From contig NZ_OCMZ01000001.1 in NCBI RefSeq assembly GCF_900215485.1, forward strand, positions 992,001 through 1,056,000: a stretch of DNA of 64,000 nt, read 5' to 3'. Below are positions 1 through 64,000 of the stretch, one piece after another. The translations under genes and the position numbers were made by a program. Position 1 is the stretch's first letter. Each line of letters begins with the position of its first letter. Source of the stretch: Nitrosovibrio sp. Nv4 (lineage in GTDB: Bacteria > Pseudomonadota > Gammaproteobacteria > Burkholderiales > Nitrosomonadaceae). Below the pieces are notes generated by a model, which saw only the letters and a program-made list of their open reading frames with translations, had not been told where the DNA came from and ran no database searches.

Positions 1-103
1 ATAATGGCTGATCTCGGGGGAGTAAGTCGGGTATGGGGAGGTGAATGTTGCCCGTGATAGCCGGGCAAAATCTCAATCCGGATTTACTTGACTTGGCCGC
101 GAG

Positions 104-529
104 CTACAATCGCAGAACCATTTTCACATGCAGGATCCCAGCATCCAGGAACTTTTCCCCCGCTATCTGAAAGCCGAATTTGGCATAAAACCCGGCAGCA
201 TATATCTGCGCATTCAAGGTGACCTGCTGAATCTGCCGATCTCCAGCTTCCTGCAGCAGCCATTGCAAGAGTGCGCCGCCCACACCTTTGCCTCTCCATT
301 CCTTGAGCACCGCCATGCGTCCGATGGTTCCACCTGGTAAAAACCGGGCCGTGCCAATAGGATTTCCCGCTGCATCTGAGGCAAGGACATGAGTACAACC
401 CGCGTCAAATTCGTCCCATTCCAGTTCGACAGGAACGCCTTGTTCGCGGACAAAAACTGTTTCCCGTATTGCACATAATGCGCGCCTATCACACTCCCAG
501 CTTGCTTTGCGAATGTTGTAGCCGCTCAT
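104..529 (-). CDS. GNAT family N-acetyltransferase
   Basis: A 141-residue protein of the GNAT fold, predicted to transfer an acetyl group from acetyl-CoA to an unknown amine. The acetyl-CoA binding motif A is visible as RMAVLKEWRGKGVGGALL around residues 71-88, with the expected R-x-x-G-x-G/A pyrophosphate loop. The C-terminal part (NAQIYAAGFYAKFGF) resembles the ElaA/YjcF-like subgroup. It lies about 90 bp downstream of purA on the same strand and could be cotranscribed with it. The substrate cannot be inferred. Family assignment is firm, function open. Confidence 0.85.
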   Translation of the reverse strand: MSGYNIRKASWECDRRALCAIRETVFVREQGVPVELEWDEFDAGCTHVLASDAAGNPIGTARFLPGGTIGRMAVLKEWRGKGVGGALLQWLLQEAGDRQIQQVTLNAQIYAAGFYAKFGFQIAGEKFLDAGILHVKMVLRL

Positions 530-619
530 ACCTTTTGAGAGCTCAAATGTCCGATCAACGATGAGTCAGGAATGTTGCCGGGTTTTTGCAAGTGTCTCGA
601 ACCGGAATATTAAAAAGGG

Positions 620-3132
<2,513 letters not shown>

Positions 3133-3175
3133 GTTTACGTTCCAGTGCTTTGAAGAGAAGCGCGAACGCGCAGAT

Positions 3176-3361
3176 CTATTTCACAAGGTAAAGTAGCAGA
3201 AGTCCCGCCAGCATGGAGGTAAGACCGATAAAGCGTATCTGGCTGTCGCCAGCTTCGGTCAGCTTCCTGAAGGTTTCGCGCCAAACGCCGGGTATCAGGA
3301 ACGGAAGAAGCCCTTCCAACACCAACATCAGGGCAAACGCCATTAGTAAAGTATCCCACAT
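3176..3361 (-). CDS. DUF2065 small inner-membrane protein
   Basis: A 61-residue protein with two hydrophobic segments (about residues 3-22 and 45-60) separated by a short polar stretch with GVWRETFRKLTEAGD. This is the DUF2065 pattern, a small membrane protein regularly encoded next to hflC. Its function is unknown; the location suggests a link to the HflKC/FtsH membrane proteolysis complex, which is inference only. It lies 193 bp downstream of hflC and 43 bp upstream of hisZ, on the same strand. Confidence 0.85.
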   Translation of the reverse strand: MWDTLLMAFALMLVLEGLLPFLIPGVWRETFRKLTEAGDSQIRFIGLTSMLAGLLLLYLVK

Positions 3362-3554
3362 GCCGCCATACCCTCAGTAGACTCGATGATCTACAATTCT
3401 GCGCGAACTCATTTTACCGACCGGGAACACGAAGAAAATAGAGCAGGGCCAGGATACGGCTCATATGTTTTAGATGGTCTGTTATGACTCCGTGTCAACC
3501 GGCAATTCAGAATTCGCAAGTACCTGTTCTCCGGCAGCTGATAAAAGATGCCTA

Positions 3555-4433
3555 TTATTTGGCGCTTCGGCCCGAGTTCTTCAGATACTTGAAGAATTCA
3601 GAATTAGGCTCCAGTACCATCATATCGCCCTTGTTTTTGAAGCTCTGCTTATAGGCTTCAAGACTGCGATAGAAAGCATAGAATTCCGGGTTGGGCTGGA
3701 AAGCGCTGGCGTAAATTGCGGAGGCCTTGGCGTCACCCTCACCTTTTACCTCCTGGGCCCTTCGATAAGCTTCCGCCAGGATGACCTCACGTTGGCGATC
3801 GGCATCAGCACGTATTTTTTCGGACTCCGCCGAGCCGGTAGAACGCAACTCATTGGCGACCCGTTTCCGCTCCGCCTCCATGCGGCGGTAGACCGATTCG
3901 CTCACTTCCTGTGGCAAATCCACGCGCTTCAGCCGGACATCCACAACTTCCACGCCAATCTTGCGCGCATCGGCATCAGCTTTCTGGCGCATGATTTCCA
4001 TTATCATGTCGCGCTCGCCGGAAACCACATCGTGCACGGTCCGATTACCGAATTCATCGCGCAGACTGGAATTCACCGTTTGAGACAACCGGGTCTGTGC
4101 GAGCATTTCGTCGCCGCGTACACTGATGTAATATTGCTTGACGTCAATAATCCGCCATTTCACGAACAGATCCACCAGTACGTTCTTTTTTTCCGAGGTG
4201 ATGAAACGCTCCGGCTCGGCTGTATCCATGGTCAGGATACGCGAGTCAAAATAGCGCACGTTCTGCGCCAGAGGAATCTTGAAATACAGGCCAGGCGCCG
4301 TCTTTACATCGACAACCTCACCGAGCTGGAACAAGATTGCCTGCTGGCGCTGATCCACGATATAAAGTGAAGAAGTCGCCAGAAGAACGAGGGCGACAAG
4401 CGCACCCAAGAGCAAAGAGGTATAGTTTTTCAC
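3555..4433 (-). CDS. hflC: Protease modulator HflC
   Basis: A 292-residue SPFH/band-7 protein. One N-terminal membrane segment (LLLGALVALVLLATSSLYIV, about residues 7-26) is followed by the SPFH domain and an Ala/Glu-rich coiled coil (EAERKRVANELRS...EIRADADRQREVILAEA). With HflK it forms a large periplasmic-facing assembly around FtsH that modulates degradation of membrane and cytosolic substrates. Its start codon directly abuts the hflK stop, so the two are translationally linked. ftsH itself lies at 42.6 kb in this window. Confidence 0.96.
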   Translation of the reverse strand: MKNYTSLLLGALVALVLLATSSLYIVDQRQQAILFQLGEVVDVKTAPGLYFKIPLAQNVRYFDSRILTMDTAEPERFITSEKKNVLVDLFVKWRIIDVKQYYISVRGDEMLAQTRLSQTVNSSLRDEFGNRTVHDVVSGERDMIMEIMRQKADADARKIGVEVVDVRLKRVDLPQEVSESVYRRMEAERKRVANELRSTGSAESEKIRADADRQREVILAEAYRRAQEVKGEGDAKASAIYASAFQPNPEFYAFYRSLEAYKQSFKNKGDMMVLEPNSEFFKYLKNSGRSAK

Positions 4434-5630
4434 TTATCTTGTCTCCCGTTCACGGCCGCGAAATGCCTCGCGAGTTCGAGCAGCGCTGTCAGGCATGGCC
4501 TCTTGTGCAGCGGCGGCAGCCGGCGCCTCAGAGGAGGATGCGGTTGGAGACGAAGGTCCACTCGTCTGTATCAGTTTATCCAAGGGCAGATAGAGCAGAT
4601 TGCTGCCGCTTTTCTGGTCCACAATGACCTTGCTCGTGTTTGAAAGCACCTGCTCCATCATGTCCAGGTAAAGCCGGTCACGGGTGACAGCGGGCGCTTT
4701 GTTGTATTCGACGAGAACCTGTTTAAACCGGCTTGCTTCACCCTCGGAACTTGCAATCACCCGTTGCTTGTATCCTTCGGACTCTTCCAGCAGGCGCGCG
4801 GCGTTACCCTTGGCCTTTGGAATCACATCGTTGGCATAGGCCTGGCCTTCATTTTTCTGCCGTTCCCTATCCTGGCCGGCTTTGACCGCATCGTCGAAGG
4901 CCGCCTGTACCTGCTCCGGCGGTTGTGCATTCTGCATGGTCACCTTGCTGATCGCAATCCCTATCTTGTAACGATCGAGAATCTGCTGCATCAGATCGGT
5001 CGCTTTCGCCGCCACTTGTTCGCGCCCCTCGTAGAGCACGAAATCCATTTTGCTTTTACCGATAATTTCACGTATGGCGGTTTCCGCTGCCTGTAGCACG
5101 GCGTTTTCCGGTTCGCGGTTGTTGAACAGGAATTCCTCAGGGTTCTTCAGGATGTACTGCACGGCAAACTGAATGTCGATGATATTCTCGTCATCGGTCA
5201 ACATCAGCGATTCCTTCAATACCTTGCTTCTTACATTGTTCCGATAACCGATCTCCACCGTCCGTACCTGGCTCACGTTAACGGCTTCCACCACCTCGAT
5301 CGGATATGGCAGGTGCCAGCGCAAGCCGGCCTGGGTGCTTTCGACATATTTACCGAAGCGCAGCACCAGGCCTCGCTGGCCTTCGTTCACAATGTAAAAC
5401 CCACTCGCTACCCAAAGCACTACGAGCAGCCCGATAAGCAACCCTATGCCCCCGCCATATCGCTTGGGTTGACCGCCGCCAGGCCCTTCGCCGCCGCTCG
5501 ATCCGTTGCCGCCGCCCTTGCGCTTTAGAAGGTTATTGAGCTTTTTGTTAAAATTGCGCCACAGTTGATCCAGATCAGGTGGACCGGAATTGCCTTTTTT
5601 TCTTCCCCACTGAGGATCATTTAATCCCAT
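4434..5630 (-). CDS. hflK: FtsH protease activity modulator HflK
   Basis: Partner of HflC in the HflKC complex. The N-terminal 55 or so residues are cytoplasmic, Gly-rich and basic (KRKGGGNGSSGGEGPGGG), then one membrane segment (GIGLLIGLLVVLWVASGFYIV), the SPFH/band-7 domain (EGQRGLVLRFGKY) and a coiled coil. The C-terminus is an Ala/Ser/Pro-rich tail. A longer reading from 5669 adds 13 residues, but MGLNDPQWGRKKG is the family-like start, so 5630 is preferred (398 residues). It follows hflX after 127 bp. Confidence 0.95.
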   Translation of the reverse strand: MGLNDPQWGRKKGNSGPPDLDQLWRNFNKKLNNLLKRKGGGNGSSGGEGPGGGQPKRYGGGIGLLIGLLVVLWVASGFYIVNEGQRGLVLRFGKYVESTQAGLRWHLPYPIEVVEAVNVSQVRTVEIGYRNNVRSKVLKESLMLTDDENIIDIQFAVQYILKNPEEFLFNNREPENAVLQAAETAIREIIGKSKMDFVLYEGREQVAAKATDLMQQILDRYKIGIAISKVTMQNAQPPEQVQAAFDDAVKAGQDRERQKNEGQAYANDVIPKAKGNAARLLEESEGYKQRVIASSEGEASRFKQVLVEYNKAPAVTRDRLYLDMMEQVLSNTSKVIVDQKSGSNLLYLPLDKLIQTSGPSSPTASSSEAPAAAAAQEAMPDSAARTREAFRGRERETR

Positions 5631-5757
5631 GATGATTCCTATTTTCTGTTTAATGTCGATAAAAACCATTAAACGGTATGGTGAAAACCCTGAATTTCAG
5701 CTTGCCGGAGAAAAACAAATACATTATCTACCTGATATGGTAAATAACTAAACCGCA

Positions 5758-6933
5758 CTATTCATTCGTTACGGTTCCGACTTCGGGCTGGTCCTCACAC
5801 CCTTGCAAAGCCCGGTCTTCAATTGCTTCGGCCAATGCCACCTTGATAAACTCCAGCCCCTCGCCGGTTTTTGCGCTCAATCGAATCTGTTCAATTCTAC
5901 CATACTCGTCACGCCGGTAACCCGTACCCGCGGGGGATAAATCGATCAGGTCCGCTTTGTTGAGCACGAGTATTTGCCGAATGGAGTCAGCGCCGATTTC
6001 CTTCAGCACCTTGTTTACTTCATCGATCTGCTCAGAGCGGGCCGGACTGCTCGCGTCCACCACATGAAGCAACAAATCGGCCTGTACCGTTTCCTCCAGT
6101 GTAGCGCGAAATGCGGCGACGAGCGTATGTGGCAAATCCCGGATGAACCCCACCGTGTCGGAGAGCACGAGCGGACCGTAATTCGGGATAAACAGCTTGC
6201 GGGTGGTAGCGTCCAGGGTGGCGAATAATTGATCTGCAACATAGGTGTGCGCACGGGTCAGACTGTTAAACAGGGTCGATTTGCCGGCATTCGTATAGCC
6301 GACAATGGAAACGGACATTACCTGAGCCCGTTTTCTCGAGCGGCGCTGCAGTGTACGTTGACGTTGGAATTTCGCGAGCTTTTCCTTAAGTAGCTTAACG
6401 CGTTTTCCGAGCAGGCGCCGGTCTGTTTCCAATTGCGTTTCGCCGGGACCGCGCAACCCGATCCCGCCCTTTTGACGCTCCAGATGACTCCACCCGCGCA
6501 CCAGTCGTGTGGCGAGATGTTCAAGTTGCGCAAGTTCGACCTGCAACTTCCCTTCATGACTTTTGGCGCGTTGTGCGAAAATATCCAGAATCAGGCTGGT
6601 GCGGTCTATTACACGATGTCCGACGCGCTGCTCCAGGTTACGTTGCTGGGCAGGAGAAAGGTCATGGTTGAAAATAACCAGGGATGCGCCGGTCTGTTCT
6701 AATGCCGAGGTGATTTCATCGACCTTGCCGCTGCCGGCGAAGGTCGCGGAGTCGGGCCTGGAGCGTTTGCCTTCGACAACCGCCGAAATCGCAAGCTGAT
6801 CGCTTGCCGCAAGCCGTCGCAATTCTTCCAGATTTTCAGCTGAATCGCTGCGCCCCAAGTCGAGGCTGACCAGTACAGCGGTATCAACAGCGCTGTTAGC
6901 GTTAATTGTATTCCCGGGGGGTCGATCAGGCAT
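5758..6933 (-). CDS. hflX: GTPase HflX
   Basis: A ribosome-associated GTPase of the Obg/HflX superfamily, thought to split or rescue stalled ribosomes under stress. It has the HflX N-terminal domain, the glycine-rich [12 protein letters not shown] linker, and a G domain with G1 [13 protein letters not shown]3 [10 protein letters not shown] and G4 NKADLID. The ATG at 6933 gives 391 residues and overlaps the end of hfq by 8 nt; a TTG at 6954 is also possible. Order hfq-hflX-hflK-hflC is the classic arrangement and suggests one transcript. Confidence 0.96.
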
Positions 6934-7171
6934 CAGGTATAGCGGGCGCCTCAAATGGAATATTGACAGCCCTCGCGGGGACCACGGTAGAGATCGCGTG
7001 CTTGTATACCATCTGTGTGACGGTATTCTTCAGCAATACCACATACTGATCGAATGAATCGATATGCCCCTGCAGCTTGATTCCGTTTACCAGATAAATC
7101 GACACCGGAATATGTTCCTTCCGTAATGTATTTAGAAACGGGTCTTGTAACAATTGCCCTTTAGCGCTCAT
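6926..7171 (-). CDS. hfq: RNA chaperone Hfq
   Basis: An 81-residue Sm-like protein that forms a hexameric ring and pairs small RNAs with mRNAs. The Sm1 motif ([25 protein letters not shown]) and the Sm2 motif ending in YKHAIST are intact, including the proximal-face YKHA residues and the N-terminal QDPFLN. Length is typical for a betaproteobacterial Hfq with a short tail. It is the first gene of the hfq-hflX-hflK-hflC series; the 326 bp upstream presumably hold its promoter. Confidence 0.98.
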
Positions 7172-7497
7172 TGATGACTCCGTATTTTAATTATTCAAGA
7201 AGTAACTCTACTTGATTTTCAAGAGTAAATCCATATTTCTGAATGGCAAGCGAGCGGAGTTTAAAAACCCGCAAACGCGCCGGAGCAAGACCCCAATAAT
7301 CGCTGGGCGCCAATCCCCGGGCAGATTGGATCAGCAGTGGATAAAGACAAGTACCGCCATGCCTCCGAAGAACACCATGACCGCATTCCGGCGCTGCCGC
7401 AATTACCGGGCTTAAATAGCCCAGACTTCGGCAGCCTGGGCAAATTTAAGCATTCTTGTGAGTTAACTCGACGGTGTATAGGATCGCATTTATCCGA
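7172..7497. other. Intergenic region upstream of hfq
   Basis: 326 bp between hfq and the peroxidase gene. No convincing coding sequence on either strand. A short GGGCT/AGCCC inverted repeat lies at 7408-7422, without a T-run. The region should hold the hfq promoter, but no clear sigma-70 pair was identified. Confidence 0.5.
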
Positions 7498-8490
7498 TCA
7501 GTCAAACGGATGGGGTCTGGGCGTATCCCTGGTTGAGGGCGGCAGAATAGGGAGTGTGAGTTCGGGCTGCTTTCCCGTCAGCGTCTTCAGGAACGCTACG
7601 ATTTTGGTATTTTCGTCCTTGGTGAAGTTGCGGCCCAATTGTATCCGACCCATGGTGTTGACCGCATCTTCCAGGTTTGCAGCAGCGCCATCGTGAAAAT
7701 AGGGGTAAGTCAGCTCTACATTTCGCAAGGTGGGCACCTTGAACATCATGCGATCAGCATCCTTGCCCGTTACGCCGAACCGGCCTTCCGCCTTGCTTTC
7801 TGTTTTATAAGGTTCAACTACGCCCATCTTCTGGAATGAAGCCCCGCCGACCGCAGCGCCGTTATGGCAGCCTGCGCAGCCTGCTTCCTTGAACAGCTTG
7901 TATCCTTCCAGTTCGGTTTGATTTATCGCTGCCTTGTCGCCCTTTAGCCATTTATCGAAACGCGAACCGGGAGTAACCAGTGTTTCTTCAAAAGCGGCAA
8001 TTGCGTCGGTTACCTTTTCGATATCGATTTTATCGGAGCCGAATATCTGCTTGAAGCGAGCCCGGTACTGCGGAATGGACTGCAGAACACCTACCGCCAA
8101 TTCATGGCTGAACGCCATTTCCCCGGGATTTGCAATCGGACCGCCCGCCTGATCTTTCAGATCCTTGGCGCGGCCGTCCCAGAACTGGGCCAAATTCAAG
8201 CTGGAGTTCAATACCGTTGGCGAATTGATCGGGCCTTGATGCCACTTGTGGCCAATGGACGATGGCAGGTTATCCGATCCACCCATGCTCAGATTGTGGC
8301 AGGAATTACAGGAGATGAATCCCGATTTCGATAAACGTGGATCAAAAAAAAGCATCTTGCCCAGTTCCACCATGTTCTCATTCTTTGGCTTGGCCGCCTC
8401 AATCGGCTGGATGGGTTCGGCGGCTATGGCAGGTGAGGCGGCAATGGTGCCAACAGATAGCAGCGATATGATCAACGCCCGCATTATCAT
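7498..8490 (-). CDS. Di-heme cytochrome c peroxidase (CcpA/MauG family)
   Basis: A periplasmic di-heme peroxidase, expected to reduce H2O2 with electrons from cytochrome c. From the start at 8490 (AGGAG about 8 nt upstream) the protein has 330 residues, with a signal peptide (RALIISLLSVGTIAASPAIAA) and two heme-binding CxxCH motifs, CNSCH at about residue 61 and CAGCH at about residue 205. The FWDGRAKDL and VPTLRNVELTYPYFHDG blocks are typical of the CcpA/MauG family. An in-frame upstream extension to 8559 lacks support. It is monocistronic. MauG-like roles other than H2O2 removal cannot be excluded. Confidence 0.92.
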   Translation of the reverse strand: MIMRALIISLLSVGTIAASPAIAAEPIQPIEAAKPKNENMVELGKMLFFDPRLSKSGFISCNSCHNLSMGGSDNLPSSIGHKWHQGPINSPTVLNSSLNLAQFWDGRAKDLKDQAGGPIANPGEMAFSHELAVGVLQSIPQYRARFKQIFGSDKIDIEKVTDAIAAFEETLVTPGSRFDKWLKGDKAAINQTELEGYKLFKEAGCAGCHNGAAVGGASFQKMGVVEPYKTESKAEGRFGVTGKDADRMMFKVPTLRNVELTYPYFHDGAAANLEDAVNTMGRIQLGRNFTKDENTKIVAFLKTLTGKQPELTLPILPPSTRDTPRPHPFD

Positions 8491-8761
8491 CGGTAATCTC
8501 CTAAAAACGCGGCTGTAGTGGCGCAGCCGATTACGCCTAAAATTTGAAGCGATGGGCAAGCTTGACTGCGGACTGAGGACGAGAACAAAAACATGACTTC
8601 ATATATCGCGGCATAACGGACCTATTGTCGGAAAGCCGCAAGCGTGTGCGGCGGAAGGGGACAAGCAGCCAATCCCCTGGGTGGGAGGCTCCTCGGAGTG
8701 ACATAAAGTCCTCATACCCCGGGTAATTCCATTTCCGTACTCCAAGTTCCCATTCGTCCAT

Positions 8762-9325
8762 TTATTCATCGTGTTTGGCGGGAACCGCTCCAACCTGTTC
8801 CCGCGCACCATGGCTGGGGCGACCATAGCCATTGCTGCCGAAAGGAGGGAGGGGACGGTTGAGCAAGCGCGCCAATTCCGTCAGAGCTTGCCGATAAACC
8901 TGGCGTTTGAACTCGACCACGGACTCCAGTTCCACCCAGTACTGATTCCACCGCCAGGCATCGAATTCAGGACGAACACTTGTGCGCAGGGACACATCAC
9001 AATCACGTCCAACCAGACGCAGCAGATACCATATCTGTTTTTGCCCTTTGTAGTTTCCTCGCCAGTCGCGCCTTATCCATTGATCCGGCACCTCATAACG
9101 CAGCCAGTGACGCGTCCGGCCGATAATCTCGACATGCCAGGGATGTAAACCGACTTCCTCCGTTAATTCCCGGTACATCGCCTGTTCCGGGCTCTCGCCC
9201 GGCTTGATGCCGCCTTGTGGAAATTGCCAGGAATCCTGCTTGATGCGTTTGCCCCAGAACACCTCGTTTTTCGAGTTGAGTAGAATGATACCGACGTTTG
9301 AGCGATATCCATTACGGTCGATCAT
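8762..9325 (-). CDS. rppH: RNA pyrophosphohydrolase RppH
   Basis: A Nudix hydrolase that removes pyrophosphate from mRNA 5' ends and so starts mRNA decay. The Nudix box is complete: [17 protein letters not shown] followed by TEEVGL. The N-terminal [15 protein letters not shown] and the [14 protein letters not shown] segment are diagnostic of RppH rather than general Nudix enzymes. The ATG at 9325 is preferred over 9334 because GGGTGA precedes it at proper distance. The C-terminal 20 residues are low complexity. It is divergent from proS with about 175 bp between. Confidence 0.95.
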
Positions 9326-9499
9326 GTGATTCACCCGTTTGATCCATCACAATAGGATTAGATTTTTCCACATTTTATCCCAGATTGAAAGCTGTCAGAG
9401 TTTAATAAAACGACGGGTAAGGCAGTACATGCGATACGGATAAAAATGCACTACCGTTTCAGGGTAGAATTACGAATCGATCCTCACTATGGGCAGCAC

Positions 9500-11227
9500 A
9501 TGCGCGTATCAGGTTTTTTTATTTCCACTCTCAAGGAAGCCCCTGCCGAAGCGGAATTGATAAGCCACAAGCTTATGCTGCGCGCAGGTCTCATCAAGCG
9601 TCTCGGAAGCGGGCTTTATACGTGGATGCCGCTGGGTTTGAAAATCTTGCGCAAGGTAGAGAGTGTTGTGCGAGAGGAAATGGACGCATGCGGTGCAGCG
9701 GAGCTCCTGATGCCCGCTGTACAGCCCGCTGAATTATGGCGGGAAACCGGGCGCTGGGACGTATTCGGTCCGCAGATGTTAAAAATCAGGGATAGGCATC
9801 AGCGCGATTTCTGCTTTGGTCCTACGCACGAGGAGGTCATCACCGACATAGCGCGGCGGGAGATTAAAAGTTATCGTCAATTGCCGTTAACCTTTTACCA
9901 GATTCAAACCAAGTTCCGCGACGAGATCCGGCCGCGCTTCGGCGTCATGCGAGCTCGCGAATTCGTGATGAAAGATGCTTATTCATTCCACGCCGACAGG
10001 GATAGCCTGGAGAAAATCTATGGGGCAATGCACGACGCCTATGGCCGGATATTCGCCCGCCTGGGATTGAAGTTTCGCGCAGTGGCAGCGGATACGGGAC
10101 CGATGGGAGGCAGCGGTTCGCATGAGTTTCACGTCCTGGCGGATTCAGGCGAAGACGCTATCGCTTTCTGCCCGGATTCAGATTATGCGGCCAATGTTGA
10201 AATGGCCGAATCGCTTCAACCGGTAAGGCCGCGCGCGAAGGCGGGCGGTACAATGCGGAAAGTCGAGACAATAGCCACAAGGACCTGCGAAGCGGTTGCC
10301 GAGGTCCTGGATATTCCGATCGAGCAAACTGTGAAAACCCTGGCGGTAATGACAAATGGCGAAATGTACCTGTTGCTGTTACGGGGCGATCACCATCTCA
10401 ATGAGACAAAAGTCCGAAAGATTCCTTTCCTTCCGGATTTCCGGTTAGCGAACGAAGAAGAAATACGTGCGAAAACTGCTTGCCCGCCAGGATATATCGG
10501 ACCTGTCGGCTTGTCTCTTCCCGTTATTGCCGACCGCACCGTAGCGGTAATGAGCGATTTCGTTTGTGGCGCGAATGAAGAAAATTACCACCTTGTTAAC
10601 GTCAACTTTAGCCGCGATGTGAAAGAACCGGATCATATTTTCGATATCCGCGATGTGGTTCCCGGCGATTCATCGCCGGACGGCCGGGGAAAGCTGGATA
10701 TTTGCCGCGGCATAGAGGTGGGGCATATTTTCCAGTTGCACACCAAGTATTCAGAGGCGATGAAGGCTACCTATCTCGATGAAGCCGGTCAGAGCCGGCC
10801 GATGGAAATGGGGTGCTACGGTATCGGCGTGTCACGCATCGTGGCAGCAGCTATCGAGCAGAACCATGACGAGCGGGGTATTATTTTTCCCCCGGCGATG
10901 GCGCCGTTCCAGGTCGTTATCATTCCTATCGGAATGAAGAAAAATGCACAGGTCAGGACCGAAGCGGAGAGGCTTTATATAGAGTTGGTGGACGCCGGTA
11001 TCGAAGTTCTGCTTGATGACCGTGACGATCGTCCTGGGGTCATGTTTGCCGACATGGAACTGATCGGCATTCCTCATCGTATTGTTATCGGCGATCGAGG
11101 CCTGAAGGAAGGAAAAATAGAGTATCAGGGACGACGGGACGAGAAATCACAGACTGTGCCTTTTCCAGCGGGAAATATTCCTGATTTTATAAAAGGAAAA
11201 ATATCCGAAGGCATATCTGGAGGCTGA
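9500..11227 (+). CDS. proS: Prolyl-tRNA synthetase
   Basis: Class II aminoacyl-tRNA synthetase charging tRNA-Pro. The N-terminus [19 protein letters not shown] aligns with the family start, so the ATG at 9500 is chosen over 9446, giving 575 residues. Motif 2 ([11 protein letters not shown]), the editing (INS) domain inserted between motifs 2 and 3, and motif 3 ([19 protein letters not shown]) are visible, as is the C-terminal anticodon-binding domain. This is the bacterial-type ProS with misacylated Ala-tRNA editing. A cognate tRNA-Pro(GGG) lies at 56.5 kb in the same window. Confidence 0.97.
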
Positions 11228-11336
11228 TGTGATGATATTGTTACTCCTCACACTCGCTTCGTATCGGCTCAATTGTAATCTTCCACCAATATGCCCGCAG
11301 CGATGAGGTAATGAAAGAAGCTGCTATCGCGGGAAT

Positions 11337-11843
11337 TTACCGGTCTTTTCGTTGACCCTTGCCGGAAGACTTATTCTCGGGTTTTACTGGATATTCCCGC
11401 ATGAATTCCTCGAGACTCTCACGAGAAATTATCCCTACCTTATAAACCGCCGGATTGCCGGCGGGGTCGAACAAATATGTAGTGGGCAGCATTGATACCG
11501 GGCCGATTTGCGCAGCGATCTTCCTGTCGCCAAAAACAATGGGATAGGGGATGGACAGGCGGTTAACATATTTCAGCACGGTTTTCGGGTCGCTGTAATC
11601 CATTGCTACACCGATCACCATTACGTCCTTTCGATTCTCATAGAGCGATACCAGGTCCGGAATTTCCTTCAGACAAGGTGGACACCAAGTGGCCCAGAAA
11701 TTTATCAGCACCCACTTGCCCTTGTAATCGGAAAGCGTAAGTTTCTTTCCCGTATGATCCGTAAAAGTAAAGCCTATGGCCTGCGCAGCGGATGACAGCG
11801 ACAACAATAGGCACAACAAAACGGCGAAACAGTATCGCATCAT
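11337..11843 (-). CDS. TlpA-like thioredoxin-fold protein
   Basis: A 168-residue exported thiol-disulfide protein. A signal peptide (residues 1-22, ending AAQA) precedes a TlpA/ResA-type domain with the redox motif WCPPC (cysteines at about 54 and 57) in FWATWCPPCLKEIP. Such proteins act in the periplasm, often reducing apocytochrome c or copper-site cysteines. The C-terminus is basic. An AAGGAG sits 13 nt upstream of the start. It is convergent with proS and 29 bp downstream of the YihY-family gene on the same strand. The precise partner is unknown. Confidence 0.88.
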   Translation of the reverse strand: MMRYCFAVLLCLLLSLSSAAQAIGFTFTDHTGKKLTLSDYKGKWVLINFWATWCPPCLKEIPDLVSLYENRKDVMVIGVAMDYSDPKTVLKYVNRLSIPYPIVFGDRKIAAQIGPVSMLPTTYLFDPAGNPAVYKVGIISRESLEEFMREYPVKPENKSSGKGQRKDR

Positions 11844-11871
11844 TTTTTACAAACAACTCCTTACGTGCATT

Positions 11872-13101
11872 CTATGCCAAGGCATCATCTGGCTGCGGTA
11901 ACGCCAAGAGTTGCGACAGCGGCACATTCATTTTCTCATCCATACCCGCGGCAATATTGTCCAGCAGGCGCTCCAGCTTTTCGTCGCCCGCTGCGGCGGC
12001 ATGCGCTGTCTCGGGGCGAAATGTAAACAGGCGGTAAATATCGATAACCAGGATGTTATCGGGATCAAGTATCAGAACCCACCCTCCTGCCTTCACTTGC
12101 CTGACAAGGTTGGCCTGGGTCATAAGCTCCAGTATCGGTTCCAGTTCTTCCAGGCTCAGCGTGAGCCGCTGTCGCAAGCTGGAATAGGTTTCAACCTTGC
12201 CCGACCTCAACGCTTCTCCCAGCACCTGCAATAAGCGCAATGCGTCAAGGAACTGCTTTCCCCGCGCTGTCGGATCGCGCCGCCACTCGCCGTAACGCCA
12301 ACTCGAAAGTGAAGCGGCAATCACGGCGCCCAGCAACACCATCAGCCATGAGAGATAAATCCACATCAGGAAAATGGGAATAGCGGCAAACGTGCCGTAT
12401 ACCGCCTGATAGGTGGGAAATTGGGTAATATAAACCGCGAATCCCTGTTTCATTATCTCAAATCCTACCGCTGCAGTCACACCGCCGGCAATTGCGTGGC
12501 GCCACGAGACCGGTCGATTAGGCACGATGAGATATGGAATCGAAAAGGCGATGCTCGTCAGGATTAGCGGCGCCAGTCGCAGGAGCGCGATGTCAATCCC
12601 TGGAATGTCCCGGGTCACGCCCATCGATACGCCGATCAGCCAGGAAGTGAGCGACAGGCTTGCCCCGATCAATAGCGGACCGATGGTCAGCACTGCCCAG
12701 TATATCAACAGGCGATGCAAGAGTGGGCGTAACCTGGAAACGCGCCAGATCGCATTCAGCGCTTTGTCGATAGTCAACATCAGGGCAAGTGCGGTCACGC
12801 CCAGAAAAGCTGTGCCGATGGCGGTGAGTTTTACCGCATTTTCGGCAAACTGCTGCATGTATACGGCGATGACCTTGTTCGCCGCTTCCGGCACCATTGT
12901 ATTCAGAATAAACAGTTTTATCTGGGCTGAATATTCGGTAAACGCGGGAAACGCCGCCACCACAGATAATCCGATTGTGATTAATGGCACCAATGAAAGC
13001 AGCGTGGTAAAGGTAAGGCTGGCAGCGACACCGGTGCAATTATGCTGAAAGAAGCGGACAAAGACATAGCGCATGAAATCCAGCTGCCGCGAGAATTTCA
13101 T
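11872..13101 (-). CDS. YihY/BrkB family inner-membrane protein
   Basis: A polytopic membrane protein of about 409 residues. The N-terminal 290 residues have around six hydrophobic segments in the YihY/BrkB pattern (NCTGVAASLTFTTLLSLVPLI, WRHAIAGGVTAAVGFEIMKQG, AIPIFLMWIYLSWLMVLLGA). The C-terminal 120 residues form a soluble winged-helix-like domain (YSSLRQRLTLSLEELEPILE). The family was once called ribonuclease BN, an assignment now rejected; its transport or envelope role is unclear. The ATG at 13101 (MKFSRQLDFMRYV) fits the family better than 13170. Confidence 0.9.
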   Translation of the reverse strand: MKFSRQLDFMRYVFVRFFQHNCTGVAASLTFTTLLSLVPLITIGLSVVAAFPAFTEYSAQIKLFILNTMVPEAANKVIAVYMQQFAENAVKLTAIGTAFLGVTALALMLTIDKALNAIWRVSRLRPLLHRLLIYWAVLTIGPLLIGASLSLTSWLIGVSMGVTRDIPGIDIALLRLAPLILTSIAFSIPYLIVPNRPVSWRHAIAGGVTAAVGFEIMKQGFAVYITQFPTYQAVYGTFAAIPIFLMWIYLSWLMVLLGAVIAASLSSWRYGEWRRDPTARGKQFLDALRLLQVLGEALRSGKVETYSSLRQRLTLSLEELEPILELMTQANLVRQVKAGGWVLILDPDNILVIDIYRLFTFRPETAHAAAAGDEKLERLLDNIAAGMDEKMNVPLSQLLALPQPDDALA

Positions 13102-13221
13102 GCGCTGTGAGACCAATTGACAGGATCGAGAAAAAAACTCAACGCACCCCCATGCTTTCAAACAGGACAACTGATCTCGCTATCTGCTCGACGAGCGCAT
13201 CCGGCATCCCTGAAACGACTC

Positions 13222-14754
13222 CTAAACCTGCGGATGAGCTCGTTCCAGCTTACTGTGAAGCTTGTTGAGCGCACTGAGATACGCTTTTGCAGAGGCTACC
13301 ACGATGTCGGTATCCGCGCCGTTGCCATTGACTATGCGTCCCGATTTTTGCAATCGGACCGTAACCTCGCCTTGCGAATCGGTACCACTTGTGATGGCGT
13401 TAACCGAAAACAATTGCAATTCGGCACCGCTGACCAGTATCTTCTCAATTGCGCGGAAAGTGGCGTCTACAGGTCCGCTGCCATCCGACTCCGCCCGAGA
13501 CTCCTTGCCTTCTTCACCTATTACTATGGAGGCATACGGCGTTTCGCCGGTTTCGCTATGCGCCGTCAGTGACAGAAGCTTGTAGTGTTCGTGCAAGGTC
13601 ATGGCGTCATCGGACACCAATGCATGCAGATCTTCGTCGAAGATGTCATGCTTCTTGTCCGCCAATTCCTTGAACCGCATGAATGTCGCGTTAAGCACTT
13701 CTTCTGATTCCAATTCGATGCCGAGTTCCGCTAGACGGCTGCGAAAGGCATTGCGCCCCGAGTGCTTGCCGAGCAATAACTTATTTGTACCCCAGCCGAC
13801 ATCCTCGGCACGCATGATTTCGTACGTTTCGCGGTGCTTGAGCACTCCGTCCTGATGTATACCTGATTCATGAGCGAACGCGTTGGCGCCGACAATTGCC
13901 TTGTTCGGCTGTACCGGAAAACCGGTAATACCCGACACGAGCTTGCTCGCCGGTACGATATGAACGGCGTCTATCCGCGTATCGCAGGGGAAGAAGTCCT
14001 GACGAGTGCGCACTGCCATTACAATTTCCTCCAGCGCGGCATTACCTGCACGCTCCCCCAGACCGTTTACCGTGCACTCCACCTGGCGCGCGCCGTGCAT
14101 CACCGCTGACAACGAATTTGCCACTGCCAGCCCGAGATCGTTATGGCAATGCACTGAAAACACCGCCTTGTCTGAATTGGGTACGCGTTCGCGCAGCGTA
14201 TGAATGAGATTTCCAAATTGTTCAGGCATCGTATAGCCAACGGTGTCGGGAATATTCAGGGTTGTAGCACCGGCATTAATGACAGCCTCCAGCACTCGGC
14301 ATAGGAACGTAATGTCGGAGCGACCCGCATCTTCCGGTGAAAATTCCACATCGTCCGTATATTGGCGCGCCCATTGCACGGCTTTCACCGCCTGTTCCAC
14401 CACCTGGTCTGCGGACATGCGCAATTTCTTCTCCATATGAATGGGTGAAGTGGCAATAAAAGTGTGAATACGTGCGGAACCTGCTCCTCGCAAAGCTTCA
14501 CCGGCACGCTTGATATCGGCTTCCGTCGCGCGCGCAAGGCCGCACACAATGCTGTCCTTGATGGTATCAGCCACCGCTTTCACCGCTTCGAAGTCGCCGT
14601 TGGACGCGGCCGGAAAGCCGGCTTCGATAACATCCACCCGCATGCGCTCCAGTTGCCGGGCGATACGTACTTTCTCCTCCCTGGTCATCGACGCGCCGGG
14701 ACTCTGCTCGCCATCACGCAAAGTGGTGTCAAAAATAATCAAATGGTCTTTCAA
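13222..14754 (-). CDS. leuA: 2-isopropylmalate synthase
   Basis: Condenses acetyl-CoA with 2-oxoisovalerate, the first committed step of leucine synthesis. At 510 residues it is the type 1 enzyme: catalytic TIM barrel with [13 protein letters not shown] at the start, [13 protein letters not shown] metal ligands and [11 protein letters not shown], then the linker and the C-terminal allosteric domain (from about 390) for leucine feedback. The start codon is TTG at 14754, set by a GGAG six nt upstream. leuA usually follows ilvIHC-pssA in betaproteobacteria; here that group is 14 kb away. Confidence 0.97.
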
Positions 14755-15079
14755 TGGTTTCTCCGTTTCCGAAAGGATAATCGAACTGTAGTACAGAATC
14801 CAGGAACAGATTCCGTGGGGTACAAACTTGAGGGGATTTGGTAGTTTAGCGCGCGAAGCGCAGCAGCGGTCTTGCGAGAAGCTGCGGGCGATGCAGAAAG
14901 CGGAGCGGAAGGCAGTTTATTTGCTTCATATCGGAAATATAAAGGGTTTCCTGAATCCGTGCAATAGCGATATTGGATGCTGCGGCTATCCTGTTTTTAA
15001 GGGGTTCCGTCAGAAGTAATTCGCCAGCGCTGTCCAGCCGATTGCATAAGTTGTGGTCGTACCGGAGCAGAACCTTGAT

Positions 15080-15424
15080 TCAGCAGCTTTCATCTCGGGT
15101 CGAGTCAATAAGAAGTACGCGGCAATTGCCGGCGTGAAGCGTTTCTGGCGCGTTTCTGAATAATCTCTCCGCCGCACACTCAGCTGGAAACTCAGCCGGC
15201 AACTGGGTTGAACCAGCAGGCAAAATCTGGATAATCACAAGGCACACGACGAAAGTCGTAGCCTGCATGGCTACGCCGATGGCAATGCCAAGGGGTGCAG
15301 CGCGGTTGATGCCCGGTGTAAACGGACTATCGTACCCATGAAGGTGGGTGAGGATTGGCAAGAGTCGGGGAGCGGAAAACACAGGGAGGGCGATATCGGA
15401 TTTGATTACGCTTTCCCTCGCCAT
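15080..15424 (-). CDS. Doubtful hypothetical protein
   Basis: A 114-residue frame with no recognised domain. One hydrophobic segment lies near residues 46-68 (LGIAIGVAMQATTFVVCLVIIQ). The stretch QLPAEFPAE that follows is the translation of a degenerate 12-bp tandem repeat. No convincing ribosome binding site. It could be a decayed or spurious frame; kept only because no other gene explains the interval. Confidence 0.2.
   Translation of the reverse strand: MARESVIKSDIALPVFSAPRLLPILTHLHGYDSPFTPGINRAAPLGIAIGVAMQATTFVVCLVIIQILPAGSTQLPAEFPAECAAERLFRNAPETLHAGNCRVLLIDSTRDESC
15175..15210. repeat. Degenerate 12-bp tandem repeat (about 3 units)
   Basis: Three successive 12-mers, cacactcagctg, gaaactcagccg and gcaactgggttg, share a core like ACTCAGcyG. 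The same kind of unit recurs at 20313-20381. Confidence 0.5.
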
Positions 15425-15793
15425 GTCATGCCCTTGAAAAAATAAGTGGATGAACAGGTCAAGTCCACCGCTTATCTATTTCGATACCGGCGAGAAACGA
15501 CCATTCGTGGCATTGCAGGAAAAATTCTACGCCCTGAGCGCCAAGGCTCTGTTCGCCATCGCACTTAACGGTTGTTTGACTCGTTCTGCGGATAGCCAGC
15601 ATCAGTTATCAGTTTTCCCGGTTGACGTTTGTTCACCGCCGCGGGCAGATAGAATTAAATCACCTGCATGAAAGGACGTGCAGATATAAAGAATAAGGAG
15701 CCTGGGAAAATACGCGAGCTAAATAACGGGGAAAAAAGTACATTTTCCCGGCAAGCCAGGAGAAACACCTGTCAGGAAGAGAAATGGATCAGT

Positions 15794-15824
15794 CCAGGGT
15801 GGCCAAACCGCCTGGCCAGCCTGG
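15794..15824 (-). terminator. Hairpin downstream of the porin gene
   Basis: Inverted repeat with 11-nt arms (15794-15804 and 15814-15824), 10 of 11 positions pairing, loop of 9 nt. It lies 30 bp beyond the porin stop codon. There is no T-run on the minus strand, so a termination role is only plausible. Confidence 0.4.
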
Positions 15825-15853
15825 GCTGATAAGAGAATTGAATACGGTTATTA

Positions 15854-17506
15854 TCAGAAAGCGATCTGATACTGCAGTACAAACTGATTTCTATTCGAAA
15901 CCTTGAATCCGCCGGAATTGAACACCGGTCTGTTTTGAAAATCGAAAGTAACCTTGCTGTTGTGCCCTTTTATCAGCCAATTCACGCCAGCGCTGAATAC
16001 GTTCATCTGATCACGTAGGCGATCGAAATTTGCGCTCGTAAAAGAAAAGTAAGGCATCAGTTGACCGTTATTTCCGCCGAGTAATTGCTTCGCCATCAAA
16101 TATCCTATTTGTCCATACCAGATATCGCCTGTGCCGAACATCGGAAAAGCGTTGCCACCGCCGATGAAGGCGGCGGAGCTTCCGTTAGTGGGATTCACGC
16201 CGTTGCCATTGGCGCGAAGATAATTTGGCCCATAATTGGTATTGAAATAGCCTAGATAAGCGGAAATGGCTGTTTCCTTCACCTTGTCCACTGGGGCATC
16301 GAGGTAACCCGCTACCGACCACAAGTTCATGTCATGAAAGTCGGCAGTTGCCTCCGAAGCGCCTGTCCATGTCGCATTTTTTTGCGTGATGAAGCCCGCT
16401 TCAAGATTCAATATGCTTTTCTTGCCCAGGTAGGTTCCCTGCATGTAAGGGTTGGTCATCGGTTCCTTATCCCAGAAATTCCACATGAAAAATCCCTGAT
16501 ATTGTTTTCTGTGACCGGTTCTCGCAAATTGGGCGTCCGTTGGCGAGATGACTTCCGGCGGGAGTCCGGAAGTGTTGATGGGAAAACTATCGCTCGCGCT
16601 AACGCGATAATTGAGGTTGCCGATCTGCCCCCTCAGATAGAGGCTTAATTTTCTGTTGAATATGTCGGTGCGGTCTGCGGTGGCTTGAGCGAACAATGGG
16701 ACATCCATGGTCATGATTGTGCTAACGCTCGGGCTGCTGAAGCGGGAAAGGCCATTGGCCATGACGAGACCGCCCCCCACAATCATTTGATGGCCCTGCG
16801 TCAGCCGTAATTCACCAAAGGCGTCATGAAAGAAGGATTGAAGTTTTCTGTTATCTGCATTCTGACTCAGAAAATTGAAATTATTCATACCGTACTGGGT
16901 ATAAAAATATACCCGATCGGTGAGCTGGCCCTGCAGCACAAAGCGGGTTCTGCGCAGGCTGATATCAGTCGTATCATCCACAGGTTCGCCTAATACGGTT
17001 GATCCCGGATTATTTTGTTCATACCGTAACCAGGCCTGATTCAAAAAACCAAACTTGAGGTACTGACTTCCATCGGGATTCAGATTGAATTTGAACGGGT
17101 CTTTTTCCTTCCAGTTTGCATAGCCAAATCCCCCTTTTGGTTTTTCCGGGCCAGCTGTTGCTTTATCCGGGGAACCGGCGGCTACCGGCGTCCCTGATGT
17201 TCCTCGGGGAAGCTGGGGTGAAGTCAAATCCTTGCTTTGGTCAGTGGGTGACTGGCCTGCTCCAGTGCTAACCGTGCGCTTTGTCTTTGTACCAGCCTCT
17301 GGAATTTTTTCGAAGGAACCCATGCGTACCCTGCCTTCTCCAGGTTCTGAATAAATCTGCTTGGTTTTAGTATCAACATAAAGGTCAATGGTATAAGACT
17401 GCGAGGATGCGTCCTCGGACTCTGGAGGCGCGGATTTGTCCTCGGCATACAAAGGAGTGGAAAGTAAACAACCGGACAGCAATATCAGAGAAAGATCACG
17501 TTTCAT
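15854..17506 (-). CDS. Outer-membrane porin with long N-terminal linker
   Basis: A 550-residue exported protein. The signal peptide (MKRDLSLILLSGCLLSTPLYA) is followed by about 120 residues rich in Ser, Thr, Pro, Gly and Lys, then an outer-membrane beta-barrel of the phosphate-selective porin (OprO/OprP-like) type: LKFGFLNQAWLRYEQ, SLRRTRFVLQGQLTDRVYFYTQYG, alternating aromatic strands and a C-terminal phenylalanine (FVLQYQIAF), the usual BAM recognition end. Substrate cannot be told. The N-terminal linker holds a small motif, DLYVDTKTKQIYSEPGEGRV, that looks like a folded periplasmic element. Upstream is AT-rich and contains an ATTCTTGACATTTT block shared with the carbonic anhydrase genes. 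Confidence 0.8.
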   Translation of the reverse strand: MKRDLSLILLSGCLLSTPLYAEDKSAPPESEDASSQSYTIDLYVDTKTKQIYSEPGEGRVRMGSFEKIPEAGTKTKRTVSTGAGQSPTDQSKDLTSPQLPRGTSGTPVAAGSPDKATAGPEKPKGGFGYANWKEKDPFKFNLNPDGSQYLKFGFLNQAWLRYEQNNPGSTVLGEPVDDTTDISLRRTRFVLQGQLTDRVYFYTQYGMNNFNFLSQNADNRKLQSFFHDAFGELRLTQGHQMIVGGGLVMANGLSRFSSPSVSTIMTMDVPLFAQATADRTDIFNRKLSLYLRGQIGNLNYRVSASDSFPINTSGLPPEVISPTDAQFARTGHRKQYQGFFMWNFWDKEPMTNPYMQGTYLGKKSILNLEAGFITQKNATWTGASEATADFHDMNLWSVAGYLDAPVDKVKETAISAYLGYFNTNYGPNYLRANGNGVNPTNGSSAAFIGGGNAFPMFGTGDIWYGQIGYLMAKQLLGGNNGQLMPYFSFTSANFDRLRDQMNVFSAGVNWLIKGHNSKVTFDFQNRPVFNSGGFKVSNRNQFVLQYQIAF

Positions 17507-18156
17507 TAAGGCTCCGTTTTTCGAGGTCTATCTATGCAATTAGGTTATTCAGGGAATTATTAGAATTAGTTATTCTGAATATTGGGAGGAAGAGGGAAAA
17601 ATCCTTATACCTTCAAGGAAAAAATAGCACGGTGTATGTAAATAAAATGTGAAAAAAAAGTTATAAAAAATGAAGAATCCATAAAGAAAATGTCAAGAAT
17701 AAGTGAAATATCCGTGAAGCTTAATATGCATATCCACTATGACAAAAGGGTCTTGAGAGAGCAGTGCGTGTTCTAAATGGAAAATATGGACCAGCGCCCC
17801 GGCTAAAGTGCTGGGAGTACGCGTGCTCTGCCGTTCGCACAGCAGGCTGAGGACTGAGGGGTGAGATCTACCATAGCGGGGCCCTGAACAGGTTGCGCGC
17901 GACGCGCGTTATCTCGGAAACCAGATAATAGTCAGAGGGTGAGTGCGACGAGGACTAGGATGGGGCGTTGACGGCGATGTGGAATCCGCAACACAGGTAT
18001 GTCGATTTTGCCGCAGTTCCGCGTGAATGCCTGGGGGGATTGCAATGTGAGCGGGCCGTGTGCCAGACAGTGCTAGTGAGTTATGATGAGAGATGGGACT
18101 AGACAATTAGCGGCTACGCTCAGCTACATCTCAGCTATGTATTAACCCATTAACCA
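17507..18156. other. Intergenic region upstream of the porin
   Basis: 650 bp with no convincing gene. The first 230 bp next to the porin are clearly AT-rich compared with the surroundings and probably hold its promoter. On the minus strand ATTCTTGACATTTT (17687-17700) contains a TTGACA hexamer. The rest holds small repeats such as attaacc copies at 18141-18160 and a GCGCGCGACGCGCG palindrome-like stretch near 17896. Confidence 0.5.
17687..17700 (-). promoter_or_regulatory. TTGACA-containing block upstream of the porin
   Basis: On the minus strand this reads ATTCTTGACATTTT, matching the core of the block found upstream of both carbonic anhydrase genes. It lies about 180 bp upstream of the porin start. 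It may be a -35 element or a regulator site; no good -10 hexamer is visible at 17 bp spacing. Confidence 0.35.
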
Positions 18157-18555
18157 TTAACCGCCTCCGGCGCCCCCTGCCGAAATGTTGGTGTCCACAT
18201 CCCGATTCGGTCCGCATGAATCGGGCGCAGATAGCATTCTGATGATCTTGCGGAAGAAACCTCCCTGATCAGGCATTGATTGCCCGCATGAGCCAGGTTC
18301 CCGGTCTGCGGAGGACGAGCCGGTTTGATCAGGCGCACCCTTGTTTGGGGAAGGACTGTCATCTTCGGACGCCGTCGCTTTTTGGCCTGTTGTATCGCTT
18401 CCTTGCAGGGGTTGGGCCTCTGCAGTTGAATCTGGGCACGCAGGCATCGAGCCGGTATTCTTTCCGGTTGCGTCAGCCTGTGCGGGGGGCGCTACTGATG
18501 TCCCGAAAAATATCGCGCAGGCAAGTATCAAAGATCGGACTATGCCGCTTTTCAT
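18157..18555 (-). CDS. Small secreted protein A (tandem paralogue)
   Basis: An unrecognised 132-residue protein. A signal peptide (MKSGIVRSLILACAIFFGT...AQA) is followed by a low-complexity Ser/Gly/Pro/Asp/Gln-rich region and a C-terminal block. The last 43 residues match about 29 of 43 positions of the next gene upstream, with the ending GPNRDVDTNISAGGAGG almost identical. Three cysteines lie in the mature part. The start at 18555 is chosen because it begins the signal peptide; a longer frame reaches 18669. No Shine-Dalgarno is evident. Precursor-like layout (leader, variable middle, fixed end) is notable, but no function is known. Confidence 0.6.
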   Translation of the reverse strand: MKSGIVRSLILACAIFFGTSVAPPAQADATGKNTGSMPACPDSTAEAQPLQGSDTTGQKATASEDDSPSPNKGAPDQTGSSSADREPGSCGQSMPDQGGFFRKIIRMLSAPDSCGPNRDVDTNISAGGAGGG

Positions 18556-18634
18556 AATGGAAACGTAGCTCACGATAAGCGGTAATCCACAGACTCCAGA
18601 TGGCAAAAAACCGGTCATTGCCGGGCTATGAAAC

Positions 18635-18982
18635 TCAGCCTCCCGCGCCCCCTGCTGAGATATTTTCATCCACGTCCCGGTTAGGTCCGGACGAATCGGG
18701 ACCCGTCAGGACTCTTATGACCTTGCAAAGAAAATCCTCCTGGTCTGCAATAGACTGGGGGCACCAGCCAGACCGTTTTCCTGCGGACCAGCCCGTTGAA
18801 GAGCCATCCTGTCCAGACGAGGCCGGCGCGGCTGATAACCCCGTCTGTACAGTTACCGTTGCCTGGCCTTGTTCCTGCGCGGCGGTTTGTGCATGGCATA
18901 CGCTTGTGATGCCAAAATTGATGACGTTGACAAGAAAAACGGATGTGGCGGCAAGGTTTTTCAGAGTGAAATTATGCGTCAT
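18635..18982 (-). CDS. Small secreted protein B (tandem paralogue)
   Basis: An unrecognised 115-residue protein, start ATG at 18982 with AGGAAG upstream. The N-terminus (MTHNFTLKNLAATSVFLVNVINFGITSVCHAQ) looks like a signal peptide. A Gln/Ser/Gly-rich middle precedes the conserved C-terminal block QSIADQEDFLCKVIRVL, then GPNRDVDENISAGGAGG at the very end. Protein A downstream (79 bp gap) shares this block, so the pair arose by duplication. It follows carbonic anhydrase 1 by 154 bp on the same strand and may be cotranscribed. Confidence 0.65.
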   Translation of the reverse strand: MTHNFTLKNLAATSVFLVNVINFGITSVCHAQTAAQEQGQATVTVQTGLSAAPASSGQDGSSTGWSAGKRSGWCPQSIADQEDFLCKVIRVLTGPDSSGPNRDVDENISAGGAGG

Positions 18983-19136
18983 TACGTGTTCTTCCTCACT
19001 CCAACAAAATAGCCTTTGCCCCATTCTGCTTGAACAACGTCCCCAGGTCGAGATGCTGGCCGGCATCTCATCAGGTCAAAATTGACATCGGCATTAAATC
19101 AATGCGTAGGTAATACGCGGTTTTGCTCCGCGGATC

Positions 19137-20108
19137 TTATGCGGCAGAACCCGAGAAATCCGGATTGATCGGGCGCCGCTTGTTTTGACGGATTCCGGCA
19201 AAGCCTATCAGGATCAGTCCCGCTAGCAGCATGGCATAAGTTTCGGGTTCCGGAACAGCTGCTGCAAATGCCGGTTCGAGCGTATCGCTATGAGGAATCA
19301 GCGGACCCAGGATTGGATCCAGGATTGGGTTCAGGATACTCGTTCCCGATTCCCCACTGTGGTCAACGAATCCCGGCACGTCAGTAAGCACAATTCGTCC
19401 ATTGAGCTCCTGAACTTCACGCGAGTTGCCTTCCGGGAACAACGACTCGAAGGCGTCAATCTGGCCTCCGGATAGATATAGGGGGCTAGCCAACTGGACC
19501 CAACTTACGTTCTCCGAAAATGGAGGGGTGGTGAGGGAACCGGAGTAGCGGAAAGAGCCCAGATAATCTGGCAGAAGCGTGTTTAAATTGAAATGATCGA
19601 TGTGTAGTGTTTCGTCGGTAGTCTGCGGTAAATCCGAGAAAATGGGATCGAGCGATTTATTATTGAAAAGGCCTTGCCTGATCCCTCGGCTGACCACAAG
19701 GAGGTCGTTGGCGGAATCGGCGAATACGAGGTGCATTTCCATGGGCGTTCCCCGACTATTTATCAAGTGCTCGGAAGGTGTATGAAAGTGAAACTGAGCG
19801 AGATTCCATTCATGGCCGGAAAGTAGCAGAGATCCCGCCCCGGCGTTGACATTGGCTCTGATGGTGCTTTCGTGATCCGGAGAGCCGTTATTGATCACTG
19901 CCAGCGAGGTGTCAGAGTCCAGGTCGAATTTCAGCGGCGCCAACTTTCCGTAGTATGTATTATCCGAGCGAATGTCAATGGGGCTTTGTGACTCCATTAA
20001 CTCCAGATTCTCCTCCAGGGTATTTGCATTAGAAGCGGGCAATCCGCACAGGAAGAGGGTTGAAATGAGCAGGGCTCGCTGCGATAGTCCAAGCAATGAT
20101 ATTTTCAT
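19137..20108 (-). CDS. Alpha-carbonic anhydrase with PEP-CTERM sorting signal (copy 1)
   Basis: Interconverts CO2 and bicarbonate outside the cytoplasm. The 323-residue product has a signal peptide (residues 1 to about 28), an alpha-class carbonic anhydrase domain with SQSPIDI, zinc ligands in QFHFHTPSEH (H107, H109) and EMHLVF (H126), and YSGSLTTPPF. The C-terminus is a PEP-CTERM signal: VPEPETYAML at 285, a hydrophobic helix and a basic cluster, indicating exosortase processing (no exosortase in this window). Compared with copy 2 it carries an extra linker, encoded partly by a 12-bp triple repeat (ILNPILDPILGP). Residues 1-60 are close to copy 2, a recent duplication. Confidence 0.92.
   Translation of the reverse strand: MKISLLGLSQRALLISTLFLCGLPASNANTLEENLELMESQSPIDIRSDNTYYGKLAPLKFDLDSDTSLAVINNGSPDHESTIRANVNAGAGSLLLSGHEWNLAQFHFHTPSEHLINSRGTPMEMHLVFADSANDLLVVSRGIRQGLFNNKSLDPIFSDLPQTTDETLHIDHFNLNTLLPDYLGSFRYSGSLTTPPFSENVSWVQLASPLYLSGGQIDAFESLFPEGNSREVQELNGRIVLTDVPGFVDHSGESGTSILNPILDPILGPLIPHSDTLEPAFAAAVPEPETYAMLLAGLILIGFAGIRQNKRRPINPDFSGSAA
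19307..19342. repeat. Three 12-bp units inside carbonic anhydrase copy 1
   Basis: The units ccaggattggat, ccaggattgggt and tcaggatactcg follow each other exactly in frame and encode the repeating linker peptide between enzyme domain and PEP-CTERM helix. The insert is absent from copy 2. Confidence 0.75.
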
Positions 20109-20312
20109 GAAAAAGGCCTCAGATAAAATGTTTTAGAAGATGGTAATTACATTACGATGGCTTAAGAAATTCACATACATATCCTCTCCTGGGCTCAGTA
20201 ACAGCCGAGCTGGCAAAATCGGAGGTGATCAGTACGCGCGACAAAAAATAGTACCGCAGCCATCCGCTTCTACATTGCGATGCGAGGAATGCAACCCATG
20301 AGCATCCAATGT

Positions 20313-20381
20313 TGCAGCTCAGTTGGCAATTCAGTTGCCAGCTGAATTGCCAACCGAGTTGTCAGTTAAGTTGCAACCAAG
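20313..20381. repeat. Degenerate 12-bp tandem repeat (5-6 units)
   Basis: Successive 12-mers tgcagctcagtt, ggcaattcagtt, gccagctgaatt, gccaaccgagtt and gtcagttaagtt, then a partial unit. All five end in TT and share a GSCARYTSARTT-like pattern. A related but shorter array lies at 15175-15210. Confidence 0.7.
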
Positions 20382-20460
20382 CGGCGGATAAGGCGTTGCG
20401 GGAGCGGTCCATTGTCAGGCTTGCAGCACCTGCATTGGATCTTGTTGGAGGTATCTGAAC

Positions 20461-20510
20461 ATAACACTCTTTGTGTGAAAAAAATGTCTGCTAAATGTCA
20501 AGAATTTGTT
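20461..20510 (-). promoter_or_regulatory. Conserved upstream block, copy 1
   Basis: This 50-bp stretch aligns without gaps to 21704-21753; 33 of 38 bases match in its best part, and an ATAACA is shared at the other edge. On the minus strand it reads AATTCTTGACATTTAG then TTTCACAC and TGTTAT. It lies about 350 bp upstream of carbonic anhydrase copy 1. Confidence 0.5.
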
Positions 20511-20793
20511 AGGCCTTTTTCATGCGACAAAATCAGTGTCATCATTTCGGCAAGCGCCTAATGGGTAGCTGGCGGATCGTTGATCGAAATCCCGGAGTAA
20601 TCGCAGAGCCGCAAATCTCCGGCAGCGAACCCGGCAGTAGTATTGAACGATGGACATGGAATGAATCAGCCCAGGCGCGCTCGGAGCTATTCCGCGCGAC
20701 GCTTGGGGTGGAAACTGTAAGGGAACCTGTAATGGCGTAGCAAAAGGTTAGGGTTAGCCCACTATCGCGCTTCGCGGGTAAACCTGGTGCTCG

Positions 20794-21648
20794 TCAAGAA
20801 CTGAATACAACGTCATCTCTTCCCACCTGACGTTTCCTGTAAATGAAACCTATCAAAACCAGCCCGGCTAGCAACATGGCATAGGCCTCAGGTTCAGGAA
20901 CGGCTGCCACAAACCCAGGTACATCGGTCAGTATAATCCGACCATTGAGATCCTGAATCTCGCGCGCATCACCTTCGGGGAAAAGCGAACTGAACGCATG
21001 AATTTGCTCCTCCGACATATAAAGCGGTTCGGCCAGATCGACCCAGCTTACGCCCTCTGAAAACGGCGGGGTTGTCAGGGAACCGGAGTAGCGGAAAGAG
21101 TCAAGATTATTTGGCACAAGGTTATTCAGGTCGAAGTGATCGACATGAAGTGTTTCAGTAGTAGTCTGGGGTATATGTGAGAAAATCGGGTCAAGCGCGC
21201 TGTTAAAATTGCCTTCCTTGACCCACCGGCTGACTACGAGGAGATTGTCGGCAGCATCGTTGAACACCAAGTGCATTTCCAGGGGACTCGACTGACCATT
21301 CAGTAAATGCTCCGAAGGTGTATGGAAATGGAACTGAGCCAAATCCCACTCATGCCCAGAAAGTGTCAGCAATCCCGCACCGGCATTGACATTGGCTCTG
21401 ACGGCCGTTTTTTCCACGCCAGGCGAGCCGTTATTGATTACCGTTAGCGGAGCGTCAGTGCTTAGAGCGAATTGCAGTGCTGGCAATGTTCCGAAATAGG
21501 TATTGTCCGAGCGAATGTCGATGGGACTTTGAGACTCCATCGTGGCGAGATTATCGGCCAACGTCTCCGCATGTGCGGGCAGGCCGCACAGGAAAAGGGC
21601 TGGAATGAACAGGGCTCGCTGCAATAATCCCGACAATGATATTTTCAT
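20794..21648 (-). CDS. Alpha-carbonic anhydrase with PEP-CTERM sorting signal (copy 2)
   Basis: Second exported alpha-class carbonic anhydrase, 284 residues. Signal peptide to about residue 28 (FLCGLPAHAE), zinc ligands H107 and H109 in QFHFHTPSEH and H126 in EMHLVF, and the YSGSLTTPPF loop. The C-terminal VPEPEAYAML at 250, hydrophobic stretch LAGLVLIGF and YRKR form a PEP-CTERM signal for exosortase-dependent sorting. The long linker of copy 1 is missing, so the enzyme domain runs almost directly into the sorting signal. AAGGA lies 10 nt upstream of the start. It is transcribed in the same direction as copy 1, 685 bp away. Confidence 0.93.
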   Translation of the reverse strand: MKISLSGLLQRALFIPALFLCGLPAHAETLADNLATMESQSPIDIRSDNTYFGTLPALQFALSTDAPLTVINNGSPGVEKTAVRANVNAGAGLLTLSGHEWDLAQFHFHTPSEHLLNGQSSPLEMHLVFNDAADNLLVVSRWVKEGNFNSALDPIFSHIPQTTTETLHVDHFDLNNLVPNNLDSFRYSGSLTTPPFSEGVSWVDLAEPLYMSEEQIHAFSSLFPEGDAREIQDLNGRIILTDVPGFVAAVPEPEAYAMLLAGLVLIGFIYRKRQVGRDDVVFSS

Positions 21649-22151
21649 ATGAGAGTCCTTACAAGGTTATGACAAATGTTTGAGATGGCGTTGTGTTAAA
21701 AAAATAACATGCGCCGTGTGAAAAAGCTGTCCTCTAAATGTCAAGAATTTGTCAACCCTGCCGGATATGCAGTGAATCCGGCCACTGTATCGCCAGTAAA
21801 GCCGCATACAAGCTATGGTGTATCAGAGCCGATTCTCCGCCCCAAATATCACGCATGGAGACTGCCGCGTCGCAGTGATGGGCCAAAGCGCCATGGAGTT
21901 GATAGAGACGAGGGAGGCCGGGAAGGGGCGAATGGCAGTCCCTTCATCAGGACAGACCAGGTGAACATCGCCACCGAGTCTTTTCCACGCGATGAAGTGG
22001 GATACTTTCCAAATCTTTTTCACCCGCCGCCGCTGAAGCAGCAGGGGTAGTGCCAGCACGAGGTCTTGTGACCCTTGCGTGCAGGCAACGGCACCAATGT
22101 TTACACGAGGGGTTGTTGCGAGAGGAGTTGTTACGAGAGTCGCGGGATTCC
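21649..22151. other. Intergenic region between zwf and carbonic anhydrase copy 2
   Basis: 503 bp with no convincing gene. It contains the second copy of the conserved upstream block (21704-21753) and, near the zwf stop, an imperfect 15-bp direct repeat (gaggggttgttgc and gaggagttgttac, 22109-22139). Confidence 0.5.
21704..21753 (-). promoter_or_regulatory. Conserved upstream block, copy 2
   Basis: Counterpart of 20461-20510, located 56-105 bp upstream of the start of carbonic anhydrase copy 2, a normal promoter distance. On the minus strand it contains TTGACA within AATTCTTGACATTTAG, then CTTTTTCACAC and TGTTAT. Preservation of both edges suggests a regulatory function. Confidence 0.55.
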
Positions 22152-23546
22152 CTATTCCGGATTGTGCCAGCAGCCATCCGGCCCGATCAGGGAATCCGCT
22201 GCGGGAGGTCCCCAACTGCCCCTTTCATAAGGTAGGGCGGGGGGATATGTCTTGAGGACAGGATCCAGGGCCGCCCAAGAGGCTTCGATCGCGTCTTTTC
22301 GCGTGAAGAGTGTTCCGTCGCCCACCATGGCGTCATGTAAAAGGCGCTCGTAGGGCGATTCGCGTCCGAAGTGTTCTTCGACCAGGCAGAGTTCCCGCTG
22401 GACACCGACAAACTCTTTTCCCGCGCGCTTGACGCGGGCCGCGATAGCAACGGCTGAGACCGGGGACAGCCGGAAGCGCAAATAGTTGGCGCGGCAAGCT
22501 TCTTCGGGCGAGTCGTCAAAAAGTCGTTGTGGCGGCGGTTTTAACTGGACAATAACTTCCGCTGCTGTCCTGGCGAGAGATTTGCCCGAGCGTAAATACC
22601 ACGGCACCCCTTCCCAACGCCAGGAGTCAATAAAAAGGCGCAGAGCGCAGAACGTCTCGACATCGGAGTCTTTCGCCACACCCTCCTCCTTGCGGTAGCC
22701 CACATACTGCCCACGCACCAGGTCAGCTGGCGCCAAGGGACGCATGGCCTGGAGAATATTGACTTTTTCGCTTTGAACGGAGCCTAGTCCCTTGTAGGCA
22801 GGCGGTTCCATCGCAAGCAGTGCGACGACTTGCAAAAGGTGGTTCTGAACTACGTCACGAAGACAGCCTGCGGATTCGTAAAATCCACCACGTCCCTCTA
22901 TGCCAAAATCCTCCGCCAGCGTGATTTGAACGCTGGCCACATAATTTCGGTTCCAGATCGGTTCAAGAAGCGAATTGGCGAACCGGAAATATAAAATATT
23001 CATGATCGCCTCCTTCCCGAGGAAGTGGTCGATACGGAAAATCGATTCCTCCGGAAATACAGACTGTGCGATCCGGTTAAGCTCACGTGCTGAGGCGAGA
23101 TCACGTCCGAACGGCTTTTCAACAATGACACGCGCATTGCTTGCCAAATCCATGGCACCGAGCCCCCTTATGACATTTCCAAAAAGAAAAGGTGGAATGG
23201 CAAGGTAATAAGCAGGGCGCTGTGCATCCTCCAGAACCTCCTTGAGTGCTTTGAATGTGTCCAGATTATTGTAATCGCCGCGAACATATCGAAACAGGGA
23301 AAGAAGATGGCTAAGCGCGTTTTCATCATCGACTTTTCCCGACTTGCTTACGGCCTGGGTGACCCTGTCACGAAGTTGCTCGATGCTCCATGGTGTGGAG
23401 GCGACGCCGACCAACGGCACATTGAGAGCCTCTTTCTTTACCATGGCGTATAGTGCCGGGAAAATCTTTTTATAGGCCAGGTCACCCGTCACGCCGAACA
23501 GCACCAACGCATCGGACGGCGCCGCATCATTGTTGATCTTGCGCAT
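22152..23546 (-). CDS. zwf: Glucose-6-phosphate 1-dehydrogenase
   Basis: Oxidises glucose-6-phosphate to 6-phosphogluconolactone, the entry to the oxidative pentose phosphate pathway and a source of NADPH. The dinucleotide-binding [10 protein letters not shown] (residues 18-27), EKPFGRDL and the catalytic block RIDHFLGKE (171-179, His174, Lys178) are present. The usual tyrosine of RIDHYLGKE is phenylalanine here. At 464 residues it is slightly shorter than most homologues. GGGAGG lies 8 nt upstream of the start. It is the last gene of the pgi-tkt-pgm-zwf series on the minus strand. Confidence 0.95.
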
Positions 23547-23756
23547 TTCAGCATCCTCCCTTTTGTAATGACGCCAAATCGCTTGCCGTTTAAACAGCCC
23601 AACGGTATCGATTCAACTGAATCCAGTTGTCAGCGGATGCAAACTACGTATGCAGATACGTATGCAAAAGGCCAGCCAGAATTTCGTCGCATCGACAATA
23701 TAAAATTGCCCCTGTCCGTGATCAGGCACGAAAATCAGGGGAACCATTCCCATTGA

Positions 23757-25427
23757 TTATACTTGTGCGGGTTCACTATCCTGCGCTGCGGTAAGCGCAT
23801 CACCGACTATTGTTTGCGCTTCCTCAAGAATGCGATGCAGGTGATCGGATCCCAGAAAGCTTTCAGCATAAATTTTGTAGATGTCCTCCGTGCCCGACGG
23901 ACGCGCCGCGAACCATCCATTCTCGGTAATCACCTTAATGCCGCCAATGGATGCGCCATTGCCCGGTGCATGCGTGAGAATGGTCTGGATTTTTTCGCCG
24001 GCCAGCTTCGAGGATTCTATTTGCTGCGGTGACAGCTTGGCCAGGATAGCTTTTTGCTCTGGAGTGGCTCGCGCATCCACCCGTTCAAAAACCGAGCCGC
24101 CAAACTCGCGTTCAAGCTCTTGGTATATCTCGCCGGGATCGCGCCCTGTGCGCGCGATGATCTCCGCGGACAGCAATGCCGGAGCGATTCCATCCTTGTC
24201 CGTCGTCCAGGCTGTGCCGTCGAGGCGGAGGAAAGAGGCGCCCGCGCTTTCTTCTCCACAAAGGCCCAGCGAGCCGTCGCACAGACCATCTACGAACCAC
24301 TTGAAGCCGACCGGCACTTCATAGAGTTTCCGGCCAAGCCTTGCGGTCACCCGATCGATCATCCGGCTACTCACCACCGTTTTGCCCACGGCCACCTCCT
24401 CGGTCCATTCTGGACGATGTTGAAAGAGGTAGTGAACAGCAACGGAAAGATAATGATCCGCAGGCAGCAGGCCCGCGCTTCGGGTTACGATCCCGTGCCG
24501 GTCATGATCGGTATCGCAGGCGAAGGCAATGTCGAATCGATTTTTCAGTTCGATCAACCCTTGCATGGCATAAGACGAGGAGGGATCCATGCGAATCCTG
24601 CCGTCCCAATCGACAGTCATGAAGCGGAAGGCAGGATCGACTGCCTTGTTGACCACGACCAGGTTTAACCCGTAATGCTCGGCAATGGCGTCCCAGTAGT
24701 GCACTCCGGCTCCTCCAAGGGGATCAACTCCCATGCAGATGTTGGCGCCGCGGACTGCATCCATATCGATCACGCTACGAAGATCGCCAACGTAAGTGTT
24801 AAGAAAGTCATGCTGGTGCGTTGTCGTGGCGCGTAACGCGTTTTCGAAACGTATTCTTCTTACGCCTGAAAGATTCTTTTCCAGAAACGCATTGGACATG
24901 GCTTCGATCGAGGCAGTGGCTTCAATGCCCGCTGGTCCGCCGTGGGGCGGATTGTATTTAAAACCGCCGCTCTCGGGAGGATTGTGAGAAGGCGTAATGA
25001 CTATGCCGTCCGAAAGGCCCTGGGTGCGGTCGCGATTGTAAGTCAGTATGGCGTGGGATATCGCGGGAGTGGGAGTGTATTCTCCGTTTTTCGCCAGCAT
25101 GACATCGACTCCGTTTGCGGCCAGCACTTCGAGTGCGCTGGTGTATGCCGGTTCGGAAAGGGCGTGGGTGTCAATGCCCAGATATAACGGTCCATCGATG
25201 TCCTGCTGTTTGCGATATTGACAAATAGCCTGGGTGATTGCCAGAACGTGCCATTCATTGAAGCTTCCTTCAAGCGCCGAACCACGATGCCCCGACGTAC
25301 CGAATGCGACCCTTTGCGCGGGTACCGAGCAATCGGGAATCTGGGCGTAATAAGCGGTGATAAGCCGGGGCACATTCAGCAGCATCGCCGGTTCAGCTGG
25401 TTTCCCTGCAAGCGGACTGATTTTCAT
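23757..25427 (-). CDS. pgm: Phosphoglucomutase (alpha-D-glucose phosphate-specific)
   Basis: Interconverts glucose-1-phosphate and glucose-6-phosphate, linking glycogen or sugar nucleotide synthesis to central metabolism. Length 556 residues, standard for this family. Visible blocks are FGTSGHRGSA near residue 42, the phosphoserine loop TPSHNPPESGG (Ser147), the metal loop DTDHDRHG, and the C-terminal phosphate-binding RPSGTEDIYK. GGAGA precedes the ATG. It lies between tkt and zwf on the same strand with 95 and 210 bp gaps. Confidence 0.96.
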   Translation of the reverse strand: MKISPLAGKPAEPAMLLNVPRLITAYYAQIPDCSVPAQRVAFGTSGHRGSALEGSFNEWHVLAITQAICQYRKQQDIDGPLYLGIDTHALSEPAYTSALEVLAANGVDVMLAKNGEYTPTPAISHAILTYNRDRTQGLSDGIVITPSHNPPESGGFKYNPPHGGPAGIEATASIEAMSNAFLEKNLSGVRRIRFENALRATTTHQHDFLNTYVGDLRSVIDMDAVRGANICMGVDPLGGAGVHYWDAIAEHYGLNLVVVNKAVDPAFRFMTVDWDGRIRMDPSSSYAMQGLIELKNRFDIAFACDTDHDRHGIVTRSAGLLPADHYLSVAVHYLFQHRPEWTEEVAVGKTVVSSRMIDRVTARLGRKLYEVPVGFKWFVDGLCDGSLGLCGEESAGASFLRLDGTAWTTDKDGIAPALLSAEIIARTGRDPGEIYQELEREFGGSVFERVDARATPEQKAILAKLSPQQIESSKLAGEKIQTILTHAPGNGASIGGIKVITENGWFAARPSGTEDIYKIYAESFLGSDHLHRILEEAQTIVGDALTAAQDSEPAQV

Positions 25428-25522
25428 ATGATCTTCTCCGTGACCATGCTACCTCACCTCTACCGGACGGCAAACGAAGCAGGAACGCACAAATAGAGTC
25501 TTCAACGCCTAAACCTGATTCG

Positions 25523-27625
25523 CTAACTCGAAGCGTTCGAAGCGTGACGTGCAATTTGATCCTTGGCTGCGGTAACGACGTGCGACGGTTCGAATCCGAA
25601 GCACTGTGCGACGATCTTTGCCGGTGCTGACAGGCCAAAGCTATTTACGCCGAGGATGCGTCCCCCAAAGCCGGTATAGCGTTCCCAACCGAAAGGGGAT
25701 GCCTCCTCGACCGCCACGCGCGCCAGTATCCCGGGGGGTAGAACACTGTCACGATATTCCTGACTCTGATCCTCGAACACTTCCCACGATGGCATGCTGA
25801 TTACGCGAGCCTTGATTCCTTCCGACTTTAGCTGTTCATAGGCAGCGACACAGAGTGAGACCTCGCTTCCAGTGGCCAGAAGCAGTACCTCAGGATTGTG
25901 ATCCTGCGCATCGGCCAGCACATAGGCGCCGCGCGTGAGGCCGCTGGCGGGCGCATATACAGAGCGATCCAGCGTAGGTACGGACTGCCGCGTCAGTATC
26001 AGGCAAACTGGACGGTCGGTGAACTGCATGATGAGCCGCCATGCCTCAACGACCTCATTCGCGTCCGCTGGCCGCAGGACAACGATGCCCGGGCTCGCGC
26101 GCAGAGAAGCGAGATGTGCAATTGGCTGGTGCGTGGGCCCGTCCTCTCCGAGACTGATGGAATCGTGAGTCCAGATGTAAATGATGGGAATTTCCATCAT
26201 CGCGCTCAGCCTAAGCGCTGCGCGGCAGTAGTCGGTAAAGATGAGAAAACTCGCAGCATAAGGGCGCAGTTTTGATAGGCTCATCCCGTTGGCAATGCCG
26301 CACATCGCGTGTTCGCGCAAGCCGAAGTGGAAATTACGCCCTCGATAATCCCCATTCAGGTTTTCAATTTGTCCGGGCGCCTGAAAATCGCCATAAAGCG
26401 CGCCCTTCAGTTCCGTTTTTGTCGAAGGAGCAAGATCCGCCGCGCCGCCAAGCAGCCAATGCATTTTTTCGGCGACGGCGTTCAATACCTTGCCCGATGA
26501 CTCGCGCGTCGCCATACCCTTCGTATCTGCCGGGAATGTGGGTAACGCACTATCCCAGCCCACCGGTAGCCCGCGTCGCTCCATGCAGCCGATTTGTTCG
26601 GCCAGCTCCGGGTATCGTGTACTGTAAGCAGCAAACAGTTTTTTCCAGGCTGCATGCGCGGTTGCGCCGCGCTCGCCAAGCTGGGCTTTAAAATGTTCCC
26701 GCACACCGTCGGGCTCGTGAAATTGCTTGTCGGGGTCGCAGCCGAAGAATTCTTTTGCCAGTCGGACCTCTTCAGAACCCAACGGTTCGCCGTGCGCTTC
26801 TCTCGTGTCGTGCTTGTGGGGCGCTCCGTAACCGATATGGCTACGCACGATAATTAACGTCGGGCGATCATTCGTAGTGAGAAACGCCTCATAAGCGCTC
26901 GTCAGCTGGGCCAGATTGTTCGCGTCGCCAACTCTTGCGACATTCCATCCATAACTGACAAACCGGGCGGCGACGTCTTCCGTGAAAGTGAGATCGGTTG
27001 ACCCTTCAATGGTGATGCGGTTGGCGTCATAAATCCAGCACAGATTGGAGAGTTTGAGGTGTCCGGCCAGCGATGCCGCTTCGCTGCTGATTCCTTCCAT
27101 CATATCGCCGTCACTGCATAAGGCGTAGACATTATGTTCAAACAGCTCAAAATCGGGCCGGTTATAAGTCGCGCCGAGCCAACGGGCGGCGATCGCCATC
27201 CCGACGCTGACAGCAGCACCCTGTCCGAGCGGACCCGTAGTGGTTTCTACACCCGACGTCCAGCCATATTCCGGATGGCCGGTGCAGCGGCTGCCCGCCT
27301 GCCGAAAGGTTTTGAGGTCATCGAGCGTCACTGCCAGCCGGTCCGCCTTCTCGTAGCTTGGACTCGCTGCCTTGACACCAGTCAGATAAAGGAGACTGTA
27401 GAGCAATGCTGAGGCGTGACCAGCCGAAAGGACGAAACGGTCGCGGTTCAGCCATTCGGGATCGTCCGGATCATAGCGCAGGAAACGTTGCCAGAGACAG
27501 TATACCGTTGGCGCTGAGCCCATCGGCGTGCCAGGATGACCAGAATGCGCTTTTTCCACCGCATCCATGGATAGGCTGCGAAGCGTGTTGATACAAACCT
27601 GATCGCGCTCCATCTGTTCGGTCAT
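25523..27625 (-). CDS. tkt: Transketolase
   Basis: Thiamine-diphosphate enzyme transferring two-carbon units between sugar phosphates, in the non-oxidative pentose phosphate pathway and the Calvin cycle. Recognisable are EKAHSGHPGTPMGSAP, the ThDP motif CSDGDMMEGISSEAASLAG and the pyrimidine-domain segment FGLREHAMCGIANG. The family-like start is MTEQMERDQVCINTLRSL at 27625 (about 700 residues). The frame stays open to an ATG at 27751, adding 42 residues of non-conserved sequence; that start cannot be excluded. An AGGAGGT near 27690 has no start codon at working distance. Confidence 0.95.
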   Translation of the reverse strand: MTEQMERDQVCINTLRSLSMDAVEKAHSGHPGTPMGSAPTVYCLWQRFLRYDPDDPEWLNRDRFVLSAGHASALLYSLLYLTGVKAASPSYEKADRLAVTLDDLKTFRQAGSRCTGHPEYGWTSGVETTTGPLGQGAAVSVGMAIAARWLGATYNRPDFELFEHNVYALCSDGDMMEGISSEAASLAGHLKLSNLCWIYDANRITIEGSTDLTFTEDVAARFVSYGWNVARVGDANNLAQLTSAYEAFLTTNDRPTLIIVRSHIGYGAPHKHDTREAHGEPLGSEEVRLAKEFFGCDPDKQFHEPDGVREHFKAQLGERGATAHAAWKKLFAAYSTRYPELAEQIGCMERRGLPVGWDSALPTFPADTKGMATRESSGKVLNAVAEKMHWLLGGAADLAPSTKTELKGALYGDFQAPGQIENLNGDYRGRNFHFGLREHAMCGIANGMSLSKLRPYAASFLIFTDYCRAALRLSAMMEIPIIYIWTHDSISLGEDGPTHQPIAHLASLRASPGIVVLRPADANEVVEAWRLIMQFTDRPVCLILTRQSVPTLDRSVYAPASGLTRGAYVLADAQDHNPEVLLLATGSEVSLCVAAYEQLKSEGIKARVISMPSWEVFEDQSQEYRDSVLPPGILARVAVEEASPFGWERYTGFGGRILGVNSFGLSAPAKIVAQCFGFEPSHVVTAAKDQIARHASNASS

Positions 27626-27841
27626 CTGGGTTGTCCCGGTAGAGCAAGCCGCGGCGCTTGCGTGAGAAAAATGTTCCCTACTTGAAAATATTGACCTCCT
27701 CGTACCAGCATGAGCCGCATGCAGGCTCGCCTCTGCCATATCATTTACCATTGTTACGGAAACATCGCCCCTCCGATATTACAGAATTTCTTTCCCTGCC
27801 CGCAAGATCAAGAGGCGGATAGAGGTAAGCGGGGGTGCTGA

Positions 27842-29482
27842 TTACGCTTCTTTAAACGTGTTGTAGCGTCTTATAAGCGCATTCGTTGAACTATCATGCT
27901 GCAACGGCGGCCCGCCTGTGCTGCCTGTTGTACCCTCTAATTCCTGCATAACGCGCTTGGCCAGCGCCTTGCCCAGTTCTACGCCCCATTGATCGAACGA
28001 ATCGATATTCCAGATCGCCCCTTGCGTAAAAACACTATGTTCATAGAGTGCGATCAAAGCGCCTAGTGTATGCGGTGTAAGGCGCTCGGCGAGAATGGTG
28101 TTGGTTGGGCGATTCCCTTCAAAGCTCCGATGGGGGCACAGCCAGTCGGGTGTTCCTTCAGCTTTCACTTCATCCCCGGTTTTTCCGAATGCCAACGCCT
28201 CGGTTTGAGCGAACAGATTCGCCATCAGCAGGTCATGATGACTGCCCAGCGGATTCAAGGTTTGGCAGAAGCCGATAAAGTCGCACGGGATCAGCCGGGT
28301 ACCCTGGTGTATGAGTTGATAAAACGAGTGCTGGCCGTTAGTGCCGGGTTCGCCCCAAATAACGGGTGACGTCGGGTAGTTGACACGGGAGCCATCAAGC
28401 GTAACGTGCTTGCCGTTGCTCTCCATTGTCAATTGCTGCAAATAGGCGGGGAAACGCTTGAGGTATTGGTCATACGGCAGCACAGCTACCGTTGGCGCAT
28501 CGAAGAAATTGTTGTACCAGATTGCGTGCAATCCCATGAGTATGGGGAGATTTTTCTCGAACGGAGCAGTACGGAAGTGTTGATCCATCGCGTGAAAACC
28601 TGCCAGCATGGCGCGGAAATTCTCGGATCCGATCGCAATCATGGTCGAGAGGCCCACCGCTGAGTTCATCGAATAACGTCCACCTACCCAATCCCAGAAC
28701 CCGAACATATTGGTTGTATCGATGCCGAATCTGGCCACCTCCTCGGCATTTGTCGAGACAGCAACGAAGTGCCTGCGCACGGCACGTACGTCGTTGACTT
28801 TATCCAGCGTCCATTGACGGGCTGCATGGGCGTTGGCCAGGGTCTCTGTGGTGGTGAATGTTTTTGAACAGATGATGAATAGCGTTTCTTCCGGATCAGC
28901 GGCCTTTGTGGCTTCCCTGAAATCCGTGCCGTCCACGTTGGATACGAAGCGGAAGGTCATGTCGCGCGAGCTGTAATGACGCAACGCTTCATAGGCCATC
29001 ACCGGCCCCAGATCGGAGCCGCCAATACCAATATTGACGATATTGCGAATTCGCTTGCCCGTATATCCTTGCCATTGCCCACTGCGTAACTGGTTTGCGA
29101 AACCGGCCATCCTGTCAAGCACCGAATGTACCTCGGGCAAGACGTCGATGCCCTTGACAAGGATTTGTTCACTCTCGGGTGCGCGCAAGGCAATGTGAAG
29201 CGCGGCACGCTGTTCTGTCGAATTGATCAGGTCGCCCCTGAACATGGCGTCAATGCGTTCACGCAGGCCACACTCTTCGGCAAGCCGCGCAAGCAGGTGG
29301 AGCGTCTCGTCGGTAACCCTGTTTTTCGAGTAGTCCAGGTAAAGGCCGGCGGCTTCGGCCGTGAAACGCTCGCCGCGGTTAGGGTCATCAGCGAAAAGCT
29401 GACGTAGATGCACGTTTTTGATCGTCTGGTAGTGTTTTTCGAGCGCCTTCCATGCCGGGCGTTCTGTCAGAGCCTGTGTCAT
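27842..29482 (-). CDS. pgi: Glucose-6-phosphate isomerase
   Basis: Interconverts glucose-6-phosphate and fructose-6-phosphate. The 546-residue length and the blocks [57 protein letters not shown] and QWGVELGK (containing the PGI signatures and catalytic Glu, His and Lys) are all present. The start at 29482 overlaps the pssA stop in an ATGA, so pgi translation is probably coupled to pssA, an unusual pairing of lipid and sugar genes. It heads the pgi-tkt-pgm-zwf group. Confidence 0.96.
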
Positions 29483-30264
29483 GAAGGTTCTCCTGCTTCT
29501 TGTGCCTCGCTCGTTCTCTTTTTCTTGATACGCCGCAATATCCACATTACATAGCCGGACAAGGCATAAAGAAAAAAAAGACAGAACAGCACAACGGGCG
29601 GCTGACTCGGAATCAATACAAAAAAGAACAGCGCCAATAGCAGGACAGTGATGAAAGGCACACTTTTTCGTAAATTGATTGTCTTGCCGCTGTAATAGGG
29701 GATATTACTCACCATGGTAAGGCCTGCGAACAGGGTAATGCCCCATGCGAGCCATCTGATATCCTCGCCACTTATTTCAAAGTCCAGCATCACCCAGACC
29801 AGTCCTGCAATCAATGCAGCGGCGGCGGGGCTGGGCAACCCCTGAAAAAACCGCTTATCCGCGACCTCTATATTCGTATTGAAACGTGCGAGACGCAGCG
29901 CAGCACAGACACAATAAATAAAAGCTGCAATCCAGCCCCACTTGCCCATGCCCTTCAAGGCCCACTCATATATCACCAGCGCGGGAGCGGCGCCGAAGGA
30001 GACCATGTCCGACAAGCTATCGTATTCCGCGCCAAATTCACTCTGCGTATGAGTCAACCGCGCTACCCGGCCGTCCAGTCCATCCAGCACCATCGCGATG
30101 AAAATCGAAACTGCGGAATGTTCAAAACGTCCATTCATCGCCTGTACTATGGCATAAAACCCGGCGAACAACGCGGCGGTGGTGAACAGGTTGGGTAGTA
30201 AATAAATGCCTCTGCGGCGCAGTTTGGATTTGAGCATGTAGCGCGGATGAGGATCATGCATCAT
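29479..30264 (-). CDS. pssA: CDP-diacylglycerol-serine O-phosphatidyltransferase
   Basis: Integral membrane enzyme making phosphatidylserine, precursor of phosphatidylethanolamine. The CDP-alcohol phosphotransferase motif is complete: DGLDGRVAR, then GAEYDSLSD (pattern D-x2-DG-x2-AR-x8-G-x3-D-x3-D). About six to eight hydrophobic segments, 261 residues, type II (Bacillus-like) family. It lies about 260 bp downstream of ilvC behind a terminator-like hairpin and overlaps pgi by 4 nt. In many betaproteobacteria the next gene is leuA; here it is not. Confidence 0.94.
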
Positions 30265-30476
30265 TGTGCATTCCCAAAAGGAGACCGATGCATGTTAAAC
30301 GGTTATCGACCGGCGGTAAACAGTAGCCAGTGCGGGCAGGGAAATCAGGGATGTTTCCCGGCAATTACGAACTGAAGAAATATCGCCGGTAATGGGAATA
30401 ACTGGCCGGGACAGGTAACGTTGACTGAGCGTCAGATGGTAGGCAAGAATAGAATAGTAATGCTTGAGAAGGGTGG

Positions 30477-30516
30477 CAGAGGGCAGGTGGATGCCTGATG
30501 CGCCATCTGCCCTCTG
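30477..30516 (-). terminator. Strong hairpin downstream of ilvC
   Basis: Arms of 14 nt (30477-30490 and 30503-30516) pair at 13 of 14 positions around a 12-nt loop, beginning 10 bp past the ilvC stop. The T-run on the minus strand is poor. It probably marks the end of the ilvIHC transcript before pssA. Confidence 0.65.
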
Positions 30517-30525
30517 TAAGTTTTG

Positions 30526-32119
<1,594 letters not shown>

Positions 32120-32121
32120 GT

Positions 32122-33825
32122 TTACACCAGAATCATTTCAGAAAGACCTTTTCCACCTGGCACCATGGGGAAGACATTCTCGGTCTGGTCCGTTATGAAA
32201 TCCATGAATACCAGCCTGTCTTTGAGTTTGAATGCCTCTTCCAATGCGTTTTGGATATCGCCGGGCTGCTCGATTTTCATACCGACATGACCATAGCTCT
32301 CCGCCAATTTGACAAAATTCGGCAGCGCATCCATGTAAGACTCAGCGTAACGATTGCCATGGAAGAATTGTTGCCACTGCCGCACCATCCCCATATATCG
32401 ATTGTTCAAATTGATGATCTTGAGCGGAAGATTATATTGCTTGCAGGTGGATAGCTCCTGTATGCACATCTGGATGCTGGCCTCGCCCGTAACGCAAGCC
32501 ACCGCGCCTTTGGGGTTTGCGAACTGCACGCCCATGGCTGCGGGAAGACCAAAGCCCATGGTTCCGAGGCCACCCGAATTTATCCACCGTCTTGGCAAAT
32601 CGAATTTATAGAATTGGGCGGCCCACATCTGATGCTGGCCGACATCCGACGTAACAAAAGCGTTACCGCTGGTTACCTCATAGAGCTTTTCGACCACCAT
32701 TTGCGGCTTGATGATCGAGCTGGCGCGGTCGTATTTGAGGCAATCGCGCGCACGCCACAGATTGATCTGGGTCCACCAGGCGTCAAGGGCGGTTTGATCG
32801 GGCTTCTCCTTGCGGACCTTGAGCAATTTTATAAGTTCGTCCAGCACGCCGGAAACACTGCCAACAATGGGCACATCGACCTTGACGCGCTTGGAGATGG
32901 ATGAAGGATCGATGTCTATGTGAATAATCTTGCGGTCTTCGTTGAAGAAATGCTTTGGATTGCCGATGACGCGATCGTCAAATCGGGCGCCAACAGCCAC
33001 AAGCACATCGCAATGCTGCATAGCCATATTGGCTTCGTATGTGCCATGCATGCCAAGCATCCCTACAAACTGATTGTCTGTCGCGGGATATCCGCCCAAT
33101 CCCATCAGCGTATTGGTACAAGGAAAGCCCAGCATTCGTACCAACTCAATCAATTGCGGCGACGCATCACTCAGGATCACGCCACCGCCCGTGTAGATCA
33201 TCGGCCGCTTGGCTTCCAGTATCAGCTGTACCGCTTTCTTGATTTGTCCGGCATGTCCCCTGATGACCGGGTTATACGAGCGCATCGAAACACTCTCCGG
33301 ATAGACGAATGCCGTTTTCTGCTGACTGACATCCTTTGGAATATCCACCAGCACTGGGCCGGGGCGGCCGGTTGAAGCGATATAAAACGCTTTCTTGATG
33401 GTAGTGGCCAGTTCAGCGATATCTTTTACCAGAAAGTTATGTTTAACGCAGGGGCGGGTAATACCAACGGTATCCACTTCCTGAAATGCATCCAGTCCGA
33501 TGGCGTGCGTCGGCACTTGCCCACTGATGATGACCAGAGGAATCGAGTCCATATAAGCAGTGGCGATGCCGGTTACGGCATTAGTCACGCCGGGACCGGA
33601 TGTCACCAGGGCCACTCCTGTCCTGTTACTGGAGCGTGCATAGCCATCCGCTGCATGCACTGCCGCTTGTTCATGGCGCACCAGCACATGTTTGACCTTG
33701 TCCTGCTTGAACAACTCATCATAAATGAACAGCACGGCGCCACCGGGATAGCCAAAGATATGGTCCACCCCTTCCTCCTGCAAACAACGCACCGTGATTT
33801 CAGCGCCAGTCAGTTCAGTGCTCAT
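32122..33825 (-). CDS. ilvI: Acetolactate synthase large subunit (biosynthetic)
   Basis: Catalytic subunit of acetohydroxyacid synthase, ThDP- and FAD-dependent, first shared step of branched-chain amino acid synthesis. ThDP-binding Glu lies in RHEQAAVHAADGYAR; GGLGTMGFGLPAAMGVQ and the C-terminal ThDP motif region near GEASIQMCIQEL are visible. In that last motif GEAS replaces the commoner GDGS, so Asp is substituted by Glu. The ATG at 33825 (MSTELTGAEITVR) is preferred to 33849. Length 567 residues, normal. Confidence 0.95.
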   Translation of the reverse strand: MSTELTGAEITVRCLQEEGVDHIFGYPGGAVLFIYDELFKQDKVKHVLVRHEQAAVHAADGYARSSNRTGVALVTSGPGVTNAVTGIATAYMDSIPLVIISGQVPTHAIGLDAFQEVDTVGITRPCVKHNFLVKDIAELATTIKKAFYIASTGRPGPVLVDIPKDVSQQKTAFVYPESVSMRSYNPVIRGHAGQIKKAVQLILEAKRPMIYTGGGVILSDASPQLIELVRMLGFPCTNTLMGLGGYPATDNQFVGMLGMHGTYEANMAMQHCDVLVAVGARFDDRVIGNPKHFFNEDRKIIHIDIDPSSISKRVKVDVPIVGSVSGVLDELIKLLKVRKEKPDQTALDAWWTQINLWRARDCLKYDRASSIIKPQMVVEKLYEVTSGNAFVTSDVGQHQMWAAQFYKFDLPRRWINSGGLGTMGFGLPAAMGVQFANPKGAVACVTGEASIQMCIQELSTCKQYNLPLKIINLNNRYMGMVRQWQQFFHGNRYAESYMDALPNFVKLAESYGHVGMKIEQPGDIQNALEEAFKLKDRLVFMDFITDQTENVFPMVPGGKGLSEMILV

Positions 33826-34150
33826 GCTATCTTTAATTCCAATGTTCAATGTTGAGTATCAGCAAAAATATATTAAATAGAACGTTGAACAGTAACGTTT
33901 AGGTGATCTCTGGTCAATCGCTTTGATCAGGGGTCCACGGGGACGGGAGTTATGCTCCGGCGTATCCAAAAGTTGTTTCATCAAACAGGCAACTGCAGCC
34001 TGTAGGGAGATGTGAAGGAACGGCAAGTTCAGCAAACCGTGGATGGAGCAAGCCAAACCTCGAGCGTTTCCGTATTGAATAATCGATCGTCGGCTCTAAC
34101 CCATCATTATAATGCTGAATCTGCGCCTCCCGGATGAAAATCAGAGAAAC
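33826..34150. other. Region between fur and ilvI
   Basis: About 325 bp upstream of ilvI and downstream of fur. It holds a 10-nt imperfect inverted repeat (33844-33853 and 33881-33890, GTTCAAtGTT type) flanking an AT-rich stretch. An open frame at 33859-34056 is rich in Leu/Ile/Val codons at its start but has no terminator/antiterminator pair that I can draw, so no leader peptide is claimed. Confidence 0.45.
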
Positions 34151-34603
34151 TCAGCTTTTTTCGTGACTGTCTTTTTCCTCTGTTTTCCGATGGGGGCAAG
34201 CCGGCTTGATGCAGTCCGCGTACAGTGACAGTGAATGTTCGTGTATGGCAAAGCCTCGATCCTTCGCGATTCTGATTTGACGCTTCTCGATTTCAGCGTC
34301 GTAAAATTCTTCCACCCTGCCACACTGCAGGCAAACCAGGTGGTCGTGGTGAGTGCCGCTGGCGAGTTCAAACACCGCCTTGCCGCTTTCAAAATGGTGA
34401 CGCTCAAGCAATCCCGCCTGTTCGAATTGAGTAAGTACCCGATACACCGTGGCAAGACCGATGTCCTCGCCTTCATTAATCAGTGTTCGATAAACATCTT
34501 CCGCCGAGAGATGGCGAACCGGACTGCTTTCGAACAGGCTTAGTATTCTAAGCCGCGGCAGCGTGGCCTTCAAGCCCATGGTTTTAAGATTTGGCTTGCT
34601 CAT
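34151..34603 (-). CDS. fur: Ferric uptake regulator Fur
   Basis: Iron-responsive repressor, about 150 residues. The winged-helix DNA-binding domain ([29 protein letters not shown], with [17 protein letters not shown]) is followed by the metal-binding dimerisation domain ([13 protein letters not shown] with HHDH and CxxC, and a late CIKPACP cysteine pair). The start at 34603 has GGAT at proper distance; 34615 is an alternative. It is divergent from bamE with only about 70 bp between, a standard arrangement in beta- and gammaproteobacteria. Confidence 0.96.
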
Positions 34604-34676
34604 AGCTATATCCATCCATTAAGTTATTTGCTGTATCATATAACGTTGAGTTTGCTTTGGAAACATACGCCGCCCG

Positions 34677-35342
34677 ATGCGCGCAAGAATACTGACGTTG
34701 GTCGTTTTGCTATTGCTCGCAGGATGTTCGTCTGTTCCATCTTTGCTCTACAAAATCGATATCCAGCAGGGCAATGTCATTACCCAGGAAATGGTGGACA
34801 AACTAAAGCCCGGCATGACCCGTTCGCAGGTCCGCTTCGCGCTGGGTTCGCCCATGATCAGCGACGCTTTTCATGAGAATCGCTGGGATTATGTATATCG
34901 CGTCGATCAGAAGGGACAGCTGGTTGAACAAAGAAACCTGACAGTTTTTTTCGAAGACGACAAGCTGGCGCGCATGGTCGGTACTTTTAAATCTCCGCTT
35001 GCCTTTACTCAGACTCAGACTCAGCCTCAGCCAGCCGGGCCCGCCGATCAAACTGCGCCATCCGCGCCGCTAGTCAGGGAACAGGGCGGTGGTCCGGTTG
35101 CAGATGATGCCCGCGTTTCTGACGCTATCCCGGGTCCTGCCGATGCTCCAGCGCAGGGTGACGCTGCGGCCTCGAGCAGTACGCCGGTTTTGAGCAGTAT
35201 TCCCGATTCGAGCGCCGCTCCGCCTGAGAACGACACTTCAGGTTTGCCGGCGCCGGATAAGGCGAGCCCCATGAGCCCCAGGCAAGTGCCGTCGCAGGCA
35301 ACCGATCCGGGCAATAGAGGTGCGGACCAATTGAAGGAATAG
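34677..35342 (+). CDS. bamE: Outer membrane protein assembly factor BamE with extended C-terminus
   Basis: Lipoprotein subunit of the BAM complex that inserts outer-membrane beta-barrels. Signal peptide and lipobox LLLLAGC (Cys17), then the SmpA/OmlA domain (VITQEMVDKLKPGMTRSQVRFALGSP, HENRWDYVYRV). The domain ends near residue 107; the remaining 110 or so residues are low-complexity, rich in Pro, Ala, Ser, Asp and Gln, beginning with a TQTQTQPQP repeat coded by 6-bp units. At 221 residues it is about twice the length of E. coli BamE. Divergent from fur. Confidence 0.92.
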   Translation: MRARILTLVVLLLLAGCSSVPSLLYKIDIQQGNVITQEMVDKLKPGMTRSQVRFALGSPMISDAFHENRWDYVYRVDQKGQLVEQRNLTVFFEDDKLARMVGTFKSPLAFTQTQTQPQPAGPADQTAPSAPLVREQGGGPVADDARVSDAIPGPADAPAQGDAAASSSTPVLSSIPDSSAAPPENDTSGLPAPDKASPMSPRQVPSQATDPGNRGADQLKE

Positions 35343-35411
35343 GATCCGGATCCACCGGGAGCAGGATTCTGAGGAGCTTGAAAGCGTGAAAAGGGTGTTA
35401 TCAGGATATAA

Positions 35412-36221
<810 letters not shown>

Positions 36222-36320
36222 TCGCCATCTGGTACCTTGCCGCATACATCCGCGAATTGGCGGTACTGCCGGGGATTCATTGAAGCATGCCGCTTTTGGA
36301 AGTATAATTTCTTACTTATG

Positions 36321-36350
36321 AAACGGGACAGGTAGTACTTGTCCCGTTTT
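36321..36350 (+). terminator. Intrinsic terminator between dapB and carA
   Basis: Perfect 10-bp stem (aaacgggaca / tgtcccgttt) with a 9-nt loop, ending in a short T-run. It lies about 100 bp after dapB and 40 bp before carA. Because it sits so near the carA start, attenuation of carAB is a second possibility. Confidence 0.75.
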
Positions 36351-36389
36351 CGTGCCTTGTCCCCCTTTCCCATGTGCCAGGAGCTTCCC

Positions 36390-37550
36390 GTGCCACAACG
36401 CCCGTATGCTGTTCTCGCGCTCGCTGACGGCACAGTTTTTCGTGGCATATCCATCGGTGTGGAAGGTGTCAGTACCGGCGAAGTAGTCTTCAACACTTCC
36501 ATGACCGGCTATCAGGAAATCCTCACCGATCCGTCCTATTGCAGGCAGATCGTTACGCTGACTTATCCGCACATCGGGAACACTGGCACCAACCCCGATG
36601 ATGTGGAATCCGGCAATAGTAATCGCGTACATGCTGCAGGACTGGTGATCCGGGATTTGCCCCTGGTTTCCAGTAATTGGAGACAGACCCAGACCTTGCC
36701 GGAATACCTGGAACAGCAGGGCGTGGTGGCGATTGCGGATATTGATACTCGCAAGCTTACGCGCATTCTGCGGGAAAAAGGTGCGCAGGCCGGCTGTATC
36801 ATGGCGGGATATCCAGATGAAGCTGAAGCACTGAAGCGTGCCAGGGAGTTTCCGGGGCTGGTCGGTATGGATCTGGCCAAAGTGGTGAGTTGCACCCAGT
36901 CTTATGAATGGAACGAAGGCGAATGGAGGCTGGAGCATGACAATCAGCTTGAGAAGAAGCCTCGCTTCCATGTTGTCGCTGTCGATTTTGGAATCAAAAG
37001 CAACATACTCCGTAAGCTGGCGCAGCGTCGCTGCGAGATTACGGTATTGCCCGCGCAAACAACCGCCGAGGAGATTCTGGCGTTACAACCCGACGGCGTG
37101 TTTCTTTCAAACGGGCCTGGCGATCCCGAGGCTTGCGATTATGCCGTCAACGCAACCAGAAAGTTGCTCAAAACAGAAGTGCCCATCTTTGGTGTTTGCA
37201 TGGGGCATCAATTGCTGGGGTTGGCGAGTGGCGCCAAAACCATAAAGATGAAGTTCGGCCACCACGGCGCCAATCATCCCGTGCAGGACCTGGATAGCGG
37301 AAGGGTAGTGATCTCCAGTCAGAACCACGGCTTTGCAGTGGATATCGATACATTGCCGAAGAATGCACGAGTTACCCATTTGTCATTATTTGACGGGAGT
37401 CTCCAGGGGTTTGAGCTGATTGGTCAGCCTGTATTCTGCTTTCAGGGACATCCTGAAGTCAGTCCGGGTCCCCACGATCTGGATTATCTATTCGATAAAT
37501 TCATAGGGTTGATGGAAAGAAAAAAGGACGAATCACACCTTGAAACGTAG
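36390..37550 (+). CDS. carA: Carbamoyl-phosphate synthase small subunit
   Basis: Glutamine amidotransferase subunit delivering ammonia to CarB for carbamoyl phosphate (arginine and pyrimidines). A GTG at 36390 is taken as start since AGGAG lies six nt upstream and [19 protein letters not shown] matches family N-termini; ATGs at 36339 and 36372 are less likely. 386 residues: N-terminal CarA domain, then the class I GATase with [11 protein letters not shown] (Cys about 270) and the His-Glu pair in [10 protein letters not shown]. Confidence 0.96.
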
Positions 37551-37591
37551 AGGCGGCGCACCGCTTTCATCCCTTACATTTCGCTGCAGCC

Positions 37592-40500
37592 ATGCCTAAA
37601 CGTAACGACATAAAAAGTATACTCATAATCGGCGCGGGACCTATCGTTATCGGGCAGGCCTGCGAGTTCGATTATTCCGGTACGCAGGCGTGCAAGGCAT
37701 TGCGGGAGGAAGGATATCGCGTCATCCTGGTGAACTCCAACCCTGCCACTATCATGACCGATCCGGAAATGGCAGATGTCACTTATATCGAGCCCATTAT
37801 CTGGTCAATTGTGGAGAAAATCATTGCCGTGGAGCGCCCGGACGCGTTGCTGCCGACGATGGGTGGACAGACCGCGTTGAATTGCGCCCTTGACCTGGCA
37901 AAGAACGGCGTTCTGCAAAAATACGGGGTCGAATTGATCGGCGCTTCGCGGGAGGCCATCGACAAGGCTGAGGATCGGGAGAAATTCAAACAGGCGATGA
38001 CCCGTATCGGGTTGAGTTCTGCGCGTTCCGCCATTGCTCATAGCCTGGAGGAAGCGCTGCAGGTACAGGCAATGGTCGGCTACCCCGCCATCATTCGTCC
38101 GTCATTTACCATGGGTGGCAGCGGCGGCGGCATCGCCTATAACCGCGAAGAATTTCTCGGGATTTGCGAGCGTGGACTGGAAGCTTCGCCCACCAGGGAG
38201 CTATTGATCGAGGAATCGGTCATCGGTTGGAAAGAATTCGAGATGGAAGTAATACGTGACAATAAAGACAATTGTATTGTCGTTTGTGCCATTGAGAACC
38301 TTGATCCGATGGGTGTCCATACGGGGGATTCCATCACCGTTGCGCCATCGCAAACGCTGACGGACAAGGAATATCAGATCATGCGCGACGCATCGATAGC
38401 GGTGTTGCGCGAAATCGGCGTTGAAACCGGCGGTTCCAATGTGCAGTTTGCCATTAACCCGCAGGATGGGCGCATGCTTGTCATCGAGATGAATCCACGG
38501 GTATCGCGCTCCTCTGCATTGGCTTCGAAAGCGACCGGATTTCCCATCGCCAAGGTAGCGGCCAAGCTTGCAGTGGGCTATACACTGGATGAGCTGAGAA
38601 ATGACATTACTGGCGGCGCAATGCCGGCATCATTCGAGCCGTCCATAGACTATGTCGTCACTAAGATACCGCGTTTCGCCTTCGAGAAATTCCCTCAGGC
38701 CAATGATCGTCTTACCACCCAGATGAAGTCGGTGGGCGAGGTGATGGCGATTGGACGCACTTTTCAGGAATCTTTCCAAAAAGCCTTGCGTGGACTGGAG
38801 ATCGGTGCCGATGGTCTGGATGAGAAAACGGCAGATATAGAAACCATCGCAACCGAATTGGCTGATCCGGGACCGGAGCGAATCTGGTATGTGGCCGACG
38901 CGCTTCGCTGTGGCATGGCTTTTGATGAAATTCAAGGTCATACACACATTGATCCCTGGTTCCTGGCGCAGATCGAAGATCTGATAAGGCAGGAGCAATC
39001 GCTTGCGGGAAAGTCTCTGGATGCACTGGACCGGCATGCATTGCGCAAACTAAAGCGTAGCGGTTTCTCCGACCGGCGACTGGCAAAGCTGATGAATACA
39101 ACGCAGGAGGCGGTTCGCTCCAGGCGCCATCAACTTGGCTTGCGTCCGGTATACAAGCGGGTCGATACCTGCGCTGCGGAGTTTGCTACTCGCACCGCTT
39201 ACATGTATTCCACTTATGAGGAGGAGTGCGAAGCGCTGCCCAGTACCCGAAAAAAAATCATGGTGCTGGGCGGTGGTCCCAATCGCATCGGTCAGGGTAT
39301 CGAGTTCGATTACTGCTGTGTTCATGCGGCGCTGGCGTTGCGTGAGGATGGGTTCGAGACCATCATGGTCAACTGCAATCCTGAAACGGTCTCGACCGAT
39401 TACGATATTTCCGACCGGCTTTATTTCGAGCCATTGACGCTGGAGGATGTGCTCGAAATCGTCGCGGTGGAGAAGCCTTCGGGGGTGATCGTTCAATTCG
39501 GTGGCCAGACTCCGCTGAAACTTGCGCGCGATCTCGAGGCGAATGGCGTGCCTATTATCGGGACCAGCCCCGACATGATCGACTGCGCCGAAGATCGGGA
39601 GCGTTTCCAGAAGATGCTGCAACAACTTGGGCTGAAACAGCCGTCAAATCGCACTGTCCGCGACGCGGACGCCGCAATTACGGCCGCTAACGAAATCGGT
39701 TATCCGCTGGTCGTGCGTCCCAGTTATGTGTTGGGAGGGCGCGCCATGGAAATTATCCACGAGCAGGCATATCTTGAGCGCTACATGCGAGAGGCTGTAA
39801 AGGTTTCGCACGATTCGCCGGTGCTATTGGATCATTTTCTGAATGACGCCGTTGAGGTGGATGTGGATGCGGTTTGCGACGGAAAAGCCGTGCTGATCGC
39901 GGGTATTATGGAACACATAGAGCAGGCTGGCGTGCACTCGGGCGATTCGGCCTGTTCGCTGCCACCTTTCAGCCTGTCGGTCCCCTTGCAGGATGAGTTG
40001 CGTCGCCAAACGTCAGCAATGGCGCATGCACTCAAAGTGGTGGGACTGATGAATGTGCAATTCGCCATTCAGGGCAACACGGTATACGTCCTGGAAGTCA
40101 ATCCCAGAGCGTCGCGCACGGTGCCCTTCGTATCCAAAGCCACCGGATTGCAGTTGGCCAAAATTTCCGCCCGCTGTATGACGGGTAAGACGCTTGCCCA
40201 GCAAGGTCTGGTCAAAGAAGTGATTCCTTACTATTATTCGGTTAAGGAAGCCGTCTTTCCTTTTATTAAATTTCCCGGTGTGGATACCATACTCGGGCCT
40301 GAAATGAAGTCTACGGGCGAAGTCATGGGAGTCGGGCAAACTTTTGCGGAGGCGTTTGTCAAGTCGCAACTGGCAGCCGGAGTAAAATTGCCGCTAGCAG
40401 GTAAAGTCTTCATAAGCGTGCGCCAGGTAGATAAGCCGCGCGTGGTGGAAATCGCCCGCAATCTTGCGAAACTGGGATTCACACTTTATGCTACTCGCGG

Positions 40501-40822
40501 TACTGCTGCAGTGCTGAGCTCGGCGGGGTTGGCCGTAACACCAGTCAACAAGGTGGCGGAAGGGCGTCCACATATAGTAGACATGATCAAGAATGGCGAG
40601 ATAGACTTGATTATCAATACCGTGGAGGATAAGCGGAGTGCAATTCACGATTCCTATTCGATCCGCCATGCCGTGTTGCAGGCGAGGGTGACGTATTTCA
40701 CGACCTTGGCAGGCGCGCGCGCTGCCTGCATCGGCATGGCAAGCATGCGGGAGCTGCAGGTCTATAGCTTGCAGCAGCTGCATGGATTGCTGGAAGCTGC
40801 GCCATTGAACGCCGTCTCGTGA
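37592..40822 (+). CDS. carB: Carbamoyl-phosphate synthase large subunit
   Basis: Synthetase subunit, 1076 residues, with two homologous ATP-grasp halves: the first opens with [20 protein letters not shown], the second with [19 protein letters not shown] near residue 560. Each half carries ATP-grasp blocks ([16 protein letters not shown] and [15 protein letters not shown]), and an MGS-like allosteric domain ends the protein (from about 940). It follows carA by 41 bp. Expected allosteric control by UMP, IMP and ornithine is family knowledge. Confidence 0.98.
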
Positions 40823-40926
40823 AAAATGGCATGGCACCCCTTCAATCGCAATGAGCAAGCCGGGCTGTGATCAAGCAAATAAATTCGCAACGAAGTTGAA
40901 CGCAAACAGGGTGTGGTAAAGAGACT

Positions 40927-41403
40927 ATGAGCACAATTCCATTAACAGTCGTTGGCGCGGCAAAACTACGCGCTGAATTGCAGGAAATGAAAACCGTCCA
41001 GCGTCCCGCCGTAATTGCGGCGATTGCGGAAGCCCGTTCCCACGGTGATCTTTCCGAAAATGCCGAATACGATGCTGCCAAGGAACGGCAAGGTTTTATT
41101 GAAGGACGCATTGCCGAGCTGGAGAGCAAGCTCGCCAATGCCCAGATCATCGACCCAGCGCTGCTGGATGCTGACGGCGCCTGCGTATTTGGCGCAACCA
41201 TCGATCTTGAAGATATGGCCAGCGAGACGACGGTAACTTACCAGATCGTTGGTGACGACGAGGCCGATATCAAGGAGGGAAAGATTTCTATAAGTTCCCC
41301 CATTTCCCGCGCTTTGATAGGCAAATATCCTGGAGACGTGGCCGAAGTTCTAGCGCCGGGAGGGTTGCGGGAGTATGAGATACTTGACGTAAAATATGTT
41401 TGA
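40927..41403 (+). CDS. greA: Transcription elongation factor GreA
   Basis: 158 residues: N-terminal coiled coil that enters the RNA polymerase secondary channel, with the tip acidic residues in [17 protein letters not shown], and the C-terminal FKBP-like domain ([26 protein letters not shown]). It rescues backtracked polymerase by stimulating transcript cleavage. It follows carB by about 100 bp on the same strand, the common betaproteobacterial order. Confidence 0.97.
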
Positions 41404-41448
41404 TTACCGGGATACCTGGCTGCTGAAACAGTAATGTATCCGACCATG

Positions 41449-41808
41449 CTAGGCGGAAAGACCGCGTTTGGTTTGACGTAACTTCTTCTCGTTGCCAAGA
41501 GGAGTGATATCCGGCTTGGTTGTCTCGATTGTTTCGGCTGATCGGGGCCGGTAGATCACCAGTATTTTGCCGATGTGCTGAACGGCGACAGCTTCAAGTC
41601 GCCTGCAGATTTCCTCCAGCAAGGCGTTTCTTGTTTCACGCTCATCACTGGATACCTTGACTTTGATCAGCTCGTGGCTTTTGAGTCCCACGTCCAGTTC
41701 ACGCATAATGCCTTCCGACAAACCCGCCGCACCTATCCAGACAATTGGTTTCTTCCCGTGGGCACGCGACCTGAGATCACGTCGCCGAGCGAGAGCAAGT
41801 TCTAACAT
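41449..41808 (-). CDS. yhbY: YhbY family RNA-binding protein
   Basis: A CRS1/YhbY (CRM) domain protein of 119 residues, associated with pre-50S ribosomal particles. The domain is seen in RAHGKKPIVWIGAAGLSEGIMREL, SHELIKVKVSSDERETRN and AVQHIGKILVIYRP; a basic tail follows. The ATG at 41808 begins the domain; the frame is open upstream to 42165 but that part opposes rlmE. It is divergent from rlmE with 30 bp between, so their promoters overlap or face each other. Confidence 0.9.
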   Translation of the reverse strand: MLELALARRRDLRSRAHGKKPIVWIGAAGLSEGIMRELDVGLKSHELIKVKVSSDERETRNALLEEICRRLEAVAVQHIGKILVIYRPRSAETIETTKPDITPLGNEKKLRQTKRGLSA

Positions 41809-41838
41809 AAGACGTCCCAAAATACGCGATTTTAAGCG

Positions 41839-42480
41839 ATGAAACGTTCCAAGACCAGTAAAACCTGGATGAAAGAGCATGTGAACGATTTCTTTGTAAA
41901 GCAGGCAAAAAAAGAGGGCTACCGTTCCCGTGCCGCCTACAAGCTGATCGAAATCGCCGAGCGCGACCATCTGTTTAGGCCGGGCATGACAATTGTGGAT
42001 CTCGGTGCGGCTCCCGGAGGCTGGTCGCAGGTTGCAGCAGAAAAACTGGGGGGAAAAGGCAGAGTGATTGCCTTGGACCTGCTGGAAATGACGGCCTTGC
42101 CCGGCGTTACATTCATTCAGGGGGATTTCACAGAAGCCTCTGTTTTGGAGGAACTGAAAAAACATTTGGAAAAATATCCTCTTGACCTTGTAATTTCGGA
42201 CATGTCACCTAATATAACGGGCATAGGAGTGACCGATCAGGCGCGCGGCATGTATCTTGCGGAGCTGGCTTTGGAATTCTCCGCAGAGCGATTGAACTAT
42301 GGCGGTAATTTTCTCGTCAAAGTGTTTCAGGGTTCCGGTTTTGAGGAGTTTCTACGCACAATGCGCACTACATTCGGCCGAGTGGTAACACGTAAACCTG
42401 AAGCATCTCGTGGCCGTAGCAGCGAAATCTATTTGCTGGGGCTGGGGAGGCGGAATTCAGATATTCCAGCTAAAAGGTAG
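41839..42480 (+). CDS. rlmE: 23S rRNA (uridine-2'-O)-methyltransferase RlmE
   Basis: RrmJ/FtsJ methyltransferase of 213 residues, methylating the 2'-OH of U2552 in the 23S A loop. The SAM-binding motif VDLGAAPGGWSQVAAEKL and the K-D-K-E catalytic set (Lys in RSRAAYKLIEI, Asp in VISDMSPNITG, Lys in NFLVKVFQG, Glu in SSEIYLLG) are present. It precedes ftsH, as in E. coli (rlmE-ftsH), and is divergent from yhbY. Confidence 0.97.
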   Translation: MKRSKTSKTWMKEHVNDFFVKQAKKEGYRSRAAYKLIEIAERDHLFRPGMTIVDLGAAPGGWSQVAAEKLGGKGRVIALDLLEMTALPGVTFIQGDFTEASVLEELKKHLEKYPLDLVISDMSPNITGIGVTDQARGMYLAELALEFSAERLNYGGNFLVKVFQGSGFEEFLRTMRTTFGRVVTRKPEASRGRSSEIYLLGLGRRNSDIPAKR

Positions 42481-42625
42481 TAGCCAGCAGACAGGTGAAA
42501 GGTGAAAGGTAGACGGGTTCGGGAAATCACGGCGGCCGCGGTGGACGGGCCGGCTATTATAAATCTCGAAATGGGTTTAGAATGAAACACCCAAGGATTT
42601 TGACGGCGCAAGCCAAGGAGTTATC

Positions 42626-44521
42626 TTGAACAATCTCATTAAAAATATGGCCATCTGGCTGGTGATTGCTCTGGTGCTGATGACAGTATTCAATCAATTC
42701 AGCACGCGGCAGTCAGCACAGGCGCCGATGGAATATTCGCAGTTCATCGAAGAGGTGAAACAGGGCAGGATCGCCAAAGTCACTATTGAGGGCCGCACGC
42801 TGAAGGGCACTAAATCGGATGGCAGGCGTTTCACCACCTATACGCCCTCGGATCCCTGGATGGTCAGCGATCTGCTCAAGGCCGGCGTCATTATAGATGC
42901 CAAGCCGGAAGAAGAGCCGTCGTTGCTGATGAACATTTTTGTCTCGTGGTTCCCCATGCTGTTACTGATAGGCGTATGGATTTTCTTCATGCGTCAGATG
43001 CAGGGGGGAGGCCGGGGCGGGGGCGCGTTTTCGTTCGGAAAGAGCAAGGCGCGCATGCTTGACGAGTCCACCAATCAGGTAACATTCGCTGATGTGGCTG
43101 GTTGCGAGGAAGCCAAAGAGGAGGTTTCCGAACTGGTCGAATTCCTGCGTGATCCCAGCAAATTCCAGAAGCTTGGGGGCCGCATTCCCCGCGGCGTATT
43201 AATGGTGGGAAATCCTGGAACGGGTAAAACCCTTTTGGCTCGTGCTATTGCCGGAGAGGCCAAGGTTCCGTTCTTCAGTATTTCCGGTTCCGATTTCGTG
43301 GAAATGTTCGTCGGCGTGGGTGCCGCAAGAGTGCGTGACATGTTCGAGCAGGCGAAGAAACATGCGCCCTGCATTATCTTCATCGACGAGATCGATGCGG
43401 TTGGCCGTCAACGGGGTGCTGGCCTGGGCGGCGGCAACGATGAGCGTGAACAAACATTGAATCAGTTGCTGGTGGAAATGGATGGTTTTGAAGGAACCGC
43501 CGGCGTGATTGTCATTGCGGCGACTAACCGGCCTGATGTACTTGATCCTGCCCTGTTGCGTCCCGGTCGTTTCGACCGGCAGGTCACAGTGCCGCTACCC
43601 GATATTCGAGGCCGCGAACAGATACTGCACGTACATATGCGCAAGGTGCCGATCGCGCCCGACGTGCATGCGGATGTCATCGCGCGCGGCACACCCGGAA
43701 TGTCAGGGGCTGATCTGGCCAATCTTGTGAATGAGGCAGCGCTGTTCGCGGCGCGCGGCAATAAACGGTTAGTGGATATGGACGACTTCGAGCACGCCAA
43801 GGACAAGATTTTCATGGGTGCGGAACGTCGGTCGGTGGTAATGCCGGAACGTGAGCGGCGCAATACTGCCTATCATGAATCCGGACATGCGGTGGTGGCG
43901 CAGCTCTTGCCGAAAACAGACCCCGTGCATAAGGTTTCCATCATTCCGCGGGGACGTGCGCTGGGCGTGACGATGCAATTGCCGACAGAAGACCGTTTCA
44001 GCATGGATCGAGAGGAAATCCTGGAGAATATCGCGGTTCTGTTCGGAGGACGGATCGCTGAGGAAGTCTTCATGGGGCAGATGACAACTGGCGCCTCAAA
44101 CGATTTTGAGCGTGCCACGGAAATGGCGAGACGCATGGTGACGCAATGGGGGATGTCGGATTCCCTTGGGCCGATGGTATATGGCGAGAATGAGGGAGAA
44201 GTATTTCTCGGCCGCTCTGTTACGACGCATAAGAATGTCAGCGAAGCTACTATGCAGAAAGTGGACATAGAAATTCGCCGGATCATTGATACCCAGTACA
44301 GTCTGGCACGCAGGTTGATTGAGGAAAACCGCGACAAGATCGAAGTCATGGCCAAAGCCCTGCTGGAGTGGGAAACCATAGACTCGGAGCAGATTGGCGA
44401 TATCATGGAAGGCCGTGCGCCAAGGCCGCCAAAGCCTACTAAAGCCACACCTACGCCTCCCAAGGACAATACGCCTCCGGCTGCGCCAGCAACAACACCG
44501 GCGCCGGCCCAGGAAGTTTAA
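42626..44521 (+). CDS. ftsH: ATP-dependent zinc metalloprotease FtsH
   Basis: Membrane-anchored AAA+ protease that degrades membrane and short-lived regulatory proteins; partner of HflK/HflC. Two membrane segments (about 7-23 and 101-121) flank a periplasmic domain. Then Walker A GNPGTGKT (195-202, Asn where Pro is usual), Walker [12 protein letters not shown] region and the zinc motif HESGH (417-421). 631 residues with a Pro/Thr-rich tail. The start codon is TTG at 42626, fixed by AAGGAG five nt upstream. A terminator follows. Confidence 0.97.
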
Positions 44522-44553
44522 GAGCCTGGAGTGTTGCTGAACCAAAATCAATT

Positions 44554-44577
44554 AGGCGGGCTTGTCCCGCCTTTTTC
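44554..44577 (+). terminator. Intrinsic terminator after ftsH
   Basis: Perfect 7-bp stem AGGCGGG / CCCGCCT with a 5-nt loop, followed by a T-run, 33 bp beyond the ftsH stop. Confidence 0.9.
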
Positions 44578-44690
44578 TAATTGACGCGTTACGCTACGCT
44601 CGCTGAATCTTCCGTTTTTTCTCTTCTATATCTCGTCGGTATTTAATCTAGCCCTGCAGTTCCATCGAACTCATCCAACAGGAACATCAA

Positions 44691-45563
44691 GTGGCGCGAG
44701 AAGCCGTCCCCGATCATGGCACTCAACTAAGGAATAAGCGGTCAGCTGAGGAATCCAGGTTTAACATTCTTGCTCTCCACCGACCTCTCATCATGGGGAT
44801 CGTCAATGTCACCCCGGATTCCTTTTCGGACGGTGGCCTGTGTGCCTCGACCGAAAGCGCGCTCCGTCACGCCGTCCGCCTGATTGAACAAGGCGCCGAC
44901 TGGCTGGACATCGGGGGCGAATCCACGCGCCCCGGTAGTATGCCGGTGGATGTGGAAGAGGAATTGCGCCGCATTATTCCCGTAGTGGAGGCCTTGGCCG
45001 GCATGGGCGTACCTGTTTCGGTAGACACTACGAAGCCGGAAGTGATGCATGCGGCAATCAAGGCCGGCGCCGCCATGATCAACGATGTAAATGCCCTAAG
45101 GAGCCCAGGTGCGCTGGAGGCAGTCGCGGCCGGAGGGGCGGCAGCATGCCTTATGCATATGCAGGGCGAACCGCGTAACATGCAAATCAATCCCCAGTAC
45201 AATGATGTGGTGGCGGAAGTGAAGGAGTTCCTGCAGCAGCGCCTGAATGCGGCGCAGGCCGCAGGGATTATGCGCGAACGGCTGGTAATAGATCCCGGTT
45301 TTGGTTTCGGTAAAACGCAGGAGCATAATATCCAGTTGCTGCGCCATCTCGATTGCTTCTCCGATCTCGGCGTACCTGTCATGGTAGGGTTGTCACGCAA
45401 GGCCATGCTGGGGAAAATCACTGGCAACGAAGCCATTGACCGTATTCATGCCAGCGTTGCCGCTGCCTTACTCGCGGTGGCCAAGGGTGCCGGAATCGTG
45501 CGGGTACATGATGTCAAAGCCACCAGGGATGCGCTAGCGGTTTATAATGCGGTAACCGGCTAG
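44691..45563 (+). CDS. folP: Dihydropteroate synthase
   Basis: Condenses p-aminobenzoate with dihydropterin pyrophosphate in folate synthesis; the sulfonamide target. TIM-barrel blocks are all visible: MGIVNVTPDSFSDGG near residue 35, DIGGESTRPGS, PVSVDTTKPEV, INDVNAL and the late GLSRKAMLGKITG with RVHDVKAT. 290 residues from a GTG at 44691 with AGGAA upstream; the N-terminal 25 residues are poorly conserved. Between ftsH and glmM, as in E. coli. Confidence 0.96.
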   Translation: MAREAVPDHGTQLRNKRSAEESRFNILALHRPLIMGIVNVTPDSFSDGGLCASTESALRHAVRLIEQGADWLDIGGESTRPGSMPVDVEEELRRIIPVVEALAGMGVPVSVDTTKPEVMHAAIKAGAAMINDVNALRSPGALEAVAAGGAAACLMHMQGEPRNMQINPQYNDVVAEVKEFLQQRLNAAQAAGIMRERLVIDPGFGFGKTQEHNIQLLRHLDCFSDLGVPVMVGLSRKAMLGKITGNEAIDRIHASVAAALLAVAKGAGIVRVHDVKATRDALAVYNAVTG

Positions 45564-45770
45564 ATGAACGCCGTCAAGAGCGTTACGCTTTTAAAGGACG
45601 GGATCGCCCTATACCGCTTGTTCCTTGCTTAATGCCCCGCTCATATGTAAGTTTTGAACCGGCTATAAGACAATCGTCTGACTTATGAGTGCAGAACGGT
45701 CGCAGAAGCAAACGATGGCAAGGCGGCGCTTGCGGTGTCGCTAAGTTCTAACTATTTTCGGGTTTCTAAA

Positions 45771-47132
45771 TTGAAAAAAAAATATTTTGGCACTGATGGT
45801 ATACGCGGGCGGGTAGGGGACATGCCTATCACACCGGAATTCGTGATGCATCTCGGTTATTCTGCGGGCAAGGTATTGACCTCATCGGACTGGCATCTGT
45901 CCAAGGGCGAACGTCCGGCTGTTCTGATTGGAAAAGACACTCGTATATCGGGATATATGCTTGAATCAGCGCTACAAGCCGGGCTTTCCGCCGCCGGCGT
46001 GGATGTGCTGTTGTCCGGGCCCATTCCGACACCGGCGGTAGCTTACCTCACTCGTGCATTGCGGCTACAGGCGGGCATCGTCATTTCCGCATCGCACAAT
46101 CCGTTTGAAGACAACGGTATCAAGTTTTTTTCCGCGTCGGGCACAAAATTGCCGGATGCGACTGAACATGAGATAGAAGCAGGGCTGGGTGCTCCCATCA
46201 AGTCGATGGCTTCGGCCCAACTTGGTAAGGCAAGACGTATCAACGATGCAAGAGGACGTTACATCGAGTTTTGCAAAAGCACGTTTCCGAATCATCTTGA
46301 CCTACGCGGTTTGCGGATTGTGGTTGACTGTGCTCATGGAGCGACATATCAAATTGCCGGTCCGGTGCTGCATGAGCTGGGCGCCGATGTTGTTGCTATC
46401 GGGGCTCAGCCTGATGGTCTCAATATCAATCACGAATGCGGCGCCACGCACAGCGCGACGCTACAGGAAGCTGTCAGACGGCATCAGGCCGATATTGGCA
46501 TTGCGCTCGATGGCGATGGCGACCGCGTCATCATGACCGATCAAGACGGCGTGCTTTTCGACGGCGACCGGCTGATCTACATTATTGCCACGCATCGCCA
46601 GAAGAAGGGGCTGCTCAAGGGAGGGGTGGCAGGAACATTAATGACCAACCTCGCGGTAGAAAACGGTTTAAAGAAACTGAATATCTCCTTTGCCCGCGCT
46701 AACGTGGGCGACCGTTATGTGCTGGAGCTACTGCAGAAAAAGGGTTGGCAATTGGGCGGCGAGGGTTCCGGCCACATTATCTGCATTGACAAGCACACTA
46801 CGGGTGACGGCATCATTTCGGCATTGCAGGTTTTATATGCCATACGCGATTCAGACAGGACTCTGGCCGAGCTTGCGCACGGCGTCACGCTTTATCCGCA
46901 GCAGTTGATTAATGTCAAGGTTCCCAAAGGGTTTGATTCGCGAGTTAACGCGGCGATCAAGGCGGCCCAGGCAGAAGCGGAACGCGACCTCGATGGCAGC
47001 GGCCGCGTGCTGTTGCGTCCATCGGGCACCGAGCCGCTGATACGTGTAATGGTCGAGGGTGAGTCCAGGCAGAAGGTTGAACATTGGGCGGAGAAAATAG
47101 CTGATCTCGTGCGGACAGTCGCGGCGGAATGA
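45771..47132 (+). CDS. glmM: Phosphoglucosamine mutase
   Basis: Converts glucosamine-6-phosphate to glucosamine-1-phosphate for UDP-GlcNAc, hence peptidoglycan and LPS. The start is taken at a TTG near 45771, since homologues begin (M)[15 protein letters not shown]; an in-frame GTG near 45735 would add 12 residues. About 453 residues: phosphoserine loop [12 protein letters not shown] (Ser108), metal loop DGDGDRV and C-terminal [12 protein letters not shown]. It follows folP by about 200 bp and precedes pstS. Confidence 0.95.
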
Positions 47133-47386
47133 AAGCGCAACGGGCAATAACGGGGTAATTCCTGCTGTAACAACACATACCCAAGCTCCGGGTTAGCATA
47201 TCCGCCTTCTATCGTCAGATACGATGCCAATGGAACGCGATCTTTATAATCAAAGCTGGCGAACATACGGAGGCGGTTATCTCTCCGCTGCAAGCGCGAA
47301 TGTCACGGAACGGTAATATTAATGATCTAGCATGACCATGCCGCAAAGGGGGCAGTGTCTCTGATCAATCAAAATGGGGGAATGAA

Positions 47387-48391
47387 ATGTTGAGTTTGCC
47401 AAATAGTATCGTACTGGGAATGTCAGCCGTATTTGGAACATTGATGGCCAGTGCCAACATTGCGAGTGCTGACGCATTCGTAAAAATCGATGGCTCCAGC
47501 ACCGTTTATCCTATAACTGAAGCGGTGGCGGAAGATTTTCAGAGTGCGAAGAAAGGCGCGGTTAAGGTAACCGTCGGCATCTCAGGCACAGGCGGGGGCT
47601 TCAAAAAATTCTGCCGTGGCGAAACGGATATCGCCAATGCTTCACGCCCCATTCTTCAAAAGGAAATGGATGATTGCAAAAAGGCCGGTGTGCAATATGT
47701 TGAGATGCCAGTGGCATTTGACGCGCTGACGGTAGTGGTGAACCCCAGAAATAGCTGGAGCCCAACCATCACTGTCGCCGAGCTGAAGAAAATCTGGGAA
47801 CCGGCCGCGCAAGGTAATATCACCAAATGGAGCCAGGTAAATCCGGCATGGCCTGACGAGTCGCTCAAGCTCTACGGTGCGGGTGCGGATTCCGGTACCT
47901 TCGATTATTTTACAGAAGCTATCGTCGGCAAGGCCAAATCGAGCCGTGGCGATTTTACGGCGTCCGAAGATGACAACGTGTTGGTACAAGGGGTGGCGAG
48001 CGACAAAAACGCACTCGGGTTTTTCGGTTATGCCTACTATGTCGAAAATCAGAAAAAGGTCAAAGCGGTCGCGGTCGACGGAGGTAAAGGACCTGTTCTC
48101 CCCTCTGCAAAAACAGTGGAAGACGGTACATACCAGCCGCTGTCCCGCCCTATTTTTATTTACGTGAATATTAAATCGGCTGAGAGACCTGAAATCAGGC
48201 AGTTCGTTGAGTTTTACATGAAAAACGCCCAGACATTGGTGAAAGAAGTCAAATTTTTTCCGCTACCGGTACAGGCCTATACAACCAACCTTGAACATCT
48301 CGACAAGAAGAAGGTGGGAACCGTATTCGGTGGTCGATCGGAAGTCGGTCTGAGGATTGAAGAATTACTCAAGCGCGAGGCCAGCCTATAA
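47387..48391 (+). CDS. pstS: Phosphate ABC transporter substrate-binding protein PstS
   Basis: Periplasmic phosphate-binding protein, 334 residues, with a signal peptide (to about residue 28, NIASADA). Phosphate-contact loops are visible in [29 protein letters not shown] and [10 protein letters not shown]. The [19 protein letters not shown] segment is typical of this subgroup. The permease and ATPase genes (pstCAB) do not follow here, so it is either unlinked from them or an extra copy. A GGGGG-type ribosome site lies just upstream. Confidence 0.92.
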
Positions 48392-48776
48392 AGCGCGAAA
48401 AGCCGAATATTGAATTGGGTTGACCTGAAGGAAAACGAATCAGCAGATCATCTGGGCAAAAGCGATCTGCTGATTCCAGCGCTATTGTCCGGCCTCATTC
48501 CTTTGCAGCTATTTCTTTTTCTAGTGCCCGCCACCTTCCCTGACAGCATCCTTGCGTTCCAAATCAATCCGGATTTGGTAAGATAAGGCTGATCCGGCCG
48601 CTGTCTGGCGCATCACGCGTTGGACTGATATAGTTCTGCCCCATATGGCAGAGGCTCGGTTTGAGCCGAGATTCTGCGCGGGACTGCGGTTACGGCCGTA
48701 AACACCGGGGAGAACTAGGGCTCCTTTACAGTCAAGGAATTGCTGATTTGGTCTATTTTTACAACGGGGAAAAGTT
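48392..48776. other. Region between pstS and thrS
   Basis: 385 bp with no convincing gene. A perfect 12-bp inverted repeat lies at 48438-48475, and a CTCGG/CCGAG hairpin-like stretch near 48653. The second half should be the thrS leader; no T-box or tRNA-like fold could be confirmed by eye. Confidence 0.5.
48438..48475 (+). terminator. Perfect 12-bp hairpin after pstS
   Basis: aatcagcagatc (48438-48449) and gatctgctgatt (48464-48475) are exact complements with a 14-nt loop, 46 bp past pstS. No T-run follows, so it may be a rho-assisted end or 3'-stabilising hairpin. Confidence 0.6.
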
Positions 48777-50693
48777 GTGACTGTCGTTCGATTGCCGGAT
48801 GGTTCGGAGCGTACGTATGAGCAGCCGGTGACGGTGGGCGACGTCGCGGCCTCGATAGGCGCGGGCCTGGCTCGTGCGGCGCTGGCGGGTAAAGTGAACG
48901 GTAAGCTGGTGGATATATCCAGTCGCATCGAAACAGATAGCGATTTGAGTATCGTCACTGAAAGGGACACTGAAGGGCTGGAAATCATCCGCCATTCCAG
49001 CGCGCATCTGCTGGCGCATGCGGTGAAAGAGTTGTTTCCGGAAGCACAAGTCACCATTGGCCCGGTGATCGAGGATGGCTTTTATTACGATTTTTCCTAC
49101 AAACGTCCATTCACGCCAGAAGACCTTGCGGCAATTGAAAAGCGCATGGCGGAAATCAGCGCGCGAAACCTGAAAGTCGAGCGCAAGGTTTTGGAGCGCT
49201 CCGCAGCAATCAATTTTTTCAAGAACCAGGGCGAGCACTACAAAGCGCAGATTATTGAGGCCATTCCCGGAGACGAAGAAGTTTCTCTTTATTCTCAGGG
49301 AAATTTTACCGATTTGTGCCGCGGACCGCATGTGCCGACCACGTCCAGGCTCAAGGTCTTCAAACTGATGAAGCTGGCGGGCGCATATTGGCGCGGCGAT
49401 TCACACAATGAAATGCTGCAGCGAATTTATGGTACTGCATGGGTTAAGAAGGAAGACCAGGAAGCCTACCTGCATCGCCTTGAAGAAGCGGAAAAACGCG
49501 ACCACCGCAAGCTCGGAAAGCATCTGGCTTTGTTTCACATTCAGGAAGAAGCGCCAGGTATGGTATTTTGGCATCCCAAGGGCTGGATCATCTGGCAGCA
49601 GGTAGAGCAGTATATGCGTGAAATATTCCGCAATAACGGCTACCTGGAAATCCGCACGCCCTCGGTGCTGGACAAAGGGCTTTGGGAGCAGTCAGGGCAC
49701 TGGGAAAATTTCCACGAGAACATGTTCATTACTCAGTCGGAGGAGCGCGAATTCGCGGTCAAGCCTATGAACTGCCCCGGTCACGTCCAGGTTTTCAAAC
49801 AGGGTTTGAAAAGCTACCGTGATCTGCCGCTGCGGTTGGCCGAGTTTGGTTCTTGTCATCGCAACGAGCCATCCGGTGCCCTCCATGGTATCATGCGGGT
49901 ACGAGCCTTCACTCAGGACGACGCGCACATTTTTTGCGCTGAATCCCAGGTACAGGATGAGGCAGTACAATTTATTGATCTGTTGCAGAAGGTTTATACC
50001 GATTTCGGCTTTAATGAGCTTCTGGTGAAGCTTTCAACCCGTCCCCAAAAGCGTGTCGGCTCTGAAGAGCAATGGGACAAGGCGGAAGCCGCATTGCAAT
50101 CGGCATTGAATCGCAAGAACCTTGTCTGGGATTTGCAGCCCGGCGAAGGCGCCTTCTACGGACCTAAAATCGAGTTCTCTCTCAAGGATAGCATCGGCCG
50201 TTTATGGCAGTGTGGCACGCTGCAACTCGATTTTTCCATGCCGGAGCGCCTGAAGGCTGAATATGTGGCAGAGGATAATTCCCGTCGGGTACCAGTGATG
50301 CTTCATCGAGCGATTCTGGGGTCCCTCGAACGCTTCATCGGCATCATCATCGAAAATTATGCAGGCGCTCTCCCATTGTGGCTTTCCCCGGAACAGGCAG
50401 TGGTGCTGAATATTTCCGAGGGGCAGGCAGACTACGCCAGGCACGTAACAGAGGAACTCAGGCGTCACGGCATTCGTGCAAGCGCGGACTTGAGAAATGA
50501 GAAAATAACTTATAAAATACGAGAACATAGTTTGCAGAAATTGCCTTATCAGATAATTGTGGGCGACAAGGAAGTGGCCGCGCAAGTCATAGCCGTGCGG
50601 ACCCGAACAGGTTCCGATCTTGGCCAGATGTCGTTGCAGGCGTTTATTCAACGGCTTACAGCAGAGATATCCATAAGAGCTGGCGCGGTTTAA
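48777..50693 (+). CDS. thrS: Threonyl-tRNA synthetase
   Basis: Class II synthetase, 638 residues, GTG start. Order: TGS domain ([21 protein letters not shown] region), the editing domain with [18 protein letters not shown] and the later [13 protein letters not shown], then the catalytic core with [39 protein letters not shown] and [17 protein letters not shown], and a C-terminal anticodon domain. First gene of the thrS-infC-rpmI-rplT-pheS-pheT-ihfA operon. Confidence 0.98.
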
Positions 50694-50719
50694 TTTATTA
50701 ACAGATTTGGGGAATTACT

Positions 50720-51292
50720 ATAGTTCAAGAAAAAGCAGCCCGCATCAATCAGGAGATTAATGCACCCGAAGTGCGTTTGATTGGTGCCGATGGAGAGCAG
50801 ATAGGCGTCGTCTCCCTGGCGGCCGCCAACACACTCGCCGAGGAAGCAGGCGTGGATTTAGTCGAAATCGCGCCTACCGCTCAACCCCCGGTGTGCCGTT
50901 TGATGGATTATGGCAAGTTTCGTTATCAGGAAAGCAAGAAAAAACACGAGGCCAAGCTCAAGCAAAAACAAATCCAGATCAAGGAAGTCAAATTCCGCCC
51001 CAACACGGACGAAGGCGATTACAACATCAAGCTGCGGAATTTGATCAGTTTTCTTGAAGAGGGTGATAAAGCCAAGATCACATTACGTTTTCGCGGACGT
51101 GAAATGGCGCATCAGGAATTCGGCGTGCGTCTGCTGGAGCGATTGCGGGGTGATCTGGAATCGCATGCGGTGGTCGAGCAGTTCCCCAGGATGGAGGGAC
51201 GGCAAATGGTGATGGTGCTGTCTCCCCGGAAGAAAGAAGTAAAAATGCCCAAACCAAAGGCAGTTACGGAAACTGATGCTGGTGGCGGTTAA
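50720..51292 (+). CDS. infC: Translation initiation factor IF-3 with a non-canonical start codon
   Basis: IF-3 prevents 30S-50S joining and checks start codon selection. The conserved protein begins well before the first standard start: [22 protein letters not shown] is in frame from an ATA at 50720, preceded by TTGGGGA at a 6-7 nt distance (an in-frame ATT lies at 50714, too close to it). No ATG, GTG or TTG exists in this part before GTG at 50771, which would delete conserved RINxEI. Non-canonical starts in infC are known to allow IF-3 to control its own synthesis. 190 residues, N- and C-domains intact. Confidence 0.93.
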
Positions 51293-51521
51293 GTTATTAC
51301 CAGGCACAACTGCAGCAGTACCGTAAGGTGGCCGAGTAGTCGGAAGGTAAGATAGCAAGGTCTGGAGTCGTTCCCGCCAATATCAATAAAAATAGAGCGG
51401 GTATATATAGATATATAGGTGATGCAGCAATTTTGTGGCATCGGAAAAAAACAAGTGATTTCCGGGTTTAAAGCGTTCCGGTCAGGAAACACCCGGCGTC
51501 ATGTTAAAGCAGGAGTAATGT

Positions 51522-51719
51522 ATGCCAAAGATGAAAACAAAGAGTGGAGCAGCAAAGCGTTTTACTGTGCGGGCAGGCGGTAGCGTAAAGCGCTCACAAG
51601 CATTCAAGCGCCATATTCTTACCAAGAAAACCACGAAAAGCAAACGTCAACTGCGCGGAACCGTGGGTGTCCATTGCAGCGACGTGGCGTCGGTGCGCGC
51701 CATGATGCCTTACGCCTAA
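51522..51719 (+). CDS. rpmI: 50S ribosomal protein L35
   Basis: 65-residue highly basic protein ([42 protein letters not shown]) of the large subunit. An AGGAG precedes the ATG. The 229-bp gap after infC is long and, as in E. coli, may carry the L20 (RplT) binding site that represses this operon; the structure was not proven here. Confidence 0.97.
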
Positions 51720-51731
51720 GGAGAGACTGAT

Positions 51732-52091
51732 ATGCCAAGAGTAAAACGTGGTGTAACGGCTCACGCCCGTCACAAAAAAATACTGGATCTCGCAAAAGGT
51801 TATCGCGGACGCCGCAAGAACGTTTATCGTGTGGCCAAGGAAGCCGTGATGAAAGCGGGGCAATATGCTTACCGTGATCGCCGTCAAAAGAAGCGTCAAT
51901 TCCGGGCTCTGTGGATTGCACGCATCAACGCTGCGGCGCGGGAGTGTGGATTGTCCTATAGCGTTTTCATGAACGGTCTGAGAAAAGCCGAGATTGAGGT
52001 TGATCGCAAGGTTTTGGCTGATATTGCCGTATTTGACAAGCCGGCCTTTGCGAAAATAGTTGAGCAAGCCAAAGCAAGTCTGGCCGTATAG
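51732..52091 (+). CDS. rplT: 50S ribosomal protein L20
   Basis: 119-residue basic protein needed for early 50S assembly and, in studied bacteria, an autorepressor of rpmI-rplT translation. [24 protein letters not shown] and the [20 protein letters not shown] segment are family blocks. It follows rpmI by 12 bp and is followed by a strong hairpin. Confidence 0.97.
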
Positions 52092-52113
52092 CGGTAATAG
52101 CAATAAAGCTGCG

Positions 52114-53221
<1,108 letters not shown>

Positions 53222-53288
53222 AGGAGCCCCTGAATGGGGTTTTTCCGTGGAGCGACAAAAATCACGTCCCCGGAAAGAACAGATACTC

Positions 53289-55667
53289 ATGAAATTCTCA
53301 GAAAACTGGCTCCGTACTTTCGTTGATCCGCCGCTGTCGACAAACGAACTTGCTCATGCGCTAACAATGGCAGGCCTGGAGGTCGAAGCTATTGAGCCTG
53401 TTGCCCCGGCCTTCAGCAAGGTGGTCGTGGCCGAAGTAGTATCATTGCATAAACATCCGGACTCGGACCACCTTAATGTCTGCGAGGTGAACGCAGGTTC
53501 AGCAGGGGATGGCAAGACCTTACAAATTGTCTGCGGCGCAGCTAATGTTCGTGCTGGGGTAAAAGTGCCCTGCGCGCTGGACGGCGCCCAACTGCCGGGC
53601 ATCGCCATCAAGCCGACGAGGATACGCGGGGTCGAATCCGCCGGTATGTTATGTTCCGCCAGGGAACTGGGGCTAGGGGAAGACACGTCAGGTTTATTGC
53701 TGCTTCCGGCCGATGCCCCGACCGGCGTCGATTTCCGGCATTATTACGAGCTTGAGGATAAGCTTCTTACCCTCAAGCTAACCCCGAACCGCGGCGATTG
53801 CCTGGGGCTGACCGGCGTTGCGCGAGAGGTGGCGGCGATTACTTCTCAAAGTCTCAGGCTGCCCACAGTTAAACCGGTTGTGGGTCAGATCGATGAGACT
53901 CTCGCAATACACATTGATGCGCCGGATGCTTGCCCGCTATACTGCGGCCGGGTAATTCGGGGTATCTCCCTTGACGTTCCCACGCCCCAATGGATGCTTC
54001 GCCGTCTTGAACGCAGTGGCTTGCGCGCGATCAACGGGGTAGTGGACGTGACCAATTATGTAATGCTGGAAACCGGTCAGCCGCTGCATGCTTTCGATCT
54101 GGCTAAGATTTCGGGCGGCATTACGGGCTCGATTCACGTACGCTATGCCAAGGCTGGTGAAACGCTGCAATTGCTGAACGGTGAAAACCTTGTGCTGCAA
54201 TCCGGCATGCTGGTGATCGCAGATGAGGTCAAACCACTGGCACTTGCCGGCATTATGGGTGGAAATGAAAGTGGAGTGACACAAGGGACAACCGACGTGT
54301 TTCTGGAGAGCGCTTTTTTCAGTTCCGACGTGATGGCGGGCAAGTCATTCTCCCTTGGGTTCAGTTCGGATTCAGCATACCGCTTTGAACGTGGGGTGGA
54401 TTTTGGCGGAACCCGCGGTGCGATGGAGCGGGCCACGGGTCTGATAACGGATATTTGTGGCGGCAGGGCGGGGCCGGTCGCTGAAGCCAGGGGTAAGCTG
54501 CCGCAACGCAATCCGATCGGCCTCCGATTGGAACGGGTCCGGCGAGTCCTTGGCATCGATCTTGGCGAAGCCAGAGTGGCTGAACTATTGCGACGCTTGC
54601 AATTCAGCTTCTCGATCGCAGGGGGGTTTTTCGCGATAACGCCGCCGACCTACCGCTTCGATCTTGCCATAGAGGAAGATCTGATCGAGGAATTGGCGCG
54701 CATACACGGCTACGATCACATACCTCCAACACTGCCTCGTGTGAGCCTGGGCATGCTTCCTGAGCCTGAAACCCGGAAAGCGCCGTCACGGTTGCGGCAA
54801 ATCCTTGTGGGACGGGATTATCAGGAAGTCATCAATTATACCTTTGTAGATGCCACATGGGAATCGGAGCTGGCTGGCAACAAAATGCCAGTCGCATTGA
54901 AGAATCCGCTGTCCAGTCTGTTGACAGTGATGCGCAGCAGCCTGCTTGGGGGTCTTGTATCGAACTTGCAATTCAATCTTAACCGCAAGCAGCCCAGGGT
55001 TCGTCTGTTCGAGATTGGATGCTGTTTCGAGAGATCAGGCGGGACCTATACTCAACATGAAAAAATAGCCGGGCTTTGCTATGGAGACGCAATGGCTGAG
55101 CAGTGGGGAGCCGCCGCTCGCTGGGTAGATTTTTACGACGTAAAAGCGGATATTGAGGCGCTGTTCTGGCCATCAGCAGCAGATATTGCGGTGGCAACCC
55201 ATCCAGCCTTGCATCCTGGCAAGTCGGCCCGGATCAGTCTGAATAATAAAGCCGCCGGTTTCGTGGGAGAGCTCCATCCTCGCTGGCAACAAAAGTTCGA
55301 CCTGCCTAAATCCGTCGTGCTGTTTGAGCTGAATATGGACGTACTGATGACTCAAACACTGCCGAAGGCTATGGAAATTTCAAAGTACCCGCCAATACGA
55401 CGCGATATTGCCGTAGTGGTGCCGGAGAATGTCCGCGTCCAAGCGATGCTAGACTGCATGCACGCAAACCGATCACCGGTCGTTTCGGAAATTTCCTTAT
55501 TTGATGTATACCATGGAAAAGGTGTCGAAGATGGAAAAAAAAGTCTTGCTTTCCGTATGTTATTGCAAGATACTGAAAAAACGCTAACCGATGCCGAAGC
55601 CGATGGGATTACAAAAATGTTGATAAACGTTTTGGAAAGTCGATTTGGTGCGACGTTGCGCAACTGA
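53289..55667 (+). CDS. pheT: Phenylalanyl-tRNA synthetase beta subunit
   Basis: 792 residues from the ATG at 53289 (MKFSENWLRTFVDPP, the family N-terminus; an upstream ATG at 53247 is in the pheS-pheT gap). Domains in order: OB-fold EMAP-like region (VSLHKHPDSDHLNVCEV), B3/B4 editing domain, B5, the catalytic-like core, and a C-terminal ferredoxin-fold anticodon-binding domain (SKYPPIRRDIAVVVPENV). Hydrolyses mischarged Tyr-tRNA-Phe. Confidence 0.98.
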   Translation: MKFSENWLRTFVDPPLSTNELAHALTMAGLEVEAIEPVAPAFSKVVVAEVVSLHKHPDSDHLNVCEVNAGSAGDGKTLQIVCGAANVRAGVKVPCALDGAQLPGIAIKPTRIRGVESAGMLCSARELGLGEDTSGLLLLPADAPTGVDFRHYYELEDKLLTLKLTPNRGDCLGLTGVAREVAAITSQSLRLPTVKPVVGQIDETLAIHIDAPDACPLYCGRVIRGISLDVPTPQWMLRRLERSGLRAINGVVDVTNYVMLETGQPLHAFDLAKISGGITGSIHVRYAKAGETLQLLNGENLVLQSGMLVIADEVKPLALAGIMGGNESGVTQGTTDVFLESAFFSSDVMAGKSFSLGFSSDSAYRFERGVDFGGTRGAMERATGLITDICGGRAGPVAEARGKLPQRNPIGLRLERVRRVLGIDLGEARVAELLRRLQFSFSIAGGFFAITPPTYRFDLAIEEDLIEELARIHGYDHIPPTLPRVSLGMLPEPETRKAPSRLRQILVGRDYQEVINYTFVDATWESELAGNKMPVALKNPLSSLLTVMRSSLLGGLVSNLQFNLNRKQPRVRLFEIGCCFERSGGTYTQHEKIAGLCYGDAMAEQWGAAARWVDFYDVKADIEALFWPSAADIAVATHPALHPGKSARISLNNKAAGFVGELHPRWQQKFDLPKSVVLFELNMDVLMTQTLPKAMEISKYPPIRRDIAVVVPENVRVQAMLDCMHANRSPVVSEISLFDVYHGKGVEDGKKSLAFRMLLQDTEKTLTDAEADGITKMLINVLESRFGATLRN

Positions 55668-55721
55668 TAAAAACGAGAATTGGGCGGCGTCGGAAAGTAA
55701 AATAAACAGGTGAGGGAGACT

Positions 55722-56027
55722 ATGACCTTAACAAAGGCGGAGTTGGCAGATTTGCTCTTTGAAAAAGTCGGGTTCAACAAGCGTGAAGCCAAAGACATGG
55801 TGGAATCCTTTTACGAAGAGGTGCGTGTCGCGCTACAAAATGGCGACGGCGTTAAACTTTCGGGTTTTGGAAATTTTCAGCTGCGCGACAAGCCGCAGCG
55901 TCCTGGCCGCAACCCCAAGACAGGTGAAGAAATTCCTATTACCGCCCGAAGAGTGGTCACTTTTCACGCGAGCCAGAAACTGAAGGCAATGGTCGAAAAA
56001 AATCAGCATGGAAAACCTAACACCTAG
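55722..56027 (+). CDS. ihfA: Integration host factor alpha subunit
   Basis: 101-residue HU/IHF family protein; with IhfB it bends DNA at specific sites. [17 protein letters not shown], the [26 protein letters not shown] beta-arm (with the intercalating Pro) and [13 protein letters not shown] are diagnostic. The start at 55722 has GAGGGAG upstream; GTG at 55710 is unlikely. It overlaps the downstream merR gene by 20 nt. Confidence 0.97.
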
Positions 56028-56382
56028 CGGCGCATTGCCGCCCATCCCTGCGAAGCGCTACTTTACCATTGGGGAAGTAAGCGAGTTGTGTGGCGTCAAG
56101 CCACATGTGTTGCGTTACTGGGAGCAGGAATTCACGCAGTTAAGACCCGTCAAGCGCCGTGGCAACCGCCGCTACTATCAGCGCCACGAAGTGCTGCTGG
56201 TCCGCCGTATCCGTGAATTGCTCTACGAGCAGGGTTTTACCATTCATGGCGCTCGCACTCGTTTGGGTCAGGGTATGACCGATGCGGCGTCTTCTGTTCC
56301 GGGCTCAACCTTTTCCTCATCAGTCGATTTGACGCTATTGCGAAGCGAGATAAAAAGTATCGTATCTTTGCTTCGATCCTGA
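56008..56382 (+). CDS. MerR family transcriptional regulator
   Basis: 124-residue protein of the MerR type that regularly follows ihfA in proteobacteria. It has the N-terminal winged helix ([24 protein letters not shown], then [21 protein letters not shown]) but a short C-terminus with no metal-binding cysteines. Ligand unknown. Translation overlaps ihfA, so both are coupled. Confidence 0.9.
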
Positions 56383-56469
56383 TCCATTCCCATTCCCATT
56401 CCGTATCCTTCTCCACCCCGGGTTACAAAGTAGCCCTAATCTCCTGGCTTATTGTTATAATTTGACTTT

Positions 56470-56546
<77 letters not shown>

Positions 56547-56658
56547 GTTGAGCCCACAGGTGATTTGATCATTTTTTATGCATCGTGGGCTTGCCCGTAA
56601 TGCTTAGCGAATTTTTTTCGCCCCAATAAGCTAAAAAACACCTTGGGGTACTTTCCGA

Positions 56659-57399
56659 ATGCGCATATTGCTCAGCAATGATGATGGGTATTTTGCGCCA
56701 GGTCTTGCCTGCCTTGCTGAAGCGCTTTCCGTTATTGCGGATATCGTCGTGGTCGCACCGGAACGTGACCGGAGCGGCGCCAGCAACTCTCTTACGCTTG
56801 ACCGACCCCTCAGTCTGCGTGAATCCCACAATGGATTCTTTTACGTCAATGGAACACCTACGGATTGCGTACATCTGGCTGTCACCGGTATGCTCGACAC
56901 ATTGCCTGACATGGTGGTATCGGGAATAAATGATGGCGCAAACATGGGTGACGACACGATTTATTCCGGCACCGTAGCTGCCGCTACCGAAGGTTTTTTG
57001 CTGGGCATACCCTCGCTTGCCATTTCTCTTGCCAGTTTTTCCGCGGGAAATTTTTCAACCGCCGCACGCATTGCGACAGAAATAGTGCAGCGTTTCGAAG
57101 ACGACAAGCTCCATGGCCCTATACTGCTTAATGTCAATATACCTGACATTCCATACGATGAATTGCAAGGGATTGAAGTTACGCGGCTTGGAAGGCGGCA
57201 CAAAGCGGAGCCGGTGGTCAAGTCGAAAAGTCCGCGCGGCCATACAGTTTACTGGGTAGGCGCGGCTGGACCTGCTCAGGATACCGGAGAAGGGACCGAT
57301 TTTCTCGCTGTTCAGCGTAACTGCGTATCGGTGACGCCACTGCAAATCGACCTGACGCGATATGGACAGATGGATGCGGTAAAAGAGTGGTTGAAATAG
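56659..57399 (+). CDS. surE: 5'/3'-nucleotidase SurE
   Basis: 246-residue nucleotidase/exopolyphosphatase. N-terminal metal site [12 protein letters not shown] (Asp-Asp pair), [28 protein letters not shown] and [25 protein letters not shown] are family blocks. First gene of surE-pcm-nlpD-rpoS, a stress-survival cluster conserved in beta- and gammaproteobacteria. pcm follows about 90 bp later. Confidence 0.97.
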
Positions 57400-57487
57400 C
57401 AGCCAGGCTTTATTGTTGTCGGACCTGGCTTAAAAGCCAGCTGCTCGGGGCATGTCTGGCTTGAACGCTCACCATTCCGGAATCGGC

Positions 57488-58123
57488 ATGACCTCCCAGC
57501 GCACTCGAGCGCGCATGATCGAGCGTCTGCGCGCACAAGGTATCATGGACGAAGTGGTGCTTGCGGCGATGACTGCCATTCCCCGCCATATCTTTGTCGA
57601 GGAAGTGCTGGCGAATCGCGCATACGACGATGTCGCGCTGCCTATCAATTTCGGCCAGACAATCTCGAGTCCGTTTACGGTAGCGCGCATGAGCGAGTTG
57701 CTGCGCGCGGGTACAGGGCTCGACAAGGTGCTCGAGATCGGCTCAGGCTGCGGTTACCAGACAGCTATACTCGCACAGCTTGCCCGCGAGGTTTATTCTA
57801 TCGAGCGAGTCGGTCCGTTACTCACCCGCACTCGTACTCGCTTACGGGAGCTGCGCCTCAGCAATATTCGCCTGAAGCACGCCGACGGCCTGCTCGGTCT
57901 GCCCGAGGCCGCACCGTTTGACGGCATTATTCTCACCGCTGCAACCACGCACATTCCCCCGCCGCTGCTGGAGCAATTAGCGATTCGCGGTAGAATTGTT
58001 TTTCCCAAAGGGAGTCAGGAGCAGGTTCTGTGCGTTATCGAACGTAACTTGCAAGGCTACACTGAGACAATACTTGACGAGGTCAGGTTTGTCCCGATGA
58101 TGCCTGGCATCTGGAAGCGCTAA
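57488..58123 (+). CDS. pcm: Protein-L-isoaspartate O-methyltransferase
   Basis: Repairs isoaspartyl damage in ageing proteins using SAM. 211 residues from MTSQRTRARMIERLRAQGI (57488), which matches family N-termini; the frame is open from 57452. SAM-binding VLEIGSGCGYQTAILAQLA, the substrate region QTISSPFTVARMSELL and ILTAATTHIPPPLLEQL are visible. Its stop codon lies in a 10-bp repeat array leading to nlpD. Confidence 0.95.
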   Translation: MTSQRTRARMIERLRAQGIMDEVVLAAMTAIPRHIFVEEVLANRAYDDVALPINFGQTISSPFTVARMSELLRAGTGLDKVLEIGSGCGYQTAILAQLAREVYSIERVGPLLTRTRTRLRELRLSNIRLKHADGLLGLPEAAPFDGIILTAATTHIPPPLLEQLAIRGRIVFPKGSQEQVLCVIERNLQGYTETILDEVRFVPMMPGIWKR

Positions 58124-58170
58124 GGAATGCCAGGAAACGTCAAGGAACGCTAAGGAACGCAAGGAACGTT
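58111..58170 (+). repeat. 10-bp tandem repeat across the pcm stop
   Basis: About six units of a decamer like yAAGGAACGc (ctggaagcgc, taaggaatgc, caggaaacgt, caaggaacgc, taaggaacgc, aaggaacgtt). Several contain Shine-Dalgarno-like AAGGAA cores just upstream of nlpD. Confidence 0.75.
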
Positions 58171-58195
58171 AGGCGATGCAGAACAAGAGACAGGA

Positions 58196-59278
58196 ATGAC
58201 GAATACAGGAATCGGTTGGAAGCGCATAAAGAGTGGCGCATTAGCCCGCGGATTTATCGCGGGCCGTCGCTGCGTATCTCCTGCGGGCAAGTTTCTGCCA
58301 TTCTATTCAGCGCTTATTCTATGCTTCCTGGTTGCTGGTTGTGAATCCACCCCGCACCACCATGCGCCGGTAGTCGATAGTTATATGCCTGAGCCGGGGA
58401 AACCCGGCCCAATCTCCGAGACCGGCGCCCTGCGCTCGAACGTCCATATTGTAAAAAAGGGCGATACGCTCTACAGCATCGCGCAGAGCCATGGCATTAA
58501 CCAGAAGGATTTGGCGGAGTGGAACAATATCCGGGATCCCGGAGCGGTACATATCGGTCAGCAGCTCATCTTATCTTCACCCACGCCATTGGCGCAGCCA
58601 TCGCTGTTCCCGATCCAGGAGCCTCTGCGGCCATCTGCGGCCCCGGCGGCCCCGGCGGCCCCGGCCGCGGCTGACGCCGGCTCCCAAACTGGAACAAAAT
58701 ATCCGATTAACACCGATAAGCTGAAAACCGGCCCCAAGGCATTCAAACTTCCCTATTCGGAGCAGGCTGTAGCACAGATGAAGAAAGGCCTGGCGGATAT
58801 TCCCCCCTCCGTAATGACAGTAAAGGCTGATCCGAGTCCTGAAAAAAATATCAGCACCCCCGGAATTGACCCGATACCGCCCACTGCAGAAGCTGCTCCT
58901 GATGATGATCGTGTCGAATGGACCTGGCCTACGAAAGGCAAAGTATTGGACCTGTTCTCGGAAAGTACCAAAGGCATCGACATAGTCGGCAAGACGGGTC
59001 AAGCGGTGACAGCGTCCGCGGGGGGCAAGGTGGTTTATAGCGGTGCCGGACTGCGCGGCTACGGTAAGCTAATAATTATCAAGCATAACAATACATATCT
59101 TAGTGCCTACGCTCACAACGACAAGCTTCTGGTGAAAGAGGGGGAAACAGTAGTCAAAGGTCAAAAAATCGCTGAGATGGGGAATACCGATAGCAGTCTT
59201 GTGAAACTCCATTTCGAAATTCGCAAAAACGGAAAACCGGTCGACCCGCTAAAACATTTACCTGGACTATCAGGATAA
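58196..59278 (+). CDS. nlpD: NlpD-type murein hydrolase activator (LysM + LytM)
   Basis: 360-residue envelope lipoprotein; lipobox LVAGC (Cys49) after a long N-terminal leader, so a later start is possible. LysM domain (VKKGDTLYSIAQSHGINQKDLAEWN) at about 85-128, a Pro/Ala-rich linker (AAPAAPAAPAAA coded by GC-rich 9-bp units), and a C-terminal M23/LytM domain. That domain reads STKGIDIVG where an active M23 enzyme has HxGxD, so the first zinc ligand is missing; it should activate amidases rather than cut murein itself, as E. coli NlpD does. rpoS follows within 20 bp; in E. coli the main rpoS promoter lies in nlpD. Confidence 0.93.
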   Translation: MTNTGIGWKRIKSGALARGFIAGRRCVSPAGKFLPFYSALILCFLVAGCESTPHHHAPVVDSYMPEPGKPGPISETGALRSNVHIVKKGDTLYSIAQSHGINQKDLAEWNNIRDPGAVHIGQQLILSSPTPLAQPSLFPIQEPLRPSAAPAAPAAPAAADAGSQTGTKYPINTDKLKTGPKAFKLPYSEQAVAQMKKGLADIPPSVMTVKADPSPEKNISTPGIDPIPPTAEAAPDDDRVEWTWPTKGKVLDLFSESTKGIDIVGKTGQAVTASAGGKVVYSGAGLRGYGKLIIIKHNNTYLSAYAHNDKLLVKEGETVVKGQKIAEMGNTDSSLVKLHFEIRKNGKPVDPLKHLPGLSG

Positions 59279-59296
59279 ATCAAGGATGAACCAAGG

Positions 59297-60253
59297 ATGA
59301 ATCAGCTCGAATATTCCGACGACGAAGAATCCTTTGACAAGACCGATCCATTGGATCCGGACAATGCGCTTGAAGTTTCCGAACCACCACCCAGCGTTGG
59401 CGCCGAGCCTCTCAATGACTTCCTGCTGACCGACGTCACTCAAATCTATTTCAACGAGATCGGTCATAATGCCCTGCTGACTGCGAAGGAAGAGGCGGCG
59501 TTGACCCGCCTGGTCAAGCAGGACGATTTTAATGCCCGCCAAAAAATGATTGAGTGTAATCTGAGGCTGGTGGTAAACATCGCAAAACATTATACCAACC
59601 ACGGTGTTGCGTTACTGGATCTGATCGAAGAAGGAAATATGGGAATGATGCATGCACTGGACAAATTTGACCCGGAGCGTGGATTCCGCTTTTCGACTTA
59701 TGCCACGTGGTGGATACGCCAGAATATTGAACGGTGCATTATGAATCAGTCGCGGACGATTCGCCTGCCTGTGCATGTTATCAAAGATTTGAACGTCATT
59801 TTGCACGCGGCCCGCCACATGGAAGCGCATACGGGAAAGGAACCCAAACCGGAGGATGTGGCACATCTGTTGGGACGCCCGGTGAAGGAGGTGCAGCGCA
59901 TGCTGTCCCTGAACATGAGCATGATGTCATTGGACGCCCCCCTCGATGTGGATCCGTTGTTGTCCATTGGTGATGCCATCGCGGATGACCAGAACCCGGG
60001 CCCCGACCTTATGATGGAACAATCCGAGATTAAATGCCGCGTGCAGGAGTGGCTTAATCGGCTAAATGAAAAACAACGATATATAATTGAAAAGCGCTAC
60101 GGCCTGAATGGTTATGAAACCCAAACGCTGGAACAACTAGCGACCAGCCTTGATCTCACGCGAGAGCGCGTACGCCAGATTCAATTGGAAGCGCTGCAAA
60201 CGTTGCGGGTAATATTGAGGTGTGAGGGGGTGTCAAAGGATGGCGTGTTCTAG
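59297..60253 (+). CDS. rpoS: RNA polymerase sigma factor RpoS
   Basis: Stationary-phase and general-stress sigma factor, 318 residues. A region 1.2 helix (FLLTDVTQIYFNEIGHNALLTAKEE), region 2 (NLRLVVNIAKHY, DLIEEGNMGMMHALDKFDPERGFRFSTYATWWIRQ), region 3 and region 4 (GLNGYETQTLEQLATSLDLTRERVRQIQLEAL) are intact. ALLDLIEEGN and the short region 1 mark it as RpoS, not RpoD. Location after nlpD supports this. Confidence 0.95.
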   Translation: MNQLEYSDDEESFDKTDPLDPDNALEVSEPPPSVGAEPLNDFLLTDVTQIYFNEIGHNALLTAKEEAALTRLVKQDDFNARQKMIECNLRLVVNIAKHYTNHGVALLDLIEEGNMGMMHALDKFDPERGFRFSTYATWWIRQNIERCIMNQSRTIRLPVHVIKDLNVILHAARHMEAHTGKEPKPEDVAHLLGRPVKEVQRMLSLNMSMMSLDAPLDVDPLLSIGDAIADDQNPGPDLMMEQSEIKCRVQEWLNRLNEKQRYIIEKRYGLNGYETQTLEQLATSLDLTRERVRQIQLEALQTLRVILRCEGVSKDGVF

Positions 60254-60521
60254 CAGCCTGTCAGGAATACGTGTAGGCCCGCCATGAACTCAATATCGAA
60301 CCCGCATCAAACGGCTTGAGCGCGCGTTTGAACCTTTGTTCAGACAGACTTGTCACATAAAATAATGTTGAAAGTATGTGTGTTAACGTACATAATTCAA
60401 AATACGTGACAGTGCGAGATCCTGGCGGTGGCCGGCAATCGCAGAATAGTCTGGACGGCAGTTTTAACCCGATGACCATCCGCATGAGTGCGGCGAATAT
60501 TATTTCTGAGTGACGATAATC

Positions 60522-60953
60522 ATGACTATGCTACAACCAGAGTTTTTAGCACCCAATCCTGGCTTGTGTACCGAAGAGGAGATATCGCGGCTGGTGCATA
60601 CCTTCTATGCGAGAGCCCGGAAAGATCCTCTGCTGGGTCCGATTTTTGAAGCCCACGTAACCAACTGGGACGCGCATTTTGTGCAGATGATCAATTTCTG
60701 GTCAATGAAACTACGCGGAACAAGCGATTTCCGGGGGGCACCCATGCCCAAGCATGTAGCCCTTCCAGGGCTCACTTCCGAATTATTTGAACGATGGCTG
60801 CAGCTCTTTCGCCAAACCACGAGTGAGATGGGAAACCCGGATTTACAGTTCAACGCGGATACGCTGGCATTGCATATCGGCGGCAGGCTATGGCTAAGAT
60901 ATCAAATGGAGCGCTACCCTGATAGGGAACTGGTCGAACTCTGCGGAGCATAA
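60522..60953 (+). CDS. Group III truncated haemoglobin
   Basis: 143-residue heme protein of the trHb3 type: EEISRLVHTFYARARKDPLLGPIFEAHV, then NWDAHFVQMINFWSMKLRG and GAPMPKHVAL, with the predicted proximal His in PKHVA. Roles proposed for this group are oxygen or NO handling. A GTG at 60510 is also in frame; ATG at 60522 is used. Stands alone between rpoS and a convergent gene. Confidence 0.9.
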   Translation: MTMLQPEFLAPNPGLCTEEEISRLVHTFYARARKDPLLGPIFEAHVTNWDAHFVQMINFWSMKLRGTSDFRGAPMPKHVALPGLTSELFERWLQLFRQTTSEMGNPDLQFNADTLALHIGGRLWLRYQMERYPDRELVELCGA

Positions 60954-61179
60954 TTGGCCTGTTTGGTCTTGATGTAGATAATAGGCTACGAGATGAATGC
61001 AAGCGGTCCGGGTGGTGGTCTCGATAGCGCTAAGTTTCGAGCCACACTTCCGTCCTCAAACTGAACATCCCCATGTTCGTCACCAATGCCGGATCAGCGT
61101 TCGGGGCAAGACGCATGTGTCTTAAGCGTTGTCTCTTCGTGTATTGCGTTTTGTCCGGGACTGCGGCATCCATATAACG

Positions 61180-62460
61180 TCACAATTCGTCGTTCAAGCC
61201 CAGGCTCTTCAACTCCAGTCCCTCTATCTCCTGCAATGATTTTCCTGCAATTCCCTGCAGGTCTCCATACATTCCTACTGTTGCGCCCATGACGCGCATG
61301 ATTTGCTCCTCGCGCTTGGCCCATTGTTTCATTATTACCTTGCGCTCTTTATCCAGATCCTCCTGCATGGTGGTAAATGCTTCAACGATGGCTTCTACGC
61401 GCTGACGGAAACGCGGACCGGTGAGATACTGATAGATCATTTCGGTCTTGGTTTGCACACCATCGGAAGACTGCCGTGCGAGGGCAAGTTCGAGTAGCGA
61501 GTGGCGCAGAATAAGCGCTACCGGCAATGCTGCTCTGGGGTGCGTTACCCAGACGCCATCGACCATTTCAAAGGTTTCAACGCCCTTCGGCAACGTGTGA
61601 CTCACGATCACTGCAATTTCCGCTTTTGCAGCGCGCTGGTCTTCCCGCAATTTGGCGAGCCACATATCGCTCCAGTTTTTTGTGCGCTTCGTCTCCCATA
61701 AAATTGTGCCCCCGGATTGTCCACCACTCCCGATAACACGGTGCAGCACATCTCCGCCGTAGTCGCCTTTAGGTACCGGCTCGATCGCATCGAAAGGGAA
61801 TTTTGCGCGCAACAGATTTTCGAGCGCCAGTTCCTGCACTTCCCCTTGCAGTTGTTGAGAACCCTGCTCCGCCCTGCGCATCAGCTCTTCGATTTTATGC
61901 TGCATGGATGCGATGGTCTGGTCCTTTTCCATTACCTTGAGTTTGAGTCCTTCTTCCGCTTCCTGCCTGGCCCTCATGCGTACCACAGTTAATCCATCCT
62001 GCACACGCTTTTCTATGGTGAGTTCGAGTTCGCGTCTGGCATCGTCGAGCTCCCGCTGTTTCTTGATAAGTTCTGCCTGAACTTTTTGGGCCGCTGCCAG
62101 TTTTTCGTCGCGGCTTTTGAGTACTTCCTGGAGCTCTGCAAGCTCCCGCATCTTGCTGTCCAGCTCGGCGGCGCTGGCAAGTCTCGCTTTTCTGGATTCG
62201 TCGGCAATAACGCGGCTTCGCTCGATACTCATCTGTGCCGCGACCTGATCGGCTACCCGATCATCCAACGTACGTTTAGCCTCTGCAATCTCTTTTTCTT
62301 TTTCGCGGATCCCTTGTTCGCGCCTAACGACATCTTCGTCTTTTTGCAAGAGCTGCTGCTCGAACTGCTTGCGCGTGGCGGCCAGGAGCGGTGCGGCAAG
62401 GGATTCTGTGAGGCGGATTTCGGTCTTGCACTGTGGACACGTAATCGTAGGTTCCGTCAT
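61180..62460 (-). CDS. DUF2130 coiled-coil protein with nuclease-like motif
   Basis: 426-residue protein. Residues 6-11 have a CPQC knuckle; about 30-220 form a long coiled coil (many Glu/Lys/Ala heptads); 220-320 is the DUF2130 core. That core has GGDVLHRV (Asp237), about 20 residues later TILWETKRTKNWSDMW (Glu256, Lys258), the D...ExK spacing of PD-(D/E)XK nucleases, and a further coiled stretch (KERKVIMKQWAKREEQI). This resembles the layout of RmuC, though I see no close similarity. Substrate unknown. Monocistronic, convergent with the haemoglobin gene. Confidence 0.85.
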   Translation of the reverse strand: MTEPTITCPQCKTEIRLTESLAAPLLAATRKQFEQQLLQKDEDVVRREQGIREKEKEIAEAKRTLDDRVADQVAAQMSIERSRVIADESRKARLASAAELDSKMRELAELQEVLKSRDEKLAAAQKVQAELIKKQRELDDARRELELTIEKRVQDGLTVVRMRARQEAEEGLKLKVMEKDQTIASMQHKIEELMRRAEQGSQQLQGEVQELALENLLRAKFPFDAIEPVPKGDYGGDVLHRVIGSGGQSGGTILWETKRTKNWSDMWLAKLREDQRAAKAEIAVIVSHTLPKGVETFEMVDGVWVTHPRAALPVALILRHSLLELALARQSSDGVQTKTEMIYQYLTGPRFRQRVEAIVEAFTTMQEDLDKERKVIMKQWAKREEQIMRVMGATVGMYGDLQGIAGKSLQEIEGLELKSLGLNDEL

Positions 62461-62905
62461 GTTTCAATCCTGAAAATTATCAAAAGGCCGTATCTTGCTC
62501 CTCGTGAGATGGAGGGTATTCGGGATTATAGGGCATACGGCGCAGGGAACGATCCCTGGCATTGAACCCAATTCCGCGCCTTCTGAACAGGAGGCGGCAA
62601 GGCGCTTATTTTCCGCCGTTTTCGGATATACTTGCCTTAACAGTTGTAAATACCTGATCCTGTAGGCAATGGAAATCGATTTTCAAGCCTTTCTGGCTAT
62701 CTGCCACGGGTTCATGGTATCTCCCCCACAGGAGTTGAATAACCGGAGAATGTTGTTTGTCAGGGCGTCTTGCTGCCTTTGATAATTCATCCAATGTTTT
62801 TTTGATATTTCCCCGGAAGTTGCTTACTGGGTTGTAATGGCTGTATCGCTGTATTCCAAAAATCGAAACGAATCAGATTTTTGTCACCACACAGGAGTGA
62901 AAATA
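62461..62905. other. Intergenic region upstream of sodB
   Basis: 445 bp shared as upstream region by the divergent DUF2130 and sodB genes. A minus-strand frame of 62 codons at 62606-62794 has no recognisable features. No promoter was assigned. Confidence 0.45.
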
Positions 62906-63523
62906 ATGAGCAATCAAACGACTGGAAGTGCGCCACATGTTCTGCCACCTTTGCCCTACCTGGAAAATGCGCTGGACCCCGTCATTTCGGCAAATACGCT
63001 GGGTTTTCATTATGGCAAGCATCACAAGACTTACGTCGATAACCTCAACAAACTCATAGCCGGTACGGAACTCGCGGATTCATCTTTGGAAGAGATCATT
63101 ACTTCAACAGCGGGTAAGGCAGACAAAAGCGGCATCTTCAATAATGCGGCACAGGTCTGGAATCATACTTTCTACTGGAATAGCCTGTCGCCAAAAGGTG
63201 GCGGCGAGCCGCCTGCGGCGCTAAAACAAAAAATCGAGACCTCTTTTGGTAGTGTCGAAGCGTGCAAAAAAGAGCTTGTGACCGCGGCAACAACTCAGTT
63301 CGGCAGCGGATGGGCGTGGCTTGTGAAGGATGGTGACAAGCTCCAGGTGATCAAGACCGGCAATGCGGATCTGCCGTTGACCAAGGGAATGAAGCCGCTC
63401 CTTACAATTGATGTATGGGAACATGCATACTACCTCGATTACCAGAATCGCCGCCCGGATTATGTTAATGCTGTACTCGACAAGCTGATCAACTGGGGCT
63501 TTGCGGCTGACAATGACAGATAG
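62906..63523 (+). CDS. sodB: Superoxide dismutase (Fe type)
   Basis: Cytoplasmic Fe/Mn-family superoxide dismutase, 205 residues from ATG 62906 with AGGAG 8 nt upstream (an ATG at 62837 would add an unlikely 23 residues). Metal ligands are visible: His in [12 protein letters not shown], His in NHTFYWNSL and the Asp/His pair in [23 protein letters not shown] suits the Fe-type. No signal peptide. tyrS starts 18 bp after the stop. Confidence 0.96.
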
Positions 63524-63541
63524 CATGCTCGTCGCGCTGCT

Positions 63542-64000
63542 GTGACGATACACATTTCAGACCAGCTGGAAATAATCAGGCGGGGTTGCAGCGAGATTCT
63601 GCTGGAAGACGAGCTGAAGCAAAAGCTTGCCTTGAATCGTCCGCTCAGAATCAAGGCTGGATTTGACCCTACAGCGCCCGACTTGCATCTGGGTCACACT
63701 GTTCTGCTCAATAAGATGCGCCATTTACAGGATCTAGGGCATCACGCCCTGTTCCTGATCGGCGATTTCACGGGGATGATCGGTGATCCCAGCGGCAAGA
63801 ATACGACTCGCCCCGCCCTTTCCCGTGAGCAGGTGCTTGAGAATGCGAAATCCTACCAGAATCAGGTTTTCCGGATACTGAAGCCCGAACAGACCGAGGT
63901 GGTGTTCAATTCAACATGGATGGATACTCTCGGTGCCGTAGACCTGATTAAACTGGCGGCGACTCATACTGTCGCACGCATGCTGGAACGGGACGATTTT
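63542..64000 (+). CDS. tyrS: Tyrosyl-tRNA synthetase (5' part, cut by window end)
   Basis: The first 153 codons of a class I synthetase, reading to the last base. GTG start at 63542. The HIGH-type motif is in [13 protein letters not shown] and [18 protein letters not shown] is the next family block. [18 protein letters not shown] opens the protein. The KMSKS and S4 portions lie outside the window. Confidence 0.95.

What the first reader, a model, noticed from the sequence alone, without database searches (positions are those of the whole stretch)
18157..18982. Tandem secreted small proteins with a near-identical C-terminal block
Two adjacent, unrecognised proteins have signal peptides, divergent low-complexity middles, and a shared C-terminal block of about 43 residues (29 identical), ending GPNRDVDxNISAGGAGG. 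Constant end, variable middle and secretion leader suggest a secreted peptide family: a toxin-like, signalling or surface-anchoring module. They sit next to two exported carbonic anhydrases. No processing or modification enzyme gene is adjacent, so a RiPP role is not supported by context.
Basis: partly seen in the sequence, partly recalled or inferred. Interest (0 to 1): 0.72.

Follow-up and report, generated by a model that had tools for sequence, protein, structure and literature searches.

The report
Secreted protein pair beside a porin
Nearly every sequenced member of one genus of soil ammonia-oxidising bacteria carries a pair of small, apparently exported proteins that end in an almost unchanging glycine-rich tail and sit next to one outer-membrane channel they may serve or control; what they do is untested.

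Summary
Two adjacent minus-strand genes, A (18635-18982, 115 aa) and B (18157-18555, 132 aa), have Sec-type leaders, divergent low-complexity middles and a shared C-terminal block (29 of 43 identical; shuffles reach at most 16). It is a real family: 21 of 23 genomes of the genus (Nitrosospira/Nitrosovibrio) carry it, 19 as an A+B pair, with no credible match found elsewhere. A and B are old paralogues. The tail is under strong protein-level constraint while synonymous sites are saturated. No Pfam, NCBIfam, PHROGs or PADLOC model matches A or B.

The carbonic anhydrases are not the informative neighbours. The tail proteins track an outer-membrane porin (15854-17506): same 21 genomes, absent from the same two, relocated together in two genomes, decayed together in one. 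A second porin clade, in a sulfonate-type ABC locus, lacks A/B.

Best explanation: A and B are exported accessory proteins of this porin and the C-terminal peptide is a short docking or plug motif. The linkage is shown by comparison; contact and gating are inferred. A sorting tag is unlikely; a modified-peptide role has no correlated enzyme, but only one enzyme family was tested. Both structure models were too poor to test docking.

The parts
18635..18982 (-). Gene A, 115 aa: leader, low-complexity middle, two Cys 12 apart, short amphipathic helix, tail ending GPNRDVDENISAGGAGG
   Evidence: family in 21 of 23 genus genomes
18638..18766 (-). Conserved C-terminal block of A (last 43 residues)
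18157..18555 (-). Gene B, 132 aa: leader, low-complexity middle, amphipathic helix, tail ending GPNRDVDTNISAGGAGGG
18160..18291 (-). Conserved C-terminal block of B (last 44 residues)
15854..17506 (-). Outer-membrane porin, 550 aa, present in the same 21 genus genomes as the tail and absent from the same two
17507..18156 (-). About 650 bases between B and the porin with no convincing gene; no Rfam match. Role unknown, conservation not tested

Best explanation
A and B are exported accessory proteins of the outer-membrane porin encoded just downstream. Each has a Sec-type leader, a disordered spacer, a short amphipathic helix and an acidic, then glycine-rich, free C-terminal peptide. The peptide is the working part and most likely docks on or in the porin as a short linear motif, adjusting what passes (plug or constriction). 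The two paralogues, whose ends differ by one residue in length and by E/D/S against T before the N, would serve two related sites or states. Shown by comparison: the family, the old duplication, the constraint on the tail, the tracking with the porin. Inferred: export, contact with the porin, gating.
For: Same 21 of 23 genus genomes hold tail and porin, and both are absent from the same two. Porin or its remnant lies within about 1.2 kb downstream of the tail genes on the same strand in 20 of 21 genomes (the other, G103, at 9.8 kb). A-B-porin stands together in G105 and G106 without any of the usual flanking genes in the 18 kb read. G107 and G108, which lack tail and porin, fall apart in a G6PD+PGM tree, so joint absence arose more than once. 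In G112 A has an early stop, B is not found and the porin is a remnant. Only one of two porin clades goes with A/B (14 linked and 4 unlinked rows, 100/99). The last 18 codons have dN 0.12 (A) and 0.07 (B) against 0.75 and 0.97 in the middles at saturated dS. The model of A shows no fold beyond the leader and a helix at 84-93 (low confidence).
Against: No contact was shown; no complex could be predicted and both models are poor. Neighbouring genes can be lost by one deletion without working together, and the independent events are few. Genome sharing inside one genus is not independent evidence. Porins of the second clade do without A/B. B and the porin are 650 bases apart, so one transcript is not shown.
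Confidence: 0.35

Rival explanations
1. A and B work in the same process as the porin but do not touch it: for instance they handle the same substrate or bind a metal or the envelope, and the tail recognises something else.
For: The same comparative linkage. The tail has an acidic D-x-D-x-N stretch, which could bind a metal; this is a resemblance by eye, not a test.
Against: Nothing distinguishes it from the docking reading except that the constraint reaches the very last residue, which suits a recognised free end.
Confidence: 0.28
2. No functional link: A, B and porin are separate genes of a variable stretch between G6PD and leuA and are gained and lost together because they are neighbours.
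For: That stretch takes in other genes: carbonic anhydrases, a TPR protein, a TPP enzyme, cytochrome-oxidase-like genes. A single deletion would explain G108, and probably G107.
Against: The three stand together elsewhere in G105 and G106, and in G112 they decayed by separate lesions while leuA, G6PD and a carbonic anhydrase there still match at full length.
Confidence: 0.22
3. A and B are precursors of a released or modified peptide (RiPP-like), the conserved end being the product.
For: Leader, variable spacer and constant end are the usual layout of a precursor; A has two Cys 12 apart in 18 of 18 rows.
Against: No modification gene was recognised next to A/B in the neighbourhoods listed. The one enzyme family tested genome-wide, MNIO (PF05114), is in 23 of 23 genus genomes, including those without A/B. 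B has no kept Cys. Other enzyme families were not tested.
Confidence: 0.1
4. The tail is a general C-terminal sorting or anchoring tag, like PEP-CTERM.
For: Constant C-terminus on exported proteins; PEP-CTERM proteins are next door.
Against: Only the two paralogues per genome carry it; no hydrophobic segment or basic end in the tail; no PEP-CTERM match in A or B.
Confidence: 0.05

Closest known systems
CsgF, accessory of the curli channel CsgG
   Same: Working principle only: a small exported protein whose terminal peptide lines an outer-membrane channel and adds a constriction (abstract of PMC7304575).
   Different: CsgF uses its N-terminal 27 residues and a nonameric channel; here the conserved end is C-terminal and the channel is a porin. 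No sequence relation was found or sought beyond the family scans.
PEP-CTERM sorting signal (PF07589, TIGR02595)
   Same: C-terminal constant segment on exported proteins; the two neighbouring carbonic anhydrases have it.
   Different: A and B have no match; their tail is polar and glycine-rich and occurs on two proteins only.
OprO/OprP-type porins (PF07396) and ExtI porin (NF040900), for the porin
   Same: 4 of 18 aligned porins match PF07396, best E 6.6e-5; the window porin matches ExtI at 52.5 bits.
   Different: The window porin itself has no Pfam match at E 0.1 and is far below the ExtI cut-off of 150 bits.
MNIO-modified exported RiPPs (bufferin kind; recalled)
   Same: Sec-type leader, small size, Cys pair in A.
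   Different: The enzyme is about 180 kb away in the own genome and present whether or not A/B are; B has no kept Cys.

Membership tests
PEP-CTERM or similar sorting tag | Same tail on many unrelated proteins of a genome | tested here: not met
   Own genome: two strong matches and two weak ones at E about 0.67; 23 genus genomes with a profile: no further credible match
PEP-CTERM or similar sorting tag | Match to the curated model | tested here: not met
   A and B: 0 families in Pfam and NCBIfam at E <= 1
MNIO-modified RiPP precursor | Modification enzyme beside the precursor or tracking it across genomes | tested here: not met
   PF05114 in 23 of 23 genus genomes, also in those without A/B; not among the neighbours listed
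MNIO-modified RiPP precursor | Modified residues in the mature peptide | not testable with these tools
   Needs mass spectrometry
Channel-lining accessory peptide (CsgF-like principle) | Gene linkage and co-occurrence with one channel | tested here: met
Channel-lining accessory peptide (CsgF-like principle) | Terminal peptide inside the channel | not testable with these tools
   No complex prediction available; monomer models poor
Known defence or phage protein | Match to PADLOC or PHROGs | tested here: not met
   None for A, B or porin at E <= 0.1
ExtI porin (for the porin) | Curated NCBIfam score | tested here: not met
   52.5 bits against 150
OprO/OprP-type porin (for the porin) | Match to PF07396 | tested here: inconclusive
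   4 of 18 members, best E 6.6e-5; not the window protein

The most novel reading that the evidence does not exclude
A pair of exported paralogous proteins, of no known family, that gate one dedicated outer-membrane porin through a free glycine-rich C-terminal peptide: a two-subunit, removable porin plug that arose in the Nitrosospira lineage.
Probability: 0.15. Interest if true: 0.65.

Novelty: new variant of a known kind. Interest (0 to 1): 0.42.

Why it matters
Porins are usually treated as stand-alone pores. A dedicated exported partner pair with a near-invariant terminal peptide would be an unusual way to control outer-membrane passage, in bacteria that carry out soil nitrification. The unit is small, nearly genus-wide and naturally missing in two genomes, so it can be tested. 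If the porin link fails, an uncharacterised, strongly constrained, genus-restricted protein family remains.

Tried and rejected
Carbonic anhydrase as partner: rejected (homologue in 22 of 23 genus genomes, also in both without A/B; not beside A in 4 of 20 judged loci). Sorting tag: rejected. MNIO-modified peptide: not supported. Chance similarity: rejected. DNA-level conservation or recent duplication: rejected (synonymous sites saturated; A and B on the two sides of one branch, 97/96).

Led nowhere: Rfam in 15000-22500, none; promoter and terminator scans at the shuffle level; PDB sequence searches, porin alone and as a profile, none at E <= 1, tail profile nothing better than E 0.49; viral contigs, none; literature. 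Weak tail-profile matches in G105 and G106 (E 0.004 and 0.01) lie, on the opposite strand, at ORFs that look to me like ribosomal protein S16 and RimM (names by eye), and are taken as chance. G001, of another genus, has a weak hit (E 0.03, 39% over 36 residues) in a 453-codon frame; taken as chance, not followed up. The models: A mean pLDDT 54.5, porin 41.7, too poor to use. Ten positions separate linked from unlinked porins, 7 of them in 249-279; without a structure, and with clade membership alone able to explain them, I give them no weight.

Full report
What is there. On the minus strand lie, in order of transcription, two carbonic anhydrase genes with PEP-CTERM ends (20794-21648 and 19137-20108), then A (18635-18982, 115 aa), B (18157-18555, 132 aa; 79 bases after A) and a porin gene (15854-17506). 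A and B each begin with a Sec-type leader judged by eye, continue with a low-complexity middle and end with a block in which 29 of 43 residues are identical. In 500 shuffles of the mature sequences the best 43-residue identity was 16.

It is a family. A 50-residue query matched at E <= 0.1 in 22 of 125 genomes of the taxonomic family: 21 of the 23 of the own genus and one weak hit in another genus (E 0.03) that I take as chance. A profile found the same 21 of 23. A scan of genome contigs gave 13 related loci, 11 titled Nitrosospira and 2 Nitrosovibrio; it rests on exact short peptides of B, so distant relatives could be missed. The profile found nothing besides the own genome among 369 genomes of the class at E <= 0.01 or 398 of the phylum at E <= 0.001, both samples. 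Of the 21 genomes, 19 have A and B (in G109 A is cut by a contig end), G112 has a broken A only and G113 a B-type gene only.

Two old paralogues under protein-level constraint. In a tree of 18 A and 20 B end regions the two sets fall on the two sides of one branch (97/96), and A is upstream of B in the pairs read. A has two Cys 12 residues apart in 18 of 18 rows; no Cys position is kept in all B. Synonymous change is saturated (dS 1.8 to 2.7), while dN is 0.12 (A) and 0.07 (B) in the last 18 aligned codons against 0.75 and 0.97 in the middles. Selection keeps the end of the protein, up to its last residue. AlphaFold2 gives A no fold beyond the leader and a short helix at 84-93 (mean pLDDT 54.5). 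This fits a disordered protein with a short linear motif, but a shallow alignment (25 rows) could also give a poor model. A and B match no model of Pfam or NCBIfam at E <= 1 or of PADLOC or PHROGs at E <= 0.1.

The neighbour that tracks A/B is the porin. At E <= 1e-20 the porin is in 21 of 125 family genomes, exactly the 21 genus genomes with the tail, and absent from the same two, G107 and G108. In 20 relatives' loci plus the window, the porin or its remnant lies within about 1.2 kb downstream on the same strand in 20 of 21; in G103 it is 9.8 kb away, with ORFs resembling cytochrome oxidase genes between (profile names only for the counterparts in L047 and L056). In G105 and G106 A-B-porin stands together with none of the usual flanking genes in the 18 kb read. 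In G108 leuA lies next to G6PD with about 500 bases between; in G107 a carbonic anhydrase is still there but A, B and porin are not. A tree of G6PD+PGM for 19 genomes puts G107 and G108 apart, so the joint absence arose more than once. In G112, grouped with G108 at 84/88, A has a stop after the leader and ends GGAGD, no B is found and the porin is a remnant, while leuA, G6PD and a carbonic anhydrase there still match at full length or nearly so. The carbonic anhydrase has homologues in 22 of 23 genus genomes, with or without A/B, and lies within about 2 kb upstream of A in 16 of 20 loci that can be judged, sometimes with another gene between (and the window).

What the porin is. Distantly OprO/OprP-like: 4 of 18 aligned members match PF07396 (best E 6.6e-5), the window protein does not; it matches the ExtI model at 52.5 bits against a cut-off of 150. 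No solved structure matches by sequence. Outside the genus I saw one relative among 369 class genomes at E <= 1e-30 (G149, 31% over 295 residues) and three plasmid records of Bacteroidota at 29-30%. Five genus genomes carry a second porin. Their flanks were fetched and listed (output partly cut); in L101, the one examined by profiles, the neighbours are a sulfonate-type binding protein, a permease, a flavoprotein of the fumarate reductase kind and a HEAT-repeat protein, and ORFs of the same sizes recur in the listed parts of the others. No tail gene lies there. Four of these five and 14 linked porins form two clades (100/99), so A/B go with one clade only. The porin model is too poor to use (mean pLDDT 41.7).

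How it probably works. I give most weight to A and B being exported partners of the linked porin. The free glycine-rich end of kept length, the acidic D-x-D-x-N stretch and the amphipathic helix before it (hydrophobic moments 0.72 and 0.82) suit a peptide that docks on a protein or in a channel. CsgF, whose N-terminal 27 residues line the CsgG channel and create a second constriction (abstract of PMC7304575), shows that the principle exists; no relation is claimed. Docking, gating and even export are inferences. The chief weakness is that neighbours can be lost together without working together, and independent events are few.

Rivals. (1) Same process, no contact: nearly as compatible. (2) No link: the G6PD-leuA stretch is variable, but the joint relocation (G105, G106) and joint decay (G112) speak against it. 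(3) Modified or released peptide: the one enzyme family tested, MNIO, is in 23 of 23 genomes; not excluded. (4) Sorting tag: unlikely.

What is in print. Full-text searches (Nitrosospira with porin, hypothetical protein and proteome; with carbonic anhydrase or PEP-CTERM; with comparative genomics, secretion and outer membrane; N. multiformis locus tags guessed from position; porin plugs) showed nothing on these proteins in the listings. Passages of PMC5960693 mention abundant uncharacterised N. multiformis proteins; whether any is A or B I could not determine. Only this open library was searched, and supplementary files were not readable.

Verdict. A real, uncharacterised, nearly genus-wide pair under strong constraint, linked to a porin rather than to the carbonic anhydrases. 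Function open; a porin accessory role is the best testable reading.

Noticed in passing
L097-L101 (for example L101:571-9232): A second clade of the same porin stands in a locus with a sulfonate-type ABC transporter, a fumarate-reductase-like flavoprotein and a HEAT-repeat protein (profile names from L101 only), suggesting an anion or organosulfur porin.
   Followed up: partly
L048:9665-10882; similar-sized ORFs in L052, L055, L065: A TPR-repeat protein with an apparent leader lies between the carbonic anhydrase and A in these loci (named by profile in L048 only).
   Followed up: partly
L047:11767-14826 and L056:13228-14343; similar ORFs in L055/L102: Cytochrome c oxidase subunit genes lie downstream of the porin, or in G103 between B and the porin.
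   Followed up: partly
L056:11346-13235; window gene 32122-33849 also hits near the porin in L059, L060, L065: A pyruvate-oxidase-like TPP enzyme gene next to the porin in several genomes.
   Followed up: no
G000:C3:829280-830062 (outside the window): An MNIO (PF05114) gene in all 23 genus genomes, about 180 kb from A/B in the own genome; its own substrate was not looked for.
   Followed up: no
window 15854-17506, residues about 39-66 of the porin: A near-invariant segment after the porin leader (IDLYVDTKTKQIYxEPG) shared by linked and unlinked porins; unexplained.
   Followed up: no
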